This document shows positions 1-64,000 of a stretch of DNA of 64,000 bases, piece by piece (positions within the stretch are counted from its first letter, which is position 1; every line of letters begins with the position of its first letter). The position numbers and the translations under genes were made by a program. The notes beneath the pieces were generated by a model. It saw nothing but the letters and a program-made list of their open reading frames with translations. It did no database searches and was not told the DNA's origin. The stretch is from Selenomonas ruminantium AC2024. Its GTDB lineage: Bacteria; Bacillota; Negativicutes; Selenomonadales; Selenomonadaceae. The stretch covers positions 1,240,001-1,304,000 of the forward strand of contig NZ_JIAC01000001.1 of the NCBI RefSeq assembly GCF_000687995.1. Reading direction: 5' to 3'.

Positions 1-204
1 GATGTGGTTTTTGAAACGGTGTCGGCTTTTGGCACGGTCGGCATGGGCATTGGCATAACTCTTAGCTGGAATGACTGGGGCAAGGGGCTGCTGTCTTTGA
101 CGATGCTGTTGGGCAGGGTGGGGATTATGACCTTCCTGCTGTCCTTTATCCGGCAGAAGCAATCCACCATCAAGCATCCGGAAGAAGATATTATGATTGG
201 ATAA
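1..204 (+). CDS. Trk/Ktr potassium uptake channel subunit, C-terminal end (partial)
   Basis: The window opens inside this gene; only the last 67 codons are present. The visible part has the motif FETVSAFGTVGMG, which matches the fourth pore-loop selectivity filter of TrkH/KtrB channels, followed by one hydrophobic segment (roughly residues 28-50 of the fragment) and a short polar tail. TrkH/KtrB proteins form the membrane pore for K+ uptake. The next gene, 13 bases on, is the cytoplasmic RCK subunit expected for such a channel, so the two probably form one operon. The split between TrkH and KtrB subfamilies cannot be decided from this piece. Confidence 0.9.
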   Translation, partial: DVVFETVSAFGTVGMGIGITLSWNDWGKGLLSLTMLLGRVGIMTFLLSFIRQKQSTIKHPEEDIMIG

Positions 205-217
205 GGAAGGGATTATT

Positions 218-874
218 ATGGCAAGCAAACGGCAATTTGCGGTTTTGGGACTCGGGCGCTTTGGCATCAGCGCAGCCCAGACGCTGGAAGAAATGGGATA
301 TGAAGTACTGGGCGTGGATATGGATGAAAATCTGGTATCCTCGCTGGCAGAATCCTTGTCGCAGGTGGTGAGCTTTGATATGCGCGATGCGCGGGCGATG
401 GACCAGGTGGGCATCGACCATTTCGACACGGTGATTATCGCCTCGAAGAATCTCGAAGCCAGCCTGATGGCGACCATGCTCTGCAAGGAGCGCAATGTGC
501 CGGAAATTCTGGTCAAAGCCATCGATGACCGTCATGCGGACATGGCCCGCAGGCTCGGCGCGACGAAGGTAGTCTTTTCCGAACGGGATATGGCCCGCCG
601 CACAGTGATGCATCTGGTGTCAGACAATGCGGTGGATTATATTGATTTGGCTGGCAGTCTCAAGATTATCAATGTGAAAACGCCCAAGGGCCTTTTGGGC
701 AAGACATTACTGGAGGCCGATTTGCGGGGACGCTATAATGTCAACGTGGTGGCCATTCGTCATGGCCATGAAACCATGGTTACGCCACCGCCGACTTACC
801 GCTTTGCGGAGGGGGATAACATCTTCATTATCGGCAAGGAATCGTCCCTGGCAGAATTGGAAAAGGACTTTTGA
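218..874 (+). CDS. Trk/Ktr potassium uptake regulatory subunit (RCK domain protein)
   Basis: A 218-residue cytoplasmic gating subunit for K+ uptake. The N-terminus has a Rossmann fold with GLGRFG (about residues 12-17) and the acidic end of strand 2 in VDMDEN, typical of the nucleotide-binding RCK_N domain of KtrA/TrkA. The C-terminal third (about 135-218, ending in the FAEGDNIFIIG segment) fits the RCK_C (TrkA_C) ligand-binding domain. One RCK_N plus one RCK_C at this length is the KtrA layout rather than the double-length TrkA of enterobacteria. I chose the ATG at 218, which has AAGGAAGGGA directly upstream, over an in-frame TTG at 197 that lies in the preceding gene. No terminator separates it from the channel gene. 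Confidence 0.93.
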   Translation: MASKRQFAVLGLGRFGISAAQTLEEMGYEVLGVDMDENLVSSLAESLSQVVSFDMRDARAMDQVGIDHFDTVIIASKNLEASLMATMLCKERNVPEILVKAIDDRHADMARRLGATKVVFSERDMARRTVMHLVSDNAVDYIDLAGSLKIINVKTPKGLLGKTLLEADLRGRYNVNVVAIRHGHETMVTPPPTYRFAEGDNIFIIGKESSLAELEKDF

Positions 875-893
875 TTTTTTGACTTTTTATCAC

Positions 894-922
894 TTGACTT
901 TTTGTTTTATTCGCGGTATCAT
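894..922 (+). promoter_or_regulatory. sigma-A promoter of the hrcA operon
   Basis: TTGACT (894-899), a 17-base spacer and TATCAT (917-922) place transcription start near 929, just before the CIRCE. A second TTGACTTTTT copy lies at 879-888, so the motif occurs twice here; the same motif recurs at the clpB promoter. Confidence 0.7.
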
Positions 923-938
923 TCTTATAGACTTAAAT

Positions 939-965
939 TTAGCACTCATCATTTCAGAGTGCTAA
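939..965 (+). promoter_or_regulatory. CIRCE operator (HrcA binding site)
   Basis: TTAGCACTC, nine bases, GAGTGCTAA: a perfect match to the CIRCE consensus, in the 5' untranslated region of hrcA. HrcA binds CIRCE and represses the operon, so hrcA-grpE-dnaK is autoregulated by heat shock. Confidence 0.98.
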
Positions 966-988
966 CAGAAGTCAGAAGGAGGGAGCAC

Positions 989-2032
989 ATGGCCGGTAAG
1001 CTGTATGAGCTGGATGAGCGCAAGCAGCGGGTGTTAAAGGCCGTTATTGATGATTACATCGAATCGGCAGAGCCGGTAGGCTCCCGTGCACTGGCCCGCA
1101 AACATGATTTGGGGGTGAGTCCGGCCACCATCCGCAACGAGATGGCGGATTTGGAAATGCTGGGGTATCTTCAGCATCTGCACACCTCATCGGGGCGGGT
1201 GCCATCCTCCAAGGGCTATCGCTTTTATGTGGACGGTCTGATTCCGCCCAAGCCTGTAAGCGATGAAGAAAAAGCACTGATTGACCGCTGGTATAAGACC
1301 AGGGTGCAGCGAATTGACCAGGTCTTTGAGGAAACGGCCAAGCTGATATCGGCGGTGACCAAGAATGTTTCGTTGGTACTGGCGCCGCAGATGACACAGG
1401 CCCAGTTCCGCTGCCTGCAGTTCCTGCCGCTGGACAGTCGCAGGGTTATCACGGTGCTGATGACGGATGCAGGCTTTATCGAAAACAAGATTATGGAGAT
1501 GCCGGAAGGAGCAGAGTTCGAGGACTTCCAGCGCATGGCGGCGGTTATCAACAAGAATCTGGCTGGCCATACACTGCAGACAATCGAGCATCACTCGCTG
1601 GCAGAAATCCGGGATGAAATCCGTGACGAAGGCCTTTATGAATCGGCCTTGTCCATCATCCAACGGGCACTTGACACCGGCAAACAGGAACGCCTCTACT
1701 TAGGCGGTACGACTAAGATGCTGGAACAGCCCGAATACCATGATGTGGAAAAGGTCAAGCATATGCTCATGACCCTTGAAGAAGAAGAACTCATGAAGGA
1801 TATCCTCAGAGCCCATATCGGTGATGGCTTGGAAGTCACCATCGGTCAGGAGAACGAGGACAGCCACTTCAAGGACAGCAGCATCATCACAGCAACCTAT
1901 CATTTGGATGGCGAGCTGTTAGGCACCATTGCAGTGCTGGGGCCGACCCGCATGGAGTACGCCAAGGCCATGAGCCTCTTGGAGTATATGAACAGTAATC
2001 TGACACAGGTTATTAAACGCTTTCACTGGTAG
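989..2032 (+). CDS. hrcA: Heat-inducible transcription repressor HrcA
   Basis: A 347-residue repressor that binds CIRCE and whose folding state is monitored by GroEL in known systems. The N-terminal winged-helix domain is evident in VGSRALARKHDLGVSPATIR (about residues 27-46), the HrcA signature for DNA recognition; the rest is the GAF-like and dimerisation region, with the conserved ending LLEYMNSNLTQVIKRF. The ATG at 989 follows AGAAGGAGGGA at a good distance; upstream in-frame starts would run through the CIRCE and are not credible. The gene is first in the operon, 49 bases before the probable grpE start. Length is normal for the family. Confidence 0.97.
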   Translation: MAGKLYELDERKQRVLKAVIDDYIESAEPVGSRALARKHDLGVSPATIRNEMADLEMLGYLQHLHTSSGRVPSSKGYRFYVDGLIPPKPVSDEEKALIDRWYKTRVQRIDQVFEETAKLISAVTKNVSLVLAPQMTQAQFRCLQFLPLDSRRVITVLMTDAGFIENKIMEMPEGAEFEDFQRMAAVINKNLAGHTLQTIEHHSLAEIRDEIRDEGLYESALSIIQRALDTGKQERLYLGGTTKMLEQPEYHDVEKVKHMLMTLEEEELMKDILRAHIGDGLEVTIGQENEDSHFKDSSIITATYHLDGELLGTIAVLGPTRMEYAKAMSLLEYMNSNLTQVIKRFHW

Positions 2033-2081
2033 CTGCCAGTATTGGAGCGAAATATAAATACCTTGGAAAGAGGTGAAGGAA

Positions 2082-2699
2082 TTGCCATCATTCATGAAAG
2101 ATGAATTAAAGAAGAAGGATGAGCAAAAGCTGGAGGAAATGCAGCAGGAAATCAATGCTGTCGATGCTGATGAGGCCGATGAGGCAGAAGAAGCAGCCAG
2201 CGAAAGCGCAGAAAGTGAAAATGAAGAAACTCAGGAACCTCAGGACGAAGCTGCTGCCCAGATTGAAAAATTGACGGCAGAGCTCAAGGAGAAGGAAGAC
2301 CGTGTCCTGCGCCTGCAGGCGGATTTTGAAAATTTCCGCCGCCGCACGAGCAAGGAAAAGGAAGAACTCTCCGCTGTGGTTACCCAGGGAATGCTCAAAG
2401 ATATGCTGCCGCTTTTGGACAACTTCGAGCGCGCTATGGCCGCTGAAGCCAAAGACGGTGAGGCTTTCCAGAAGGGCGTGGAAATGATTTTCACGCAGTT
2501 CACGGAAATCCTCAAGAAGAACGGCCTCGAACATATCGAAGTGGAAGGTCAGAAATTTGACCCGAACTTCCATCAGGCCGTTATGCGCGTGCAGAATGCA
2601 GATATGGAAGATGATGACATCGCCCAGGAACTGCAGAAGGGCTACATGGTCAAAGGCCGTGTAATCCGTCCGAGCATGGTGCAGGTAGTTGCTAATTAA
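2082..2699 (+). CDS. grpE: Nucleotide exchange factor GrpE
   Basis: About 205 residues. GrpE dimers release ADP from DnaK. The N-terminal third is very acidic and Glu-rich (runs of EADEADEAEEAA type) and is expected to be disordered; it leads into the long coiled-coil helix (KEKEDRVLRLQADFENFRRR) and then the beta domain with the signature ending GYMVKGRVIRPSMVQV. The start is uncertain: AGAGGTG at 2069-2075 points to the TTG at 2082, an in-frame GTG at 2073 overlaps that site, and the ATG at 2094 is further from it. It sits between hrcA and dnaK as in most Firmicutes. Confidence 0.95.
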   Translation: MPSFMKDELKKKDEQKLEEMQQEINAVDADEADEAEEAASESAESENEETQEPQDEAAAQIEKLTAELKEKEDRVLRLQADFENFRRRTSKEKEELSAVVTQGMLKDMLPLLDNFERAMAAEAKDGEAFQKGVEMIFTQFTEILKKNGLEHIEVEGQKFDPNFHQAVMRVQNADMEDDDIAQELQKGYMVKGRVIRPSMVQVVAN

Positions 2700-2731
2700 T
2701 TCGTTAATGAAGTTTTTTAGGAGGATATATC

Positions 2732-4594
2732 ATGTCAAAAGTTATTGGTATTGACTTAGGTACGACGAACTCCGTTGTATCCGTTATGGAAGGCGGCGAA
2801 CCGACCGTTATCACGAACCCGGAAGGCAGCCGTATCACCCCGTCTGTTGTTGGTTTCACGAAGGACGGCCAGCGTCTCGTTGGCCAGCTTGCTAAGCGTC
2901 AGGCTGTGTCCAACCCGGACCGCACGATTGCTTCCATCAAACGCCACATGGGCGAAAATGACTACAAGGTCAGCATTGATGGCAAGGATTACACCCCGCA
3001 GGAAATCTCCGCTATGGTTCTGCAGAAGCTCAAAGCTGACGCGGAAGCATACCTCGGTGAAACGGTCAGCCAGGCTGTAATCACGGTTCCGGCTTACTTC
3101 AACGACAGCCAGCGTCAGGCTACCAAAGATGCTGGTAAGATTGCCGGCCTCGAAGTTCTGCGTATCATCAACGAACCGACGGCTGCTGCTCTGGCTTACG
3201 GCCTTGACAAGGACGAAGACGAAACGGTTCTCGTATTCGACCTCGGCGGTGGTACGTTCGATGTATCCATCCTCGAACTCTCCAGCGGTACGTTTGAAGT
3301 TCTCGCTACGAACGGCGATACGTTCCTCGGCGGTGATGACTTCGACCAGAAGGTTATGGACTGGATGGTTGAAGAGTTCAAGAAGGAAAACAACATCGAC
3401 CTGTCTCAGGACAAGATGGCTGCTCAGCGCCTCAAGGAAGCTGCCGAAAAAGCTAAGATTGAGCTGTCCAGCATGACCCAGACGAACATCAACCTGCCGT
3501 TCATCACGGCTGATGCTACGGGCCCGAAACATCTCGACCTCACGCTGTCCCGTGCGAAGTTCGATGAACTGACCCGTGACCTCGTAGAACGCACGATGGA
3601 ACCGACCCGCAAGGCTATGGCTGACGCTGACCTCTCCGGCAGCGACATCAGCAAGGTTATCCTCGTTGGTGGTTCTTCCCGTATCCCGGCTGTTCAGGAA
3701 GCTATTCGTCAGTTCCTGGCCAAAGAACCCTCCAAGGGCGTTAACCCGGATGAATGCGTATCCGTTGGTGCTGCTATTCAGGGCGGTGTACTGGTCGGCG
3801 AAGTTAAGGACGTTCTGCTCCTCGACGTTACGCCGCTGTCCCTGGGTATCGAAACCCTCGGCGGTGTTTGCACGAAGATTATCGAGCGCAACACGACGAT
3901 TCCGACGCACAAGAGCCAGGTATTCTCCACGGCTGCTGATAACCAGCCGTCCGTTGATATCCATGTTCTGCAGGGCGAACGCGAAATGGCTGCCGGCAAC
4001 AAGACGCTCGGCCGTTTCGAACTCTCCGATATTCCTCCTGCACCGCGTGGTGTTCCTAAGATTGAAGTTTCCTTCGATATCGATGCCAACGGTATTGTGC
4101 ATGTATCCGCAAAAGACCTCGGCACGGGCAAGGAACAGAAGATTACGATTCAGTCCGATGGCGGCATGACGAAGGAAGACATTGACCGTATGGTTAAGGA
4201 AGCCGAAGCTCATGCAGCTGAAGATAAGAAGCAGAAAGAAGCCGTTGAGGTTAAGAACCAGGGCGAAAGCCTTGCATATCAGGCCGAAAAGACTCTGAAA
4301 GACCTCGGCGACAAGGCAGATAAAACGCAGGCTGCAAGTGTTCAGGCTGGCATTGATAAGCTCAAAGAAGCCCTCAAGGGTGGCGACACGGATGCCATCA
4401 AGAAGGCTACGGAAGAACTGCAGAAGCCGCTCTATGAAATGAGCGCCGCAGCATACCAGCAGGCTCAGGCCGCTGGCGCACAGGGTGCACCGGGCGCAGA
4501 TACAGGTGCTAATGCTGGTGCTCAGCAGCAGGCTAAGGCTGATGATGATGTAGTTGATGCCGAATATACGGAAGTCAAAGACGATAAGAAATAA
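2732..4594 (+). CDS. dnaK: Molecular chaperone DnaK (Hsp70)
   Basis: A 620-residue Hsp70. The ATPase domain begins with [12 protein letters not shown] (phosphate loop) and contains the family signatures [12 protein letters not shown] and [14 protein letters not shown]; the substrate-binding domain follows the linker [18 protein letters not shown], and the C-terminus ends with an Ala/Gly/Gln-rich stretch and a charged tail [17 protein letters not shown]. GrpE upstream and DnaJ downstream are its co-chaperones. A strong ribosome-binding site (AGGAGGA) precedes the ATG. Codon choice (acg, ctc, ccg, gct) is strongly biased, as in the ribosomal protein genes of the window, which fits high expression. 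A hairpin with a T-run follows the stop. Confidence 0.99.
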
Positions 4595-4614
4595 TCATTT
4601 GCTTTGATGGATTG

Positions 4615-4644
4615 TTGGGAGCCGTATGGCTCCCAATCGTTTTT
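4615..4644 (+). terminator. Terminator or attenuator between dnaK and dnaJ
   Basis: TTGGGAGCC (4615-4623), loop GTAT, GGCTCCCAA (4628-4636), then TCGTTTTT. It ends only 15 bases before the dnaJ start, so it probably lowers dnaJ transcription relative to dnaK by partial termination. Confidence 0.75.
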
Positions 4645-4658
4645 AAGGATGGTGCAAC

Positions 4659-5825
4659 GTGAGCGAAAAACGCGATTATTATGAGGTGCTGGGCGTTAGT
4701 AAAGGTGCCTCGGAAGCCGAAATCAAAAAGGCTTATAAGAAAATGGCCCGCAAATATCATCCCGACCTGAACCGTGACGACCCGAAAACTGCTGAAGAAA
4801 AGTTCAAAGAGGTCAACGAGGCCTATGATGTCTTAAAGGACCCGCAGAAGAAAGCAGCTTATGACCAGTTCGGCCATGATGCCTTCGCAAATGGCATGGG
4901 CGGCGGTGGAGCCGGTGGTTTTGGCGGTTTCGGTGGCGGCGGCTTTGGTGGCTTTGGCGGCGGCGAAGGCTTCGGGGATATCTTCGATATGTTCTTCGGT
5001 GGCGGCGGCCGCCGTTCCAGCGGCCGTCCTGGCCCGGAACGCGGCAGCGACCTGCGCTACGATTTGGAGATTTCCTTTGAAGAAGCAGCCTTTGGCAAGG
5101 AAGCGGAACTTTCTGTTCCGCGCACGGAACAGTGCGACCACTGCCATGGTACGGGCGCAGCTCCGGGGACCAGCCCGGAAACCTGCCCGGATTGTAATGG
5201 TACGGGTACTCGCCAGACTGTGGCCAATACGCCCTTTGGCCGCATGGTCAATCAAACGACCTGCGGACGCTGCCATGGTACAGGCAAGATTGTCAAGAAT
5301 CCCTGCTCGAACTGTAACGGCACGGGCCGCAAGAAGGTTACGCGGAAAATCAAGGTCAACATCCCGAAAGGCGTGGACAATGGTTCCCGCGTGCGCGTGA
5401 GCGGCGGCGGTGAAGCTGGCGTTCGTGGCGGCGGCAATGGTGACCTTTACGTTTACATCTTTATCCGTCCGCATAAGATTTTCCAGCGTGAGGGCTATGA
5501 TGTAATCGTGGAAGTGCCCATTTCCTTTGTACAGGCTGCACTCGGCGACAAGGTTCAGGTGCCGACCATTGATGGTACGGTGGAAGTCAAGGTACCTGCC
5601 GGCACGCAGTCCGGCAAAATCCTGCGCTTGCGTGAGCGCGGTATTCCGCACTTGCGCGGCAATGGACGCGGTGACGAGCATGTGGTTATCAAGGTGCTCA
5701 CGCCGCAGAACCTCAACCAGCGCCAGAAGGAACTTCTTAAAGAGTTCGGCGAAATCAGCGGGGATAAGGTGAATCCGGAGCAGAAGAGCTTCCTGGATAA
5801 CATCAAAAATCTCTTCAAAAAGTAA
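4659..5825 (+). CDS. dnaJ: Co-chaperone DnaJ (Hsp40)
   Basis: A 388-residue type I J-protein that stimulates the DnaK ATPase and delivers substrates. The J domain (1-70) has the HPD tripeptide in [10 protein letters not shown]; a Gly/Phe-rich linker follows (about 75-125, runs of GGFGGFGGG); then four CxxCxGxG zinc-binding repeats ([32 protein letters not shown]); then the two C-terminal beta domains. The start is GTG at 4659 with AAGGATGG upstream. It has no obvious promoter of its own and depends on read-through of the hairpin after dnaK. A strong terminator follows. Confidence 0.98.
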
Positions 5826-5890
5826 GACAAGATAGGTCGATGCGTGGCGGCAGGGCAGGTGACTGCCTGCGCTCCGCTATGGTCTAAGAA

Positions 5891-5933
5891 AAAGAGGTTT
5901 GCTAACTTATGTCGGCAAACCTCTTTGTTTTTT
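5891..5933 (+). terminator. Terminator of the hrcA-dnaJ operon
   Basis: AAAGAGGTTTGC (5891-5902), 12-base loop, GCAAACCTCTTT (5915-5926), then GTTTTTTAT. It also lies just past the 3' end of the minus-strand gene at 5944. A second, weaker GCAGG/CCTGC hairpin sits at about 5850-5872. Confidence 0.9.
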
Positions 5934-5943
5934 ATGATATTTT

Positions 5944-6195
5944 TCACAGGCCACGATCTGCTATGCTGTTGTTTTGATGTGATATCGACGATGCTGGTTT
6001 GCTGCTATCATCTTTGTCATCTCCGCCATAATTTGTTTTATCATAAACTTTCGCGAATTCTTTTGTGTCTAGCCCAAGTATATTTTTCGATACCTCGTCG
6101 ACCACATCTTCAACGAAATTTGTGATATCTTTAATAATATTACCGCCGGAAGCTTTTTCCAGTTCCATTTCGTTTAATTCGACCTTCTTTGACAT
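5944..6195 (-). CDS. Small protein with a double-glycine (bacteriocin-type) leader, copy 1
   Basis: An 83-residue protein whose first 18 residues, MSKKVELNEMELEKASGG, look like the double-glycine leader that C39-peptidase ABC exporters cleave: polar start, spaced Leu/Met residues, ASGG at the cleavage point. The predicted mature part (about 65 residues) is acidic and polar, ends in a Ser/Asn-rich tail and lacks the hydrophobic Gly-rich core of class II bacteriocins, so an antimicrobial role is not shown. The ATG at 6195 has AAGGGGGGT seven bases upstream; an ATG at 6201 is too close to it. No exporter, immunity or modification gene is nearby. Function unknown. Confidence 0.65.
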   Translation of the reverse strand: MSKKVELNEMELEKASGGNIIKDITNFVEDVVDEVSKNILGLDTKEFAKVYDKTNYGGDDKDDSSKPASSISHQNNSIADRGL

Positions 6196-6397
6196 GCTCA
6201 TACCCCCCTTATCTCATGTGCTTAGTTATTTTTGACCTTATCACCTTTGTCTATATATACGTTTATTACACCATCATATTACAATTTCAAGGGTCAAAAT
6301 TCTTTGTATATGCGCATCCATCATGTACCAGATAGAGAATGACCTGAATTGTGTTATAAACATTTAAGTTGTACGCGCATTTGTACGATAAATACTA

Positions 6398-6423
6398 TAT
6401 GATAAGAAATTATGATAAGAAAT
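6398..6423. repeat. Tandem 13-base duplication
   Basis: TATGATAAGAAAT occurs twice head to tail (6398-6410, 6411-6423), between a possible promoter (TTGTAC 6369-6374, 18 bases, TACTAT 6393-6398) and the start of the secreted-protein gene. The 240 bases between this gene and the divergent double-glycine peptide gene hold nothing else I recognise. Confidence 0.8.
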
Positions 6424-6441
6424 TTGCGAGGGGGGCTGAAG

Positions 6442-7104
6442 ATGGTAAAGGAAATGTCTAAGCATGTTGTTCAATCTTGGCGGTGGTTGCTTGTTCTGTG
6501 TTTGCTCATGGCTTATCCGCTGGCGGCCAGTGCAGAGAAGATTAACTGGGTGGATGAACACTATGATTTTACGCGGGTGAAGAAGGCCATTGTTTATGAC
6601 GTGGTCGTAGTTGACAAGTCAGAAATCGACAACGATTTGATTGAGGCGGTCATGCTGGAGGAATACCTTAAAACAGCAGCCCGCCCGCCGTATAAGATGA
6701 TTAGAGCTGACAAGACTGTTGCAATTTCGCCCGGCAGTCCGCTGGAGGGCGCGGATATCTATGTTATGGCGGAGATGCTGAAATGGCATAATGATTCCTA
6801 TGTTATTGATGCCTATACTTCTTGGGAAACGCGTACTTCCACCCGTAAAGTAAAATGGTCGGATGGAACCTGGCATGAGGAAAGATATGATTACACGGTG
6901 CCAGTCTATCATCCAGCTCGCACCGTACCGACATCCACGGTTCGCGTTCGTTTTGATGTGTATGATGCCAAGACGGGCAAGAAGGTTATGAGCCGGGACG
7001 AACTGCGTAAGCGTGACAGTTCAGACCATGGCCAGCAGGGAATCTTTGGCCGCATCAGCAAAAAGTTCTTTGATGATTTAGGCGATAAAATTAAAAATGA
7101 ATAA
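6442..7104 (+). CDS. Secreted or periplasmic protein of unknown function
   Basis: A 220-residue protein I do not recognise. The N-terminus is a clear signal peptide: basic MVKEMSKH, a hydrophobic core WLLVLCLLMAYPLA and a likely signal peptidase I site at ASA-EK (near residue 33). No lipobox Cys is present at the cleavage point. The mature part is soluble, with alternating beta-like segments (AIVYDVVVVD, TVRVRFDVYDAKTG) and a basic C-terminal helix. The layout loosely resembles periplasmic beta-sandwich proteins such as DUF4136, but that is only a guess. The ATG at 6442 follows GAGGGGGGCTGAAG. It lies 53 bases before the STAS gene with no terminator between, so the two may be cotranscribed. 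Confidence 0.75.
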   Translation: MVKEMSKHVVQSWRWLLVLCLLMAYPLAASAEKINWVDEHYDFTRVKKAIVYDVVVVDKSEIDNDLIEAVMLEEYLKTAARPPYKMIRADKTVAISPGSPLEGADIYVMAEMLKWHNDSYVIDAYTSWETRTSTRKVKWSDGTWHEERYDYTVPVYHPARTVPTSTVRVRFDVYDAKTGKKVMSRDELRKRDSSDHGQQGIFGRISKKFFDDLGDKIKNE

Positions 7105-7157
7105 TTTCTGTAGGAATGTGACAGATTTTCATCCGTTGCTGATTAAAGGAGTAGATT

Positions 7158-7487
7158 ATGGAGAATATGAATTGGGATGTCAGAGAGGAAGGCAGTTGGG
7201 TCATCTTATCTATCAGCGGGCGTTTGGATAGAATGAACGCCGATGAAACAGGCAGGCAAGGGGAAAAGCTGCTGGCAGAGAATAGTAAACTGGCGCTTGA
7301 CCTTACAGGGCTGGAATACATTTCAAGTGCTGGCTTGCGTGCAATGTTCCGATTGATTAAACAAGCAAAAGCGGTCAAGAAATCCTTTGCGCTGTGTGGT
7401 GTGAGGGGATTTGTACAGGATATGCTGAAAGATTCTAATATGGATATATTAGTTGACATTTATGCTACAACTGAGCAGTTGCCATAA
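7158..7487 (+). CDS. STAS domain anti-anti-sigma factor-like protein
   Basis: A 109-residue single STAS domain of the RsbV/SpoIIAA type. LDLTGLEYISSAGLRAM (about residues 48-64) contains the DLTxxxxISSAGL signature; the first Ser of the SS pair is the residue that a kinase/anti-sigma factor phosphorylates in known partner-switching systems, releasing or blocking the partner. The natural activator of such a protein is a PP2C phosphatase, and one is encoded 230 bases downstream. A terminator follows this gene, so it can be expressed apart from the phosphatase. No RsbW-like kinase is encoded in the window, so its partner is elsewhere. RBS AAAGGAG lies upstream of the ATG. Confidence 0.9.
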   Translation: MENMNWDVREEGSWVILSISGRLDRMNADETGRQGEKLLAENSKLALDLTGLEYISSAGLRAMFRLIKQAKAVKKSFALCGVRGFVQDMLKDSNMDILVDIYATTEQLP

Positions 7488-7513
7488 AACAAGTAAAGAT
7501 TAATACAGTAGCA

Positions 7514-7566
7514 GGCACTGTGAAATGTGTGATTAATTTATAGTCCACATTTTCACAGTGCCTTTT
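7514..7566 (+). terminator. Terminator after the STAS gene
   Basis: GGCACTGTGAAATGTG pairs with CACATTTTCACAGTGCC (7514-7562, one bulge), followed by TTTT. It separates the STAS gene from the phosphatase gene. I see no convincing promoter between it and 7718. Confidence 0.85.
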
Positions 7567-7717
7567 GCTATCTTGGTCAGACGAGATACTTCACGACAAT
7601 CGGATGTATACACTGACAGGAAAAAGTCAATTAAAGGATTTGTCAGCCATAGTGGAGAATTATCCCTAAATAAGGAAAGCGTGCTGAGCAATTGTTTTAG
7701 CTAAAAGAGGAGTTATC

Positions 7718-9877
7718 ATGAAGATACAAATTCGTATATTACTCCTGATGTTATTGGGGATAGGTCTAAGTTTCCTTATATATACGGGGATAACACTGCT
7801 TACGCATGATGCCATTCAGGAGTCTACGGCGCAGCTGGTCAATGATTTTTCCAAAACAACAGCAACTGAACTATGGCAGAGTTCGGAAAGTCAGGGAAAA
7901 GATACTTTGCTGCGATTGGCTGCGTCACAGGCTCATCAGGCTGATGACCTGATTATTGATGTCGTCAATGATGTTAAGGTTTTATCCAAAAGCATGACGA
8001 GGATTTCTAAGCATCCGGAGTATTACAACGAGAGAACTATCGCTGACCCGCTGAAAGATAAAATTTTGAGCGGCCAGGCTTATATCCTTTATAGCAACGA
8101 AGAAATTGCCCAGGACAAGGCCTTGCGGCATGAAATAGGGATTGCTTCGACGATACAGGATGAAATGGTGAACATTGCGTTAACCTACAAACCGCACCGG
8201 GTGTCGGTCTATGCGGCTTCGGAGCATGGCTATTTTCTCACGGTCGATATCATGCCTGATGACGGCCCGAGTGATGAGATGGATGGAACTCATATCTTTG
8301 AAGCACGGGAGCGTACATGGTATCTGGCGGCCAAGAAGGCAGATAAGTTAGTGTTCAGCGATGTGTATACGGACTATGTGACAGGAAAGCCCTGTATTAC
8401 CTGTGGTGCGCCTTACTATGATGACAATGGCTTTGCCGGAGTTTTGGGATTTGGCATGTATTTGGATGTCTGGCATGATGTGCTGATGAATCCAGCCGTC
8501 AATCCCTATCCCTGTTTTGTATTGACCGACAAGGGTGAGGTGGTTGTTTCCTCACATGAAAATGGTGACCTCACTGTATCCACTGGCAATGATATTCGCA
8601 AAGCCCTGTCCGGCACTATGGCCAAAGCTGCCACTGAGATGGTCGATAAAAAAAGTGGCGTACGTTATGTCGAAGTAAATGGGATTCCCTATTACCTCGC
8701 GTTTGCTCCCATGAAAACCATTGGCTGGAGCTTAGGCATACTTACACCGATTGATGTGGTGCATAATCAGGCTGATGGTATACGAGAAATGTTCCTGAAT
8801 ATGCTGAAGGATTTTCAAACCAACGTGGATGCGTCCTATCATCACTTCAATCTGATACTGGCAGCTGCTTTGCTGGTGGTATTGGTGCTCTTGCTAATCC
8901 TTAGCCATGTACTAGCAAAGAAGTTTGTACGGCCCATTCATAAACTGACAACTGGTGTACAGGAAATAGCAAAGGGTAATTTGGAAAAGAAGATTGATGT
9001 TCATACTGGCGATGAAATTGAGCTGTTGGCGAACTCCTTTAATACCATGACGCATGAACTGCAGGAGTATATTGCCAATCTTACCAAAATCACAGCTGAT
9101 AAGGAGCGTATTGCTACGGAGCTGAATGTAGCATCGCAAATCCAGTTCAGCATGCTGCCCAACGATTTCACTTTGGGCGGTGGTCGCTTCGATATGTTCG
9201 CATCCATGGTGCCAGCCAAAACCGTGGGTGGGGATTTTTATGATTTTTATATGCTGGATGAAAATCATTTGGCTTTTGTAATTGCTGATGTGTCCGGCAA
9301 GGGCATTCCAGCGGCACTATTTATGGCTGCAGCGAAGAACTGCCTGAAACTTTGTTTGTTATCCATGGAAAATCCTGATGAACTCGAAAAAGCCGTGATA
9401 AAGGCCAATGAACGCCTGTGCGAAAATAACGACCAAACATTTTTTGTCACGGTATTCCTCGGTGTCCTTGACTTAAGTTCTGGCCTGTTACGTTTCGTGA
9501 ATGCTGGCCATAATCCGCCGTTGTTACGCCAGCAGCAGGATGGCAATGTTTTCAAGCCATTGCGCATGAAACGGAATTTTGCTTTTGCTGTGATGGAAGA
9601 TTGGCAATATGCTAGTGATGAAGTGCAACTTACCAAAGGGGATGTCATTTTCCTTTATACGGATGGCGTAACCGAGGCGGAAAATAAAGAACGCAGGATG
9701 TATTCGATGGATAAGCTGGCGGACTTCCTAAATAGTGAAGCAGCAGGTAAGGCTCGTTCTATGCAGGAGCTTTTGGGCTGTGTCTGGGCGGATTTGGGGA
9801 AATTTGTTGGAGATGCGGAACAGTCCGATGATATCACCATGTTGGCAATCACTTATGGAGATGCCAAAAAAAATTAA
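7718..9877 (+). CDS. Membrane sensor PP2C-type serine phosphatase (dCache-HAMP-SpoIIE)
   Basis: A 719-residue sensor phosphatase. One membrane helix near the N-terminus (about 7-26), an extracytoplasmic region of about 350 residues with the dCache-like segment ERTWYLAAKKADKLVFSDVY, a second membrane helix (about 377-400), a HAMP linker (about 400-450) and a SpoIIE/RsbU phosphatase domain (about 490-715). The metal-binding aspartates are all visible: GGDFYDFY, IADVSGKG, YTDGVTEAENKE and SDDITML. Enzymes of this design sense an external signal and dephosphorylate a STAS-domain partner; the STAS protein at 7158 is the obvious candidate (inference). The ATG at 7718 has GAGGAG upstream. The ligand is unknown; dCache domains commonly bind small organic molecules. 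Confidence 0.92.
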   Translation: MKIQIRILLLMLLGIGLSFLIYTGITLLTHDAIQESTAQLVNDFSKTTATELWQSSESQGKDTLLRLAASQAHQADDLIIDVVNDVKVLSKSMTRISKHPEYYNERTIADPLKDKILSGQAYILYSNEEIAQDKALRHEIGIASTIQDEMVNIALTYKPHRVSVYAASEHGYFLTVDIMPDDGPSDEMDGTHIFEARERTWYLAAKKADKLVFSDVYTDYVTGKPCITCGAPYYDDNGFAGVLGFGMYLDVWHDVLMNPAVNPYPCFVLTDKGEVVVSSHENGDLTVSTGNDIRKALSGTMAKAATEMVDKKSGVRYVEVNGIPYYLAFAPMKTIGWSLGILTPIDVVHNQADGIREMFLNMLKDFQTNVDASYHHFNLILAAALLVVLVLLLILSHVLAKKFVRPIHKLTTGVQEIAKGNLEKKIDVHTGDEIELLANSFNTMTHELQEYIANLTKITADKERIATELNVASQIQFSMLPNDFTLGGGRFDMFASMVPAKTVGGDFYDFYMLDENHLAFVIADVSGKGIPAALFMAAAKNCLKLCLLSMENPDELEKAVIKANERLCENNDQTFFVTVFLGVLDLSSGLLRFVNAGHNPPLLRQQQDGNVFKPLRMKRNFAFAVMEDWQYASDEVQLTKGDVIFLYTDGVTEAENKERRMYSMDKLADFLNSEAAGKARSMQELLGCVWADLGKFVGDAEQSDDITMLAITYGDAKKN

Positions 9878-9894
9878 ATTTTTTCCATGACTCA

Positions 9895-9936
9895 CCACAC
9901 AATTTTTGAGTTCATGGATATAAAGAATAGAAAGAA
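9895..9936 (+). promoter_or_regulatory. Conserved upstream element of double-glycine peptide gene, copy A
   Basis: Contains CACACA (9896-9901), 17 bases, and TATAAAGAATAGAAAG (9919-9934). The same arrangement, with CACAC, TTTT and TATAAAGAACAGAAAG in register, occurs at 49788-49829 upstream of the other plus-strand double-glycine peptide gene. TATAAA could be a -10 box; the CACACA in the -35 position is unlike sigma-A, suggesting an activator or another sigma factor. Confidence 0.6.
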
Positions 9937-9991
9937 GAAAAACCTGCACGGATGGCAGGGAAACGGTTAAAAAAGAAGGGAGTAATCACAA

Positions 9992-10318
9992 ATGACAACG
10001 TTAGCAGAATTGAAGAAAATGAGCAAGATGGACGACGCACAGCTTGATAATGTGGCAGGCGGTTCATTCCAAGAGGCTCTGGAAGATGGATTCGAGCTTA
10101 TGAAACGTGGTCTTATCAAGGAAGGGCAAGAGGTTGAAGCGGTAATGAAATCTCTGGGGTACACCGGATACAAAGCCAATGCTATCAGCGGTTATGACCC
10201 ACAGGGCAATCCCATTCCAGATTTAGACACCCCGACTATTTACGTCAACAAGCAGGGTCAGAAAATCAGCCGTGAAGAATTCTGGAAGAACTTCGACAAA
10301 GAAAATAATCTTAAGTAA
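9992..10318 (+). CDS. Small protein with a double-glycine (bacteriocin-type) leader, copy 2
   Basis: A 108-residue protein. The first 24 residues end in DDAQLDNVAGG, an excellent double-glycine leader of the bacteriocin type (LxxVxGG). The mature part (about 84 residues) is soluble and charged, with a helical stretch, then a Gly/Pro segment (SGYDPQGNPIPDLDTP) and an ending that looks folded (YVNKQGQKISREEFWKNF). It has no Cys, so no disulfide or lanthionine chemistry is likely, and it is longer and more polar than usual class II bacteriocins. RBS GAAGGGAG precedes the ATG. It follows the sensor phosphatase by 114 bases but has its own conserved upstream element. No exporter is nearby. Function unknown. 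Confidence 0.7.
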   Translation: MTTLAELKKMSKMDDAQLDNVAGGSFQEALEDGFELMKRGLIKEGQEVEAVMKSLGYTGYKANAISGYDPQGNPIPDLDTPTIYVNKQGQKISREEFWKNFDKENNLK

Positions 10319-10335
10319 AAGATAATAGGTAAAAA

Positions 10336-10366
10336 AGCCCAGGTGCACGCTTCGTCCGCCTGGGCT
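10336..10366. repeat. Inverted repeat after double-glycine peptide gene copy 2
   Basis: AGCCCAGGTG and CGCCTGGGCT form a 10-bp stem. On the plus strand it is followed by AAAAATG rather than T residues, so it is not a normal terminator for the gene before it; the T-run is on the minus strand, where no gene is being read. It may only protect the mRNA 3' end. Confidence 0.6.
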
Positions 10367-10386
10367 AAAAATGTTGCGGAGAAATA

Positions 10387-10395
10387 TGCTATAAT
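10387..10395 (+). promoter_or_regulatory. Extended -10 promoter of the fliB-like gene
   Basis: TGCTATAAT, a consensus -10 with the TG extension at 10387-10388. No good -35 box lies 17 bases upstream, as often seen for extended -10 promoters. Confidence 0.6.
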
Positions 10396-10435
10396 ATAGC
10401 GTATCTTTATCTGTGTATATAAGAGGAGTGTTGGT

Positions 10436-11281
10436 TTGCTTTCAACAACAATATATCCTGATTTTTATGAGGCTTTCTGCTGCAAGGCCGATAAATGTCA
10501 GCATACCTGCTGTGCTGGCTGGGAAATTGATATTGATGCGGCAACGGCGGCAAAATATCAGCAGCTTGAGGGCGCGCTTGGCGAGAAAATCCGGCAAAAT
10601 ATCGTTGAGAATGATGGCGTCTGGCAGTTTCGTCTGGGGACGGAGGAGCGCTGTCCGTTCCTGTGCAAGGATGGACTCTGTGAACTTATCCGCAGGGCTG
10701 ATGAGTCCATCCTTTGTGATATTTGCACGAATCATCCGCGATTCTTTGTGACGGTGGGCGATTATGAGCTGGCTGGTGTGGGACTTAGCTGTGAAAAAAG
10801 CTGTGAATTATTATTGGCAGATACTGCGCCACTGAGTTTTCGGACAGAAAACGGCGAGAAACTGTCGCTGCATGAATTATTGCAATGCCTGGCACTGCCG
10901 GCAAGTGATGAGGATTTATGTTATCAGGCAGGTATGACGGCCGAGGATGCAGATTTTGTGCTGGCCTGCATGCAAAAGACCGAGCCGATTGATGCGGCAT
11001 GGACGGCACAGATGGAGCAGTTGCGCGCTGCACCGTTTGTGGCTGGTGGTGAAGTTCCGCAGGTTTTTGACCGTATCTATCAATATATTCTGTATCGTGC
11101 GCTGGAGCATGTACCGCAGTACGGCTGGGGGACGGTGCTTTCCTATGCACAGATGAACGCCGATTTTATCTATTTGACATGTCAATTGACCGGTCAACTT
11201 GACGAGTCAATACGCCGTTGGTCTGAGCAGATTGAGTATAGCACGGAAAATGTCAAAATCCTTTTGGAGTCGCTGGCTTGA
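10436..11281 (+). CDS. FliB-like cysteine-cluster protein (flagellin lysine-N-methylase family)
   Basis: A 281-residue protein. The N-terminal Cys cluster CCKADKCQHTCCAGWEIDID (residues 15-34) and later pairs (CPFLCKDGLCEL, CDICTNHPRF, GVGLSCEKSC) match the family named after FliB, the protein needed for N-methylation of flagellin lysines in Salmonella; the cysteines probably bind a metal or Fe-S cluster. No flagellar gene is in the window, so the substrate is uncertain and the name is by family only. Start is TTG at 10436 with GAGGAG at 10423-10428; no in-frame ATG precedes the Cys cluster. Near its 3' end the coding sequence carries three back-to-back TTGACNNGTCAA palindromes. Confidence 0.75.
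   Translation: MLSTTIYPDFYEAFCCKADKCQHTCCAGWEIDIDAATAAKYQQLEGALGEKIRQNIVENDGVWQFRLGTEERCPFLCKDGLCELIRRADESILCDICTNHPRFFVTVGDYELAGVGLSCEKSCELLLADTAPLSFRTENGEKLSLHELLQCLALPASDEDLCYQAGMTAEDADFVLACMQKTEPIDAAWTAQMEQLRAAPFVAGGEVPQVFDRIYQYILYRALEHVPQYGWGTVLSYAQMNADFIYLTCQLTGQLDESIRRWSEQIEYSTENVKILLESLA
11174..11210. repeat. Three tandem TTGACNNGTCAA palindromes inside a gene
   Basis: TTGACATGTCAA (11174-11185), TTGACCGGTCAA (11186-11197), one base, TTGACGAGTCAA (11199-11210). They are translated as part of the fliB-like gene (LTCQLTGQLDES). The same 12-mer pattern recurs at 12765, 31417, 31430, 49745, 49759, 53733 and 57971. Confidence 0.95.
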
Positions 11282-11305
11282 TGCCTATAGAGTTTGCCCA
11301 AATGA

Positions 11306-11334
11306 TTGACGGCGGTGGAGTAAGCTTATATAAT
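11306..11334 (+). promoter_or_regulatory. sigma-A promoter of prmA-rsmE
   Basis: TTGACG (11306-11311), 17 bases, TATAAT (11329-11334), about 35 bases before the prmA start. Confidence 0.8.
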
Positions 11335-11369
11335 TAGATAATTGCTGAAAATATAAAGGAGCGATGTAC

Positions 11370-12320
11370 ATGCAGTGGGCGGAAGTCAGTATTCAGACTA
11401 CCCATGAGGCCACGGATGTGGTGGCAGAAATTTATCATGACCTGGGCGCATCCGGTGTGGTTATTGAAGACCCGGAGCTTTTGAACGATTATATCGATGC
11501 GGGCCAGTGGGATTTTTCCGGCATTGAGCGGGCGGAAGACACCAGTATCGTGACGGTAAAGGCTTATCTGCCTGTGGACGAGGATTTGGATGACAAGCTG
11601 CGCACCTTTGAACTGCGGATTAAGGACTTCAAATCCATGACGGATGATGATATGGAAAAGGGCCCCTGCACGATTTCCTGGAATACCGTCCGTGATGAGG
11701 ATTGGGCGGATAATTGGAAGGCTTATTTCCATCCGGAAAAGGTGGGCGGTATGCTGGTCATTAAGCCGACCTGGGAAGATTACGAAGCCAGCCCTGACGA
11801 TATCGTGATTGAGCTTGACCCCGGTTCGGCTTTTGGTACCGGCACTCATCCGACTACGGCAATGTGCCTGCGGGAATTGGAAACGCTTGTCAAGGGCGGC
11901 ATGCGGATTTTTGATGTGGGTACGGGTTCCGGCGTGCTCTCGATTGCCGCCGCTAAACTTGGCGCCACGGATGTTACCGCGATGGACTACGACAAGGTAG
12001 CCGTGGATGTAGCGGCGGAAAATATCCGTCAGAACGGCGTGGAAGATGTGGTCAAGACTGGCGTCAGCGATATCTTGAAATCCTTTGACGGCAAGGCGGA
12101 CTTAATCGTGGCCAACATTATCGCCGATATCATCATCATGCTCTTTGATGAACTCGATGAACATTTGGCCGAAGGCGGCCGCCTGCTGGCATCGGGCATT
12201 ATCTCCGAGCGTCTGGCCGATGTGACGGAAGCCTGCCTGGCCCATGGCTTTGTCGTGGATAAGGTGACGGAAGAAAAAGGCTGGGTGGCCATGACCATCA
12301 GCCGGGGAGAAAATAAATGA
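11370..12320 (+). CDS. prmA: Ribosomal protein L11 methyltransferase PrmA
   Basis: A 316-residue SAM-dependent methyltransferase that trimethylates ribosomal protein L11. The N-terminal L11-recognition domain (1-about 110) is followed by a linker and the class I methyltransferase fold with motif I IFDVGTGSGVLSIAA and the catalytic-region motif VANIIADIII (the NxxA/NxxAD equivalent). PGSAFGTGTHPTT is the other PrmA signature. I chose ATG 11370, eight bases after AAAGGAG, over ATG 11364, which is too close to it. The stop overlaps the next start (ATGA), so rsmE is translationally coupled. In many Firmicutes prmA and rsmE directly follow dnaJ; here an accessory island separates them. Confidence 0.97.
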   Translation: MQWAEVSIQTTHEATDVVAEIYHDLGASGVVIEDPELLNDYIDAGQWDFSGIERAEDTSIVTVKAYLPVDEDLDDKLRTFELRIKDFKSMTDDDMEKGPCTISWNTVRDEDWADNWKAYFHPEKVGGMLVIKPTWEDYEASPDDIVIELDPGSAFGTGTHPTTAMCLRELETLVKGGMRIFDVGTGSGVLSIAAAKLGATDVTAMDYDKVAVDVAAENIRQNGVEDVVKTGVSDILKSFDGKADLIVANIIADIIIMLFDELDEHLAEGGRLLASGIISERLADVTEACLAHGFVVDKVTEEKGWVAMTISRGENK

Positions 12321-13057
12321 GACGGCTGTTTTACAAAGGGCTGCTTGCCGACACCATCGAGATAACTGGCAGTGATGCCCATCACCTCATGCATGTGATG
12401 CGGGCTAAGGCCGGGCAGGAAGTCACGGTGGTAGATGATGAAGGCAGTGTAGCACGCATGGAAATGACCGCCTTTCGGGAAGATGCGGTGACGCTGGTCT
12501 TGAAAGAACGCCTCGCGGCCAATACCGAATCTCCTTTGGAACTGGTGCTTGCACAGTGCCTCTTAAAGGCTGACAAGATGGACTATGTGGTGCAGAAGGC
12601 GGTAGAGCTTGGCGTAACGGAAATCGTCCCCGTCAAAAGCCATAACTGCGTGGTGCGCTATGATGCGAAAAAAGCGGCGGCTCGTCAGCAGCGCTGGCAG
12701 AAGATTGCCGAAGAAGCAGCTAAGCAGTGTGGCCGCACGGCTTTGACCGAGGTTTCTGCCATTGTTGACATGTCAACTTTGCTCCAGAATTTTAGCGGCG
12801 AAGATACGGAAATTGTCTTTTGTTACGAAAATGAAGAGGATTATACGGTAAAATCATGCTTGCAGGGAGCCAAAGGCAAGCGGCTGGTATTGCTTATCGG
12901 CCCTGAAGGCGGTTTTACGCTCGATGAGGCGCAAGCGGTGCAGGAAGCAGGCGGTAAGGCGGTGACTTTAGGCCCCAGAATCCTGCGGGCGGAAACCGCA
13001 GCTATTGCCGCAGTAACAATAGCGCAGTATGAAAATGGAGACTTGGGTGGTCGCTGA
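12317..13057 (+). CDS. rsmE: 16S rRNA (uracil-1498-N3)-methyltransferase RsmE
   Basis: A 246-residue SPOUT-family methyltransferase that modifies U1498 of 16S rRNA. The N-terminal PUA-like region has the family's HHLMHVMRAKAGQEV segment; the C-terminal knot carries LLIGPEGGFTLDEA and LGPRILRAETAAIAA, the SAM-binding knot motifs. It overlaps prmA by four bases (ATGA). A TTGACATGTCAA palindrome is embedded at 12765-12776, encoding VDMST. Confidence 0.97.
   Translation: MRRLFYKGLLADTIEITGSDAHHLMHVMRAKAGQEVTVVDDEGSVARMEMTAFREDAVTLVLKERLAANTESPLELVLAQCLLKADKMDYVVQKAVELGVTEIVPVKSHNCVVRYDAKKAAARQQRWQKIAEEAAKQCGRTALTEVSAIVDMSTLLQNFSGEDTEIVFCYENEEDYTVKSCLQGAKGKRLVLLIGPEGGFTLDEAQAVQEAGGKAVTLGPRILRAETAAIAAVTIAQYENGDLGGR
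12765..12776. repeat. TTGACNNGTCAA palindrome inside rsmE
   Basis: TTGACATGTCAA, identical to the first unit of the triplet at 11174 and to 49745. Confidence 0.95.
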
Positions 13058-13084
13058 ACCTCATCCGCCTCACTGCGTTCGGCA

Positions 13085-13103
13085 CCTTCCCCATAGGGGA
13101 AGG
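13085..13103. repeat. Intergenic palindrome between rsmE and mtaB
   Basis: CCTTCCCC, ATA, GGGGAAGG, with GCCTCACTGCGTTCGGCA just before it. There is no T-run, so it is not a standard terminator. The wording resembles short palindromic intergenic repeats I associate with Firmicutes genomes, but no second copy is in this window. Confidence 0.5.
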
Positions 13104-13128
13104 CTTATTAAAGAAAGGAAGAAGTATA

Positions 13129-14427
13129 TTGCCAAAGGTGGCACTTACGACCTTGGGCTGCAAGGTCAATCAGTTTGAAACGGAAACCATGGAAGGTCTG
13201 TTCAAGAAAAGCGGCTACGATATCGTACCCTTCGAGGAAAAGGCAGACTTTTATGTGATAAATACCTGCTCGGTGACGAGTCTGGGTGATAGAAAGTCCC
13301 GGCAGATTATCCGCCGTGCACAGCGTACCAATGATAAGGCAATCATCGCCGTATGCGGCTGCTATTCGCAGGTTCACCCCGAAGAAATCAAGGCCATTGA
13401 AGGCGTGCGCGTGGTCCTGGGCACGAAGGAACGCAGTAAGATTGTGGAATACGTGGAACAGGCGGCGCGTGAAGACGGTATATTGGACGAAGTGGGCAAT
13501 ATCATGGAGGCGCATGAGTTCGAGGATATTCCCATCTACGATATGCCTCAGCGCACCCGTGCATTCCTCAAGATTGAGGACGGCTGTCAGAATTTCTGCT
13601 CCTACTGCATCATTCCCTATGCCCGCGGCCCCGTGAAGTCGCGGCATTTGGATAAGATTCACAGCGAAGCCAAGAAACTCGTGGATGCCGGCTTTAAGGA
13701 AATCGTGCTGACGGGCATTCATTTGGGCGCTTATGGCAAGGATTTGGGCGGCGAGATTACGCTGGCTGATGCCTGCCGGGAAGTGCTCAAGGTGGAGGGC
13801 TTAAAGCGCCTGCGTCTGGGTTCTTTGGAGTCTATTGAACTGTCACCGGATTTATTTGCCCTTATTCGCGAGGATGAGCGTTTCTGTGCGCATCTGCATC
13901 TGCCCTTGCAGGCAGGTTCCGATGAAGTGCTCAAGGATATGAACCGCCATTACGACACGGCAGAGTTTGGCCGCCTGATTGAGCAAGTGGAGCGGGAAGT
14001 GCCGGGCGTGGCCGTGTCCACAGATATTATCGTGGGCTTTCCGGGGGAAACGGAAGAACAGTTTGCCCGGGGACTGGAATTTGTGGAGAAGATGAACTTC
14101 TCCCGCATGCATGTGTTCCCGTATTCTAAGCGCAGCGGCACGCCGGCGGCAGAGCGCAAGGACCAGATTCAGGAAACGGTGAAAAAGGAACGTGCGCACC
14201 GCATGCAGGAACTGGCGGCCCGCAAGACCGAGGAGTTCCATAAGAGCTTTTTGGGCAAGACCATGCGGGTACTCTTTGAAACCAACACCGAGGGCATAAC
14301 CGATGGACTGACGGATAACTATATCCGCGTTTATACGGATGATGAAGTGACTTGCGGGGAAATTTATACCGTTGAGCTGCAGAAGTTGTATAAAGATGGT
14401 GTTTGGGGGACGTTGACATCGCATTAA
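13129..14427 (+). CDS. mtaB: tRNA t6A37 methylthiotransferase MtaB
   Basis: A 432-residue radical-SAM methylthiotransferase that converts t6A37 to ms2t6A37 in tRNAs. The N-terminal UPF0004 domain starts with TTLGCKVNQFET and has further Cys residues (NTCSVTS, CGCYSQ) for the auxiliary 4Fe-4S cluster; the radical-SAM cluster is CQNFCSYC (C-x3-C-x2-C, about residues 154-161); a TRAM domain closes the protein. LGCKVNQ and the length are typical of MtaB rather than MiaB. Start is TTG at 13129 with AAAGGAAG upstream; no better ATG exists. Alone in its transcription unit. Confidence 0.96.
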   Translation: MPKVALTTLGCKVNQFETETMEGLFKKSGYDIVPFEEKADFYVINTCSVTSLGDRKSRQIIRRAQRTNDKAIIAVCGCYSQVHPEEIKAIEGVRVVLGTKERSKIVEYVEQAAREDGILDEVGNIMEAHEFEDIPIYDMPQRTRAFLKIEDGCQNFCSYCIIPYARGPVKSRHLDKIHSEAKKLVDAGFKEIVLTGIHLGAYGKDLGGEITLADACREVLKVEGLKRLRLGSLESIELSPDLFALIREDERFCAHLHLPLQAGSDEVLKDMNRHYDTAEFGRLIEQVEREVPGVAVSTDIIVGFPGETEEQFARGLEFVEKMNFSRMHVFPYSKRSGTPAAERKDQIQETVKKERAHRMQELAARKTEEFHKSFLGKTMRVLFETNTEGITDGLTDNYIRVYTDDEVTCGEIYTVELQKLYKDGVWGTLTSH

Positions 14428-14429
14428 CC

Positions 14430-14453
14430 AAGACGCCCGGTGGCTGATAATAC
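14430..14453. repeat. Half copy of a palindromic repeat also found at 22326
   Basis: Twenty-three of 24 bases match the left arm at 22326-22349 (AAGACGCCCGGTG, then CTGATAATAC). Here the right arm is missing. It abuts the promoter of the toxin-antitoxin pair. Confidence 0.8.
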
Positions 14454-14454
14454 C

Positions 14455-14483
14455 TTGCATCTTTTGAAAAAATAGGATATATT
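14455..14483 (+). promoter_or_regulatory. Promoter of the phd-doc pair
   Basis: TTGCAT (14455-14460), 17 bases, TATATT (14478-14483). The -35 begins two bases after the repeat fragment. Confidence 0.6.
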
Positions 14484-14513
14484 ATACCTAACAGAAACTT
14501 TAGAAGGGAGCGA

Positions 14514-14762
14514 ATGACGATGATGGTTAATACTGCAAACATGGTCTCGATGACCGAAGCTAACCAGAATTTTTCCAAGATTGCCCACATGGTAGATGCC
14601 AGTGGCTCTGTCGTGATCATGAAAAACAACGCCCCTAAGTATGTCCTGATTGAATATAAGCAGGTGGAAGAAGAAGCTGTCGCCTCTGATGAAGAGGTCA
14701 TGGCTGTAACGGAGCGCCTGATGCATAAGAACATGGAAGCACTGAAGGTGCTTGCTAAATGA
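14514..14762 (+). CDS. Antitoxin of the Phd/YefM family
   Basis: An 82-residue antitoxin. The N-terminal Phd/YefM DNA-binding fold is seen in VSMTEANQNFSKIAHMVDASG and VIMKNNAPKYVLIEY; the acidic, helical C-terminus (EEEAVASDEEVM) would wrap around the toxin. Antitoxins of this family bind their own promoter and, with Doc, show conditional cooperativity. ATG codons at 14520 and 14523 are alternative starts (AAGGGAG ends at 14510). It overlaps the toxin start by four bases (ATGA). Confidence 0.88.
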   Translation: MTMMVNTANMVSMTEANQNFSKIAHMVDASGSVVIMKNNAPKYVLIEYKQVEEEAVASDEEVMAVTERLMHKNMEALKVLAK

Positions 14763-15157
14763 AAATATTAACCAAAGAACAAATTCTGGCTATCCATCAG
14801 CGTTGCATCGAAGAAACAGGCGGTTCCTTTGGCTTTAGGGATGAAGGAATGTTTGATTCAGCCTTGGCTCAACCTTATCAAAGTTTCAGCGGTTCAGAAC
14901 TCTATCCAACTGTTGAGCAGAAAGCGGCAAGGCTTTGCTATGGTTTGGTGATGAACCATGCTTTCATAGACGGCAACAAGCGCATAGGAACGATGACGAT
15001 GCTAGTTTTTCTGGCAATCAACGATATTGAGCTGGAATACACGCAAAAGGAGCTGTCTGACGAGATTCTTGCGCTTGCTTCTGGAGATATAGGATACGAG
15101 GAACTGTTGGATTGGGTAAAGGCACACAGCAATCTTACTGATGTACAGCAGGATTAG
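14759..15157 (+). CDS. Doc-type toxin (Fic family)
   Basis: A 132-residue Doc-like protein. The Fic-family active-site motif is HAFIDGNKR (about residues 66-74), the HxFxDGNKR form typical of Doc. Doc of phage P1 phosphorylates EF-Tu; other Fic proteins transfer AMP, so the exact chemistry here is inferred from the Doc-type length and from the Phd partner. IHQRCIEETGGSFGFRDEGMFDSAL is close to the usual Doc N-terminal region. The pair is complete and appears intact. A terminator lies 42 bases downstream. Confidence 0.9.
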   Translation: MKILTKEQILAIHQRCIEETGGSFGFRDEGMFDSALAQPYQSFSGSELYPTVEQKAARLCYGLVMNHAFIDGNKRIGTMTMLVFLAINDIELEYTQKELSDEILALASGDIGYEELLDWVKAHSNLTDVQQD

Positions 15158-15198
15158 CAGGCGTTCGGCTGTTGTGTTTTAGAAGTTATATAGTCAAG

Positions 15199-15231
15199 GA
15201 GCAGAGAACACATAAATCTCTGCTCTTTTTT
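15199..15231 (+). terminator. Terminator of the toxin-antitoxin operon
   Basis: GAGCAGAGA (15199-15207), nine-base loop, TCTCTGCTC (15217-15225), six T residues. Confidence 0.93.
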
Positions 15232-15276
15232 GCGTCGTGGAGTTGCTCCATCTTTTTATCCGTAAAGCGGTAAAAT

Positions 15277-15305
15277 TTGCAGGAGTTTGCCCGTTTGTGT
15301 AGAAT
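15277..15305 (+). promoter_or_regulatory. Promoter of rmlD
   Basis: TTGCAG (15277-15282), 17 bases, TAGAAT (15300-15305). Confidence 0.55.
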
Positions 15306-15359
15306 TATGACTAACATTGAGAAAATTATTATTTGATATAAATGGAGAGGATGTTCTTA

Positions 15360-16223
15360 ATGAAGGTTTTGGTCACAGGGGTGACTGGTCAGTTAGGGCA
15401 TGATTGTGTCAATGAGTTCAAGTGCCGTGGCGTTGAGGTGCAGGGGGTGTCGAGCAAGGATTTTTCTCTGACCGATGGTGCGGCTGTGGAAAAATATATC
15501 AAGGAATATGCGCCGGATGTGGTGCTGCATGGTGCGGCTTATACGGCGGTGGATAAGGCGGAAGATGAACAGGAAAAGTGTATGGCGGTCAATGCCGAAG
15601 GCACGCGGCATATTGCGAAGGCTTGTGCTGAAATCGGTGCCAAGATGATTTATATCAGCACGGATTATGTCTTTCCCGGGGATGGGGAAGAACCTTATGA
15701 ACCTGCTGACAGCAAGGGGCCGCAGAATGTTTACGGCAAGTCGAAGTTGCTCGGCGAACAGGCTGTGCAGGAACTCTTGCAGAAATATTTTATCGTCCGC
15801 ATTTCTTGGGTGTTCGGTATTAACGGCAAGAATTTTATCCGCACGATGCTGAACCTTGCTAAGACCCACAAGGAACTCACCGTGGTCGGCGACCAGATTG
15901 GTTCGCCCACATACACGCGGGATTTGGCGGTGCTGCTGGCTGATATGGCAGCTACGGAAAAATACGGTGTCTATCATGCGACCAATGAAGGTTTTTGCTC
16001 CTGGGCTGAGTTTGCCGCAGAAGTTTTCCGTCAGGCGGGCAGGGACGTTACAGTTACGCCGGTGGATTCTTCGGCTTATCCGACCAAGGCCGTGCGGCCG
16101 AAAAATTCCCGCATGAGCAAGGCGGCGCTGGTCGAAGCTGGCTTTAAGCCATTGCCGCGCTGGCAGGATGCCGTGGGCAGATACCTTATCGAATTGCAGA
16201 GTGAAGCTGCCAATTTGGCATAA
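15360..16223 (+). CDS. rfbD: dTDP-4-dehydrorhamnose reductase
   Basis: A 287-residue SDR enzyme that reduces dTDP-4-keto-L-rhamnose to dTDP-L-rhamnose. The nucleotide-binding motif GVTGQLGHD is at residues 7-15; YISTDYVF and the catalytic YGKSK (Tyr-x3-Lys) follow, and RISWVFG and YHATNEG are further RmlD signatures. ATG 15360 sits nine bases after GGAGAGG. The other rml genes (rfbA, rfbB, rfbC) are not adjacent, so it either joins a dispersed pathway or acts on another nucleotide sugar. No terminator is visible before the ileS leader. Confidence 0.93.
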   Translation: MKVLVTGVTGQLGHDCVNEFKCRGVEVQGVSSKDFSLTDGAAVEKYIKEYAPDVVLHGAAYTAVDKAEDEQEKCMAVNAEGTRHIAKACAEIGAKMIYISTDYVFPGDGEEPYEPADSKGPQNVYGKSKLLGEQAVQELLQKYFIVRISWVFGINGKNFIRTMLNLAKTHKELTVVGDQIGSPTYTRDLAVLLADMAATEKYGVYHATNEGFCSWAEFAAEVFRQAGRDVTVTPVDSSAYPTKAVRPKNSRMSKAALVEAGFKPLPRWQDAVGRYLIELQSEAANLA

Positions 16224-16231
16224 TTTGCAAA

Positions 16232-16261
16232 TTGCCGTTGTATTTGTGTGGAATTTATGAT
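16232..16261 (+). promoter_or_regulatory. Promoter of the ileS leader
   Basis: TTGCCG (16232-16237), 18 bases, TATGAT (16256-16261), about 30 bases before the T-box begins. Confidence 0.55.
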
Positions 16262-16289
16262 AAACTATGACCTGTTAATGTGTAAATGC

Positions 16290-16526
16290 GTTGATGAAGA
16301 CAGTAACCTCTGAAAGAAATCTTTAGCGAGCCGGGGCAGGTGCAAGCCGGTAGAGAGTATTAGGGGGCGAAAATCACTTCGGAGCAGCGGGCTGAAATTC
16401 CTTTTGGGAGGCAGTAAGCTTCGCCGGTATTCCCCGTTACGGAATAGCGTATGATGGTACGTGAAAAATAGGTGGTTTATAAGTGTAGGTATACCTGCAT
16501 CCTGTTTTTGGGATGCAGGTTTTTTG
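16290..16526 (+). promoter_or_regulatory. T-box riboswitch (isoleucine) with terminator, upstream of ileS
   Basis: Typical T-box elements appear in order: GATGAAGACAGTAA at the base of Stem I, an AGCGAGCC...GGTGCAAGCCGG distal region, a specifier codon ATC (16373-16375, GAAAATCACTTCGG), the CCGTTACGG element, a core with TGGTAC (16455-16460), and the terminator CCTGCATCC/GGATGCAGG (16494-16519) with six T residues. Uncharged tRNA-Ile would pair its anticodon with ATC and its ACCA end with TGGT to prevent termination. The core is atypical: the usual GGTGGTACCRCG reads GATGGTACGTG. Confidence 0.82.
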
Positions 16527-16547
16527 TATTTTGGAGGAGGAGTTCGT

Positions 16548-19500
16548 TTGTACAGCAAGGTTGACACCAATTTGAACTTCGTGGACAGAGAAAAGGAAGT
16601 TCTGGATTTCTGGAAGAAAAATAACATCGCGCAGAAGGCGATTGACCAGCGTGAAGGCTGCGATACCTTTACGTTCTATGATGGCCCGCCGACGGCTAAC
16701 GGCAAGCCGCATATCGGTCATGTGCTGACGCGCGTTATCAAGGATATGCTGCCGCGCTACCAGTCCATGAAGGGCAAGAAGGTTCTTAGAAAGGCTGGCT
16801 GGGATACGCACGGTCTGCCGGTAGAGCTCGAAGTCGAAAAGCTCGTGGGCATCAACGGCAAGGAACAGATTGAAGAATACGGCATCGAGCCATTCATCAA
16901 GAAGTGCCGTGAATCCGTTTGGAAGTACAAGGGCATGTGGGAAGAATTCTCCGATGTCGTTGGCTTCTGGGCTGATATGGAACATCCCTACATCACCTAC
17001 GAAAATGACTTCATTGAATCCGAATGGTGGGCACTTAAGGAAATCTGGAAGAAGGGCCTGCTCTACAAGGGCCATAAGGTCGTTCCTTACTGCCCGCGCT
17101 GCGGCACCCCGCTGTCTTCCCACGAAGTAGCTCAGGGCTATAAGGACGTCAAAGAGCGTTCTGCCATGGTTAAGTTCAAGGTAAAAGACGAAGATGCTTA
17201 CTTCCTCGCCTGGACGACGACTCCCTGGACGCTGCCTTCCAACCTCGGCCTCTGCGTGAACCCGGAAGTGGATTACGTGAAAATCAAGGTTGACGGCACG
17301 GTTTACTACATGGCCGAAGCCCTCGTGGATACGGTCTTTGAAGGTGTCGAAGGCGAACGCGAAGTCCTCGAAAAGTACAAGGGCAAGGACCTCGAATACC
17401 GCGAATATGAACCCCTCTATGACTATGCTGTCGGCAAGCTCAAGAAAAAGGCCTTCTTCGTGGTCTGCGATGACTATGTTACGACTTCCGATGGTACGGG
17501 TATCGTTCATATCGCCCCGGCATTTGGTGAGGACGATAACCGCGTCTGCCGCAAGTACGATATGCCGTTCGTCCAGTTCGTCAACAACAAGGGCGAAATG
17601 ACGGAAGAAACCGACTGGGCTGGCGTATTCGTCAAGGATGCTGACCCATTGATTATCGACGACCTCAAAAAGAGCGGCAAGCTCTTCAAGGCACCGAAGT
17701 TCGAGCACAGCTATCCGCACTGCTGGCGCTGCGACACGCCGCTGATCTACTATGCGCGTGAAACCTGGTTCATCAAGATGACGGATGTCAAAGACAAGCT
17801 GATTGCCAACAACAACAAGGTCAACTGGATTCCGAAATCCATCGGCGAAGGCCGTTTCGGTGACTGGCTCGAACATGTGCAGGATTGGGGCCTGTCCCGT
17901 AACCGTTACTGGGGCACGCCGCTGCCGGTTTGGGAATGCGAATGCGGCCATCAGCACACAATTGGCTCCATTGCCGAACTCAAGGAAATGAGCGACAACT
18001 GCCCGGACGATATCGAACTGCACCGTCCGTACATCGATGCCGTGACCATCAAATGCCCGGAATGCGGTAAGGAAATGCATCGTGTACCGGAAGTTATCGA
18101 CTGCTGGTTCGACTCCGGTTCCATGCCGTTTGCCCAGTGGCATTATCCGTTTGAGAACAAGGACATCTTCGAGAAGCGCTTCCCGGCAGACTTCATCTCC
18201 GAAGCCGTTGACCAGACCCGTGGCTGGTTCTACTCGCTGATTGCCATCTCCACGCTGCTCTTTGATGAAGCACCGTACAAGAACGTCATCGTGCTCGGTC
18301 ATGTACAGGATAAGGACGGCCGCAAGATGAGTAAGTCCAAGGGCAACGCTGTTGACCCCATGCAGGCACTCGGTCAGCATGGCGCAGACGCTATCCGCTG
18401 GTACTTCTACGAAAACAGCGCTCCGTGGCTGCCGAACCGCTTCCATGATGATGCAGTGCAGGAAGGTCAGCGCAAGTTCATGGGCACGCTCTGGAATACC
18501 TATGCGTTCTTCGTGCTCTACGCCAACATCGACAACTTCGATGCCACGAAGTACACGCTCGATTACGATAAGCTGCCGGTCATGGATAAGTGGGTGCTGA
18601 GCCGCCTCAATACCATGGTCAAGGAAGTGGACAGTGACCTTGCAAATTACAAGGTTACGGAAGCAGCCAAGGCACTGCAGGCCTTCACGGACGAACTGTC
18701 CAACTGGTATGTGCGCCGCAGCCGTGCCCGTTTCTGGGCCAAGGGCATGGAGCAGGATAAGATCAATGCTTACATGACCCTTTGGACGGCACTCGTTACC
18801 ACGGCCAAAGCTGCCGCTCCGCTGGTTCCGTTCATCACCGAATCCATCTACCGCAACCTCGTTTGCAGCATTGATAAAAATGCGCCGGAATCTGTTCATC
18901 TGGCTGATTATCCGGTGGTCAACGAGGCCTGGATTGATGAAGAGCTCGAAAAGAACATGGAACTCGTGCTCGAAATCGTTGTTCTGGGCCGTGCATCCCG
19001 CAACGAAACCAACATCAAGAACCGCCAGCCGGTTGCCCATATGTATGTGAATGCAGAACGCGAACTCTCCGACTTCTTCAAGGAAATTGTCGAAGACGAA
19101 CTCAACGTCAAGGAAGTTGTGTTCAAGGACGATATGGAAGAATATCTGACCTACAGCTTCAAGCCAAACTTCCGTGTGCTTGGCCCGAAGGTCGGCAAGC
19201 AGATTGGTGCCGTCAAGGCCGCTCTGGAAAAACTCAACGGGCATAAGGCCAAGGCTGAACTCGATGCCACGGGCAAACTCGTCGTGGCTCTGCCGGATGG
19301 CGAAGTGACGCTCACGACCGAAGATGTGGAAGTTTCCATGGCGCAGACCGAAGGCTTTAACTGCCAGCGTTACAACGGCGTGACCATTGCGCTCGACACC
19401 ACGCTGACGGAAGAACTCTTAGAAGAAGGTTTCGTTCGCGAAATCATCAGCAAGGTACAGACCATGCGTAAGGAAAATGGCTTTGAGGTCACCGACCATA

Positions 19501-19667
19501 TCAAAGTCAGCCTGTCCGGCAATGAAAAACTGCAGGCCATTGTGGCGAAGAATGAGGACTATCTCAAAGAAATTACTCTCGCTGACGAAGTAAATTATGG
19601 AAAACTTTCCGGCACCGAGAAGGAATGGAACATCAACGGCGAGAATATTATAATTGCGGTAGAATAA
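16548..19667 (+). CDS. ileS: Isoleucine--tRNA ligase
   Basis: A 1039-residue class I aminoacyl-tRNA synthetase. The catalytic HIGH motif is PHIGHVLTR and the KMSKS loop is KMSKSKGN; the large CP1 editing domain lies between, and an anticodon-binding domain and a long C-terminal extension follow. At about 1040 residues it belongs to the longer type 2 bacterial IleRS group (type 1 is about 930), a group often associated with natural mupirocin tolerance (family knowledge, not shown here). Start is TTG at 16548 with GGAGGAGGAG; the frame stays open upstream into the T-box but that part is leader RNA. Regulated by the T-box. A CsoR-type gene starts four bases after its stop. Confidence 0.98.
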   Translation: MYSKVDTNLNFVDREKEVLDFWKKNNIAQKAIDQREGCDTFTFYDGPPTANGKPHIGHVLTRVIKDMLPRYQSMKGKKVLRKAGWDTHGLPVELEVEKLVGINGKEQIEEYGIEPFIKKCRESVWKYKGMWEEFSDVVGFWADMEHPYITYENDFIESEWWALKEIWKKGLLYKGHKVVPYCPRCGTPLSSHEVAQGYKDVKERSAMVKFKVKDEDAYFLAWTTTPWTLPSNLGLCVNPEVDYVKIKVDGTVYYMAEALVDTVFEGVEGEREVLEKYKGKDLEYREYEPLYDYAVGKLKKKAFFVVCDDYVTTSDGTGIVHIAPAFGEDDNRVCRKYDMPFVQFVNNKGEMTEETDWAGVFVKDADPLIIDDLKKSGKLFKAPKFEHSYPHCWRCDTPLIYYARETWFIKMTDVKDKLIANNNKVNWIPKSIGEGRFGDWLEHVQDWGLSRNRYWGTPLPVWECECGHQHTIGSIAELKEMSDNCPDDIELHRPYIDAVTIKCPECGKEMHRVPEVIDCWFDSGSMPFAQWHYPFENKDIFEKRFPADFISEAVDQTRGWFYSLIAISTLLFDEAPYKNVIVLGHVQDKDGRKMSKSKGNAVDPMQALGQHGADAIRWYFYENSAPWLPNRFHDDAVQEGQRKFMGTLWNTYAFFVLYANIDNFDATKYTLDYDKLPVMDKWVLSRLNTMVKEVDSDLANYKVTEAAKALQAFTDELSNWYVRRSRARFWAKGMEQDKINAYMTLWTALVTTAKAAAPLVPFITESIYRNLVCSIDKNAPESVHLADYPVVNEAWIDEELEKNMELVLEIVVLGRASRNETNIKNRQPVAHMYVNAERELSDFFKEIVEDELNVKEVVFKDDMEEYLTYSFKPNFRVLGPKVGKQIGAVKAALEKLNGHKAKAELDATGKLVVALPDGEVTLTTEDVEVSMAQTEGFNCQRYNGVTIALDTTLTEELLEEGFVREIISKVQTMRKENGFEVTDHIKVSLSGNEKLQAIVAKNEDYLKEITLADEVNYGKLSGTEKEWNINGENIIIAVE

Positions 19668-19671
19668 TGTT

Positions 19672-20037
19672 ATGGAACATAGCAAACAGGAACACCACGA
19701 ACATGAACATACCCATGTGCTGGCAGACGGCACAGTCGTAACACATTCCCACGGACATGGCCACGGTCACACCCACAGCCATGCCCATACCAAAGCGGTG
19801 TTGAACCGCATGTCCCGGCTTATTGGCCACCTGGAGTCCATCAAGACCATGGTGGAGGACGGCCGTGACTGCAGCGAGGTACTGATTCAGCTGTCGGCGG
19901 TCAAAAGCGCCATTAACGGAGTCAGCAAGATTATCCTCAAGGACCATATGGAACACTGCATTGTGGATGCCGTGCGGGATAATGATCAGGAGGCTCTCGA
20001 ACAGCTGAATAAGGCGATTGATCAGTTTATCAAATAA
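19672..20037 (+). CDS. CsoR/RcnR-family metal-sensing repressor with a His-rich N-terminus
   Basis: A 121-residue protein. Residues 40-121 form the all-helical CsoR/RcnR/FrmR domain with Cys67, His92 and Cys96 in the spacing of the Cu(I) ligands of CsoR (C, then H 25 residues on, then H-x3-C), which suggests a copper-type sensor rather than the nickel/cobalt RcnR type. Residues 3-39 hold about 15 histidines (HTHVLADGTVVTHSHGHGHG), an extension unusual for the family that could bind extra metal. It begins four bases after ileS ends and shares its mRNA; no copper exporter or chaperone gene is nearby, so its target operon is elsewhere. Confidence 0.88.
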   Translation: MEHSKQEHHEHEHTHVLADGTVVTHSHGHGHGHTHSHAHTKAVLNRMSRLIGHLESIKTMVEDGRDCSEVLIQLSAVKSAINGVSKIILKDHMEHCIVDAVRDNDQEALEQLNKAIDQFIK

Positions 20038-20074
20038 TTAAAGCCATAGGTGTTGTAGAAGGGAAGCGAGCTGT

Positions 20075-20443
20075 ATGGAGCAGTTGGACATCAAACAGGT
20101 CTTCAGTGATGCAGGTGTTGATTACAATAAAGGATTGGAACGCTTTATGGGAAACGTGGCCTTGTACCACAAATTTTTGCTGAAATTCTTAGGGGATGGA
20201 TCCTTTGCCCACTTCAAGGAAAGTTTTGCCGCAGGCAATCTGGAAACAGCGGGCAAGCATGTCCATACCTTAAAAGGGACGGCAGGAAATCTCAGCCTCA
20301 TGCGGCTTTTTGCTGCGGCTGATGAAATGGTGCAGGCTGTTCGGGCTGGTAAGAACTGTGATGAACTAGAGCCTTTGGCCGTGCAGGTGGAAAAAGTTTA
20401 TGAGGAAACCTGCAATGCCATTCGCTCAGCTTTGAGCGAATGA
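20075..20443 (+). CDS. Histidine phosphotransfer (Hpt) domain protein
   Basis: A 122-residue stand-alone Hpt domain. HVHTLKGTAGNL contains the phospho-accepting histidine (His64) in the usual HxLKGxxxxL context; the whole protein is predicted helical, a four-helix bundle of standard Hpt length. Such proteins pass phosphate between a hybrid kinase and a response regulator, but neither is encoded in the window. RBS GAAGGGAAGCGAG lies upstream of the ATG. It follows the CsoR gene by 37 bases and is probably the last gene of the ileS transcript. Confidence 0.88.
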   Translation: MEQLDIKQVFSDAGVDYNKGLERFMGNVALYHKFLLKFLGDGSFAHFKESFAAGNLETAGKHVHTLKGTAGNLSLMRLFAAADEMVQAVRAGKNCDELEPLAVQVEKVYEETCNAIRSALSE

Positions 20444-20474
20444 GCAAAATGGTTTACAAAGTTACACAAAAACC

Positions 20475-20503
20475 TTGCCAAATTAGACTCTTTGTGTTAT
20501 CGT
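20475..20503 (+). promoter_or_regulatory. Promoter of the leuA leader
   Basis: TTGCCA (20475-20480), 17 bases, TATCGT (20498-20503). It gives a leader of about 100 bases before leuA. Confidence 0.5.
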
Positions 20504-20549
20504 AGTATACGACACAAGGAAACGCGTAAATATTGTAAGCCGTTAAAGT

Positions 20550-20593
20550 AAATCCCTTCGTCTCCTTGTTTAAGGAGATGAAGGGATTTTTTT
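20550..20593 (+). terminator. Strong terminator or attenuator just before leuA
   Basis: AAATCCCTTCGTCTCCTT pairs with AAGGAGATGAAGGGATTT (20550-20589), followed by a run of T to 20593, ending 19 bases before the leuA start. It could end the ileS-csoR-hpt transcript, but its place after the leuA promoter suggests attenuation. I saw no ATG-started leader peptide rich in Leu codons. Confidence 0.85.
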
Positions 20594-20612
20594 GATATGG
20601 AGGGGAAAGCCG

Positions 20613-22283
20613 ATGAAGAATTATCAGAAATACAGCAAAGGATATTTCATGCCGCCGGAGATTGATCTGGAATGGGCAAAGAAGGATGCTCCTGACAAGG
20701 CGCCGGTATGGTGCAGTGTGGATATGCGGGATGGCAATCAGGCCCTGATTATCCCCATGAACCTGGATGAAAAGCTGGAGTTCTACAAGATGCTGCTGAA
20801 AGTCGGCTTTAAGGAAATCGAGGTGGGCTTCCCGGCTGCTTCGGAAACGGAGTATGAATTCCTGCGCCGTCTGGTGGAAGATGACCTTATCCCGGATGAT
20901 GTGACCATTCAGGTATTGACCCAGGCCCGCGAGCATATCATTCGCAAGACCTTCGAGGCGTTGAAAGGGGTCAAGAACGCCATCGTTCATGTCTATAATT
21001 CCACTTCGGTGGCGCAGCGTGAGCAGGTGTTCCGTAAGTCCAAGGAAGAAATCAAGCAGATTGCGGTGGAAGGAGCAAAGCTCCTCAAAGAGCTCACGGA
21101 AGAAGCCGGAGAAAACTATCGCTTTGAGTATTCGCCCGAATCCTTCACGGGCACGGAACCGGAATACGCTTTGGAAGTCTGCAATGCAGTGCTGGATGTA
21201 TGGCAGCCTACGGCAGACCGCAAGGCCATCATCAATCTGCCCGTAACGGTGGAAATGTCCATGCCCCATGTCTATGCCATGCAGATTGCCTATATGAATA
21301 AGCATTTGAAATACCGCGACAATGTGGTGCTGTCCCTCCATCCCCACAATGACCGCGGCTGCGGCGTAGCCGATACGGAAATGGGGCTTTTGGCCGGCGC
21401 TGACCGAGTGGAAGGAACCCTGTTCGGCAACGGTGAGCGCACGGGCAATGTGGATATCGTCACCGTGGGCATGAATATGTTTGCCTTGGGCGTAGACCCA
21501 GGACTGGACTTTTCCAACATGTCCGACCTTGTCGATACTTACGAACGCCTGACCCGCATGCAGGTCAGCTACCGTCAGCCCTATGCTGGCAAGTTGGTCT
21601 TTGCTGCCTTCTCCGGCTCTCATCAGGATGCCATTGCCAAGGGGATGAAGTGGAAGGACGAGAAGAATCCCGACAAGTGGACGCTTCCCTATCTTTATAT
21701 TGACCCGCAGGATGTGGGCCGCGAATACGATGGCGACGTCATCCGCATCAACAGCCAGTCCGGCAAGGGGGGCGTGGGCTTTATCATGGAGCAGAAGTAC
21801 GGCATCGATATGCCCAAGAAGATGCGGGAGGATTTCGGTTACTGCGTAAAATCCGTTTCCGACCACAAGCACAAAGAACTTATGCCGGATGAAATCTATC
21901 AGATTTTCCAGCATGAATACGTCAATGTAGCGGACCCCTATGAATTGGTTGATTTCTTATTAAAGAAGGAACCGGACGGTACCCGTTCCGGCACCGTGGA
22001 CATCAAGATAAACGGCCAGCCGGAAACCTTTGTCGCTAAGGGCAACGGCCGTTTGGATGCCGTGTCCAATGCCCTGCAGAAGAATCTGGGCATAACGTAT
22101 AAAGACCTTACCTATAGTGAGCACGCTCTCGAAATCGGCCAGCATTCCCGGGCCATTGCCTATATTGGCATTAAGGATGAAGCAGGCACCATCCATTGGG
22201 GGGCCGGCATGGATACGGATATTATCACCGCTTCCATACAGGCACTCTTCAGTGCCATTAACCGTATGCAGGCGAGGAAGTAA
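20613..22283 (+). CDS. leuA: 2-isopropylmalate synthase
   Basis: A 556-residue enzyme that condenses acetyl-CoA with 2-oxoisovalerate, the first committed step of leucine synthesis. The HMGL-like TIM barrel has CSVDMRDGNQAL near the N-terminus and the metal-binding LHPHNDRGCGVADTE; the C-terminal LeuA regulatory domain (about 430-556), ending near ALFSAINRMQARK, would bind leucine for feedback inhibition. The starting region YFMPPEIDLEWAKKDAP is characteristic of the longer type 2 LeuA. ATG 20613 follows GGAGGGGAAA. No other leu genes are adjacent. A strong hairpin upstream suggests transcription attenuation. Confidence 0.95.
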   Translation: MKNYQKYSKGYFMPPEIDLEWAKKDAPDKAPVWCSVDMRDGNQALIIPMNLDEKLEFYKMLLKVGFKEIEVGFPAASETEYEFLRRLVEDDLIPDDVTIQVLTQAREHIIRKTFEALKGVKNAIVHVYNSTSVAQREQVFRKSKEEIKQIAVEGAKLLKELTEEAGENYRFEYSPESFTGTEPEYALEVCNAVLDVWQPTADRKAIINLPVTVEMSMPHVYAMQIAYMNKHLKYRDNVVLSLHPHNDRGCGVADTEMGLLAGADRVEGTLFGNGERTGNVDIVTVGMNMFALGVDPGLDFSNMSDLVDTYERLTRMQVSYRQPYAGKLVFAAFSGSHQDAIAKGMKWKDEKNPDKWTLPYLYIDPQDVGREYDGDVIRINSQSGKGGVGFIMEQKYGIDMPKKMREDFGYCVKSVSDHKHKELMPDEIYQIFQHEYVNVADPYELVDFLLKKEPDGTRSGTVDIKINGQPETFVAKGNGRLDAVSNALQKNLGITYKDLTYSEHALEIGQHSRAIAYIGIKDEAGTIHWGAGMDTDIITASIQALFSAINRMQARK

Positions 22284-22325
22284 CTACGTTGTAATAGTAT
22301 AAGGTGAGGTTTACATCTAGCTGCT

Positions 22326-22410
22326 AAGACGCCCGGTGACTGATAATACTTTCCCTCTGCTTATGCAGGCTTGCCTAACGCGACGGGAAGGCATTATCAG
22401 TCACCGGGCT
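22326..22410. repeat. Long palindromic repeat after leuA
   Basis: GCCCGGTGACTGATAAT at 22331 and ATTATCAGTCACCGGGC ending at 22409 are the outer parts of a roughly 25-bp stem (one mismatch, one G-T) with a 29-base loop. Only TTT follows, so termination would be weak. The left arm with its AAGAC flank recurs at 14430-14453, so it is a repeat family. Confidence 0.8.
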
Positions 22411-22449
22411 TTGTGCGTAATTATAAAGATAAATATTTTTTGCGGGGTA

Positions 22450-22478
22450 TTGCGCCCCGCTTCTTCTTATGATATAAT
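22450..22478 (+). promoter_or_regulatory. Promoter of rpsB
   Basis: TTGCGC (22450-22455), 17 bases, TATAAT (22473-22478). The -35 lies in a small GCGGGG/CCCCGC hairpin (22442-22460). The 115-base leader that follows is G-rich and may carry an S2 control site, but I cannot draw a defined structure. Confidence 0.7.
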
Positions 22479-22592
22479 TTTTCGCGGTGTAAGAAAAAAG
22501 CATGGGTTACCGATATCTGCCCTGTGCCTCTTGGTATGGAGGTGGTGCAGAGGATGAGGAGCCCAGAAGAAAAAAACAGGAGGTGCACCAAC

Positions 22593-23309
22593 ATGGCAGT
22601 TATTTCCATGAAACAGTTACTTGAAGCAGGTGTTCATTTCGGACACCAGACCCGCCGTTGGAACCCGAAGATGGCTAAATACATCTTTACGGAGCGTAAC
22701 GGTATCTACATCATCGACCTGCAGAAGACCGTTAAGAAGGTTGATGAAGCATACGCATTCCTGCGTGACGTTGCCGCTGAAGGCAAGAGCATCCTCTTCG
22801 TTGGTACGAAGAAGCAGGCTCAGGAAGCTATCAAAGAAGAAGCTCTCCGTGCTAACATGTTCTACGTTAACGAACGTTGGCTCGGCGGCATGATGACCAA
22901 CTTCCAGACTATCCAGAAGCGCGTTAACCGCCTGAAGGAACTCGAAGCTATGGAAGCTGATGGCACTTTCGAAGTTCTGACGAAGAAAGAAGTTCAGGGC
23001 CTCCGTCATGAAATGGAAAAGCTCGAAAAGTATCTCGGCGGTATCAAAGAAATGAACAAGCTCCCCGGTGCTCTGTTCGTAGTAGACCCGCGCAAAGAGC
23101 GCATCGCTGTTGCTGAAGCTCGTAAGCTCAACATTCCTATCGTTGCTATCGTTGACACGAACTGCGATCCGGATGAAGTTGACTACGTAATCCCGGGTAA
23201 CGATGACGCTATCCGCGCTGTGAAACTGCTGACTGGCCGTATGGCTGATGCCATCATGGAAGGCCGTCAGGGTGAAGGCGGCGACGCTGAAGAAGCTGCC
23301 GCTGAGTAA
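22593..23309 (+). CDS. rpsB: 30S ribosomal protein S2
   Basis: A 238-residue S2. [20 protein letters not shown] and [21 protein letters not shown] are diagnostic, as is [20 protein letters not shown]. The acidic tail [10 protein letters not shown] is common in Firmicutes. ATG 22593 follows ACAGGAGGTG; a longer frame from 22524 crosses this site and is not used. Codon use is strongly biased, as expected for high expression. Followed by a terminator hairpin and tsf. Confidence 0.99.
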
Positions 23310-23338
23310 TTGATTACTCGCTCAAGGTAAAACTTATG

Positions 23339-23368
23339 GGGTAAGGGACTATTATCCCTTACCCTTTT
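23339..23368 (+). terminator. Terminator or attenuator between rpsB and tsf
   Basis: GGGTAAGGGA (23339-23348), six-base loop, TCCCTTACCC (23355-23364), TTTT. It would let part of the transcripts stop after rpsB, giving more S2 than EF-Ts. Confidence 0.88.
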
Positions 23369-23401
23369 ATATTATTTGCGAATTTAGGGAGGAAATAATA
23401 A

Positions 23402-24268
23402 ATGGCAATTACGGCTGCAATGGTTAAAGAACTGCGCGAAAAGACGGGCGCAGGCATGATGGACTGCAAGAAGGCTCTGACGGCTACCGATGGTGACGCT
23501 GCCAAGGCTGTTGACTGGCTCCGTGAAAAGGGCATTGCCAAAGCTGAGAAGAAGGCTGGCCGCGTAGCTGCTGAAGGTGCTGTAGGTGCTTTCGTTGCTG
23601 CTGATGGCAAGACGGGCTGCGTTGTTGAAATCAACTGCGAAACCGACTTTGCTGCTGGCAACGACCAGTTCAAAGAACTCCTGGCTAAGGTTGCTGAGCA
23701 CATCGTTGCTACGAAGCCGGCTGACATGGACGCTCTGAACGACAGCGAAATCGAAGGCAAGAAGGTTTCCACGCTGATTACCGAAGCTACGGCTACCATC
23801 GGCGAAAAGATTTCCCTGCGTCGTTTCGCTTGCTACGAAACCGAAGGCCGTCTCGCCAGCTACATCCACATGGGCGGTAAAATCGGCGTTCTCGTTAACA
23901 TGACGGGCGGCGACGAACAGCTCGGCAAGGACATCGCTATGCAGATCGCTGCAGCTGCTCCGATGGCTGTTGACCGTGATGGCGTTGATGCTTCCGCTCT
24001 CGAACATGAGAAGGAAGTTCTCCGCAAGCAGGCTGAAGAAGAAGGCAAACCGGCTAACATCATCGAACGCATGGTTGAAGGCCGTATCAACAAGTTCTAC
24101 AAGGAAGTTTGCCTCAACGAACAGATCTTCGTTAAGGATTCCGAAAAGACCATCAAAGACGTTCTGGGCGACGTTAAGGTTACCGAATTCACCCGCTTCC
24201 AGCTGGGCGAAGGTATCGAAAAGAAGCAGGATGACTTCGCTGCTGAAGTTGCTGCTCAGCTCAAATAA
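23402..24268 (+). CDS. tsf: Elongation factor Ts
   Basis: A 288-residue guanine nucleotide exchange factor for EF-Tu. The N-terminal UBA-like domain carries LREKTGAGMMDCKKAL; VEINCETDFAAGNDQF is the second signature and contains the TDFVA-type EF-Tu contact. The C-terminal region FTRFQLGEGIEKKQDDFAAE is the usual ending. RBS GGGAGGAAA precedes the ATG. Follows rpsB as in nearly all bacteria. Confidence 0.99.
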   Translation: MAITAAMVKELREKTGAGMMDCKKALTATDGDAAKAVDWLREKGIAKAEKKAGRVAAEGAVGAFVAADGKTGCVVEINCETDFAAGNDQFKELLAKVAEHIVATKPADMDALNDSEIEGKKVSTLITEATATIGEKISLRRFACYETEGRLASYIHMGGKIGVLVNMTGGDEQLGKDIAMQIAAAAPMAVDRDGVDASALEHEKEVLRKQAEEEGKPANIIERMVEGRINKFYKEVCLNEQIFVKDSEKTIKDVLGDVKVTEFTRFQLGEGIEKKQDDFAAEVAAQLK

Positions 24269-24284
24269 TTAATTTAAGCAATAC

Positions 24285-24325
24285 AACAGGCACTACCGTG
24301 AGCTTCTCCGGCGATGCCTGTTTTG
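24285..24325 (+). terminator. Terminator of tsf
   Basis: AACAGGCA (24285-24292) pairs with TGCCTGTT (24315-24322), then TTTGAGTTT. Confidence 0.75.
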
Positions 24326-24352
24326 AGTTTATTATCAAGATATAGCAATAAA

Positions 24353-24425
24353 AAAGAACGGTACAGCGTTTTCCGTAACGTTTGAAGCGAAGCTTCTAAG
24401 TGAAGGAAATGCTGTACCGTTCTTT
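24353..24425. terminator. Bidirectional terminator between tsf and accC, with conserved loop
   Basis: AAAGAACGGTACAGC pairs with GCTGTACCGTTCTTT (24353-24367, 24411-24425), extended by TTTTCC/GGAAA. A-runs on the left and T-runs on the right allow it to work for both converging genes. Its 30-base loop (24375-24404) matches the loop of the terminator at 35524 at about 24 of 30 positions, including CGTTTGAAGCG and AGCTTCT, although the stems differ. Confidence 0.85.
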
Positions 24426-24440
24426 GGCTTTTATCAAGAA

Positions 24441-25850
24441 TTATGCGAAGTACATACTTTCGCTGATGGTGTTGGCGAGTTCTTCCTCGTTCATATCCTT
24501 GGTATCTTTCGGGGCAGCTTCATAGGCATCCATGCGTTTCTTGATGAACTGGGTGTCAATGTTGCCCGTGCGGAAGTAGGTATCCTTGAGGATTTTCTTG
24601 TGCAGGGAAACGGTAGTCTTGACGCCGTCAATGCGGAATTCCTTGAGGGCACGTTCCATGATTTTGATGGCGTCACCACGGGTGCGGCCATGAACGATAA
24701 TCTTGGCAATCATGGAATCGTAGTAAGGCTCAATGGAAAGACCTGCCGTTACACCGGAGTCGAAACGGACACGCGGGCCGCTGGGTTCATGCAGGAACGT
24801 AATCTGTCCCGGGCAGGGCATGAAGTTGTTTTCCGGGTCTTCGGCGTTGATGCGGCATTCGATAGCGTGGCCAGTGAAATTCACATCTTCCTGGGTGATT
24901 TCCAGTGCTTCACCAGCGGCAATGCGAATCTGCGTGCGCACGAGGTCGATACCCGTGACGGCTTCGGTGATGCCATGCTCAACCTGAATGCGCGGGTTGA
25001 TTTCCATGAAGTAGAATTCGTTGTTGGACAGGTCAAGCAGGAACTCAACCGTACCGATATTGGAGTAGTGAACGCTCTTAGCAGCCTTTACCGCCAGTCT
25101 GCCTACGCGGTTGCGCATATCCTGCGTGAGCGCGATGGACGGCGATTCTTCCAGGAGTTTCTGATTACGGCGCTGCAGGGAGCATTCACGTTCGCCCAGA
25201 TGGAGAACTTCACCGTAGTTATCGGCCACAATCTGCACTTCGATATGGCGGGAGCGCTCGATATAATGCTCGAAGTAATATTTGGTCTTGGTAATGTCCA
25301 CCAAGAGGTTCAGGATGTTCTTGAGGTCATTTTCGTCATGTGCTACGCACATGCCCTTGCCGCCGCCACCGGATACCGGCTTCAGGATAACGGGATAGCC
25401 GACTTCAGTGGCAACCTTGATGGCTTCCTCGTTGCTCGTCAGCGGGTCGCTGCCCTTGGCCATCGGAATGCCGGAAGGAGCGATAGAAGCGCGGGCAATG
25501 TCCTTGTCACCGACAAGGCGGATGGTTTCCGGCATGGGGCCAATCCAAGTGATGCCGGCTTCCGTTACCTGTTCGGCAAAGTCTGCATCTTCGGAGAGGA
25601 AACCATAACCGGGATGAATGGCATCGGCATGGGTTTCACGGGCAGCTTTGAGGATGGCCGGTTTATTGAGATAGCTTTCCAGAGCGTCTTCCGGGCCGAC
25701 ATTGACAGCCATATCGGCAAGTCTCACATGCAGGGCATTGGCATCGGCGTCAGAATAAACAGCCACGGTTTCAATGTCCAGCTCCTGGCAGGCACGGATA
25801 ATGCGCACGGCGATTTCGCCACGGTTAGCAATTAAAATGCGTTTGAACAT
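24441..25850 (-). CDS. accC: Biotin carboxylase subunit (acetyl-CoA carboxylase AccC or a PycA-like subunit)
   Basis: A 469-residue ATP-grasp enzyme that carboxylates biotin. FKRILIANRGEIAVRII opens the protein, the Gly-rich ATP loop is KPVSGGGGKGM, and FYFMEINPRIQVEHG holds the catalytic and metal-binding residues. It is about 20 residues longer than usual AccC because of a charged C-terminal tail (DMNEEELANTISESMYFA). No accB, accA or accD is adjacent, so the biotin carrier partner is elsewhere and a pyruvate carboxylase subunit A role cannot be excluded. Strong RBS AGGAGGTAA. It has a consensus promoter and a palindrome that may be an operator in its 100-base leader. Confidence 0.9.
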   Translation of the reverse strand: MFKRILIANRGEIAVRIIRACQELDIETVAVYSDADANALHVRLADMAVNVGPEDALESYLNKPAILKAARETHADAIHPGYGFLSEDADFAEQVTEAGITWIGPMPETIRLVGDKDIARASIAPSGIPMAKGSDPLTSNEEAIKVATEVGYPVILKPVSGGGGKGMCVAHDENDLKNILNLLVDITKTKYYFEHYIERSRHIEVQIVADNYGEVLHLGERECSLQRRNQKLLEESPSIALTQDMRNRVGRLAVKAAKSVHYSNIGTVEFLLDLSNNEFYFMEINPRIQVEHGITEAVTGIDLVRTQIRIAAGEALEITQEDVNFTGHAIECRINAEDPENNFMPCPGQITFLHEPSGPRVRFDSGVTAGLSIEPYYDSMIAKIIVHGRTRGDAIKIMERALKEFRIDGVKTTVSLHKKILKDTYFRTGNIDTQFIKKRMDAYEAAPKDTKDMNEEELANTISESMYFA

Positions 25851-25918
25851 AGGATTACCTCCTAAAACTTTACAACTAGATTGGTATTATTGATGATTGT
25901 TGTATCATATTGTACAGC

Positions 25919-25938
25919 AACAGGTATTAAGACCTATT
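25919..25938. promoter_or_regulatory. Palindromic operator candidate in the accC leader
   Basis: AACAGGTATTAAGACCTATT: 7-bp arms AAYAGGT/ACCTRTT around six bases, 15-30 bases downstream of the accC transcription start on the minus strand. The position suits a repressor. The sequence is not the classical FapR or FabT box. Confidence 0.5.
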
Positions 25939-25958
25939 GCTAAACAACTATGGATTGA

Positions 25959-25987
25959 ATTGTAGCACAATTTTTTTGAGGGGTCAA
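25959..25987 (-). promoter_or_regulatory. sigma-A promoter of accC
   Basis: On the minus strand TTGACC (25987-25982), 17 bases, TACAAT (25964-25959), about 110 bases before the start codon. The region 25988-26110 on the other side must hold the uvrC promoter; AT-rich -10-like boxes are present near 26057 and 26072 but none is convincing. Confidence 0.75.
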
Positions 25988-26110
25988 TAATAAAGTGAAG
26001 GTATCGAATCATTCCTGAAAAGAATAAAGAATCATGTATACAAGAAATTTTCATATTTTTGGTGTATAGTGTGATATTATAGAAAATAAGGATGGGGAGG
26101 AAGTGAGATT

Positions 26111-27937
26111 ATGACGGAGATCGTTGAGGAAAAGTTAAAATTACTGCCGGATAAGCCCGGCGTATATATAATGAAGAATGCCGAGGGGCGTATTATATAT
26201 GTTGGCAAGGCCATTGTGCTGAAGAACCGGGTGCGGCAGTATTTTCAGTCCGGCAAGAATCACACGCCCAAAGTGCGGGCCATGGTTTCCCATATTGCGG
26301 ATTTTGAAATCATCATGACCGCCTCGGAAGTGGAGGCCCTTATCTTAGAGTGCAATCTGATTAAGAAGCATCGGCCCCGTTATAATATCAGCCTCAAGGA
26401 CGATAAAAGTTATCCCTATGTGAAGGTGACCCTGCAGGAGGATTTCCCGCGCGTGTTTATCACTCGCAGGATTCTGAAGGATGGAGCAAGGTACTTTGGC
26501 CCCTATACGAATGCCACGGCGGTACATGAGAGCCTGAAACTTTTGCGGCGGCTTTTTCCTTTGCGCACCTGCAAGCATTTGCAGGAACGGCCCTGTTTGG
26601 AGTATCATATTAAGCGGTGTCTGGCACCCTGCGCAGGCAAAGTAGAAAAAGGCGATTACGATGCCATGATTCGGGCGGTGCTGCTCTTTTTGGAGGGGCG
26701 CACCGAGGATGTGGAGCGTGAATTGCAGCTGCGCATGGAGCAGGCGGCCGAGAATTTTCACTTTGAAATTGCGGCACGCCTGCGCGACCAGCTGCTCGCC
26801 GTGCGCAAGGTGGCCGAAAAGCAGAATATCGTCACGGGGGCCGGTGACCAGGATGCTATAGGGCTGGCCCGTTCCGAAATCGGTGTTGTCGTGCAGGTCT
26901 TTATGATTCGCGGAGGCAAGATGATTGGCCGGGAGCATTTCCTTTTGCAGGGCAGTGAGGATGAAAGCGACGGGCAGGTACTAGCGGCCTTCTTGCAGCA
27001 GTATTATCATCGAGCCACGTTTATCCCGCGGGAAATTCTTTTGCCGCTTGAAATTCCGCAGACGGAACAGGAGCTATTGGAAAAATGGCTGTCGGCGAAG
27101 AAACAGAAGGCCAAAGTCCAGCTTATCCTGCCGCAGCGTGGTACGAAAAAAGATATTGTGGATATGGCGGCTTCCAACGCGGAGAAATACCTCCATGATG
27201 AAGCGGCCCGTATCAAGCAGGCCAATGACCAGACTTTGGGCGCGGTGGAGGAGCTGGGCCGTTATCTGGGCCTGCCCAAACCGCCCGACCGCATGGAATG
27301 TTTCGATATCTCCCATAATCAGGGCAGTGAAACGGTGGCGTCCATGGTGGTCTTTGAAGGCGGTTTGCCCAAGAAAAGCGATTATCGGCGGTTTAAGATT
27401 CAGAGCACCGAGGGCAAGCCGGACGATTTTCTCTCCATGCGGGAGGTAACGACCCGCCGTTATGTGGATTTGCCGGAGGAAGAACTGCCGGATTTAATTA
27501 TCATCGATGGCGGCAAGGGACAGCTTTCCTCGGCGTTGGAAATCATCCGCAATGTGGCGGGGCATATGCACGTACCAGTGGTTGGTCTGGCCAAGCAGTT
27601 TGAACTTGTGTTCACCGAAGGAAATCCTGAGCCGGTGGTCTTGCCGCGCCATAGTCAGGCGCTCTATCTGATTCAGCGGATTCGTGATGAGGCGCACCGC
27701 TTTGCCATCACTTATCATCGCAAACTGCGAGGCAAGCGCAATCTGGTGTCGGTGCTCGACCATATTGTCGGCATTGGGCCGAAACGGCGGCAGGCTCTTT
27801 GGAGTCACTTTGGCAGTATCAATAAGATTAAGGCGGCCACTGTGGAGGAGCTGGCTATGGCTCCTGGTATGAATAAGCCTGCGGCGGAAGCCGTGTATAA
27901 TTTCTTCGCGGCTCAGGCAGAGTTAAGAGGTAAGTAA
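26111..27937 (+). CDS. uvrC: UvrABC excinuclease subunit C
   Basis: A 608-residue nuclease that makes both incisions in nucleotide excision repair. The N-terminal GIY-YIG domain is seen in DKPGVYIMKNAEGRIIYVGKA (3' incision); CPLAPCAGK-like Cys residues appear in CLEYHIKRCLAPCAGK; a UVR motif near 200-235 contacts UvrB; the RNase H-like domain for 5' incision has MECFDISHNQGSETVASMVVF; two helix-hairpin-helix motifs (ILDHIVGIGPKRRQ-type and AMAPGMNKPAAEAV) end the protein. RBS GGGGAGGAAG precedes the ATG. Length is normal. Confidence 0.97.
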   Translation: MTEIVEEKLKLLPDKPGVYIMKNAEGRIIYVGKAIVLKNRVRQYFQSGKNHTPKVRAMVSHIADFEIIMTASEVEALILECNLIKKHRPRYNISLKDDKSYPYVKVTLQEDFPRVFITRRILKDGARYFGPYTNATAVHESLKLLRRLFPLRTCKHLQERPCLEYHIKRCLAPCAGKVEKGDYDAMIRAVLLFLEGRTEDVERELQLRMEQAAENFHFEIAARLRDQLLAVRKVAEKQNIVTGAGDQDAIGLARSEIGVVVQVFMIRGGKMIGREHFLLQGSEDESDGQVLAAFLQQYYHRATFIPREILLPLEIPQTEQELLEKWLSAKKQKAKVQLILPQRGTKKDIVDMAASNAEKYLHDEAARIKQANDQTLGAVEELGRYLGLPKPPDRMECFDISHNQGSETVASMVVFEGGLPKKSDYRRFKIQSTEGKPDDFLSMREVTTRRYVDLPEEELPDLIIIDGGKGQLSSALEIIRNVAGHMHVPVVGLAKQFELVFTEGNPEPVVLPRHSQALYLIQRIRDEAHRFAITYHRKLRGKRNLVSVLDHIVGIGPKRRQALWSHFGSINKIKAATVEELAMAPGMNKPAAEAVYNFFAAQAELRGK

Positions 27938-27967
27938 ATTTTTATAGATGTGGATAGTGAGGATATA

Positions 27968-28831
27968 ATGAAGAAAATTGATTTGCACGTACATTCTCTG
28001 GTGTCGGATGGCAGCTTTACGCCGGGAGAATTGGCGGTTCATGCCAAGGAGCAGGGACTGGCAGCCTTTGCGCTGACGGACCATGATGTGATTGCAGGCT
28101 CGGATGAGGCGGCAGCTGCCGCCGAAAAGGCTGGCGTGGAATTCATCAATGGCATGGAACTGACGGCAGATTTTCAGGGGCTCAAGATTCATGTGGTATG
28201 CCTAGGATTTGATGCGCAGAATCCTGCCTTTCAGGCCATGTATAAGAAAATCCGTGCTATTAAGGAAGGGCGCATTGAGGATATCATCGAGTTTGTGCGC
28301 CGCAAGGGCTTGGACATCAGTCTGGAAAAGGTACAGGAATTCACCTATAAAGGACTATTGGACCGTTATGCGGTAATGCGTTATCTGGTGTCCCTGCATC
28401 TCTACGATAGAGCCCAGCCCCTTTGGGATAATTACCTTGACCCGGCAGTGGTGGAGATGGGGCTGAATTTCAATATTACGGCGGAAGAGGCTCTGCCCAT
28501 TATTCACGAAGCGGGCGGCATAACGTCTTTGGCACATTTCCATAAAAATATCGGGTTGGGAAGTTTGGACAACCGCCAGCAGCAGGAACAGGCCATTGTG
28601 GAATTGCATCGTTTGGGGCTTGATGGCATGGAACGGTTCTACCCTAATTACTCTGCCGAAGATGAGGAGTTTGCGGCGCAGATGATTCAGAAATATGATT
28701 TGCTGCCTACGGGCGGGACGGATTTCCATGGGACGAACCGGCCCGGGATAGAGATGGGGACGGGAATGAATGGTAATATTGCCGTGCCCTATGATTTTTT
28801 TCGAGGCGTTAAGGAACGGCTTGGGAAATAA
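27968..28831 (+). CDS. PHP domain metal-dependent phosphoesterase
   Basis: A 287-residue PHP-domain protein of the TrpH/YciV type. Metal-binding motifs in order: DLHVHSLVSDGSFTP (motif I), LTDHDVIAG (II), GMELTAD (motif with catalytic Glu), SLAHFHKN (III) and PTGGTDFHGTNRP (IV). Relatives act on 3',5'-nucleotide bisphosphate or on the 5' ends of short RNAs; the true substrate here is unknown. ATG 27968 has GTGAGGA upstream; an upstream GTG at 27950 lacks a site. It follows uvrC by 30 bases and is probably in the same operon. Confidence 0.88.
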   Translation: MKKIDLHVHSLVSDGSFTPGELAVHAKEQGLAAFALTDHDVIAGSDEAAAAAEKAGVEFINGMELTADFQGLKIHVVCLGFDAQNPAFQAMYKKIRAIKEGRIEDIIEFVRRKGLDISLEKVQEFTYKGLLDRYAVMRYLVSLHLYDRAQPLWDNYLDPAVVEMGLNFNITAEEALPIIHEAGGITSLAHFHKNIGLGSLDNRQQQEQAIVELHRLGLDGMERFYPNYSAEDEEFAAQMIQKYDLLPTGGTDFHGTNRPGIEMGTGMNGNIAVPYDFFRGVKERLGK

Positions 28832-28899
28832 TTTTCTTGCTTGGCAGGATTTAGCTTGAATTGGATAGAAGTTCCTAACTAGTAACAGAGTGGTTGTGT

Positions 28900-28996
28900 G
28901 TACTTTTCTTTGATGCAAAGAAAAGTACCAAAAGAAACCTCAGCCTGAAATCCCATCACGGGATTTACGGCTGACGGCGCTCGTCCTTGAGCGCCG
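28900..28996. repeat. Triple-hairpin intergenic element
   Basis: Three palindromes in a row: GTACTTTTCTTTG/CAAAGAAAAGTAC (28900-28928, 13-bp stem, 3-base loop); CAGCC..AAATCCC/GGGATTT..GGCTG (28941-28973); CGGCGCTC/GAGCGCCG (28975-28996). It looks like a non-coding palindromic repeat rather than a terminator, as no T-run follows the last stem. From memory, the first palindrome resembles intergenic repeats seen in other genomes. Confidence 0.7.
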
Positions 28997-29049
28997 GGCG
29001 ACGATATACCTTTATGGGTTCGTGGTGTTAGGTGTTAGGAGGGCTTGTG

Positions 29050-29208
29050 ATGAAGACTTGGGTTTGTACGGTTTGTGGCTGGATTTATGATGAGGCGCAG
29101 GGCGACAGTGAGTATGATTTGGCTCCGGGTGTGGCTTTTGCGGATTTGCCGGAGGATTTTGTCTGCCCTCTGTGCGGTGTCGGCAAGGATATGTTTGAAG
29201 AACAATAG
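29050..29208 (+). CDS. Rubredoxin
   Basis: A 52-residue electron-transfer protein with one Fe bound by four cysteines. WVCTVCGWIYDEAQGD and FVCPLCGVGKDMFE supply the two CxxCG knuckles, and PGVAFADLPEDFVCP is the typical linker. ATG 29050 has AGGAGGG ten bases upstream. Rubredoxins in anaerobes feed electrons to oxygen- or superoxide-detoxifying enzymes; no partner gene is adjacent. Flanked by an intergenic repeat on the left and a terminator on the right, so it is monocistronic. Confidence 0.97.
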   Translation: MKTWVCTVCGWIYDEAQGDSEYDLAPGVAFADLPEDFVCPLCGVGKDMFEEQ

Positions 29209-29224
29209 GATAGCTTTTTAGGGG

Positions 29225-29258
29225 AAATGACCGGTCAGTTTTGACTGGTCATTTTTCT
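29225..29258 (+). terminator. Terminator of the rubredoxin gene, built from TGACNNGTCA units
   Basis: AAATGACCGGTCA (29225-29237) pairs with TGACTGGTCATTT (29242-29254), then TTCTT. Each arm contains the palindromic core TGACNNGTCA, the same architecture as the terminators at 31417 and 49741. Confidence 0.85.
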
Positions 29259-29333
29259 TGTTAGCAGGTCATAAGACTATTAAACAAATTTATGATAAGA
29301 TAAAAAATAATAAAAATATTTGCCGCTTTTTGT

Positions 29334-29361
29334 TGATTTTTTCGTCCTACTTTGTTATAAT
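29334..29361 (+). promoter_or_regulatory. Promoter of mdh
   Basis: TTGATT (29334-29339), 16 bases, TATAAT (29356-29361). The leader is about 110 bases long and includes GAAAGCG/CGCTTTC arms (29409, 29449). Confidence 0.65.
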
Positions 29362-29370
29362 TATCACGTA

Positions 29371-29392
29371 ATGAATCATAAGTGTGATTCAT
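29371..29392. promoter_or_regulatory. Palindromic operator candidate at the mdh promoter
   Basis: ATGAATCA, TAAGTG, TGATTCAT: perfect 8-bp arms centred about 20 bases after the -10 box. It does not match the Rex (TTGTGA-N6-TCACAA) or CcpA boxes. A repressor site is the simplest reading. Confidence 0.55.
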
Positions 29393-29479
29393 AATTCATG
29401 GCATTCCGAAAGCGGTTTCTATTATAGTTATTTAGTTGGTTTCGGGAGTCGCTTTCTAATTCTAAGGAGGCATTTGATT

Positions 29480-30448
29480 ATGAAGGTAACAGTTGTTGGT
29501 GCAGGTAACGTAGGCGCTACCGTAGCAAATGTGCTGGCAGTAAAGAATTTCTGCAGCGAAGTTATGCTGGTGGACATTAAGAAAGGTTTTGCTGAAGGCA
29601 AGGCTATGGACATCATGCAGACGGCACATCTTCTGAACTTTGACACCACGGTAACGGGCGTTACGGCTGAAATCGGTGACGAAAACGGCTATGCACCGAC
29701 GGAAGGTTCCGATGTTGTCGTTGTTACTTCCGGTATGCCGCGTAAACCGGGCATGACTCGTGAAGAACTCATCGGCGTAAATGCAAAAATCGTCAAAGGT
29801 GTTGTTGACCAGGCGCTGAAGTATTCTCCGAACGCTATCTTCATCATCATCTCCAACCCGATGGACGCTATGACGTTCCTGACGCTGAAAGATTCCAAGC
29901 TGCCGCGCAACCGCGTTCTCGGTCAGGGCGGTATGCTCGACAGCAGCCGTTTCCGTTATTTCCTGTCCAAGGCTCTGCAGGAAGCTGGCTATCCGGCAAC
30001 TCCGACCGACATCGATGGCACGGTTATCGGCGGCCACAGCGACAAGACCATGGTTCCTCTGACGAGCCTGGCTACTTATCGTGGCATTCCTGTTACCCAG
30101 CTCCTTACGAAAGAACAGCTGGATGACGCTGTTGCTCAGACCAAGGTTGGCGGCGCTACGCTGACTGGCCTCCTCGGCACCTCCGCTTGGTATGCTCCGG
30201 GCGCTGCTGCTGCTGCAATGGTTGAAGCAATCGCTCTCGATGCCAAGAAACTCATGCCCTGCTGCGTATACCTCGATGGCGAATACGGCGAAAAAGATCT
30301 CTGCATCGGCGTACCCGTTATCCTCGGCAAGAACGGCATGGAAAAAATCGTTGAGTACAAGCTGGAAGGCGACGAAAAAGCTAAGTTTGATGAAAGCGTA
30401 GCTGCAGCCCGCAACACCAACTCCAAACTCGGCGATGCGCTGAAATAA
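29480..30448 (+). CDS. mdh: Malate dehydrogenase (LDH/MDH superfamily)
   Basis: A 322-residue NAD-dependent 2-hydroxyacid dehydrogenase. VTVVGAGNVGATVA binds NAD; the substrate loop GMPRKPGMTREELI has Arg at the specificity position that selects oxaloacetate/malate (lactate dehydrogenases have Gln); the catalytic His is in VIGGHSDKTMVPL and DSSRFRYFL is also typical. In a propionate- or succinate-forming anaerobe it would reduce oxaloacetate to malate in the fumarate branch. ATG 29480 has AAGGAGG upstream; a longer frame from 29384 only extends into the leader. Biased codon use suggests high expression. Confidence 0.93.
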   Translation: MKVTVVGAGNVGATVANVLAVKNFCSEVMLVDIKKGFAEGKAMDIMQTAHLLNFDTTVTGVTAEIGDENGYAPTEGSDVVVVTSGMPRKPGMTREELIGVNAKIVKGVVDQALKYSPNAIFIIISNPMDAMTFLTLKDSKLPRNRVLGQGGMLDSSRFRYFLSKALQEAGYPATPTDIDGTVIGGHSDKTMVPLTSLATYRGIPVTQLLTKEQLDDAVAQTKVGGATLTGLLGTSAWYAPGAAAAAMVEAIALDAKKLMPCCVYLDGEYGEKDLCIGVPVILGKNGMEKIVEYKLEGDEKAKFDESVAAARNTNSKLGDALK

Positions 30449-30459
30449 GAAATTCAAGG

Positions 30460-30482
30460 CTGCCCCTTCGGGGGCAGTTTTT
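30460..30482 (+). terminator. Terminator of mdh
   Basis: CTGCCCC, TTCG, GGGGCAG, then TTTTTATTTT: a textbook hairpin with a UUCG tetraloop. Confidence 0.96.
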
Positions 30483-30565
30483 ATTTTGCCAAACTATTAA
30501 GTTTCAGCTGTAGAAAGACGATATATACTGTGTAAGGCAGTTTGCGGAAAAGGAGGTGCTGCCAT

Positions 30566-30853
30566 ATGTTAGACCGGATTGAGCGCGTGGCCCGGGTAAA
30601 GGGCGTGGAATCGGCTATTGACCGTTCATTTGAACGGAAGGAAGGCTATAATGAGTCCAAGAAAAACAAACAATCCTTTGAAAAAGCTCTGACAAAAGAA
30701 ATGGACAAAGAAGTTCGTCCCGCTAATGAGGCAGGCCTCGGAGTTCCCAATGCCTACCGGCTGGAGCTCTCCGCGCGTCCTACCCAGTCCCTGTTTTATC
30801 GCGAGATGGTGGATATCAGCGATATTGAAGGGAAAATTAATACAACGGTATAA
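30566..30853 (+). CDS. Small protein of unknown function
   Basis: A 95-residue protein I do not recognise. It has no signal peptide or membrane segment, is strongly charged (Lys/Glu/Arg-rich helical first half, KKNKQSFEKALTKEMDKEV) and has a more structured second half (NAYRLELSARPTQSLFY). A perfect RBS (AGGAGGTG) precedes ATG 30566, which supports a real gene. TTTCAG-N16-TATACT near 30510-30533 may be its promoter. A hairpin (30867) separates it from tadA. Confidence 0.7.
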   Translation: MLDRIERVARVKGVESAIDRSFERKEGYNESKKNKQSFEKALTKEMDKEVRPANEAGLGVPNAYRLELSARPTQSLFYREMVDISDIEGKINTTV

Positions 30854-30866
30854 CCATAGTCAAATA

Positions 30867-30904
30867 AATCTCCCTGTGCTAGAATAAGTACAGGGAGATT
30901 CTTT
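30867..30904 (+). terminator. Hairpin before tadA
   Basis: AATCTCCCTGT (30867-30877) and ACAGGGAGATT (30890-30900), followed by CTTTATG. The T-run is short, so termination may be partial. It ends next to the tadA RBS AGGAGGA. Confidence 0.6.
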
Positions 30905-30926
30905 ATGCAGGAGGAAAGATTCATTC

Positions 30927-31433
30927 ATGCAAGATGATGTTTATTATATGCGGGAGGCGCTCAAAGAAGCACAGATTGCCTACGATTTGGAGGAAGTTCC
31001 CATCGGTGCCGTGCTGGTGGATAATGAGACGGGAGAAATCGTAACGCGGGGCCACAATATGCGCGAAATCTGGCATGATGCCACGGCGCATGCCGAACTG
31101 ATTGCCATACAGAATGCCTGCAGGGATTTGGGTCGCTGGCGCTTGTCCGGGCTGACCCTTTATGTCACCATTGAGCCCTGCCCGATGTGTGCCGGTGCCA
31201 TCGTCATGAGCCGCGTAGACCGGGTAGTTTACGGCAGTACCGACAGCCGGGCGGGAGCCTGCGAGTCCGTGTTTAATATTCCCGGCAATGAGCAACTGAA
31301 CCATCGTCCTGAGATTACAGCAGGCGTCCTGCAGGAGGAATGTGCGGGTATCATGAAGCGTTTCTTCAAGGAACGGCGGGATAAGAAGAAAAAAGAAAAG
31401 GCCATGCTAAGCAATGTTGACAAGTCAAATTGA
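30927..31433 (+). CDS. tadA: tRNA-specific adenosine deaminase TadA
   Basis: A 168-residue zinc deaminase that turns A34 of tRNA-Arg(ACG) into inosine. HAELIAIQNA supplies the zinc-binding His and catalytic Glu; PCPMCAGAIVMSRVDRVVYG supplies the two zinc cysteines. The core is standard; the C-terminus adds a short very basic tail (RRDKKKKEKAMLSNVDKSN). The last codons and stop lie inside the first TTGACAAGTCAA palindrome, so the gene's end and its terminator overlap. Confidence 0.96.
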   Translation: MQDDVYYMREALKEAQIAYDLEEVPIGAVLVDNETGEIVTRGHNMREIWHDATAHAELIAIQNACRDLGRWRLSGLTLYVTIEPCPMCAGAIVMSRVDRVVYGSTDSRAGACESVFNIPGNEQLNHRPEITAGVLQEECAGIMKRFFKERRDKKKKEKAMLSNVDKSN

Positions 31434-31447
31434 CTTGTCAATTTTTG
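31417..31447. terminator. tadA terminator made of two TTGACNNGTCAA palindromes
   Basis: TTGACAAGTCAA (31417-31428), one base, TTGACTTGTCAA (31430-31441), then TTTTTG. The units are exact reverse complements, so they form a 12-bp hairpin with a T tail; each unit is also a near-palindrome by itself. The first unit overlaps the tadA stop codon. Confidence 0.9.
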
Positions 31448-31463
31448 TTTATATGAAAATAAT

Positions 31464-31492
31464 TTGCGTATTTTGCATCGAAATGGTATTAT
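31464..31492 (+). promoter_or_regulatory. Promoter of the rpiR-nagB-nanE-PTS operon
   Basis: TTGCGT (31464-31469), 17 bases, TATTAT (31487-31492). Confidence 0.65.
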
Positions 31493-31535
31493 GTAATTAA
31501 AATATGAAATAAATTTTCGCGTAATGAGGTGTGAC

Positions 31536-32387
31536 ATGAAAATATTGCCACAGATGGACAGGCCCGCATTCCGGCCTTCCAAGCTGGATCAAAAATTGCT
31601 GGCGTATCTGCGGGAGAATGCCGGAAAGGTTCCTCATATGACGATTTCTCAGCTGGCGGAGGCTTGTGGCACAGGCGAAGCAACGGTGACCCGCTTCGTC
31701 AAGAAAATGGGGTATGGCAGTCTGCAGCAGTTTAAGGTGGCACTGGCGGCCGAACTTACGGAAAACAGTCGGAATTTTATCATCAACCGTGACATTGACG
31801 CGCATGAATCGGCATTGGTGACAGGCCGCAAGCTGCTCGAAGCGAATGTCAGCACGCTGGAGAGGACTTTGGCGGCTCTGCCGGAGGGCTTGATTGAAAA
31901 TTGTGCCCAGAAGCTGCTGGAGGCTAGAAGGATTCGCTTTATCGGCTTGGGTAATTCCGGTTTTACGGCGCGGGATTCGGCTTATAAGTTCTACCGGATT
32001 GGCCTCGAAAGTGCGGGTCTCGACAACAGTCACGATATGTTTATGATGGCGGCTTTGGCGGGCAAAGGGGATGTGATTGTGGCCGTGTCACAGTCCGGGC
32101 AGTCACCGGAACTTTTGCAGACATTACAGCTGGCACATAAGCAGGGAGCATATTGCATGCTGGTTACGGCTGATGGAGCAGCGGGGCATCAGGAATTTAT
32201 TGACGCCTGCATCATTTATGAAGCCAAGGAATCCCTGCTCGAAACCGGCTCTATCAAGGCGAAACTCGCGCAGTTTTTCGTGATGGATTTGCTCTATACC
32301 CAGGTGGTTAAGAAGATGCCGGAGCAGGCTTTGGAAAATAAACGGCGTACAGCAGAGGCCGTGCGCATGTTAAATGGGGAGGAATAG
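31536..32387 (+). CDS. RpiR/MurR-family transcriptional regulator
   Basis: A 283-residue regulator: N-terminal RpiR helix-turn-helix (about 15-85, TISQLAEACGTGEATVTRFV) and a C-terminal SIS domain (about 110-260) with IGLGNSGFTARDSAYKF and the sugar-phosphate loop VAVSQSGQSPE. SIS domains of this family sense phosphosugars. It heads the operon whose enzymes handle glucosamine-6-P and ManNAc-6-P, so one of these is the probable effector. ATG 31536 has GAGGTG upstream; ATG 31524 is less likely. Confidence 0.92.
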   Translation: MKILPQMDRPAFRPSKLDQKLLAYLRENAGKVPHMTISQLAEACGTGEATVTRFVKKMGYGSLQQFKVALAAELTENSRNFIINRDIDAHESALVTGRKLLEANVSTLERTLAALPEGLIENCAQKLLEARRIRFIGLGNSGFTARDSAYKFYRIGLESAGLDNSHDMFMMAALAGKGDVIVAVSQSGQSPELLQTLQLAHKQGAYCMLVTADGAAGHQEFIDACIIYEAKESLLETGSIKAKLAQFFVMDLLYTQVVKKMPEQALENKRRTAEAVRMLNGEE

Positions 32388-32389
32388 TT

Positions 32390-33154
32390 ATGCGTTTAAT
32401 CGTTACCGATTCCTACGAAAAGATGGGGATGGAGGCTGCCAATATTGTGGCGGGGCAGGTATACCTGAAGCCCAACAGTGTTTTGGGGCTGGCCACGGGC
32501 AGTACGCCTGTTTCCATGTATCAGCGGTTGGTGGCAGTTCACCAAAGTGTGGGGCTGGATTTTTCCGAGGTGACAACTTTTAACCTCGATGAATACATCG
32601 GCATGAGCCCGGACAATCCCCAGAGCTACCACTACTTCATGCAGGAAAATTTTTTCCGGCATATCAATATCCGTCCGGAAAATGTCTTTTTGCCCAACGG
32701 CATGGCAGAGGATATGGTGGCAGAAGGGGAGCGCTACGAGCAGTTGATTGAGTCCAGAGGGGGCATTGACCTGCAGGTGCTGGGCATTGGTCAGAATGCG
32801 CATATTGGCTTTAATGAGCCGGATTTGAAGTTTGCGGCTACCACGCATAAGGTCGAACTGGACGAGGAAACCATTCAGGCCAATTCCCGCTTTTTTAAGA
32901 GTGCGGCGGAGGTGCCAAGGTATGCCATCAGCATGGGCATCAAGACGATTATGATGGCCGAACATGTCATACTGCTGGCCAATGGGCGCAACAAGGCCGA
33001 AGCGGTGCGCAAGGCCGTCTGCGGGGATGTGACGCCGGAGGCTCCGGCTTCCATCCTGCAGCTGCACCGGGATGTGGTGGTTATCGTGGACAGGGAGGCG
33101 GCTGCTTTGCTGCCACCCATTATCCGCGGTGTCAATATAACCTATAAAGAATGA
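32390..33154 (+). CDS. nagB: Glucosamine-6-phosphate deaminase
   Basis: A 254-residue enzyme that converts glucosamine-6-P to fructose-6-P and ammonia, sending amino sugars into glycolysis. GLATGSTPVSMYQ (phosphate loop), TTFNLDEYIGM (catalytic Asp) and LGIGQNAHIGFNEP are NagB signatures. It starts two bases after the rpiR stop with GGGGAGGAA in the preceding gene, so translation is coupled. Length (about 250) fits the Firmicutes form that lacks the longer allosteric tail of the E. coli enzyme. Confidence 0.96.
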   Translation: MRLIVTDSYEKMGMEAANIVAGQVYLKPNSVLGLATGSTPVSMYQRLVAVHQSVGLDFSEVTTFNLDEYIGMSPDNPQSYHYFMQENFFRHINIRPENVFLPNGMAEDMVAEGERYEQLIESRGGIDLQVLGIGQNAHIGFNEPDLKFAATTHKVELDEETIQANSRFFKSAAEVPRYAISMGIKTIMMAEHVILLANGRNKAEAVRKAVCGDVTPEAPASILQLHRDVVVIVDREAAALLPPIIRGVNITYKE

Positions 33155-33167
33155 AGGGAGCGATTGG

Positions 33168-33842
33168 ATGAGTTTTTTGGCAGATGTGCAGGGAAAGCTC
33201 ATTGTATCCTGTCAGGCTTTGCCCGATGAACCGCTGCACAGTTCGTTTATCATGGGACGCATGGCGCTGGCAGCTAAGGAAGGAGGGGCAGTGGCTATCC
33301 GGGCCCAGAGCAGTGATGATATCCGGGAAATCCAAAAGGTGACCGGCCTGCCGGTTATCGGTCTGGTCAAGCGGAATTATGAGGATTCCCCCATATACAT
33401 CACGCCTACCATGGCCGAGGTGGAGGATTTGCTCACGACAGACTGTGAGATGATTGCGCTGGATATGACGGACAGACCACGGCCGCAGGGGGAAAAGCTG
33501 CCGGATTTGCTGGCTAGAATTCATGAAGGCGGCAGGCTGGTACTGGCGGATATTTCCACCTACGAGGAAGGCATGGCTGCGGCAAAATTGGGGGCAGATG
33601 CCATTTCGACTACCTTGTCTGGCTATACGCCGTATTCGCCACAGCTTTCCGGTCCGGATGTCGAGCTTGTGACGGCGTTGAGCCGGGATTTGGACATTCC
33701 GGTATTTGCCGAAGGCCGCATCAATGTGCCGGCGGATATTCAGCGGGTCATGGCGGCAGGTGCCTATGCACCGATTGTGGGGTCAGCCATTACGCGACCG
33801 CAGCTGATTACGGCAAGATTCGCGCAGGCTTTGTCTGTGTGA
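33168..33842 (+). CDS. nanE: N-acylglucosamine-6-phosphate 2-epimerase
   Basis: A 224-residue TIM-barrel enzyme that converts N-acetylmannosamine-6-P to N-acetylglucosamine-6-P. IVSCQALPDEPLHSSFIMGRMALAA, GLVKRNYEDSPIYITPT, ADISTYEEGMAAAKLGAD and FAEGRINVPADIQR follow the NanE pattern. Its presence implies use of ManNAc or sialic-acid-derived sugar. The deacetylase NagA, needed between NanE and NagB, is not in this operon and must be encoded elsewhere. RBS AAGGGAGCG precedes the ATG. Confidence 0.94.
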   Translation: MSFLADVQGKLIVSCQALPDEPLHSSFIMGRMALAAKEGGAVAIRAQSSDDIREIQKVTGLPVIGLVKRNYEDSPIYITPTMAEVEDLLTTDCEMIALDMTDRPRPQGEKLPDLLARIHEGGRLVLADISTYEEGMAAAKLGADAISTTLSGYTPYSPQLSGPDVELVTALSRDLDIPVFAEGRINVPADIQRVMAAGAYAPIVGSAITRPQLITARFAQALSV

Positions 33843-33871
33843 AGCATATAATTTTATAAGGGGGATTATTC

Positions 33872-35458
33872 ATGGATTTGTTTGCACAGAATCAGGGGAG
33901 CAACAGTTCCTTGTTTGCTAAAGCACAGCGCTTTGGCAAGTCTTTTATGCTGCCGATTGCGGTATTGCCGGCAGCTGGTATCTTGCTGGGGATTGGTGGG
34001 GCTTTGTCCAATCCTAATTCGGTGAAGGCGTATCCGTTCCTGGATATTGGCTGGCTGCAGAATGTGTTCACCATTATGGCGGCAGCAGGCAATGTGGTCT
34101 TTGCCAATCTGGCGATTCTGTTTGCCATCGGCATTGCGGTAGGTCTGGCCCGCTCCGATAAGGGGACGGCAGGACTGTCGGCAGCACTGGCACTGTTGGT
34201 TATGAATTCCACCATCAATGCTATGCTGAAGATTACGGGAACGCTGGCTAAGGATAATTTAGCCGGGGTCGGTCAGGGGATGGCCCTGGGCATCCAAACT
34301 TTGGAAACGGGTGTATTTGGCGGTGTAGCCGTAGGTATCATGACGTATTTATTGCATGCCCGTTTCAACAAGATTGAACTGCCGCAGTTCTTAGGCTTCT
34401 TCGGTGGTTCGCGGTTCGTGCCCATCGTGACCTCCTTTTCCGCCATCTTTTTGGGTGTGGCCATGTTTGTGATTTGGCCGCATTTTCAGCAGCTGATTTT
34501 TGGCATGGGCGGTCTGGTGGAATCCACGGGTTATATCGGCACTTTGATTTATGGTTTTGTGCTGCGTATGCTTGGCCCGTTCGGTCTGCATCATATCTTC
34601 TATCTTCCCTTCTGGACCACGGCTCTGGGCGGCGCGGAAGTTATTCAGGGCCAGCTGGTGGAAGGTACGCAGCGGATTTTCTTTGCCCAGCTTGGTGATC
34701 CGAATACGACGCAGTATTACATCGGCATTTCCCGGTTCATGTCCGGCCGCTTCATCACCATGATGTTTGGACTTTTGGGTGCCTGCCTGGCCATGTATCA
34801 TACGGCAAAACCGGAGAAGAAAAAACTGGTGGGCGGCCTCCTGCTGTCGGCTGGCCTGACTTCCTTCCTGACGGGCATCACGGAACCCATCGAGTTCTCT
34901 TTCCTGTTTGTGGCACCGATGCTCTATGTGCTCCATGCCTTCTTTGATGGCTGTGCCTTCATGCTCGCCCATATCCTGCAGATTACCGTCGGCCAGACGT
35001 TCTCCGGCGGCTGCATCGATTTGATTCTGTTTGGTATTCTGCAGGGGGCAGACAAGACCAACTGGATTTACATTCCCATGGTGGGCATTCCCTGGTTCTT
35101 CCTCTATTACTTCTCCTTCAAGTACCTGATTCTGAAGTTTGACTTCAAGACGCTGGGCCGCGAAGATGAGGATGAAGTGGTGGAAGCCGCCGACATTCAG
35201 AAGGTGGCCGGTCATAAGGATGCAGAGCGCACGGAATTAATCATCAATGGTTTAGGCGGCCGTGCCAACATTGTGGAATTGGATTGCTGTGCAACCCGTC
35301 TGCGCGTCACCGTTAAGGATGGCAGCAAGGTCAGTGAACGCATGCTCAAGGAAAGCGGCTGCCGCGGCGTCCTGCAGAGCGGCACTGGAGTTCAGGTCAT
35401 CTACGGCCCGCAGGTAACGGTGATTAAAAATGAACTGGAAGAAGTATTGAGTTTCTGA
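33872..35458 (+). CDS. PTS permease, EIICB of the glucose/N-acetylglucosamine family
   Basis: A 528-residue sugar transporter-kinase. The EIIC domain (about 15-410) begins MLPIAVLPAAGILLGIGGAL and has about ten membrane helices with TGITEPIEFSFLFVAP, the sugar-site motif of this family. The C-terminal EIIB domain (about 450-528) has the phosphocysteine in LDCCATRLRVTV. No EIIA domain is fused, so a separate EIIA is required. With rpiR-nagB-nanE it most likely imports N-acetylglucosamine, N-acetylmannosamine or glucosamine (inference from context). TGACCGGTCA overlaps its stop codon (35456-35465). Confidence 0.92.
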   Translation: MDLFAQNQGSNSSLFAKAQRFGKSFMLPIAVLPAAGILLGIGGALSNPNSVKAYPFLDIGWLQNVFTIMAAAGNVVFANLAILFAIGIAVGLARSDKGTAGLSAALALLVMNSTINAMLKITGTLAKDNLAGVGQGMALGIQTLETGVFGGVAVGIMTYLLHARFNKIELPQFLGFFGGSRFVPIVTSFSAIFLGVAMFVIWPHFQQLIFGMGGLVESTGYIGTLIYGFVLRMLGPFGLHHIFYLPFWTTALGGAEVIQGQLVEGTQRIFFAQLGDPNTTQYYIGISRFMSGRFITMMFGLLGACLAMYHTAKPEKKKLVGGLLLSAGLTSFLTGITEPIEFSFLFVAPMLYVLHAFFDGCAFMLAHILQITVGQTFSGGCIDLILFGILQGADKTNWIYIPMVGIPWFFLYYFSFKYLILKFDFKTLGREDEDEVVEAADIQKVAGHKDAERTELIINGLGGRANIVELDCCATRLRVTVKDGSKVSERMLKESGCRGVLQSGTGVQVIYGPQVTVIKNELEEVLSF

Positions 35459-35523
35459 CCGGTCAATGAATAGACGTGGAAAAGACTGCGAAAATGACTG
35501 TTAATAAAGCAATATCATAACAA

Positions 35524-35599
35524 AAAAGCCCGGTATAACTGTTTCTGGAGCGTTTGAAGCGCAGCTTCTCAGCGGAAGAAACAGTTATACCGGGCTTTT
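35524..35599. terminator. Bidirectional terminator with conserved loop (PTS gene / TPR gene)
   Basis: AAAAGCCCGGTATAACTG and CAGTTATACCGGGCTTTT are the outer parts of a 23-bp perfect stem (35524-35546, 35577-35599) serving two convergent genes. The 30-base loop (35547-35576) is nearly the loop of the terminator at 24353, including CGTTTGAAGCG and AGCTTCT, though stems are unrelated. Confidence 0.93.
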
Positions 35600-35639
35600 A
35601 TTATGGAATGGACAATATTATCGAATCAATGGTGGTATT

Positions 35640-36344
35640 TTATATATCCCAATGCAGCATATCCGGATTCGGCGTTGCTTTATCCACTTCGGTCAGAATC
35701 CACGCCGCATTATCATGGGTAGCGGCAAAGGCCTTTTCGAGTCCTGCCTGATATTTTTCGGGAATCTCCATGGCGTGAATGGCCATGTGCATATAATCCT
35801 TAGCCACAAGCGTTACACCGCGGGTAGCGGCCAGCTGAGCCTTGAAACGGTAGCCGTAGTAGAGGTAGCTGTTGTGCTCGATGGGGATGTCCTTGTAGGC
35901 TTCGATGCGTTCATCCACTTCCTTTTCGGCATCGGCGGTGAGGTTCATCTTGTGCATGAGGTTCCAGCGGTCAGCCCAAAGCTCGCCGCGCAGGATGTAC
36001 TTGTAGAGAAAATCAGTGCCCTCGGCAGCTTCAATCGCTTGATTGATATGGGAGAGGGCTTCGTCAAACTTCCCCTGTTCCTTTTCCAAGGCGCTTAACT
36101 TCTGCAGGGCAAAGGCGTATTCTTCGACTTCTTCGCTGTTTTCTTCATTATAATCTGCTTCGACTACGCTGTGGAAAAGTTCGCTGGCCTCGTCCTTTTT
36201 ATCGATTTCGTCCATGGCGAGGAAGTGGGCAAGTCTCGCCCGTGCCCGCCAGCTGTCCATGCCACCGGCAAAGAGATTTTCGGGCGGATGGGCCTTGGAG
36301 TCCATTACGAGATGTACCAATTTATGAAATTCATTCTGTGTCAT
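35640..36344 (-). CDS. TPR-like helical repeat protein, function unknown
   Basis: A 234-residue soluble protein rich in helix pairs. Several segments have tetratricopeptide spacing (YAFALQKLSALEKEQGKFDEALSHINQAIEAAEG is the clearest, read as two helices with the usual A8/G/A20 pattern). TPR folds mediate protein contacts; there is no catalytic motif, signal peptide or membrane segment. ATG 36344 has AGGAGG eight bases upstream; the in-frame ATG at 36362 is upstream of that site and unlikely. It is divergent from clpB and could be a stress-related partner, but nothing in the sequence shows this. Confidence 0.8.
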   Translation of the reverse strand: MTQNEFHKLVHLVMDSKAHPPENLFAGGMDSWRARARLAHFLAMDEIDKKDEASELFHSVVEADYNEENSEEVEEYAFALQKLSALEKEQGKFDEALSHINQAIEAAEGTDFLYKYILRGELWADRWNLMHKMNLTADAEKEVDERIEAYKDIPIEHNSYLYYGYRFKAQLAATRGVTLVAKDYMHMAIHAMEIPEKYQAGLEKAFAATHDNAAWILTEVDKATPNPDMLHWDI

Positions 36345-36410
36345 ATTGCAATCCTCCTGCATTTATCATGTTTCCTATTATACATGAAATCGGAGAAGAA
36401 AACTAGAATT

Positions 36411-36463
36411 AAAGTCAAAAAGTCAGAAATAGTATTTGACTTTTTGACTTTATCCTGTATAAT
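36411..36463 (+). promoter_or_regulatory. clpB promoter with a 15-bp inverted repeat
   Basis: TTGACT (36436-36441), 16 bases, TATAAT (36458-36463). AAAGTCAAAAAGTCA (36411-36425) is perfectly mirrored by TGACTTTTTGACTTT (36437-36451), overlapping the -35. Each arm has two AGTCA/TGACT half-sites 8 bases apart. AGTCAAA resembles the CtsR heptad but CtsR sites have a 10-base period. No CIRCE is present. Confidence 0.75.
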
Positions 36464-36513
36464 AAGGGTAAAGATGATGTTGGTAATAACCGCGAAATTA
36501 CGGAGGAAATATT

Positions 36514-39087
36514 ATGGGACAGGAAAAATACACCGCAAAAACCATGGCGGCTTTGCAGGCTGCCCAGCAGATGGCGGCGATGCGCTACCATCAGGAAATC
36601 ACATCCCTGCATGTGCTGTTGGCACTAGCCAAGGAGCCGGAAGGACTCTTGACGGATATCTTTAACGAATGCAAGACGGACTTGCCGATGCTCAAAGCCC
36701 GTTTGGAACAGGAACTGGGCAAGATTCCGAGCGTCCGGGGCACAGACCGCCTTTCCATGGGCATGGATATGGTGCGCGTACTGGCGCGGGCCGAGGAGTT
36801 TGCCAAGTCCATGAAGGACGATTACCTTTCCACGGAACATCTGCTCTTAGGTCTGGCCGAAGATGGCAGCAGTGATGTGCAGTCCATCTGTAAGGAGTTC
36901 AAGCTGACCAAGAGCAATATTCAGGGCGCCATCAAAAAGTACCGCAAGCAGAATGTCACGAGCGAAAATCCCGAAGAAGGCTATAAGTCGCTGGAAAAAT
37001 TCGGACGCGATTTGACGGCAGCTGCGCGGCAGGGCAAGCTTGACCCGGTGATTGGCCGTGACGAGGAAATCCGCCGCACGATTGAAATTCTCTCCCGCCG
37101 CACGAAGAATAACCCTGTGTTGATTGGTGAACCGGGTGTAGGCAAGACGGCGATTGTGGAAGGTCTTGCCCGCCGTATTGTGGCCGGGGATGTACCGGAA
37201 TCGCTCAAAAACAAGACGCTCTATTCGCTCGATATGGGCTCTTTGATTGCCGGCGCAAAATTCCGCGGCGAATTCGAGGAACGCTTGAAGGCGGTACTCA
37301 ATGAAATCGTCAAATCCGATGGGCAGATTCTGCTTTTTATCGACGAAGTGCACACGGTTGTCGGTGCCGGTGCCGCCGAAGGCGCTATGGACGCGGGCAA
37401 CCTCTTAAAGCCTATGATGGCCCGTGGGGAACTGCGCTGCATTGGTGCGACAACCCTCAATGAATATCGCAAGTATATCGAAAAGGATACGGCTTTGGAG
37501 CGCCGCTTCCAGCCGGTCATGGTCGGCCAGCCAAGTGTGGAAGATACGATTTCCATTCTGCGCGGCCTTAAAGAACGCTATGAAGTACATCATGGCGTGC
37601 GCATTCGCGATGCGGCTCTGGTATCGGCAGCGGTCCTCTCTGACCGCTATATCTCCGACCGCTTCCTGCCGGATAAGGCCATTGACCTTGTGGATGAAGC
37701 AGCCGCCAAGCTGCGTACGGAAATCGAATCCATGCCGGCACCGATTGATGAAATCCGCCGCAAAATCATGCAGCTCGAAATCGAAGAACAGGCCTTGAAG
37801 AAGGAAACAGACGCGGCATCACAGGAAAAACTCGCCGAAATCACGGAGGAAAAAGCCGATTTGCAGGCGCAGGAAAACACGCTCAAGGCAAAATGGGACA
37901 GTGAAAAGCAGGCCATTTTGCGCGTGCGGGCCATCAAGAAGGAAATCGACGAGGTCAACAGTCAGATGGAAAGTGCTGAACGCGCCTATGACCTCAACCG
38001 CCTGTCGGAACTCAAATACGGCAAGCTTCCGCAGCTGCAGCAGCAGTTAAAGGAAGAAGAAGAAAAGATTGCCGCCCGCGCCCAGGGCGAAACCCTGCTC
38101 AAAGAAGAAGTGGGCGAAGAAGATATCGCCAAGGTCATCAGCCGCTGGACGGGGATTCCCGTCAGCAAGATGCTCACGGGCGAACGGGAAAAACTCATTC
38201 ATCTCGAAGATGTGCTCCATGAGCGCGTAGTTGGGCAGGATGAAGCGGTCAAGGCCGTCAGCGAAGCCATTCTGCGTGCCCGCGCCGGCATCAAAGACCC
38301 CAACCGCCCGATTGGTTCCTTTATCTTCCTTGGCCCGACGGGCGTAGGCAAGACGGAGCTGGCCAAGACACTGGCCGAAGCGCTCTTTGATGATGAGCGC
38401 AGCATGATTCGCATTGATATGAGTGAATACATGGAAAAACACAGCGTGGCCCGTCTTATCGGTGCGCCTCCGGGATATGTGGGTTATGATGAAGGCGGCC
38501 AGCTCACCGAAGCAGTGCGCCGCCGTCCCTACAGTGTTATCCTGCTCGATGAAATCGAAAAGGCACATCGTGACGTGTTCAATGTCCTGCTGCAGATTCT
38601 CGATGATGGCCGCCTGACCGATGGCAAGGGCCGTGTGGTGAACTTCAAGAATACGGTCATCATTATGACCAGTAACTTGGGTTCCCACGAAATCCTCAAC
38701 AAGGATTATGAAGAAGCCCAGACGGCGGTCAAGGATATTCTCAAGGATTATTTCCGTCCGGAATTCTTGAACCGTGTGGATGATATCATCGTGTTCAAGG
38801 CACTGGCCAAGGAACAGGTGAAGAATATCGCCGGTATTCTGCTGAAAGCTCTGGGTGAACGGCTGGAACGCCAGGTCAAAATCACCCTGGGCTGGAATGA
38901 AGATGCGCTTACAGCGCTGGCTGACCAGGGCTTTGACCCCAACTTTGGTGCCCGCCCCTTGCGCCGACTTCTGGTGCATACCGTCGAAACGGCTCTTTCC
39001 AAGGCCATTATCCGCGGGGATGTGCAGGAAGGCGATACGGTGAATATCGGCTTTGCAAATGGTGAGTTTACCTTTACAACGGCATAA
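36514..39087 (+). CDS. clpB: ATP-dependent disaggregase ClpB
   Basis: An 857-residue Hsp100 that pulls proteins out of aggregates with DnaK. Clp_N repeats (1-about 145); first AAA+ module with Walker A GEPGVGKT (about 204-211) and Walker [16 protein letters not shown]; the long coiled-coil middle domain that contacts DnaK (about 400-520, [13 protein letters not shown] region); second AAA+ module with GPTGVGKT (about 608-615), [11 protein letters not shown] and the sensor region GARPLRRL near the end. The ClpP-binding IGF loop is not expected and not seen. RBS GGAGGAA precedes the ATG. Regulated from a promoter with a striking inverted repeat. Confidence 0.98.
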
Positions 39088-39098
39088 GAAAATTTTGT

Positions 39099-39128
39099 TG
39101 AGGCTGTCCATAAAAATGGGCGGCCTCA
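39099..39128 (+). terminator. Terminator-like hairpin after clpB
   Basis: TGAGGCTGTCCAT (39099-39111) pairs with ATGGGCGGCCTCA (39116-39128) with internal mismatches, followed by TTTA. Moderately strong. Confidence 0.6.
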
Positions 39129-39188
39129 TTTACATCTCAGCAAAATGATGATACTATAAGAAATAGTTTTGAAAATGGAGGAGTGGGA

Positions 39189-39605
39189 GTGAAATTGACC
39201 TGGCTGCATAATATGGCAAGTGAATTTTTCACCGTTGCTTTTTTTAAGTTCCTCGTAGTGGGGGTCATTAACACCTTTGACTGTTCGCTGTTTGCCATGC
39301 TGTTGATGATGCTCAGCATAGATGGCAATCTGGCTTTTAACCTTGGGTATCTTCTGAGTAATATGCTGGCTTATGCCTTGAACAGCTGGTGGATTTTCCC
39401 AGAACCACTGTCCTGGCGGAGGTATGTGAAATTTATGATTTCGTATATACCAAATGCTGTTATCGAGAACGTAATTGTGGTCGTGTTCTATAACTGGCTG
39501 GGTGCGCCGCCTTTGGTGAGCTTCCTGCTGGCGGCAGTTTTGGGGATGCCGGTGACTTATATTTTGGTGAAATGGTTTGCCTTTGATCGGCGCTTTAGAG
39601 ATTGA
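39189..39605 (+). CDS. GtrA family membrane protein
   Basis: A 138-residue protein with four predicted membrane helices (about 13-33, 40-60, 80-100, 108-128), the GtrA/DPMS-associated fold. FFKFLVVGVINTFDC near the start and LNSWWIFPE in the middle match the family pattern (FxxVGxxxxxxN and the N-x-x-W/F-x-F motif). GtrA proteins are thought to move or organise polyprenyl-phosphate-linked sugars across the inner membrane. Start taken as GTG 39189, six bases after GGAGGAG; GTG 39183 overlaps that site. First of four genes of a likely sugar-transfer cassette. Confidence 0.88.
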   Translation: MKLTWLHNMASEFFTVAFFKFLVVGVINTFDCSLFAMLLMMLSIDGNLAFNLGYLLSNMLAYALNSWWIFPEPLSWRRYVKFMISYIPNAVIENVIVVVFYNWLGAPPLVSFLLAAVLGMPVTYILVKWFAFDRRFRD

Positions 39606-39643
39606 ATAATATACGGAGAATTTAGAAAATTGGAGGACGTTGT

Positions 39644-41092
39644 ATGAAGCAGGAGCATAAGGTAATAGTGGGGCTGACTTTAGCCTGGTTATTACTATAT
39701 GTATTGGGGAATAATTTTTTGGTCATCACTGACCCGGTGGAAGGTAATTACGCAGAAACGGCCAGAGAAATGCTGGCTGCAGGCGATTATTTTTCACCGC
39801 AGATTTATGGCAATTATTGGTACGACAAGCCCATCATGTTCTATCTGGAATTGATTGCGGCGTTTAAGCTGTTTGGCTTATCGGACTTTTCGGCGCGTTT
39901 TTTCCCAGCCATCATGTCCTGGTGCGGCATTATGCTGACCTATTGGACAGGTAAGCGTTTCTATAATCAGCGGACGGGTCTGTACGCTGCTGTGCTGATG
40001 ATGCTCTCCTTGGAATATTGGTATCTGGGGCATGCTGTCATCACGGATATGACGCTCTTTATCGCCGAGTCGGTATCGCTGATTGGCTTTTACATTGCCT
40101 ATACAGAAAAGAATATAAAGTGGTATTATGCGGCTTTTGCCGCCTCTGGCATTGCGGTATTGACCAAGGGGCCTATCGGCCTGTGTCTGCCGGGGCTTAT
40201 CATTATGCTGTTCCTGCTCTGGCAGCGGGATTTCAAATTCCTGTTTAATCGTCACACGCTGGGCGGCTTTGTGCTGTTCTTTGCCGTTGTCAGTCTTTGG
40301 TATGTACCCATGTATCTGCAGCATGGCAGCGATTTTATCCTGACCTTCCTGGGCGTTCACAATGTGCTTCGGGCAACTGTTTCGGAACATCCGCGGGATG
40401 ATGTTTGGTATTATTATACGTTGATTTTTATGGCAGGCTTTTTCCCGTGGTCCTTTGTCTTTGTACCGGCAAAAATCAGGCAGTGGTTTAAGGAACGCCC
40501 CTGCCTGCCGCAGATGCCCAGAGAGCGTTTCCTTTTGCTCTGGGCCGTGACGGTATTTGTGGTTTTCCAGAGCTTTGCAACTAAGTATGTCAGCTATACC
40601 TTCCCATATATGATACCGGTCGCCCTGTTGATGGTGTCCTGGTTCCAGCAGCATGTCAAACTCTTTACCCGTATGGCCGGTGCAATGGCCGTAACCTATG
40701 TGGCCTTGTTGTTCCTTGTGGCTGCGCCCATCATGCATGAGCGTTCTGCCCATGATATAGCTGTGATGGTGAAACCGCATCTGACTGCTGATACGCAGGT
40801 GTACTGTTTCAATTGCGGTGAGCCCGCTTCCTTTGCGTTCTATACGGAGACGATACCCCGCCGTCTGGAAAGCAGGGAGCGCATCGATGCTAAGAAAAAT
40901 AAAGAGATATCCTGGGATGCCAAGAATGTCATGTCCTTAACGGCTTATGACGAGGTTTCGGACGATAGACCGGTTATGGTGATTACTAGCGTGAATAATT
41001 ATGAAGCGTTGAATAAAGCCGTTCCGGGACAGTGGCAATCGTTGGGGGCAGCTGGTGAATATCAGGTTTATTACCGGCCCGCAGCAAAGTGA
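39644..41092 (+). CDS. ArnT-like GT-C glycosyltransferase (GT39/GT83 type)
   Basis: A 482-residue multi-span membrane transferase with about 11-12 helices and a C-terminal periplasmic part (about 385-482). The acidic motif in the first outer loop, ITDPVEGNYAETAREML, is the catalytic-region signature of ArnT/PMT-like GT-C enzymes, followed by YWYDKPIMFYLE. Such enzymes move a sugar from undecaprenyl phosphate to lipid A or another envelope acceptor on the outer face of the inner membrane. With the GT2, GtrA and HpnK-like genes it suggests decoration of LPS or another glycan; the sugar is unknown. Confidence 0.87.
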   Translation: MKQEHKVIVGLTLAWLLLYVLGNNFLVITDPVEGNYAETAREMLAAGDYFSPQIYGNYWYDKPIMFYLELIAAFKLFGLSDFSARFFPAIMSWCGIMLTYWTGKRFYNQRTGLYAAVLMMLSLEYWYLGHAVITDMTLFIAESVSLIGFYIAYTEKNIKWYYAAFAASGIAVLTKGPIGLCLPGLIIMLFLLWQRDFKFLFNRHTLGGFVLFFAVVSLWYVPMYLQHGSDFILTFLGVHNVLRATVSEHPRDDVWYYYTLIFMAGFFPWSFVFVPAKIRQWFKERPCLPQMPRERFLLLWAVTVFVVFQSFATKYVSYTFPYMIPVALLMVSWFQQHVKLFTRMAGAMAVTYVALLFLVAAPIMHERSAHDIAVMVKPHLTADTQVYCFNCGEPASFAFYTETIPRRLESRERIDAKKNKEISWDAKNVMSLTAYDEVSDDRPVMVITSVNNYEALNKAVPGQWQSLGAAGEYQVYYRPAAK

Positions 41093-41111
41093 AAGAAGAT
41101 GTTAAGTAGCA

Positions 41112-42053
41112 ATGAAAAAAGTATCGATTGTTGTACCAGTTTTTAACGAAGAAAAAAATCTGGTTCATTTTACGCAGGCTGTACATGAGGTAATGACGAA
41201 AACCAGCTACGCGTTTGAACTGATTTTTGTAGATGATGGTTCCAGTGATGACAGCAGCAAAATTCTGGATGAGTTGTCCGTGCAGTACGAACAGGTCAAA
41301 CCGATTTTCCTGTCGCACAACTACGGCCATCAGATTGCCCTGACCTGCGGCCTGGATCATGCCAAAGGGGATGCGGTGATTACCATGGACGGGGACATGC
41401 AGCATCCGCCTGCACTTTTGCCGGTATTGCTGGGCAAGTGGGAGGAAGGCTATGAGGTCGTGCAGACCATTCGTGAAGCTACGGAAGGTGTCTCGTTCTT
41501 CAAGAAACTGACGTCCAAGTATTATTACCGCTTCCTGAATATGATGTCGGAAACGAAGGTTTATCCCGGCGGTTCGGATTTTCGCCTGCTGGACAGAAAG
41601 GCTTGTGATGCGCTCTGCCGCTACCGTGAACATGACCGTTTTATTCGCGGCATGGTGGGCACGCTGGGCTTTAAGCAGACCATTTTGCCCTTTACGGCGC
41701 CGGAACGCTTCGCCGGGGAATCCAAGTTCTCCGTGAAGAAGATGAGTAAGCTGGCCATGGATGGCATTTTGGGGTACTCCGTTGTTCCCCTGCGCCTTTC
41801 CTTCTATCTGGGCAGTGTGTTTGCCTTGTTCAGCATTTTGCTGCTGGGGCATGTGATTTGGGAATTTTTGCATGGCAACGTGGTTACCGGCTGGACTACC
41901 ATCATGGTTTGTGTGGTTTTGTTCAGCGGTGTGCAGTTGATGATTCTCGGCATCATGGGCGAATATATCGGCCGTATCTTCAAAGAAGTGAAGAATCGTC
42001 CTTTATACTTAACGCGTGAAGAACGGGAGAAAACTGCCGGACAGGGAGAGTGA
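41112..42053 (+). CDS. Polyprenyl-phosphate glycosyltransferase (GT2, GtrB/DPMS-like)
   Basis: A 313-residue GT2 enzyme. The GT-A domain starts VSIVVPVFNEEKNL, has FVDDGSSDDS and the metal-binding DxD in TMDGDMQHPP, and FRLLDRKACDAL of the DPM1/GtrB group; two membrane helices near 230-255 and 265-290 anchor it. It should transfer a sugar from a nucleotide donor to undecaprenyl phosphate on the cytoplasmic face, feeding the ArnT-like enzyme encoded just before it. RBS is weak (AAGAAG); spacing to the previous gene is 19 bases. Confidence 0.92.
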   Translation: MKKVSIVVPVFNEEKNLVHFTQAVHEVMTKTSYAFELIFVDDGSSDDSSKILDELSVQYEQVKPIFLSHNYGHQIALTCGLDHAKGDAVITMDGDMQHPPALLPVLLGKWEEGYEVVQTIREATEGVSFFKKLTSKYYYRFLNMMSETKVYPGGSDFRLLDRKACDALCRYREHDRFIRGMVGTLGFKQTILPFTAPERFAGESKFSVKKMSKLAMDGILGYSVVPLRLSFYLGSVFALFSILLLGHVIWEFLHGNVVTGWTTIMVCVVLFSGVQLMILGIMGEYIGRIFKEVKNRPLYLTREEREKTAGQGE

Positions 42054-42059
42054 AGTGTA

Positions 42060-42914
42060 ATGCAGCGTGGATTATTGCTGAATGCCGATGACTTTGGCAG
42101 ACATTCGCTGATAAATGGCGCGGTGGAAAAAGGTGTTGCGGAAGGCTGCCTGCGTTCTGCCAGCTTGATGCCCGGGGAGCCATGCTTTTCTGAGGCAGTG
42201 GCGCTGGCCAAGAAATATCCCCAGTTGGGAGTGGGGATTCATTTTACGCTGGTGGATGGCAATCCCGTTTCGCCGGCAGGAGAAATTCCCACACTCGTTA
42301 CGCCGGAGGGCAAATTTCTGCCGAATCACACGGCTTTTGTCAAAAAATATCTGCAGGGCGGGATTTCGCTGGCCGAGGTTCGCACAGAACTTACGGCACA
42401 GCTCGATAAGGTTTTAGCGGCAGGTATTACGCCCACCCATGCTGACAGTCATCAGCACATCCATATCCTGCCGGGAATTTTCCCTATCGTGTTGGATATA
42501 CTGGAAGCACATGGCATCAAGCGGGTGCGCACGCCTAAGGTCAGCGGACGGCCGATGGATTTCTTCATAGGCGGTTTGGGTCAGATTATTGGCCGCTGGG
42601 GACTTTGGACGATTTCCGCTTTTGGCAAATGGCAGGCCGAGGGGCGTGGTTTTGCGACTCCGGATTATTTTTCCGGCAAGGTGGCCGGGGATGCCGTGGA
42701 TGAAGCTACGGTTTTATCTATTGTTGAGGAAATGCCGGCCGGCGTGACAGAGGTCATGCTGCATCCGGGATTGTCCAATACCGAACTGGTCAAATACAGT
42801 GGCTGGGAACATGATTACGAAGCTGAATATGCGGCCAGCTGCTCGCCTAAACTCAAGGCACTGCTGGACGAAAAAGGCATTGTCCCTGTAAACTATGCGG
42901 ATATGGAGCGATAA
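42060..42914 (+). CDS. ChbG/HpnK-family carbohydrate deacetylase
   Basis: A 284-residue YdjC-fold protein. LLLNADDFGRHSLINGAVEKG at the N-terminus gives the metal-binding Asp, THADSHQHIHILPGI gives the conserved histidines, and VTEVMLHPG the late His. Family members remove acetyl groups from chito-oligosaccharides (ChbG) or hopanoid sugars (HpnK). It starts six bases after the GT2 stop and probably deacetylates the polyprenyl-linked sugar made by this cassette, a role filled by the unrelated ArnD in the arn pathway (inference). Confidence 0.88.
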   Translation: MQRGLLLNADDFGRHSLINGAVEKGVAEGCLRSASLMPGEPCFSEAVALAKKYPQLGVGIHFTLVDGNPVSPAGEIPTLVTPEGKFLPNHTAFVKKYLQGGISLAEVRTELTAQLDKVLAAGITPTHADSHQHIHILPGIFPIVLDILEAHGIKRVRTPKVSGRPMDFFIGGLGQIIGRWGLWTISAFGKWQAEGRGFATPDYFSGKVAGDAVDEATVLSIVEEMPAGVTEVMLHPGLSNTELVKYSGWEHDYEAEYAASCSPKLKALLDEKGIVPVNYADMER

Positions 42915-42939
42915 AATTCCTTTCCTTATGTAATAGTAG

Positions 42940-42968
42940 TTCACTATTTATAAAAAATATGTTAAAAT
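42940..42968 (+). promoter_or_regulatory. Promoter of rsmD-coaD
   Basis: TTCACT (42940-42945), 17 bases, TAAAAT (42963-42968). Confidence 0.5.
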
Positions 42969-43000
42969 AATAGTGTTTCTGTGTTTAGGGAGTGAAAAGG

Positions 43001-43585
43001 ATGCGCATAATTACCGGTTCGGCCCGTGGCTGCCGCTTGAAAACGCCCAAGGGGGCAGAGGTGACACGGCCTACGGCGGACAGGGTGAAGGAGTCGCTGT
43101 TTAATATCCTGGGTTCCATGGTAACGGGACGGAAGGTACTGGATATCTTCGCTGGGACCGGGAATCTGGGCATTGAAGCCCTTTCGCGAGGCGCGCAGTC
43201 GGCGGTTTTTGTGGATAAAGCCACGGCGAAACTCATCGGTGAAAATCTGCAGCTGACCCGTCTGGTGGAAAAAGCGGTGGTGCGTAGCAGTGATGTGTTC
43301 GCAGAACTATCCCGTCAGGGGGCAGGCAAGGCGGAGTTTTCGCTGATTTTCTGTGACCCTCCCTATCATAAGGGGCTCTGGCAGCAAGCGCTTGTGCAGA
43401 TTGACAAGTCAGACGGCCTTATGGCAGAGAATGGAATTTTGGTGGTGGAGCACGGCGCCGATGAAAACGATGTGCCGCAACTTGACCAGTTGAAATTGGT
43501 ACATAACCGCCGCTATGGTCATACCACCCAACTAAGTTTCTTTCAATGGCGTTCTTATGTGGAAGCCGAGGAGGAAGAGGAATGA
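43001..43585 (+). CDS. rsmD: 16S rRNA (guanine-966-N2)-methyltransferase RsmD
   Basis: A 194-residue SAM methyltransferase. MRIITGSARGCRLKTP and TRPTADRVKESLFNIL are RsmD signatures; motif I is LDIFAGTGNLGIEALSRGA and the catalytic motif is FCDPPYHKG (DPPY). The C-terminus ends in a run of Glu. ATG 43001 has AGGGAG nine bases upstream. Its stop overlaps the coaD start (ATGA). A single-mismatch TTGACAAGTCAG lies at 43401-43412. Confidence 0.96.
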   Translation: MRIITGSARGCRLKTPKGAEVTRPTADRVKESLFNILGSMVTGRKVLDIFAGTGNLGIEALSRGAQSAVFVDKATAKLIGENLQLTRLVEKAVVRSSDVFAELSRQGAGKAEFSLIFCDPPYHKGLWQQALVQIDKSDGLMAENGILVVEHGADENDVPQLDQLKLVHNRRYGHTTQLSFFQWRSYVEAEEEEE

Positions 43586-44061
43586 GAAGGGCGGTATGTT
43601 CGGGCAGTTTTGACCCGGTTACATTAGGACATGTGGATGTATTTGAGCGGGCCAGCCGCATGTTTGATGAATTGATCATCTGCGTGTTCCGCAATATCGA
43701 TAAAAAAGGTTTTTTCTCAGTGGAAGAACGGGTGCGGCTTATCGAAGAAGCAACCGCTCATCTGAACAATGTAAGGGTGACTTCCTTTTCCAGTCTGATT
43801 ACGGACTTTATGGTTCAGCAGGATGCCCACATTATTGTGCGGGGCGTGCGCTCAGTAAAGGATTTGGAATACGAGGAAAATGAGGCTTATATGATTAAGC
43901 ATCTGAACCCGGAAATCGATACCGTCTTTCTGCTGACCCGGCCTGACCTTTCCTATGTGAGTTCGTCAGGGGTCCGGGAAGTGTTCCGCTTTGGCGGCAG
44001 TGTACATGGTTTGGTCCCGGCCTGTGTTGAGCAGGCGATGCAAGATAAAAAAGAGAAATGA
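43582..44061 (+). CDS. coaD: Phosphopantetheine adenylyltransferase
   Basis: A 159-residue enzyme of CoA synthesis (4'-phosphopantetheine plus ATP to dephospho-CoA). VCSGSFDPVTLGHVDVF has the nucleotidyl-transferase TxGH motif, IIVRGVRSVKDLEYE and YVSSSGVREV are the other CoaD signatures. Overlaps rsmD by four bases, the usual rsmD-coaD pairing. Confidence 0.97.
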   Translation: MRRAVCSGSFDPVTLGHVDVFERASRMFDELIICVFRNIDKKGFFSVEERVRLIEEATAHLNNVRVTSFSSLITDFMVQQDAHIIVRGVRSVKDLEYEENEAYMIKHLNPEIDTVFLLTRPDLSYVSSSGVREVFRFGGSVHGLVPACVEQAMQDKKEK

Positions 44062-44085
44062 GTATGGGGAAAGGAAGTAGCAGCT

Positions 44086-44646
44086 ATGTCAGTACGCGAG
44101 ACCTTGGACAAGATTGAGAATATGGTGGTGGGAGCTTCCCGCCTGCCCTTTACGGAGAAAACTCTTATTAACGATAACGAACTGGTGCATTATGTGGAGG
44201 AACTGCGCAACGATTTGCCCAAGGAACTCAACCGGGCTGATGAAATCATGCGCAACCATGACCAGATTATCCGCGAGGCGGAAGAAGAAGCCGAGGAAAT
44301 CAAGCGCAAGGCGCGGGAATATGCAGAGAGCATCACTGAGGAAAGTGAGATTGTCAAGCAGTCCCGCGAAAAAGCACGGGCTATTGTCCAGCAGGCTCAG
44401 GATCAGGAAAAGGAAATCATGGAGCGCACGCAGGCGAATGCAACGCAGCTCCAGAGCAATGCGGATGCCTATGCTAATCAGGTATTTGATCAGCTGATTG
44501 GTCATGTAAATGGCACCTTCCAGGGGGTTCGTCAGGCAGAAGCAGGTCTGCAGCAGGCTTTGAACGTTCTGCAGCAGGCCAAGAATCAGATGAATCAGCA
44601 GGCTGCTCATCAGCAGGAACAGCATTTTATAGCTGAAGCAGAGTGA
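44086..44646 (+). CDS. Coiled-coil protein of unknown function
   Basis: A 186-residue soluble protein that is almost wholly coiled coil from about 45 to 175, with Glu/Lys/Arg heptads (REAEEEAEEIKRKAREYAES) turning into a Gln-rich tail (QQAKNQMNQQAAHQQEQ). Similar proteins follow coaD in other Firmicutes and are often labelled ATPase or DivIVA-like without proof; no nucleotide-binding motif is visible here. Twenty-four bases after coaD, so same operon. RBS AAAGGAAG precedes the ATG. Confidence 0.78.
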   Translation: MSVRETLDKIENMVVGASRLPFTEKTLINDNELVHYVEELRNDLPKELNRADEIMRNHDQIIREAEEEAEEIKRKAREYAESITEESEIVKQSREKARAIVQQAQDQEKEIMERTQANATQLQSNADAYANQVFDQLIGHVNGTFQGVRQAEAGLQQALNVLQQAKNQMNQQAAHQQEQHFIAEAE

Positions 44647-44674
44647 GTAATTATTTAGAATATAAGTATTATCC

Positions 44675-44713
44675 AGCTGCCGTGGCCGAATTATCGGTTG
44701 GGGCAGCTTTTTG
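44675..44713 (+). terminator. Terminator of the rsmD-coaD operon
   Basis: AGCTGCCGTGGCCGA pairs with TCGGTTGGGGCAGCT (44675-44708, imperfect), then TTTTTG. Confidence 0.85.
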
Positions 44714-44807
44714 TTTTATCTTGCAGGAATAATGGGGGAGAAGGCGAATAACCTCAAATAGAAGAACTGTTTGATATGAAGTGTATTGAGTAAAGGAGGT
44801 TTGTAAC

Positions 44808-46355
44808 GTGGACAAAAGAGAATCTGAAGCGGCGGCGGTGAAAGCGGCGGAAGAAGCCTTTGACCGCAGGCGGCGAACCATTGGTTTGTTCGGCGCCCCC
44901 ATACTGGCATTGCTGGTGTTTATGACACCCATTGACGGTTTGACTCTGGCCGCTCACAAATTGCTGGCCATCATGGTATTGGTTGCTCTTTGGTGGATCA
45001 CGGAGCCGGTGCCGATTCCTGTTACTTCCCTTATCGGGCCGACGCTGGCGGTTATTACCGGCGTGGTGCCGGTGGGCACAGCCTTTGCAGCCTTTGCCAA
45101 TTCCATGATTTTCCTGTTCATGGGCGGCTTTATTCTGGCCAAGGCCATGATGACCCATGGACTGGACAAGCGCTTTGCGTATTGGCTGCTATCCCGTGAA
45201 TGGGTGGGCTCGAATCCCAAGCGGATTTTCCTCGCGGTAGGTTTGGCAGCGGCCCTTTGCTCCGGCTGGGTCAGCAACACGGCTACTGCGGCTATGATGT
45301 TCCCCATCTGTCTGGGGCTCTTAACTTCCATCAAGGAAATGTTCGCCGCCAATGGGCGGGAAATTCATCTCCATGAATACAAATACGCGACCGGACTTAT
45401 GCTGATGACGGCTTACTCCTGCTCCATCGGCGGTGTTTTGACGCCCATTGGCACGCCGCCTAACCTCATCATGCTGGGCTTTTTGGATACCATGTGTGAT
45501 ATTCATGTTTCCTTCTTCCAGTGGATGACCTGGGGCCTTATTGCAATGGTTGTTTATTTTGTGATTGCCTATGTGGTGCTTTCTCATATGTTCCCCGCTG
45601 ATGTGGATCGGATTGAAGGCGCGGATGTGTTTATCAGAACCAAGCGGGAGGAACTGGGGAACTGGACCCGCGCGCAGAAAAATACACTGCTGGCTTTTGT
45701 CGTAGCTGTAACTCTCTGGATACTGCCGGGCTTTTTATCCATTGCCTTCGGCAGCACCGACCCCATGCTCAAAATGTATAACCGCTTGTTCCCGGAAGCC
45801 ATTGCGGCCATGGCAGGCGCGTTATTGCTGTTCCTGCTGCCGGTGAATTTCAAGGAACGTCAGTTCACTTTGAAATGGTCGGAAGCCATGCAGGGGATTG
45901 AATGGGGGACACTCATTCTCTTCGGCGGCGGTTTGGCCATGGGGGGTATGATGTACAAGACGGGCCTTTCCCAGTGGGTGGGCGACCTCATTGTCAGCTC
46001 CATGGGCGGCGCCCCCTCGGAAGTGGCCATGGTGGCGATCTTCTCGGTGATGGCGCTGCTGCTTTCGGAACTCACGAGCCATACGGCAGCTACCAATATG
46101 ATTGGCCCGCTGGCGATTACGGCAGCCCTTTCGGCTGGTATCAGCCCCGTGCCGGTGTCCGTAGGTATTGCGCTGTCGGCATCTTTGGGCTTTATGCTGC
46201 CGGTATCAACACCGCCTAACGCCATTGTTTACGCATCCGGTTACATTCCCATCACCAAGATGATCAAGACCGGTGTCTACATTGACTTTATCGGGATTGC
46301 CTGCGTGACGATTCCGCTGGCCATTTACTTTGTCAACTGGATTACGGGAATGTGA
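44808..46355 (+). CDS. DASS/SLC13-family sodium:anion symporter
   Basis: A 515-residue transporter with about 11-13 membrane helices after a charged 25-residue N-terminus. Two inverted hairpin motifs of the family are clear: SNTATAAMM and LTPIGTPPNLIM in the first half, SHTAATNM and MLPVSTPPNAIVYASGYIP in the second; they form the sodium and carboxylate sites (SNT and TP motifs). Substrates of relatives are C4-dicarboxylates, citrate or sulfate. RBS AAAGGAGG precedes the start at 44808 (GTG). The next three genes follow at 14, 14 and 10 bases, so the transporter is in one operon with the SHMT-like protein, larB and larC. Confidence 0.92.
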   Translation: MDKRESEAAAVKAAEEAFDRRRRTIGLFGAPILALLVFMTPIDGLTLAAHKLLAIMVLVALWWITEPVPIPVTSLIGPTLAVITGVVPVGTAFAAFANSMIFLFMGGFILAKAMMTHGLDKRFAYWLLSREWVGSNPKRIFLAVGLAAALCSGWVSNTATAAMMFPICLGLLTSIKEMFAANGREIHLHEYKYATGLMLMTAYSCSIGGVLTPIGTPPNLIMLGFLDTMCDIHVSFFQWMTWGLIAMVVYFVIAYVVLSHMFPADVDRIEGADVFIRTKREELGNWTRAQKNTLLAFVVAVTLWILPGFLSIAFGSTDPMLKMYNRLFPEAIAAMAGALLLFLLPVNFKERQFTLKWSEAMQGIEWGTLILFGGGLAMGGMMYKTGLSQWVGDLIVSSMGGAPSEVAMVAIFSVMALLLSELTSHTAATNMIGPLAITAALSAGISPVPVSVGIALSASLGFMLPVSTPPNAIVYASGYIPITKMIKTGVYIDFIGIACVTIPLAIYFVNWITGM

Positions 46356-46369
46356 GGAGGAATAAAGCT

Positions 46370-47707
46370 ATGCAAAATCAAACCCTTACAGAGAGCCTCG
46401 CGGCTTTCGACCCGGAAATATATGGGCTGTTGCAGGAGGAAATTCAAAAGCAGCGCTTTACGCTGTCGCTTCTGCCTACATCCAATGCGGTTTCTCCCTT
46501 TAGCGCATATTTGAAGGGCAGTATCTTCGGCAATGGCCAGCTGGATTATCATGCGGTGCAGAGCCATATGAAGTTGGAGGAGATTGCCGAGAAGCGGGCG
46601 GCAAAACTTTTTGGCGCCGACCATGCCATCGTGCGCATTTCTGACATCGCCGCGGCTTCCCGTGTGGTATTTCAGGCCTTGGCTACGACCGGGGATACAA
46701 TCCTCTCTTTCAACCGGCGCAAACTTGAACACTGCATTGGTGAGCATCTGCAGTATGATTTTATCTCGTTTAGCATAGAGCCGGAAACGGAGCAGATAGA
46801 TTTGGCCCGGGTGGAACAGCTGTCAAAAGCTCGCAAGCCCCGGCTGATTATCTATTCGCCTGTAAATTATCCCTTGCATCTGGATTATGCAAGACTTAAG
46901 GAAATTGCCAAGGCAGCAGGGGCGTATCTCTGGGTGGATATCGGCCAGAATGCCGGAGCTGTGGCCGCAGGCTGTGCGCCGTCACCTGTACCCTATGCAG
47001 ATGTGGTGACCCTGCCCACGGGCGATTCCCTGCAGGGGCCGCATAATGCGGTTATCCTCACCAGCAAGGAATTGGCGGACAATATGGATAAGGCCGTACT
47101 TGATACCGGTCATTCCATGGTGAAGAAAAATGTGCTGGCGGCTTTGGCTACTACATTCCTCGAAGCGGGCAGTGAAGCGTTCAAGGCCTACTGCGAGCAG
47201 GTGCTCAAAAATGCCAAGGCGTTGGAAAAAGGCCTTCACGACGCAGGCGTCCGCACGCTTTGCGGAAATACGGAAAACCATCTGGTTCTGCCCTGCCTGC
47301 CGGAGGGAACGGCACCGGATGATATGGTGGGAAAATTGCGGGAGGCAAGTTTCTTGGTGAAGGGGGATACTATGCTGACCTCGGATGATGGGGTGACTTT
47401 CCCCATCCTGCGTCTCTCATCCCTTGACCCCACGACCCGGGCCTTAAAGGAAACCTCCATGCAGGCCATCGGGAGAACCTTAGGCGAATTTATCCAGTCC
47501 AGTGGTGATGAAGCGGCGCAGAAGAAAGCTGCCACGCAGATTCGCGCGATACTGATGAATAAGCCGCTGTTCTCGGATGAATGGCTGCCGCAGAATATCA
47601 ACCTCACGCCGGGCTATGGTCAGAAAGACCTCAATATCGCCCAGGAAGTGGAAGCTGAGAAAAAAGAAGCGCAGGCAGAACGCATGTGGAGTTTTTGGGA
47701 CAATTAA
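46370..47707 (+). CDS. SHMT (GlyA)-like protein lacking the PLP lysine
   Basis: A 445-residue fold-type I homologue of serine hydroxymethyltransferase. LFGADHAIVR, GAYLWVDIGQNAGAVAAG, ADVVTLPTGDSLQGPHNAVIL and GNTENHLVL align without gaps over the core of E. coli GlyA. Key residues are changed: the PLP Schiff-base Lys in THKTLAGPR becomes Asp219 (TGDSLQGPH), the stacking His in VDMAHVAG becomes Gln (VDIGQNAG), the phosphate-site SGSQAN becomes DIAAAS, and the folate/Glu region SENYTSP becomes TSNAVSP. It therefore cannot be a normal PLP enzyme. The frame is intact and has a strong RBS (GAGGAGG), so it is kept by selection. Its job is unknown; it lies between a transporter and larB. Confidence 0.85.
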   Translation: MQNQTLTESLAAFDPEIYGLLQEEIQKQRFTLSLLPTSNAVSPFSAYLKGSIFGNGQLDYHAVQSHMKLEEIAEKRAAKLFGADHAIVRISDIAAASRVVFQALATTGDTILSFNRRKLEHCIGEHLQYDFISFSIEPETEQIDLARVEQLSKARKPRLIIYSPVNYPLHLDYARLKEIAKAAGAYLWVDIGQNAGAVAAGCAPSPVPYADVVTLPTGDSLQGPHNAVILTSKELADNMDKAVLDTGHSMVKKNVLAALATTFLEAGSEAFKAYCEQVLKNAKALEKGLHDAGVRTLCGNTENHLVLPCLPEGTAPDDMVGKLREASFLVKGDTMLTSDDGVTFPILRLSSLDPTTRALKETSMQAIGRTLGEFIQSSGDEAAQKKAATQIRAILMNKPLFSDEWLPQNINLTPGYGQKDLNIAQEVEAEKKEAQAERMWSFWDN

Positions 47708-47721
47708 GGATATTACAAGAG

Positions 47722-48480
47722 ATGAAGAAAAAAGACATCGTAAAACTGTTGCAGGATTATAAGCAAGGAACATTGAGTGAAGAGGAAGCGGCGGCGAAGA
47801 TTGCCGAAGTTCCCTTTGAGGAAATGCAGTTTGCGGAAATCGACCATCACCGGGAACTGCGGCAGGGGATGCCCGAGGTGATTTATGCCGCTGGTAAGAC
47901 CCCGGAGCAGGTACGGGATATCTTTTCCTCGCTTTACAGCCACAGCGACGGAAATCTACTGGCTACACGGGCCAGCAGAGAGCATTATGACAAGGTGCTG
48001 GAAAAAGTTCCTGAGGCTGAGTATGACGAAACAGCGCGGCTTATCTATCTTGACCGGGACAGAAGTTTGCAGCGGGATGAGAACCATCAGATTTTGATTC
48101 TGACTGCCGGTACCAGTGATGTACCGGTGGCTGAGGAAGCGCGGCTTACGGCGTATCTTTTTGGCAATGATGTTAAGACCTGCTATGACTGCGGAGTGGC
48201 GGGCATTCACCGCCTCTTTGCCCATCTGCCGGAGATTAAGGCGGCAAACGTCATTATCGTCATTGCCGGCATGGAAGGTGCTTTGGCCAGTGTGGTGGGC
48301 GGTCTTACGGATAAACCCGTCATTGCGGTGCCCACCAGTGTGGGCTATGGTGCTTCCTTCAAAGGAGTCGCGGCGTTGCTTTCCATGCTGAACAGCTGTG
48401 CCATGGGCGTCTCTGTGGTAAATATTGACAACGGCTTTGGTGCAGGTGCCTTGGCCAGCAAGATAAACAAGTTGAGGTGA
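47722..48480 (+). CDS. larB: Nickel-pincer cofactor biosynthesis protein LarB
   Basis: A 252-residue enzyme that carboxylates and hydrolyses nicotinic acid adenine dinucleotide, the first step of nickel-pincer nucleotide synthesis. The C-terminal half is the PurE-like domain (ILTAGTSDVPVAEEA, TCYDCGVAGIHR with the conserved Cys, VIAGMEGALASVVGGL, VPTSVGYGASFKGVAALL), preceded by the LarB-specific N-terminus with the DHHRELRQGMPEVIYAAGKT motif. ATG 47722 is preferred; an in-frame TTG at 47701 and an ATG at 47686 lie at the end of the previous gene. larC follows after 10 bases. Confidence 0.93.
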   Translation: MKKKDIVKLLQDYKQGTLSEEEAAAKIAEVPFEEMQFAEIDHHRELRQGMPEVIYAAGKTPEQVRDIFSSLYSHSDGNLLATRASREHYDKVLEKVPEAEYDETARLIYLDRDRSLQRDENHQILILTAGTSDVPVAEEARLTAYLFGNDVKTCYDCGVAGIHRLFAHLPEIKAANVIIVIAGMEGALASVVGGLTDKPVIAVPTSVGYGASFKGVAALLSMLNSCAMGVSVVNIDNGFGAGALASKINKLR

Positions 48481-48490
48481 CTGTACTTAA

Positions 48491-49678
48491 ATGAAAGCGT
48501 TGTATTTTGATTGCTTTGCCGGTATCAGCGGCAATATGTTTTTGGGAGCTTTGCTGCAGGCAGGAGTGCCCATAGCTTATCTGGAAAAGGAACTGGGCAA
48601 ACTGCCTATGTCTGACGAGTTTAAGCTGGAAGTAAATGAAACCTCCCGTAACGGCATTCATGCCCTGTATGTCGATGTCATTCTGCTGAATGTCAAGGAA
48701 CACCATCATGGTCATCGCAGGATGGCGGATATTCGCGAACTGCTGGAAAAATCCGCGCTGTCCATGGCGGTAAAACAGCAGGCTTTGTCCATCTTTGAGG
48801 TCATCGCTGCGGCGGAAGGAAAGGTGCACGGCAAGCCGGCAGAGGAAGTGGCCTTCCATGAAGTGGGGGCTGTGGATTCCATTGTCGATATTGTCGGGGC
48901 GGCTATCTGTCTGGATTATTTGGAAGTGGAGCGCATCTTTGTATCCCGCCTGACTGTGGGCGGCGGCTTTGTCAAGTGTGCTCATGGCCTGTTGCCTGTA
49001 CCTGCTCCAGCTGTAGCTGAGCTCTTAATGGGCTGGCAGACCATCAAAGGCTCGGAGGAAAAGGAACTGGTAACACCTACGGGGGCCGGTATCGTTCGGG
49101 CACTGGGGCTGTACAGTGAAAGCCTGCCACAAGGTTTTGTGACGGAATGTATTGGCTATGGGGCAGGCAGTCATGAGCTAGCTATTCCCAACGTACTGCG
49201 GGTGTATCGTGGGGAGTACAACGGTGCCGTTGACAGTAAACTCGCAGTCATTGAAGTCAATATTGACGATATGAATCCCCAGATTTATGGCTATCTCTAC
49301 GAAAAACTGCTGGCGGCAGGGGCACTCGATGTCTGGACAACGCCAATCTTCATGAAGAAGAATCGTCCGGCACAGATGCTTTCGGTATTGGTGGATGAAG
49401 AAAAGCAGAATGCCTGCGTGGCCATTATCTTTGCGGAAACCACAAGCATTGGCCTGCGGATTATGCCTGTGGCCCAGCGGCTGGAGGCTTCGCGTCATAT
49501 TGCCAAGGTGGAGACAAAATACGGCGTGGTGAATTGCAAGGTCAGTGCCTGGGAAGGAAAGATTTGCAGTGTATCGCCGGAGTATGAGGATTGCAAGGCG
49601 CTGGCAGTCGAGAAGCAGGTGCCGCTGAAACTTATCCAGCAAGAAGCGATGAGGGTTATTGATGAGCGGTTAGGTTAG
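48491..49678 (+). CDS. larC: Nickel-pincer cofactor biosynthesis protein LarC (nickel insertion)
   Basis: A 395-residue CTP-dependent cyclometallase that puts nickel into the pincer cofactor. YFDCFAGISGNMFLGALL, a His-rich loop KEHHHGHRRM (about 76-85), VAFHEVGAVDSIVDIVGAA and ELVTPTGAGIVRAL are typical. It is one uninterrupted reading frame, unlike the two-part larC1/larC2 of Lactobacillus plantarum that needs a frameshift. larA (lactate racemase) and larE (sulfur insertion) are not in the window, so cofactor synthesis and the client enzyme must be completed elsewhere. A TTGACNNGTCAA-pair terminator follows. Confidence 0.94.
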   Translation: MKALYFDCFAGISGNMFLGALLQAGVPIAYLEKELGKLPMSDEFKLEVNETSRNGIHALYVDVILLNVKEHHHGHRRMADIRELLEKSALSMAVKQQALSIFEVIAAAEGKVHGKPAEEVAFHEVGAVDSIVDIVGAAICLDYLEVERIFVSRLTVGGGFVKCAHGLLPVPAPAVAELLMGWQTIKGSEEKELVTPTGAGIVRALGLYSESLPQGFVTECIGYGAGSHELAIPNVLRVYRGEYNGAVDSKLAVIEVNIDDMNPQIYGYLYEKLLAAGALDVWTTPIFMKKNRPAQMLSVLVDEEKQNACVAIIFAETTSIGLRIMPVAQRLEASRHIAKVETKYGVVNCKVSAWEGKICSVSPEYEDCKALAVEKQVPLKLIQQEAMRVIDERLG

Positions 49679-49740
49679 CTTGTTTTGAATTTTCCCCGTA
49701 AAAAACGGCTTTTCGTATTTGGAAAAATGACATAAGGTAG

Positions 49741-49785
49741 GCGGTTGACATGTCAAAATTGACTTGTCAATCGCTCCTTTTTTTC
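49741..49785. terminator. Terminator of the larBC operon made of two TTGACNNGTCAA units
   Basis: GCGGTTGACATGTCAA, AA, TTGACTTGTCAATCGC form a hairpin with one mismatch and one G-T pair (units at 49745-49756 and 49759-49770), followed by TCCTTTTTTTC. Confidence 0.88.
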
Positions 49786-49787
49786 TC

Positions 49788-49829
49788 CTACACACTTTTG
49801 GCTTTCGGGGATATAAAGAACAGAAAGCA
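49788..49829 (+). promoter_or_regulatory. Conserved upstream element of double-glycine peptide gene, copy B
   Basis: TACACA, 17 bases, TATAAAGAACAGAAAG (TATAAA at 49812-49817). Matches the element at 9895-9936 in register: GGATATAAAGAA and AGAAAG are identical, as are ACACA, TTTT and TTC upstream. The gene starts 55 bases after the TATAAA (73 in copy A). Confidence 0.6.
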
Positions 49830-49866
49830 AGATAACAACACGCTAAGATGTGAGGAGGGATATAAA

Positions 49867-50133
49867 ATGGATAAGAAGCTTATGAACAAGATGGATGTTA
49901 TGGAACTGGACATGGCAGCTGGCGGAATCATGAGTGTCAATCGTGATAAGCCCAATGCCCTTGAAATAGTTGGTGGCAAACTGGTAAAAGGAGTCAAAAA
50001 GGTCTTTACGGAAATAAAAAATACAGAGAGACCGGTATATCGGCGTCCTGGTATCTTGCCAAATACGCCAGGGGCAAATAATAAGACAGATGAAATACCT
50101 TCTGGGTTTGGGAATTTTCCATGCGGCCGGTAG
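49867..50133 (+). CDS. Small protein with a double-glycine (bacteriocin-type) leader, copy 3
   Basis: An 88-residue protein. The leader MDKKLMNKMDVMELDMAAGG (20 residues) has the double-glycine pattern MxxLDxxAGG. The predicted mature part (68 residues) is basic in its first half (KLVKGVKKVFTEIK), then Pro/Asn/Gly-rich (RRPGILPNTPGANNKTDEIPSGFGNFPCGR) with one Cys near the C-terminus. Strong RBS GAGGAGGGA precedes ATG 49867. No transporter, immunity gene or modification enzyme is near. It has the conserved upstream element shared with the gene at 9992. Function unknown; a secreted effector or signal is plausible. Confidence 0.7.
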   Translation: MDKKLMNKMDVMELDMAAGGIMSVNRDKPNALEIVGGKLVKGVKKVFTEIKNTERPVYRRPGILPNTPGANNKTDEIPSGFGNFPCGR

Positions 50134-50282
50134 AGATTACTGTCCCGGTAAATCATCTGGCAGACAGCAGTAAGCCTGATGCTGGCATCAAGATGAATAT
50201 GGAAAGTGGCGAAGCCCAGCTTCAAAAAGGAGCCCATGACAAGGATATTTCCGCATCTGTCCAATTCAAGCGGGTGTGGTGA
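50121..50282 (+). CDS. Possible small protein overlapping double-glycine peptide gene copy 3
   Basis: A 53-codon frame starting at an ATG 13 bases before the end of the double-glycine peptide gene, in another frame. The product (MRPVEITVPVNHLADSS at the start, SASVQFKRVW at the end) looks like ordinary protein with beta-like strands. The ribosome site is weak (GGGAATTTT), so it would depend on coupling to the upstream gene. It may be a separate peptide, or the displaced end of a once longer protein. Low confidence; it explains an otherwise empty 150-base gap. Confidence 0.35.
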   Translation: MRPVEITVPVNHLADSSKPDAGIKMNMESGEAQLQKGAHDKDISASVQFKRVW

Positions 50283-50301
50283 TGGCGTGCCTCGAACCAA
50301 T

Positions 50302-51981
50302 TTACTGCGCTACGATATAAGGCATAGTTTCCAGATAAATCTCGAACGTGCGGGGCCAGGGGAAACTAAGTTCAACGGTCAAATCTTTGACGGTCAGGGT
50401 GAAATCTCCCTGTGGCGTATGAAAAATATTAGGCGCTAAGAATGATTTGCTGTGCTTATAGGCAGCCAGATGTTTTTGCATACTCTGCTGCAGCATATTA
50501 TTGGCCCAGCGCCAGTTATGCTCCAAATCCAAATCGGCGGTGTTTTGATAACTGGCCTTTTTCAGCGTATGGTTGATGGTATCGATATCCTCTTTGAGGT
50601 AGAAGTAATCTTCTAAGATACGGTTGTGCAGGAATTTCAGATTGCTGGCGGCAATGCCCAGAGCTTCTTTACGGCTTGGGGCATTTTTTTGTGCGTTGGT
50701 GTAGAGACTGGCGGTGGCTGCGGCCGTGCCGATGGCGTTGCTGGCGGTGTTCCAGCCGGCGTAGGCGGTGAGGCTGTTTACGGGAAAATACTTATCCAAG
50801 AGCAAAGGCAGCAGCGTTTCCTGAGCCGTGAAATGTTTGGAGAGGTCAACGAGAGCGACAGGCCTGCCCTGTGCGGTCAATTTTTGGAGCTCCTGCACAT
50901 TGATACTGCGTTTGCTCACTGTGTCTTTTTCGTAATCGTTAGCAGACAGGTAGAGGATGTAGTCCGCCGCAGCCGCATCACTGGTTTCCTGCCCGCCAAT
51001 CAAGGCGATTTTTTCACGGGCAGTTTCCTGCATATCAATGGCCATATAGGGCATGATGGTATCAGGCGTGTCGGGGTGGTTATAGGTGACATAGACATTA
51101 GGGGCGAAATGATTTTGTTCATTGTGGAAGGCGGCCAGCATGGTCAGGGCGATTTCGTCGGCGCCATGGGTCAGGATTACTTTATGGGAAGGCAGATTTT
51201 CGGCTTGCATAAATTCCCGCAGATGGGCCTTTTCGATATTGGGGATGCTGTATTCCTCGCCATCATCCTGTCCTAAGACGAGTTTTGTCAGTACGCCCTC
51301 TTTGACGAGCGCGATGAGCTTCTTGTTGAGTTCCTCGTTCTCAGCGAAGTGGGCCAGATATTTTTCCTTGCTGGCGGGGGGGATAGCAGCTTCGAGCCGG
51401 GCAAGTTCAGTTTCATCGATGGCAAGGCCTGCGGCCTGACGTCCCTTCAAGCGGGAATAGGCCAGCAAATCCTTGCGCTCCTGATAACCGTCAATGGTAT
51501 CCTGTGGTGTCTGACGGGGCAGAATACTGAAGGCCAGCAGGGGAATGTTGGGGTTATCGGCGTGCAGCTGGCGCAGATACTTAATGAGTGCTTCCTGCTG
51601 GGCTGGTGGCGCTTCCTTTTCGCGGGCGGCGAGCAGGCCGCCGTAGAGAAGCTGGTCTATGGAGATAAGGGCGGCCTGCTGGCCTTTGATATTTTCTGCG
51701 AGCCATTGGCGCATGCCTGCGGTATCACCGGGGGCCGAGTAGTAGTCCTGCAGTTCCGTGGGCGGCGTGAGGACATGGAAGCCGGCAATGGCGCCGCCAT
51801 CCACGACGAACTGTTTGCAGGGCGGGCGGCCATCCAGCGGCACGAGGATGATGTTTTTGTCAGGCACGTTGGCGCTCACCGTTTCTGCTGCAGAGGGAGC
51901 AGCGAAAGGATGGCTCAGATGCCATAGCCCCATGAAGAACAAAAGTATCAGCAGGGGGCGGATAAGGGATTTATAGTTCAC
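50302..51981 (-). CDS. Exported DUF4127 family protein
   Basis: A 559-residue protein of the uncharacterised DUF4127 family. A signal peptide or anchor spans residues 7-32 (LIRPLLILLFFMGLWHLSHPFAAPSAAE). Family hallmarks: ILVPLDGRPPCKQFV near the N-terminus, LLYGGLLAAR, LVLGQDDGEEYSIPN, THGADEIALTML and YAGWNTASNAIGTA. The conserved Asp, His and Arg residues suggest a hydrolase, but no activity is known to me. On the minus strand, 65 bases after the polysaccharide deacetylase gene, so they may be cotranscribed and both act on the cell envelope. The start ATG 51981 has AAGGAGAAAT upstream. Confidence 0.85.
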   Translation of the reverse strand: MNYKSLIRPLLILLFFMGLWHLSHPFAAPSAAETVSANVPDKNIILVPLDGRPPCKQFVVDGGAIAGFHVLTPPTELQDYYSAPGDTAGMRQWLAENIKGQQAALISIDQLLYGGLLAAREKEAPPAQQEALIKYLRQLHADNPNIPLLAFSILPRQTPQDTIDGYQERKDLLAYSRLKGRQAAGLAIDETELARLEAAIPPASKEKYLAHFAENEELNKKLIALVKEGVLTKLVLGQDDGEEYSIPNIEKAHLREFMQAENLPSHKVILTHGADEIALTMLAAFHNEQNHFAPNVYVTYNHPDTPDTIMPYMAIDMQETAREKIALIGGQETSDAAAADYILYLSANDYEKDTVSKRSINVQELQKLTAQGRPVALVDLSKHFTAQETLLPLLLDKYFPVNSLTAYAGWNTASNAIGTAAATASLYTNAQKNAPSRKEALGIAASNLKFLHNRILEDYFYLKEDIDTINHTLKKASYQNTADLDLEHNWRWANNMLQQSMQKHLAAYKHSKSFLAPNIFHTPQGDFTLTVKDLTVELSFPWPRTFEIYLETMPYIVAQ

Positions 51982-52045
51982 GAATTTCTCCTTAATATAA
52001 AAAAACGATATGCTCTAAGTATAACATAAAGCATATCGTTTGAAA

Positions 52046-52891
52046 TTACGGTGTCGGTATAAACCTGGCGATAAATGTATGGCCGGATTCGTACATGTCT
52101 TTGTGGAGTCTGGCCAGTGGTGCGAAGATGGGCGCATAGTTAAGGCGCATCTTGAAACGCATCAGGGTATGATTGGTGCAGCCAAAGATGGGAACACGGT
52201 CAAGGATGTAATGATTTTCCCATTTGTCAGCCAGGCCAAAGTTTACGGTGAAGGCACCCTTATAGCCGGCCTTTTTCACCATCTGCTGCAGTTCCTCATC
52301 ATAGGAGCCGCAGGGATAAGCCAGGAAGTTTACTTCTTTGTGCAAATGCCATTCTAACGCCTTTTTGGAGCCGTCCAGCTGGTTCCATGTTTCTTCCGGG
52401 CTGGTGCTGTCCAGCTGTTCATGGGAAAGGGTGTGGCTTTCAAAGTCGATAAGGCCGCTTTCCTGCATTTCGTCCACCTGCGCCCAGGTAAGATAGTTGG
52501 GATAGGTGCCGATGAAATCGGAAATCAGGAAGATGGTTCCCCGCAGGTTGTATTTCTGCAGAATGGGGAAAGCACAGCGGTAATTGTCCGCATAACCATC
52601 GTCAAAGGTAATGATAACAGGCTTGTCGGGAAGGGCAGTACCGTTATCCCAGGCTGCAATCATTTCTTCCGGGGTAATGGTATGATAGCCATTGTCCGCT
52701 AGATACTTCATCTGGGCCTCGAATTGGTCCGTGTGAACTGTCAGGGCGTTTTCATCCCGGTCGTTTATCTGGTGATAGTTAAGAACCGGTACAGAATCCT
52801 TGGCGCTGTGCATGATATAAGCGCAGACGGCCAGTCCTGCCAGTATGAGAGCCAGCACCAACAGCGCCAGTCTCTTTATCCATATTTTCAT
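52046..52891 (-). CDS. Membrane-anchored polysaccharide deacetylase (NodB domain)
   Basis: About 281 residues. One N-terminal membrane anchor (about 6-28, LALLVLALILAGLAVCAYIM) then an extracytoplasmic NodB domain: VLNYHQI, TFDDGYADNY (metal Asp pair), FESHTLSHEQLD (two metal His, HTLSH) and LAYPCGSYDEEL. Enzymes of this type deacetylate N-acetyl sugars of peptidoglycan or exopolysaccharide. The start is unsure: ATG 52891 is 13 bases from AAAGGA, and GTG 52903 is only two bases from it. In an envelope cluster with DUF4127 and NlpC/P60 genes on the same strand. Confidence 0.88.
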   Translation of the reverse strand: MKIWIKRLALLVLALILAGLAVCAYIMHSAKDSVPVLNYHQINDRDENALTVHTDQFEAQMKYLADNGYHTITPEEMIAAWDNGTALPDKPVIITFDDGYADNYRCAFPILQKYNLRGTIFLISDFIGTYPNYLTWAQVDEMQESGLIDFESHTLSHEQLDSTSPEETWNQLDGSKKALEWHLHKEVNFLAYPCGSYDEELQQMVKKAGYKGAFTVNFGLADKWENHYILDRVPIFGCTNHTLMRFKMRLNYAPIFAPLARLHKDMYESGHTFIARFIPTP

Positions 52892-52966
52892 TTTGGACGA
52901 CACATCCTTTGTTTCTTATTGCATACCGACTACTATATAACAATGAAGGGCCCTTGTCAATATAAA

Positions 52967-52988
52967 AGCCTTCCTCAAGAGGAAGGCT
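52967..52988 (-). terminator. Terminator of the NlpC/P60 gene
   Basis: Read on the minus strand: AGCCTTCCTC, TT, GAGGAAGGCT, then TTTATATT. Confidence 0.88.
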
Positions 52989-52994
52989 GCAGCT

Positions 52995-53669
52995 TTAATT
53001 GAGTACCCGGCAGGCTCCGGCGTAGTGAGTTACGCGGTAGTCACGGGAGAGGGAATCGTAGGCAATGCCGTAGGTGCTGGAAGCATGAATCATCTGTCCG
53101 TTGCCCACATAGATGCCGACATGGGAGATGTTCACGTAGTCACCGGCGAAGAAAACCAAATCCCCGGGCATGAGCTCGGCTTTGGAAATCGGCCGGCCGG
53201 CCGTGGCCTGAATGTCAGCGGTGCGGGGCAGGTGAATGCCCTTCTGGGCGTAAACGTACTGGACAAAGCCCGAGCAGTCAAAGCCGTTGGGAGAAGAACC
53301 GCCCCAGACGTAAGGCACTCCAAGATATTGACGGGCCAGGTTGATGATGCCGTTAGCCCCGGCAAAGTAGGATTTATGGGTGGTCGTTGGCAATGCGCGG
53401 TGGAGCAGTGCCTGATAGGAACTGCTGCCCAGCTCACCGTCAACGGCCAGATGGTTGTCGCGCTGGAATTCGGCGACAGCGGCTTTGGTGGCAGGACCGT
53501 AATCACCATCCACGGGTACATCATAGCCCTGACTGGCTAAAGCCTGTTGGATTTCAATAACTTCATTACCTGTGTCGCCGAGCTGGAAGCTAGCGGCTTC
53601 GGAAAGGGAACTAGAGCCAAAGAAGATTGCTGCTGCAGCGAGCAGACAGCACGGTTTTGTAAATCGCAA
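52995..53669 (-). CDS. Secreted peptidoglycan hydrolase: PG-binding domain plus NlpC/P60
   Basis: A 224-residue cell-wall enzyme. Signal peptide at residues 1-28 (CLLAAAAIFFGSSSLSEAA), a peptidoglycan-binding PG_binding_1 domain (about 30-90, LGDTGNEVIEIQQALASQGY, VDGDYGPATKAAVAEFQ) and an NlpC/P60 domain (about 105-224) with catalytic Cys in NGFDCSGFVQYVY, His in ISHVGIYVGNGQMIHAS. It should cut peptide stems as a D-gamma-Glu endopeptidase. Start is TTG 53669 eight bases after AAGGAGG; longer starts fall before that site. Its promoter has a TTGACNNGTCAA palindrome as -35. Confidence 0.93.
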   Translation of the reverse strand: MRFTKPCCLLAAAAIFFGSSSLSEAASFQLGDTGNEVIEIQQALASQGYDVPVDGDYGPATKAAVAEFQRDNHLAVDGELGSSSYQALLHRALPTTTHKSYFAGANGIINLARQYLGVPYVWGGSSPNGFDCSGFVQYVYAQKGIHLPRTADIQATAGRPISKAELMPGDLVFFAGDYVNISHVGIYVGNGQMIHASSTYGIAYDSLSRDYRVTHYAGACRVLN

Positions 53670-53714
53670 GTAAAAAACCTCCTTAACTTGTGAACACAAA
53701 GCTTAGCTGGAGGT

Positions 53715-53744
53715 AGTATACCATATTAGTAGTTGACAGGTCAA
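53715..53744 (-). promoter_or_regulatory. Promoter of the NlpC/P60 gene, -35 inside a TTGACNNGTCAA palindrome
   Basis: On the minus strand TTGACC (53744-53739), 18 bases, TATACT (53720-53715). The -35 is half of TTGACCTGTCAA (53733-53744), so a protein bound to the palindrome would block RNA polymerase. Confidence 0.65.
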
Positions 53745-53771
53745 ATAGGTCATAAAAAATTAAAATTACTA

Positions 53772-53800
53772 TGGCAAAATCTGAACAATGGCGTTATAAT
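53772..53800 (+). promoter_or_regulatory. Promoter of map
   Basis: TGGCAA (53772-53777), 17 bases, TATAAT (53795-53800). Confidence 0.5.
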
Positions 53801-53874
53801 AGGTTATTGTGTATTATTAGGACGACAGTATGGGCAATATATTAGGAAAAAGCTTAAAGGAGATTGTGCATTTT

Positions 53875-54747
53875 ATGCAGAGAAATGAACTTTGCTGGTG
53901 TGGCAGCGGCAAGAAATATAAAAAATGCCACGCAGATTTTGATGAACGGATTAGCGAGATTAAGTATAACGCCTTCAAGGGACAGGTCAGACCGCCCAAG
54001 AAAATCATCAATAACAAGCATGATATTGAAATGATAAAAGCTGCTGGCGTGGTCAATGACGGCGCGCTGGATTTGGCGGCTTCCTTGATTAAGCCGGGCG
54101 TGGATACGGCCACGATTGATGATGCGGTGCGTGAATTCATCGAATCCAAGGGGGGCTATCCTTCCTGCCTGAATTACGAAGGCTTCCCCAAGAGCTGCTG
54201 CATTTCCATTAATGAAGTGGTGTGCCATGGCATTCCTTCGAAAAAGACCATCCTCAAGGAAGGGGATATTGTCAATGTGGATATCACCACCACGCTGAAT
54301 GGTTATTATGCAGATGCTTCCCGTATGTTTATGGTAGGGGAAGTATCGGAAGAAGCGGAACGTCTGGTGCGGGTCACCAAAGAGTGCATGGAACGAGGCA
54401 TTGCTGCCGCTAAGCCCTGGCACTTCTTGGGGGACATCAGCGCTGCCTGCGGTGACTACGCGCATGCCAACGGCTATTCGGTCGTGACGGATTTGGGTGG
54501 CCACGGCGTGGGCAAGGACTTCCATCTGGAACCTTTTGTGGCCCATGAAGGCGAAGCTGGCACAGGCATGCTGCTGGTGCCGGGCATGGTCTTGACGGTA
54601 GAACCCATGATTAATCAGGGCAAGAAGACCGTGGTTGTTGACAGCAAGGACAACTGGACAGTGCGCACCAAGGATAACAAGCTCTCCGCTCAGTGGGAAA
54701 AGACGATTTTGATTACGGAAACAGGCACGGAGGTACTTTCGTCGTAA
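53875..54747 (+). CDS. map: Methionine aminopeptidase, type I with SEC-C zinc motif
   Basis: A 290-residue enzyme that removes the initiator Met. The N-terminal SEC-C motif ELCWCGSGKKYKKCH (residues 5-19) is a zinc knuckle also found in SecA, which may help it dock on ribosomes or partners; the pita-bread catalytic domain follows with CISINEVVCHGIP, NVDITTTLNGYYADASR (metal Asp residues), GGHGVG and LTVEPMI (metal Glu). ATG 53875 has AAAGGAGA upstream; an upstream ATG at 53830 has no such site. Its stop TAA shares a base with the start of the next gene (TAATG). Confidence 0.95.
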   Translation: MQRNELCWCGSGKKYKKCHADFDERISEIKYNAFKGQVRPPKKIINNKHDIEMIKAAGVVNDGALDLAASLIKPGVDTATIDDAVREFIESKGGYPSCLNYEGFPKSCCISINEVVCHGIPSKKTILKEGDIVNVDITTTLNGYYADASRMFMVGEVSEEAERLVRVTKECMERGIAAAKPWHFLGDISAACGDYAHANGYSVVTDLGGHGVGKDFHLEPFVAHEGEAGTGMLLVPGMVLTVEPMINQGKKTVVVDSKDNWTVRTKDNKLSAQWEKTILITETGTEVLSS

Positions 54748-56060
54748 TGACTATGTTCAAAGAACTGGGCATCTCCCAGGAAATATGCGAAACCTTGGCG
54801 AAAAAAGGAATTCGCGAGGCAACGCCGGTACAGGAAAAGGCCATTCCGCTGGCCAGAGCCGGTAAGGATGTTATCGTGCAGGCTCAGACCGGCACAGGCA
54901 AGACATTGGCTTTCCTGCTGCCCATTCTGGAAAAAATCAAGCCCCAGGCAGATGTGGCGCAGGCTTTGATTGTGGCTCCGACGCGGGAACTGGCCATTCA
55001 GGTGGCTAAGGTAGCGTCTATTGTCGGCGAAGCTGCAGGCATATCCTCGCTGGTTATTTACGGCGGGCAGGATATTGAACGTCAGAAGCAGAAACTGCGC
55101 CGCCATCCTCAGCTCATCATCGGCACGCCAGGACGTCTGCTGGACCATCTGCGTCGTCAGACTATCAACTTGAGCCATGTGAACAAGGTGGTTCTGGATG
55201 AAGCTGACGAAATGATGAAGCTGGGCTTTATCGAAGACGTAGAAGTATTATTGAAAGCTTCTGCTGCTGACCGTCAGTTTATGCTGTTCTCCGCCACTAT
55301 GCCGCCGCGGGTTAAAGCCCTGGCTGCACAGTATATGAAAGCACCGGAAAATATCCAAATCCAGAGCGAGCACATCACTTTGGATGCCATCGAGCAGGTT
55401 ATTCTGGATACTACGGAAGAAAATAAGATTGACCGCCTCTGTGAGTGCATCAACAGCGATAATCCGTATCTGGCCATGGTATTCTGTCATACGAAACAGC
55501 GGGCACATATGGTGACGATGGCGCTGGCAGCCCGTGGGTATCTGGTGGACGAGCTTCATGGTGACTTGTCCCAGGTACAGCGTGCACTGGTACTCAAGCG
55601 CTTCCGCAAGGCGGAACTGCAGATTCTCTGCGCTACGGATATTGCAGCCCGTGGCCTCGATATCGAAGGCGTGACCCATGTATTCAACTACGATATTCCC
55701 CATGATACGGAAAGCTATATCCACCGCATTGGCCGTACAGGGCGGGCGGGGCAGGATGGCAAGGCCGTGACTTTCGTCAACGCCCGCCAGTATGATTTGC
55801 TGCGCCGCATTGAGTCCGGTATCAAGAGCCGTATCCGCAAGGAACATTCCGAGCGCCATCATAAACGTTTGGAAAACCAGGCCAAAATTATGGACGAAAT
55901 CAAAAAGGAACGGCAGGAGAAAAAGGCCAAGGCCAAACCTTTATCCAAATACGCCAACCGCAAAGGTGCAGCTCATAAGGGCAGAAATGACCGCAGCCGC
56001 CGGGCAAAAGTCAGAAATAAATCCAACGCCACCAAGCGTTCCCATATGGGCAAGCATTAA
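54747..56060 (+). CDS. DEAD-box RNA helicase
   Basis: A 437-residue ATP-dependent RNA helicase. Q motif region FKELGISQEI...ATPVQEKAIP, Walker A AQTGTGKT, PTRELA, TPGRLLD, DEAD, SAT in FSATMPP, and HRIGRTGRAG are all present; the C-terminus (about 375-437) is a highly basic tail (ERQEKKAKAKPLSKYANRKG) that would bind RNA. It resembles CshA-type helicases of RNA decay and ribosome assembly. ATG 54747 overlaps the map stop and has GGAGGT 12 bases upstream. Followed by the hairpin before pfp. Confidence 0.94.
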   Translation: MTMFKELGISQEICETLAKKGIREATPVQEKAIPLARAGKDVIVQAQTGTGKTLAFLLPILEKIKPQADVAQALIVAPTRELAIQVAKVASIVGEAAGISSLVIYGGQDIERQKQKLRRHPQLIIGTPGRLLDHLRRQTINLSHVNKVVLDEADEMMKLGFIEDVEVLLKASAADRQFMLFSATMPPRVKALAAQYMKAPENIQIQSEHITLDAIEQVILDTTEENKIDRLCECINSDNPYLAMVFCHTKQRAHMVTMALAARGYLVDELHGDLSQVQRALVLKRFRKAELQILCATDIAARGLDIEGVTHVFNYDIPHDTESYIHRIGRTGRAGQDGKAVTFVNARQYDLLRRIESGIKSRIRKEHSERHHKRLENQAKIMDEIKKERQEKKAKAKPLSKYANRKGAAHKGRNDRSRRAKVRNKSNATKRSHMGKH

Positions 56061-56088
56061 CAGGCTGAAAATTTCATAATAAAGCAGG

Positions 56089-56143
56089 AAATCCCCCTTT
56101 TTAGTCGAATTTTTACCATTGTAGACTAAATAAAGGGGGATTT
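56089..56143 (+). promoter_or_regulatory. Hairpin that sequesters the ribosome-binding site of the phosphofructokinase gene
   Basis: AAATCCCCCTTT (56089-56100) pairs with AAAGGGGGATTT (56132-56143), and inside it TTAGTC (56101-56106) with GACTAA (56124-56129), with a two-base bulge and a 17-base loop. The right arm contains the Shine-Dalgarno AAGGGGGA, three bases before the ATG at 56147. No T-run follows, so it is not a terminator. Confidence 0.8.
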
Positions 56144-56146
56144 GTC

Positions 56147-57421
56147 ATGATTGGTATCAAAAATGTGATTGCCGTGGTTTGCGGAGGGGGACCTGCTCCC
56201 GGCATTAACAGCGTTATCTCTGGTGTGGTTAATGAAGCCACCCGTCAGGGATGGGATGTTCTGGGCATGTATGACGGCTTTTCCCGTCTGGCTCGCGGTG
56301 AGAAGAATTACGTTCGTCTGGAACCGAAGAACATCAGCCGCATTCACCTGACCGGCGGCTGCATTCTCAAGATGTCCCGCTTCAATCCCACGAAGAAGGA
56401 ATCGGATTTGCGCACGGTGGTGGAAACGCTGACGGAACTCGGTGTTACGCATCTCGTGACCATCGGCGGTGATGATACGGCTTATAGCTCTGCTGCTGTT
56501 TCTGATTATGCCCGCAAGATGGGCCGCACCATCAATGTAGTGCATGTGCCGAAGACCATTGATAATGACCTGCCGCTGCCGGAGGGGATTCCGACATTCG
56601 GCTTTGAAACCGCCAGAGCATTCGGTACGCAGGAAGTAGAAAACCTGATGGAAGATGCCCGCACCACCAACAACCGCTGGTACTTCACCATCGCCATGGG
56701 CCGTACCGCAGGTCACTTGGCACTGGGCATGGGCCGCAGCGCCGGCGCAGCACTGACCATCATTCCGGAAGAATTCCCGGAAGACAAGATTCCCCTGCAG
56801 CAGGTGGTGGACATCATCACGGGTGCTATCGTGAAGCGTTACCTGACCGGCAAGAATTACGGCGTGGCTGTAATCGCGGAAGGCGTTATCGAAAAGATTG
56901 CACCGGAAGATTTCAAGAAGCTGGGCACGGTGGTCACTGACGAACATGGCCACATCCGCTACAGCGAACTCGACTTCGGTGAAATCCTCAAGCAGGCTGT
57001 ACTGGCAGAAGTCAAGAAGTTGGGCATCAAGGTCAGCATCATCGATAAGGAAATCGGCTATGAGCTGCGCTGCACGGCACCGATTGCTTACGATATCGAC
57101 TATGCCCGTCAGCTTGGTTACTCTGCTGTACAGTTCCTGATGTCCGGCGACAGCGGCGCCCTGATTTCCATTCAGGATAACAAAGCCGTTCCCATGCGTT
57201 TCGAAGACATCAAGGACCCGGCTACTGGCAAGACCATGGTGCGCAAGGTCAATATCAACTCTGTTCATTATCAGATTGCCCGCGGTCTGATGATGCGCCT
57301 CGAAAAAGGCGATTTGGATGACCCGGGCCTGGCCAATGCCTACCGTATGGAACCGGCAGAGTTCAAGGAAAGATACAGCTATCTGTTCCCGGAAGAACAG
57401 GAAGTAACGGCTGAAGCATAA
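56147..57421 (+). CDS. Phosphofructokinase, probably pyrophosphate-dependent
   Basis: A 424-residue PfkA-superfamily enzyme that phosphorylates fructose-6-P. GGGPAPGINSVI binds the phosphoryl donor. Two diagnostic positions point to PPi rather than ATP: the GGDDT motif (about 107-111) has Asp where ATP enzymes have Gly, and PKTIDNDLP (about 135-143) has Lys where ATP enzymes have Gly. Further signatures are AMGRTAGHLALGMG and IAEGV. The PPi enzyme is reversible and saves ATP, common in anaerobes. Its ribosome-binding site is buried in a hairpin, suggesting translational control. A terminator overlapping the next promoter follows. Confidence 0.9.
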   Translation: MIGIKNVIAVVCGGGPAPGINSVISGVVNEATRQGWDVLGMYDGFSRLARGEKNYVRLEPKNISRIHLTGGCILKMSRFNPTKKESDLRTVVETLTELGVTHLVTIGGDDTAYSSAAVSDYARKMGRTINVVHVPKTIDNDLPLPEGIPTFGFETARAFGTQEVENLMEDARTTNNRWYFTIAMGRTAGHLALGMGRSAGAALTIIPEEFPEDKIPLQQVVDIITGAIVKRYLTGKNYGVAVIAEGVIEKIAPEDFKKLGTVVTDEHGHIRYSELDFGEILKQAVLAEVKKLGIKVSIIDKEIGYELRCTAPIAYDIDYARQLGYSAVQFLMSGDSGALISIQDNKAVPMRFEDIKDPATGKTMVRKVNINSVHYQIARGLMMRLEKGDLDDPGLANAYRMEPAEFKERYSYLFPEEQEVTAEA

Positions 57422-57440
57422 AAAAATCAAAAAAACTTAA

Positions 57441-57468
57441 AAAAGGGGGTTGACACCCTCTTTTTTTT
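57441..57468 (+). terminator. Terminator of the phosphofructokinase gene
   Basis: AAAAGGGGGT, TGAC, ACCCTC (one G-T pair), then eight T residues. The loop and right arm contain the -35 of the tRNA promoter. Confidence 0.85.
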
Positions 57469-57478
57469 GCTCTATAAT
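57450..57478 (+). promoter_or_regulatory. Consensus promoter of the tRNA cluster
   Basis: TTGACA (57450-57455), exactly 17 bases, TATAAT (57473-57478): a perfect sigma-A promoter, as usual for stable RNA genes. It is embedded in the preceding terminator. The leader 57485-57544 has short GC-rich inverted repeats (GCCGCCGATACGGC) that may be processed away. Confidence 0.9.
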
Positions 57479-57544
57479 CTTTTATTGTCAGCCGCCGATA
57501 CGGCACAGCGATGAAGCGCGACAGCGCAACAGAGCGAAGGTTAT

Positions 57545-57620
<76 letters not shown>

Positions 57621-57661
57621 ATTTTATGTTTGACAAGGCTGACAGGTTATGATAAAGTAAT

Positions 57662-57737
<76 letters not shown>

Positions 57738-57749
57738 AATGTTAATGTT

Positions 57750-57825
57750 GCTGATATAGCTCAGTCGGTAGAGCGTATCCTTGGTAAGGATAAGGTCACC
57801 AGTTCAATCCTGGTTATCAGCTCCA
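57750..57825 (+). tRNA. tRNA-Thr (GGT)
   Basis: 76 bases including encoded CCA. Acceptor GCTGATA/TATCAGC, anticodon loop TTGGTAA between TATCC and GGATA; anticodon GGT reads ACC/ACT. Confidence 0.96.
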
Positions 57826-57830
57826 TATAT

Positions 57831-57907
57831 GGCGGCATAGCTCAGTTGGCTAGAGCATGCGGTTCATACCCGCAGTGTCAGGAGTTCAAATCTCTTTGCC
57901 GCCACCA
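57831..57907 (+). tRNA. Elongator tRNA-Met (CAT)
   Basis: 77 bases including CCA. Acceptor GGCGGCA/TGCCGCC (fully paired, unlike the initiators), anticodon loop TTCATAC between TGCGG and CCGCA. A lysidine-modified tRNA-Ile2 also has CAT, but the body resembles elongator Met. Confidence 0.93.
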
Positions 57908-57919
57908 AATTTACTAATG

Positions 57920-57945
57920 AACCCCTGTATCAGGGGTTTTATTTT
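57920..57945 (+). terminator. Terminator of the tRNA cluster
   Basis: AACCCCTG, TAT, CAGGGGTT, then TTATTTTA. Confidence 0.92.
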
Positions 57946-57970
57946 ATGTTTTATGTCGGTAAGAAAATTT

Positions 57971-57982
57971 TTGACTTGTCAA
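57971..57982. repeat. TTGACNNGTCAA palindrome upstream of rpmG
   Basis: TTGACTTGTCAA, 10 bases before the -35 of the rpmG promoter. Same unit as 31430 and 49759. Confidence 0.95.
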
Positions 57983-57992
57983 GGGTTTCTTG

Positions 57993-58021
57993 TTGACAGG
58001 CTTTTCTAAGTGTGCTAAATT
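57993..58021 (+). promoter_or_regulatory. Promoter of rpmG-secE-nusG
   Basis: TTGACA (57993-57998), 17 bases, TAAATT (58016-58021). Confidence 0.7.
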
Positions 58022-58079
58022 GTATTAGTGACATTGTGAAAGAGTCATAGTTTCTGAGCGTAAGGGGTGTAAATAAGAG

Positions 58080-58229
58080 ATGCGCAACAATATCACGTTG
58101 GAGTGCACGGAGTGCCATAGCCGTAACTACCGTACCAACAAGAACAAGAAGAACAACCCGGATCGTCTGGAGTTCAATAAGTACTGCAAGTTCTGCAAGA
58201 AACATACGACGCACAAAGAGACGAAATAA
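58080..58229 (+). CDS. rpmG: 50S ribosomal protein L33
   Basis: A 49-residue L33 of the zinc-binding type: [11 protein letters not shown] and [15 protein letters not shown] give the two Cys pairs. [13 protein letters not shown]-like middle is typical. ATG 58080 follows AAGGGGTG at some distance. It heads the rpmG-secE-nusG run found in most bacteria. Many genomes also keep a Cys-less L33 for zinc shortage; not seen here. Confidence 0.97.
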
Positions 58230-58266
58230 TCGCTTCTAGCGGATTGAACGGAGATGTGAAGTAACT

Positions 58267-58440
58267 GTGAAGAAATTCATAGACGAAGTAATCGCCGAAA
58301 TGAAAAAAGTATCATGGGCGACCAAAAAAGAACTGGTCAACTACACAATCGTGGTTGGCATCGCCGTAGCAATTGTCTGCGCGCTGATTTGGTTCTGTGA
58401 TACCATCTTTGCAAGATTGTTCCACATCATTTTACGGTAA
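58267..58440 (+). CDS. secE: Protein translocase subunit SecE
   Basis: A 57-residue SecE with one membrane helix (about 30-50, YTIVVGIAVAIVCALIWF) after the amphipathic helix EVIAEMKKVSWATKKEL, which clamps SecY. The short single-helix form is usual outside enterobacteria. Start is GTG 58267, with GGAG at 58250; it is 37 bases after rpmG and 16 bases before nusG. Confidence 0.96.
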   Translation: MKKFIDEVIAEMKKVSWATKKELVNYTIVVGIAVAIVCALIWFCDTIFARLFHIILR

Positions 58441-58456
58441 GCTAAGTGAGGGCAGC

Positions 58457-59005
58457 ATGGCAAACGAAGAGATGAATCTGCGGCAGGACAATCCTGGCAG
58501 AGCATGGTATGTAGTGCATACCTATTCGGGCTATGAGAACAAGGTTAAGGCCAATCTCGAACGCCTGATTCATACGGCCAACATGAGCAACATGATTTTC
58601 AATGTTGTGGTTCCCGTTGAGGATGAGGTCGAAATCAAGGACGGCAAGAAAAAAGTTGTTCCGCGAAAAGTCTTCCCAGGTTACGTGCTGGTTGACATGA
58701 TTGTCGATGAGCATTCCTGGTACGTTGTGCGCAACACTACCGGTGTTACCGGTTTCGTTGGTTCTGAAAAACACCCGATTCCGCTTACCGATGCTGAAGC
58801 GAAACGTATCTTGAAATCCATGGGCGAGGAAGAGCTCAAACCTGAACTCGATGTCGAGGTCGGGGATGTGGTTCGTATCAACTCGGGCGTTTTCGAGAAC
58901 TACACGGGCACCATTACAGCTATCGATGCTGAAAAGGGCCGTCTCAAGGTTCTCGTCGAGGAAACCCCGATTGACCTTGGTTTCGATCAGGTAGAAGCTA
59001 TCTGA
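58457..59005 (+). CDS. nusG: Transcription termination/antitermination protein NusG
   Basis: A 182-residue NusG. The NGN domain (about 15-115) begins WYVVHTYSGYENKVKANL and has KVFPGYVLVDM and GVTGFVGS; the C-terminal KOW domain has VGDVVRINSGVFENYTGTI. It binds RNA polymerase and couples it to Rho or the ribosome. ATG 58457 has GAGGGC upstream. Typical length. Confidence 0.98.
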   Translation: MANEEMNLRQDNPGRAWYVVHTYSGYENKVKANLERLIHTANMSNMIFNVVVPVEDEVEIKDGKKKVVPRKVFPGYVLVDMIVDEHSWYVVRNTTGVTGFVGSEKHPIPLTDAEAKRILKSMGEEELKPELDVEVGDVVRINSGVFENYTGTITAIDAEKGRLKVLVEETPIDLGFDQVEAI

Positions 59006-59043
59006 TTGAAACCGCGTAAATCCTTTTTGGGAGGTGAATATAA

Positions 59044-59469
59044 ATGGCAAAGAAAGTTTCTAAGGTTGTAAAACTTCAGGTTGTTGCAGGTAAGGCTAAT
59101 CCGGCTCCTCCGGTAGGTCCGGCACTTGGTCAGGCTGGTGTCAACATCATGGGGTTCTGTAAGGAATTCAACGAAAGAACCAAAGATAAGGCTGGTCTCA
59201 TCATTCCGGTTGAAATCACGGTTTTCGAAGATAGATCCTTCACGTTCATCACGAAGACTCCGCCGGCTGCTGTACTTCTGAAGAAGGCTGCTAAGATCGA
59301 CAAGGCTTCTGGCGAACCCAACAAGAACAAGGTAGCTAAGCTGCCGCGCGCTGAAGCAATGAAGATTGCAGAAAGCAAGATGGAAGACCTCAACGCTGCT
59401 GACATCGAGGCTGCTACTCGCATGATCGAGGGCACGGCTCGCAGCATGGGTATCGAAATCGTTGACTAA
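59044..59469 (+). CDS. rplK: 50S ribosomal protein L11
   Basis: A 141-residue L11. [20 protein letters not shown] (N-terminal domain) and [15 protein letters not shown] are diagnostic; the C-terminal RNA-binding domain ends [12 protein letters not shown]11 is the substrate of PrmA, whose gene is at 11370. RBS GGGAGGTGA lies upstream. rplK-rplA form one unit after nusG. Confidence 0.99.
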
Positions 59470-59534
59470 TAAGTTCACGTTTCATCCCTGTGGGAGGCAA
59501 TAACCGTTATTACCACGAGAGGAGAAAACTTACA

Positions 59535-60215
59535 ATGGCTAAAGCTGGTAAGAAATATCAGGACGCTTGCAAGCTCGTTGAAGCTGGCAAGTTCTACACG
59601 GCTGCTGAAGCTATGGAACTCGTTAAGAAGACGGCTACGAAGAAGTTTGATGAAACCATCGAACTGCACGTACGTCTCGGCGTAGATCCGAAATATGCTG
59701 ATCAGCAGGTACGTGGCGCTATGGTACTGCCGCACGGCACTGGTAAATCCAAGCGCGTACTCGTTTTCGCTAAGGGCGAAAAGGTTAAGGAAGCAGAAGC
59801 TGCAGGTGCAGACTTCGTTGGTTCCGATGAAATCGTCCAGAAGATCCAGGGCGGCTGGCTCGACTTCGATGTCGCAGTAGCTACTCCGGACATGATGGGC
59901 ACTGTCGGTCGTCTTGGTAAGGTTCTCGGCCCCCGCGGCCTCATGCCGAACCCGAAACTGGGTACGGTTACCATGGACCTCACGAAGGCAGTATCCGAGA
60001 TTAAAGCAGGTAAAGTCGAATACCGTACCGATAAGGCCGGTAACGTGCATTGCCCGATCGGCAAGGCATCCTTCGACGCTGAGAAGCTCCAGCAGAACTT
60101 CCAGGCCCTGATTGATACACTGAACCGCGTAAAACCGGCGGCTGCTAAAGGCCAGTACATGCGCTCCATCACGGTTAGCGCAACGATGGGCCCTGGCATC
60201 CCGGTGCAGCTCTAA
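59535..60215 (+). CDS. rplA: 50S ribosomal protein L1
   Basis: A 226-residue L1 of the ribosome stalk base. [54 protein letters not shown] and the C-terminal [16 protein letters not shown] are all standard. L1 also represses its own operon by binding mRNA in many bacteria. ATG 59535 follows GAGAGGAGAAAA; an upstream in-frame start at 59490 is before that site. Confidence 0.99.
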
Positions 60216-60221
60216 TCTTTT

Positions 60222-60402
60222 AGAGAAGGTTCAGAAACGAGGCTCCGGTCTCAGGAACGTAATGTTCCGACAACTGTATAACGATGGCTGTAGACAGCAG
60301 GTTTGATAATTTATCATCTAACGACAATTTGTCGCCTGCCGAGGCCGGAGCAGATGAACTTTGAAAATTCTACCTCCGGCGGACGCAGCCGGAGGTTTTT
60401 TT
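60222..60402 (+). promoter_or_regulatory. L10 leader with terminator (rplJ-rplL control)
   Basis: The region between rplA and rplJ has the elements of the bacterial L10 leader: GGCTCCGG and GAGGCCGGAG pair at the base, CTGTAGACAGCAGG and CGCCTGCCGAG fit the kink-turn and L10 binding loops, and a terminator follows, ACCTCCGGC/GCCGGAGGT (60372-60396) with seven T residues. L10(L12)4 binding would promote termination. The right arm of the base and the left arm of the terminator overlap in part, as expected for a switch. Confidence 0.8.
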
Positions 60403-60447
60403 ACAGGCTTTAATAAATCTCAAACAGGCAGGAGGTGTAATTAGAAA

Positions 60448-60987
60448 ATGGCAAATCTGACGAAGAAACAGGCTATCGTTGCTGAACTTAAGGATCAGCT
60501 GACGAATGCTAAAGGTGTTGTGCTGACCAGCTACCGTGGTCTTACGGTTGCTCAGGATACGCAGCTCCGTCGTGAACTTCGCGCCGCTGGTGTAACGTAC
60601 CATGTTGTTAAAAACACGATGCTCCGCCTGGCAGCGAAAGAAGCAGGTATCGAAGGCTTCGATGCTCATCTTGAGGGCACCACGGCTTTCGCATTCTCCA
60701 CGGAGGATGCTATTGCTCCGGCAAAGGTTATCTGCGGCTTCATCAAGAAGAACAAGCTTGATGAAAACGAAGTGCTGACTGTTAAAGTTGGTACCGTTGA
60801 AGGTAAGGTTATTGATGCTAACGAAGTTAAGGCTTTGGCATCCCTGCCGTCTCGCGAAGAACTCATCGCCAAGATGCTGGGCAGCATGAATGCTCCTATC
60901 AGCAATACGGTCAACGTACTGCAGGGTGTTATTCGCAACGCTGTTTATGTGCTTGACGCTGTTCGCGCTCAGAAAGAATCCGCATAA
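60448..60987 (+). CDS. rplJ: 50S ribosomal protein L10
   Basis: A 179-residue L10. KKQAIVAELKDQLTNAKGVVLTSYRGLTVAQ and ELRAAGVTYHVVKNTMLRLA are the RNA-binding domain; the C-terminal helix carries L7/L12 dimers. RBS GCAGGAGGTG precedes the ATG. It is autoregulated through the leader just upstream. Confidence 0.99.
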   Translation: MANLTKKQAIVAELKDQLTNAKGVVLTSYRGLTVAQDTQLRRELRAAGVTYHVVKNTMLRLAAKEAGIEGFDAHLEGTTAFAFSTEDAIAPAKVICGFIKKNKLDENEVLTVKVGTVEGKVIDANEVKALASLPSREELIAKMLGSMNAPISNTVNVLQGVIRNAVYVLDAVRAQKESA

Positions 60988-61052
60988 TTTGCGAGTTCTT
61001 CCTATATAATTAATTAAGAATTAACAAGAAAGATTTTTGGAGGTATATTCAA

Positions 61053-61421
61053 ATGACTAAAGAAGAAATCATGGAAGCCATTGAAAACATGACTGTCCTC
61101 GAGCTGTCTGAGCTCGTAAAAGCTATGGAAGAAAAGTTCGGCGTTAGCGCTGCTGCTCCGGTTGCAGTTGCTGCTGTTGGTGGCGCTGCTGCAGGTGCTG
61201 CTGAAGAAAAGAGCGAGTTCACGGTTATGCTCGCTTCCGCTGGCGACAAGAAGATCAACGTTATCAAGGCTGTTCGTGAAGCTACGGGTCTCGGCCTGAA
61301 GGAAGCTAAGGAACTCGTTGATGGCGCTCCGGCTGCTGTTAAGGAAAACGTTGCTAAGGCTGAAGCTGAAGAACTCAAGAAGAAGCTCGAAGAAGCTGGC
61401 GCTACGGTTGAACTGAAGTAA
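61053..61421 (+). CDS. rplL: 50S ribosomal protein L7/L12
   Basis: A 122-residue stalk protein: N-terminal dimer domain ([21 protein letters not shown]), an Ala/Gly-rich hinge ([20 protein letters not shown]) and the factor-binding C-terminal domain ([27 protein letters not shown]). RBS TGGAGGTA precedes the ATG. A terminator follows. Confidence 0.99.
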
Positions 61422-61454
61422 TTTCAGTTTGCTGACAATTAGCAATAACAAAGA

Positions 61455-61483
61455 GGACGTTCCTGCGGGAGCGTCCCTTTTTT
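61455..61483 (+). terminator. Terminator after rplL
   Basis: GGACGTTCC, TGCG, GGAGCGTCC (one T-G pair), then CTTTTTTT. It separates rplJL from rpoB, probably with partial read-through. Confidence 0.9.
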
Positions 61484-61523
61484 TATCAATTGTTATTTTT
61501 TCAAATTTGCCAAGGACAGGCCC

Positions 61524-61552
61524 TTGACAGATTTGAAGAAAGATGCTAATAT
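61524..61552 (+). promoter_or_regulatory. Promoter of rpoB
   Basis: TTGACA (61524-61529), 17 bases, TAATAT (61547-61552), about 180 bases before the start codon. Confidence 0.8.
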
Positions 61553-61610
61553 TGTAAACTACAGGAAATTGAATAGGGATTAGTGTGCGCAAGCGGAAAG
61601 GAACTGGAAG

Positions 61611-61645
61611 CAAGGTGTAAAGTTAGGTTAGACCTTGTTTTTTTT
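61611..61645 (+). terminator. Attenuator in the rpoB leader
   Basis: CAAGGT (61611-61616) and ACCTTG (61632-61637) with a 15-base loop, followed by eight T residues. It lies between the rpoB promoter and gene. A further TATAAT at 61678-61683 has no good -35. Confidence 0.7.
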
Positions 61646-61738
61646 CTTGTTCATCCATTCCGTTTCTTTAAGCGCGCTATAATGCCCTTCATTTCAAGAA
61701 ATAATATTCTAGTAAAATCAGGCTAAGGGGTGAAGGAT

Positions 61739-64000
61739 TTGTTATTTAATCCTGTGCCGGTAGGCAAAAGAACCAGGTATAGCTATGCTAAAATCAAGGA
61801 AGTCATGGAAATGCCGCATCTGCTGGATATCCAGCGGAACAGCTACCAGTGGTTCCTTGATGAAGGTTTGCAGGACATCTTTAATGACATTTCGCCGATT
61901 CAGGACTTCTCGGGCAATCTCGTGCTGTCCTTTGAGAGCTTCTCGCTGGGTGAGCCCAAGTATGAGCTCGATGAGTGCAAAGAGCGTGACGTAACGCTGG
62001 CTGCACCTATCCGCGTAAATGTCCGTCTTATCAACCGTGAGACAGGCGAAATTAAAGAACAGGAAGTATTCATGGGCGATTTCCCGCTCATGACCGATAC
62101 CGGTACGTTTATCATCAATGGTGCAGAGCGTGTTATCGTCAGCCAGTTGGTTCGTTCTCCAGGTGCATATTATGGAGAGGAAATTGACCCGACGGGTAAG
62201 CATCTTTATAATGCAACGGTTATTCCGAACCGTGGTGCGTGGATTGAACTCGAAACGGATACCAATGATGTGGTTTCCGTTCGTATCGACCGTACCCGTA
62301 AGATGCCGGTGACCTACTTCATTCGCGCCCTTGGCTTTGCTACTGATGAAGAAATCATTGACCTCTTTGGCGAAGATCCCCGCATCATGAACACGTTGGA
62401 ACGTGATGGCGAGGATGTAAAATCCCAAGGCAAGGCTGTAATCGAAATTTACCGCCGTCTGCGTCCGGGTGAACCCGCCAATGAAGACAATGCTCAGCAG
62501 CTGCTGGATTCGCTGTTCTTTGACCCGAAGCGCTATGACCTCGCTACGGTTGGCCGCTACAAGCTGACCAAGAAGCTGGGCTGGAAGCGCCGTATTCTGG
62601 GCAAAGTGCTGGCAGAACCCATTGTGGATAAGGAAACGGGCGAAATCGTCATTCCGCAGGGCGAAGTGGTTACGGAAGACATGCTGGATGCCGTTGACAT
62701 CGAGCGTGAACGTCAGATTTTCGGCGAAGGTGAAATCGTACAGCTCTATCTGCTGAAGAAAGACGGCAGCCGTATGAAGCTGCTGTGCTCGCCGACGCTC
62801 GATATCCATGACCGTACCATCACGAAGAACGATATCATTGCGTCCATTAACTACCTGCTGAACCTCATGGATGGTGTAGGCAATACGGATGATATCGACC
62901 ATCTGGGTAACCGCCGCGTGCGTGCTGTAGGTGAACTCCTGCAGAATCAGTTCCGCATCGGTCTGTCTCGTATGGAACGTGTCGTTCGTGAACGCATGAC
63001 CATTCAGGATGTGGATGTTATCACGCCGCAGGCACTCATCAACATCCGTCCGGTTGTGGCAGCCATCAAGGAATTCTTTGGTTCCTCCCAGCTGTCCCAG
63101 TTCATGGACCAGCACAACCCGCTGTCCGAACTTACGCATAAGCGCCGTCTGTCGGCCCTCGGCCCGGGCGGTCTGTCCCGTGAGCGTGCAGGCTTCGAAG
63201 TCCGCGACGTACACAACTCTCACTACGGCCGTATGTGCCCGGTAGAGTCTCCTGAAGGTCCGAACATCGGTCTTATCGGTTCTCTGGCTACTTATGCCCG
63301 CGTGAACCAGTTCGGCTTTATGGAAACGCCGTACCGCCGTGTGGACAAGGAAACCCACCGTGTAACGGATGAAGTGCGTTACCTCACCGCTGATGAAGAG
63401 GATGAGCTCGTAATCGCACAGGCCAACGAACCGCTCGACGAAAACGAATGGTTCGTTAACCCGCGTGTAACGGCCCGTTTCAACGAGGAAACCGGTCTGC
63501 ATACCCGCGAATCCGTTGACTACATGGACGTTAGCCCGCGTCAGGTGTTCTCCATTGCAACGGCTATGATTCCGTTCCTGGAAAACGACGATGCGAACCG
63601 TGCCCTCATGGGTGCGAACATGCAGCGTCAGGCTGTACCTCTGCTCCGTACGCAGGCACCGCTCGTTGGTACCGGTATGGAATACAAAGCAGCCTGCGAC
63701 TCCGGCGTTATGATTCTGGCTAAGCGCGCCGGTGTGGTTGAAAATGTAACGGCTGATTACATTGAAGTTCGCACGAAGAATGGTGAACTTGACCATTACA
63801 AACTCCAGAAATTTATCCGTTCCAACCAGGGAACTTGCATAAATCAGATTCCTATCGTCTACAAAGGCGATGAAGTCGTGGAAAAACAGCCCATCGCTGA
63901 CGGCCCGGCTACGGACCACGGCGAACTGGCACTGGGTTACAACATTGTTGTTGCCTACATGCCTTGGGAAGGTTACAACTACGAGGACGCCGTACTTCTG
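61739..64000 (+). CDS. rpoB: DNA-directed RNA polymerase beta subunit, N-terminal part (partial)
   Basis: The first 754 codons; the gene runs off the right edge (the full protein is usually 1150-1300 residues). Begins at TTG 61739 with AAGGGGTGAAGG upstream (product [20 protein letters not shown]). [19 protein letters not shown], the rifampicin region [20 protein letters not shown] (about 447-466), [20 protein letters not shown] and [20 protein letters not shown] are in place. The residues where rifampicin resistance usually arises look unmutated (His for Asn in QHNP is a natural variant). The last visible segment is [17 protein letters not shown]. Confidence 0.99.

What the first reader, a model, noticed from the sequence alone, without database searches (positions are those of the whole stretch)
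46370..47707. SHMT homologue with the PLP lysine replaced by Asp: a probable pseudoenzyme
From VDIGQNAG to TGDSLQGPH the protein aligns gap-free with E. coli GlyA (recalled sequence) and the Schiff-base Lys falls on Asp219. The stacking His, phosphate-binding Ser-Gly-Ser and the Glu of the SEN motif are also changed, yet scaffold motifs are retained. The intact frame, strong ribosome site and operon position show it is functional. It may bind a ligand (PLP, folate or amino acid) as a sensor, or have new chemistry.
Basis: partly seen in the sequence, partly recalled or inferred. Interest (0 to 1): 0.72.

Follow-up and report, generated by a model that had tools for sequence, protein, structure and literature searches.

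The report
Lysine-less SHMT relative beside transporters
The gene encodes a relative of the glycine-making enzyme SHMT that has lost its catalytic lysine; it belongs to an old, conserved family of look-alikes that usually sit right behind a transporter gene in two unrelated bacterial families, and its job is unknown.

Summary
The core observation holds. The 445-aa ORF at 46370-47707 is an SHMT homologue (Pfam E 3.7e-50) whose Schiff-base lysine is Asp219. One stated detail is wrong: the PLP-stacking His is kept (H121). It is no strain mutation: dN/dS is about 0.06-0.10, the genome has a normal glyA and a second Lys-less paralogue, and 144 distinct Lys-less relatives, from Selenomonadaceae and Succinivibrionaceae (two phyla), form one clade (96-row tree, support 100). 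Asp is common, not essential (D 114, G 23, E 2, A 1, N 1, deleted 3). New and invariant are Arg117-Lys118 (144/144 versus 0/76 Lys-bearing SHMTs) and Ser163-Pro164; Arg348 and Asp190 are retained. larB/larC linkage is local. The wider linkage is upstream: 109 of 142 evaluable Lys-less genes directly follow a transporter of four kinds (mostly organic-anion type), against 0 of 83 Lys-bearing controls. I propose that the pocket was rebuilt to bind an anionic metabolite, probably the transported one, without a PLP Schiff base, and that the protein is a cytosolic partner (sensor, regulator or acceptor) of transport. New PLP-independent chemistry is the main rival. Ligand and activity are untested.

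The parts
46370..47707 (+). Lys-less SHMT homologue (pSHMT), 445 aa, ATG start
   Evidence: 707.8 bits with the family model A1
47024..47026 (+). codon of Asp219 (GAT), at the column of the PLP Schiff-base lysine
   Evidence: D in 114 of 144 distinct Lys-less relatives
46718..46723 (+). codons of Arg117-Lys118, invariant dyad of the Lys-less family
   Evidence: 144 of 144 Lys-less, 0 of 76 Lys-bearing
46730..46732 (+). codon of His121 = PLP-stacking His of SHMT, retained
46937..46939 (+). codon of Asp190 = PLP N1 Asp (Thermus Asp197), retained
   Evidence: 144 of 144; role from PMC10397204 passages
47108..47113 (+). codons of Gly247-His248; position 248 is Gln in 76 of 76 Lys-bearing SHMTs, His in 140 of 144 Lys-less
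47411..47413 (+). codon of Arg348 = substrate-carboxylate Arg (Thermus Arg358), retained
   Evidence: 144 of 144; role
47582..47704 (+). C-terminal extension beyond SHMT, from conserved Trp405, with a predicted helix 419-444 of lower confidence
46356..46360 (+). probable ribosome site GGAGG, right after the transporter stop codon (46353-46355)
44808..46355 (+). DASS-family (SLC13/VcINDY-like) anion symporter, 515 aa, directly upstream
   Evidence: TIGR00785 298.8 bits; closest solved relatives VcINDY and human NaCT
47722..48480 (+). larB-like gene (AIR carboxylase domain); local neighbour, linkage not conserved
48491..49678 (+). larC-like nickel insertion protein gene; local neighbour

Best explanation
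It is a member of a monophyletic family of SHMT-fold proteins, not described in the papers searched here, that gave up the PLP Schiff base. The old active site was rebuilt with new positive residues (Arg89, Arg98, Arg117, Lys118) plus His248, with Arg348 retained, and most likely binds a small anionic metabolite. The gene mostly lies straight behind a transporter gene and, by inspection of tree and neighbourhoods, stays with transporters when the transporter family changes; so the ligand is probably the transported anion (a di- or tricarboxylate in the DASS cases) or a close metabolite. The protein most likely works as a cytosolic ligand-binding partner that senses, receives or gates the transported compound. 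Shown: lysine loss, one clade, purifying selection, new invariant residues, transporter linkage. Inferred: PLP-free state, ligand, partner role.
For: 144 distinct homologues lack the Lys and 76 have it; the family model splits the same two groups by score (438 bits or more versus 381 or less). One clade, SH-aLRT 100, among 71 Lys-less and 25 Lys-bearing representatives. 17 columns set the family apart, among them four new positive residues (R89 134/144, R98 136/144, R117 and K118 144/144; R117 and K118 in 0 of 76 Lys-bearing), while D190 and R348 (144/144) and mostly H121 are kept. The PLP-phosphate cup named in PMC10397204 (Gly94, Ser95, Tyr51*) reads I93, A94, Q57 in the window. Two SHMT loops are deleted. 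dN/dS against five orthologues 0.06, 0.06, 0.09, 0.10, 0.08. Transporter directly upstream in 109 of 142 evaluable Lys-less genes: DASS 419-aa type 43, CitMHS/GntP-like 40, DASS 515-aa type 17, GPH symporter 9; against 0 of 83 evaluable Lys-bearing controls, 14 of them glyA loci of the same bacterial family. The DASS-pSHMT pair occurs in both Selenomonadaceae and Succinivibrionaceae.
Against: Linkage is not universal: 33 of 142 lack one of the four transporter kinds within 700 nt (8 are second copies in tandem behind a DASS-pSHMT pair, 4 have the DASS gene 0.7-2 kb upstream), among them the window genome's own second paralogue and 13 of 22 distinct Succinivibrionaceae genes. The four transporter references were picked after looking at the neighbourhoods. 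The transporters also occur without a pSHMT neighbour: DASS 515-aa type in 112 of 189 genomes, CitMHS/GntP-like in 116, including genera in which no pSHMT was found; 419-aa DASS at 80% identity in G039, which has none. GPH symporters usually carry sugars (family knowledge), and the CitMHS assignment is borderline. Unrelated transporters argue against one physical docking mode. Nothing here shows ligand binding or loss of PLP binding; the PDB titles of SHMT K226Q and K226M mutants with glycine or serine (1yjs, 1yjy) suggest that a Lys-less SHMT can fold and bind amino acid.
Confidence: 0.45

Rival explanations
1. It is an enzyme with new, PLP-independent chemistry on the imported compound. The invariant polar set (R117, K118, S163, D190, R348, with H248) is a new active site, and the transporter brings in the substrate.
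For: R117 and K118 are invariant in 144 of 144 proteins over two phyla, stricter than a loose binding site needs; transporter families change while the gene stays linked, which fits a common substrate better than a common docking surface.
Against: No known chemistry or cofactor motif recognised; position 219 itself is D, G, E, A, N or deleted, so it is not a conserved catalytic residue. The protein changes faster than its transporter (dN 0.11-0.17 versus about 0.03 against the four more distant orthologues).
Confidence: 0.3
2. It still uses PLP, held without a Schiff base (as in dehydratases that replace the Lys by His; recalled) or bound through a migrated lysine, K118.
For: N1-Asp D190 (144/144), stacking His121 (117/144) and carboxylate Arg348 (144/144) are retained; solved Lys-less SHMT mutants with glycine or serine exist (titles).
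Against: Phosphate-cup residues and the O3' residue His200 (Q193 in 135/144) are changed, as are the Asn98 and His125 props of the N1-Asp (S97 136/144, G124 110/144).
Confidence: 0.13
3. It is a regulatory subunit that pairs with the true GlyA, as Lys-less SPTLC1 pairs with its active partner (recalled).
For: SHMTs are dimers or tetramers (recalled); the host genome has a normal glyA.
Against: In the host genome glyA lies about 0.5 Mb away (C1:788903), and no locus read held both a Lys-less and a Lys-bearing gene; the linkage is with transporters.
Confidence: 0.07
4. It is a decaying glyA copy or a chance alignment.
For: Catalytic Lys absent.
Against: dN/dS about 0.06-0.10, one clade, 17 class-defining columns.
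Confidence: 0.01

Closest known systems
Serine hydroxymethyltransferase (GlyA; Pfam PF00464, NCBIfam NF000586)
   Same: Full-length homology, 31% identity to B. stearothermophilus SHMT and TM 0.89 by target length; N1-Asp, stacking His and carboxylate Arg kept
   Different: No Schiff-base Lys, phosphate cup changed, two loops deleted, Glu of SEN and catalytic Glu changed, extra C-terminal tail; below the NCBIfam cut-off (206.6 against 335)
Lys-less fold-type-I proteins: SPTLC1, N-terminal half of the glycine decarboxylase P-protein, ColD/E1 dehydratases (recalled, from no call)
   Same: Fold-type-I scaffold without the Schiff-base Lys
   Different: Those act as subunits or use His in place of Lys; here Asp or Gly, SHMT lineage, transporter linkage
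B. stearothermophilus SHMT K226Q / K226M mutants (PDB 1yjs, 1yjy; titles seen)
   Same: SHMT fold without the Lys
   Different: Man-made single change

Membership tests
SHMT (functional enzyme) | SHMT fold and full-length sequence homology | tested here: met
SHMT (functional enzyme) | PLP Schiff-base Lys (T-H-K-T) | tested here: not met
   Asp219; none of the 144 proteins of its clade has it
SHMT (functional enzyme) | PLP phosphate cup (Ser-Gly-Ser loop, Tyr51*) | tested here: not met
   D92-I93-A94, Q57
SHMT (functional enzyme) | Catalytic Glu (Thermus Glu53*) | tested here: not met
   D59 in the window; D 82, G 24, E 13 of 144 against E in 76 of 76; Asp could still serve as an acid
SHMT (functional enzyme) | N1-Asp, stacking His, carboxylate Arg | tested here: met
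   D190, H121, R348
SHMT (functional enzyme) | Serine/glycine/THF activity | not testable with these tools
   needs purified protein
pseudoenzyme (conserved loss of a catalytic residue) | catalytic residue absent across a conserved, selected clade | tested here: met
pseudoenzyme (conserved loss of a catalytic residue) | no catalysis | not testable with these tools
   migrated residues such as K118 are possible
transporter-linked gene pair | conserved adjacency beyond close relatives | tested here: met
   109 of 142 versus 0 of 83; two phyla, though only 9 of 22 distinct Succinivibrionaceae genes within 700 nt

The most novel reading that the evidence does not exclude
The lysine has migrated: invariant Lys118, three residues before the old stacking His, forms a Schiff base either with a keto acid (class-I-aldolase-like, no PLP) or with PLP from another side, so that an SHMT scaffold now carries out a new reaction on compounds delivered by dedicated DASS, CitMHS-like or GPH transporters.
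Probability: 0.13. Interest if true: 0.82.

Novelty: new variant of a known kind. Interest (0 to 1): 0.62.

Why it matters
SHMT is a central, highly conserved enzyme of one-carbon metabolism, and the seven literature searches made here listed no natural Lys-less SHMT family. This one forms a single clade, occurs in two phyla and mostly lies behind transporter genes, many of them for organic anions. It offers a clean test of how a PLP fold is turned into something else, and a possible handle on organic-acid traffic in Selenomonas and Succinivibrio relatives. These genes match the Pfam SHMT family far above its cut-off (171 against 27 bits for the window protein) and could be mistaken for glyA.

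Tried and rejected
Strain mutation or decay: rejected. larB/larC operon as the functional clue: rejected, larB follows only in the window and 7 distinct close relatives; no LarA N-terminal domain above the Pfam cut-off in the genome (22.3 bits against 23.3). Asp219 as a new catalytic residue: rejected, replaced or deleted in 30 of 144. Physical docking read from the C-terminal tails: behind the conserved Trp the tail is 41 residues in 16 of 17 genes linked to the 515-aa DASS, 36-43 in 23 of 43 linked to the 419-aa DASS, 23-25 in 39 of 40 CitMHS/GntP-linked and 25 in 9 of 9 GPH-linked ones, and 7 in 8 of 8 second copies of tandem pairs; but 5 of the 43 also have 7, 15 of the 43 gave no site by my pattern, and tails and transporters both follow the tree, so I do not use it as proof. 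Wider spread: class sample at E 1e-108 (62 of 300 genomes match; outside the family only G220 and G308, both Lys-bearing), phylum sample at E 1e-108 (7 of 398, all the same family), order of the Succinivibrio MAG at E 1e-95 (12 of 247, all genomes already found); more distant Lys-less proteins below these thresholds would have been missed. Literature: seven searches listed no such family; three of them returned no paper at all; the library lacks most subscription papers and all preprints. Of PMC10211241 I saw passages only (it names SHMT2 as a partner of a pseudo-E2, no Lys-less SHMT); of PMC10397204 passages only; of the other papers only the listings.

Counting rules: 220 distinct homologues after dropping matches that cover under 330 model positions and collapsing identical cores; the two groups are defined by the Lys column itself. 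The alignment held 125 and included one Lys-bearing protein (L149). In some searches and 79 genes with under 600 nt of upstream sequence were set aside (2 Lys-less in both; 6 of 76 controls, 7 of 90). The controls were scanned for those four reference types only. Genome counts for the host family (89 of 189, 16 of 30 genera; G082 has a further fragment) and for the family of the Succinivibrio MAG (36 of 56) are my hand counts of rows; 22 distinct proteins of the latter were read residue by residue. That family f1 is Selenomonadaceae is inferred from contigs of identical length to named Selenomonas records.

Full report
WHAT IS THERE. The ORF at 46370-47707 (+) begins with ATG behind a GGAGG site and encodes 445 aa. 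Its only Pfam hit is SHMT (E 3.7e-50); NCBIfam's SHMT model matches at 206.6 bits, below its cut-off of 335. An AlphaFold2 model (mean pLDDT 91.9, pTM 0.89) matches SHMT structures first: the 50 rows shown are SHMTs (best 1kkj, TM 0.89 by target length, 31% identity). The genome also holds a normal glyA (L003, THKT motif) and a second Lys-less paralogue at 49% identity (L002).

RESIDUES. Active-site roles are taken from passages of PMC10397204 on Thermus SHMT. By alignment, Lys226 is Asp219; Gly94 and Ser95 of the phosphate cup are I93 and A94; Tyr51* is Q57; His200 is Q193; Asn98 is S97; Glu53* is D59. Kept are Asp197 (D190), His122 (H121), His312 (H304) and Arg358 (R348). Seven residues of the loop that carries two conserved tyrosines and six residues of a second loop are deleted.

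FAMILY. A model from 18 relatives (A1) separates two groups in 189 genomes of the host family: Lys-less proteins at 518-712 bits and GlyA at 337 or less. By my count of those rows, 89 of 189 genomes in 16 of 30 genera carry at least one Lys-less protein. Sampled class, phylum and order searches at strict thresholds found no others. Of 220 distinct homologues, 144 lack the Lys and 76 have it. The Lys column in the 144 reads D 114, G 23, E 2, A 1, N 1, deleted 3; 22 of the 23 G are Succinivibrionaceae proteins. In a tree of 96 representatives the 71 Lys-less proteins are one side of a branch with support 100 (quick search, SH-aLRT only). The Lys-bearing protein that branches next to the split, L149, comes from another family of the same class.

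SELECTION AND NEW CONSTRAINTS. Nei-Gojobori dN/dS against five orthologues: 0.012/0.194 (G156), 0.110/1.90 (G146), 0.148/1.67 (G144), 0.165/1.74 (G147), 0.170/2.18 (G164); the transporter gives about 0.03/1.0 for the last four (dS near or above 1 is only rough). Seventeen columns are at least 93% one residue in the Lys-less group and at most 7% that residue in the 76 Lys-bearing proteins: S33 P36 R89 S97 R98 R117 K118 S163 P164 W188 Q193 G247 H248 L259 T337 S350 W405. R117-K118 is present in 144 of 144 and 0 of 76. The joint gain of positive residues with the retained carboxylate Arg is the basis of the anion-pocket inference; geometry was not measured.

NEIGHBOURS. In the window the order is DASS symporter, pSHMT, larB, larC, with gaps of 10-14 nt. 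larB follows in the window and 7 further distinct relatives but not in the orthologue loci L037, L038, L039 and L041. The upstream transporter is the wider pattern: 109 of 142 evaluable Lys-less genes have one of four transporter kinds within 700 nt on the same strand, against 0 of 70 evaluable Lys-bearing controls and 0 of 83 after 16 more glyA loci of the same bacterial family were fetched. The four references were chosen after looking at the neighbourhoods, so this describes the linkage and is not a blind test. Kinds: DASS 419-aa type (VcINDY-like), DASS 515-aa type, a CitMHS/GntP-like protein (borderline Pfam CitMHS 31.8 against 31.9 in one of two tested; no solved relative) and a GPH symporter. 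Of the 33 without, 8 are second copies in tandem pairs and 4 in Succinivibrionaceae have the DASS gene 0.7-2 kb upstream; the rest, including the window genome's own second paralogue and 9 Succinivibrionaceae genes, have none of the four kinds near by. The 419-aa DASS type sits beside most of the early branches of the Lys-less clade, in both phyla, so it is probably the first partner (inference by inspection; several early forks are weakly supported). All three non-GPH transporters also occur in genomes without a pSHMT.

MECHANISM. A family that keeps the substrate-carboxylate Arg and the N1-Asp, changes the PLP-phosphate and Lys contacts, gains Arg and Lys residues and mostly stays with changing transporters is best read as an anion-binding SHMT derivative serving transport (0.45). 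Transporter swapping favours a shared ligand over a shared docking surface, which also leaves room for a new enzyme (0.30). Retained PLP use (0.13) and pairing with GlyA (0.07) are less likely. Steps shown: Lys loss, clade, constraint, linkage. Steps inferred: PLP-free state, ligand, partner role.

KNOWN OR NEW. Lys-less fold-type-I proteins are known (recalled examples: SPTLC1, the P-protein N-terminal half, ColD). Seven literature searches listed no natural Lys-less SHMT family and no such transporter linkage; absence from this open-access library is weak evidence. I file it as a new variant of a known kind: a pseudoenzyme-like branch of SHMT, not a functional SHMT by the tests above.

Noticed in passing
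window 47722-49678: larB and larC stand without a recognisable larA: the LarA N-terminal domain reaches only 22.3 bits (cut-off 23.3), over part of the model, in the whole genome.
   Followed up: partly
L149 6910-8190 (-), L150 6697-7971 (-): A Lys-bearing SHMT-like protein in another family of the class branches next to the Lys-less clade (L149); in L149 the next gene downstream is a sodium:dicarboxylate symporter (SDF), a hint that a transporter link may predate the lysine loss.
   Followed up: partly
L042 7289-11404, L045 6103-12016: Tandem arrays: transporter-pSHMT-pSHMT in L042 and transporter-pSHMT-transporter-pSHMT in L045; the 8 second copies not directly behind a transporter all have a 7-residue tail after the conserved Trp.
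   Followed up: partly
L034 (G156:C7:331943-333486): The DASS transporter beside the 98%-identical pSHMT orthologue is split into two overlapping frames; assembly error or real frameshift not checked.
   Followed up: no
L250-L269: In these Succinivibrionaceae loci the pSHMT is mostly followed by genes that look like a tRNA-dihydrouridine synthase and an aldo-keto reductase (my reading of the sequences, no family search).
   Followed up: no
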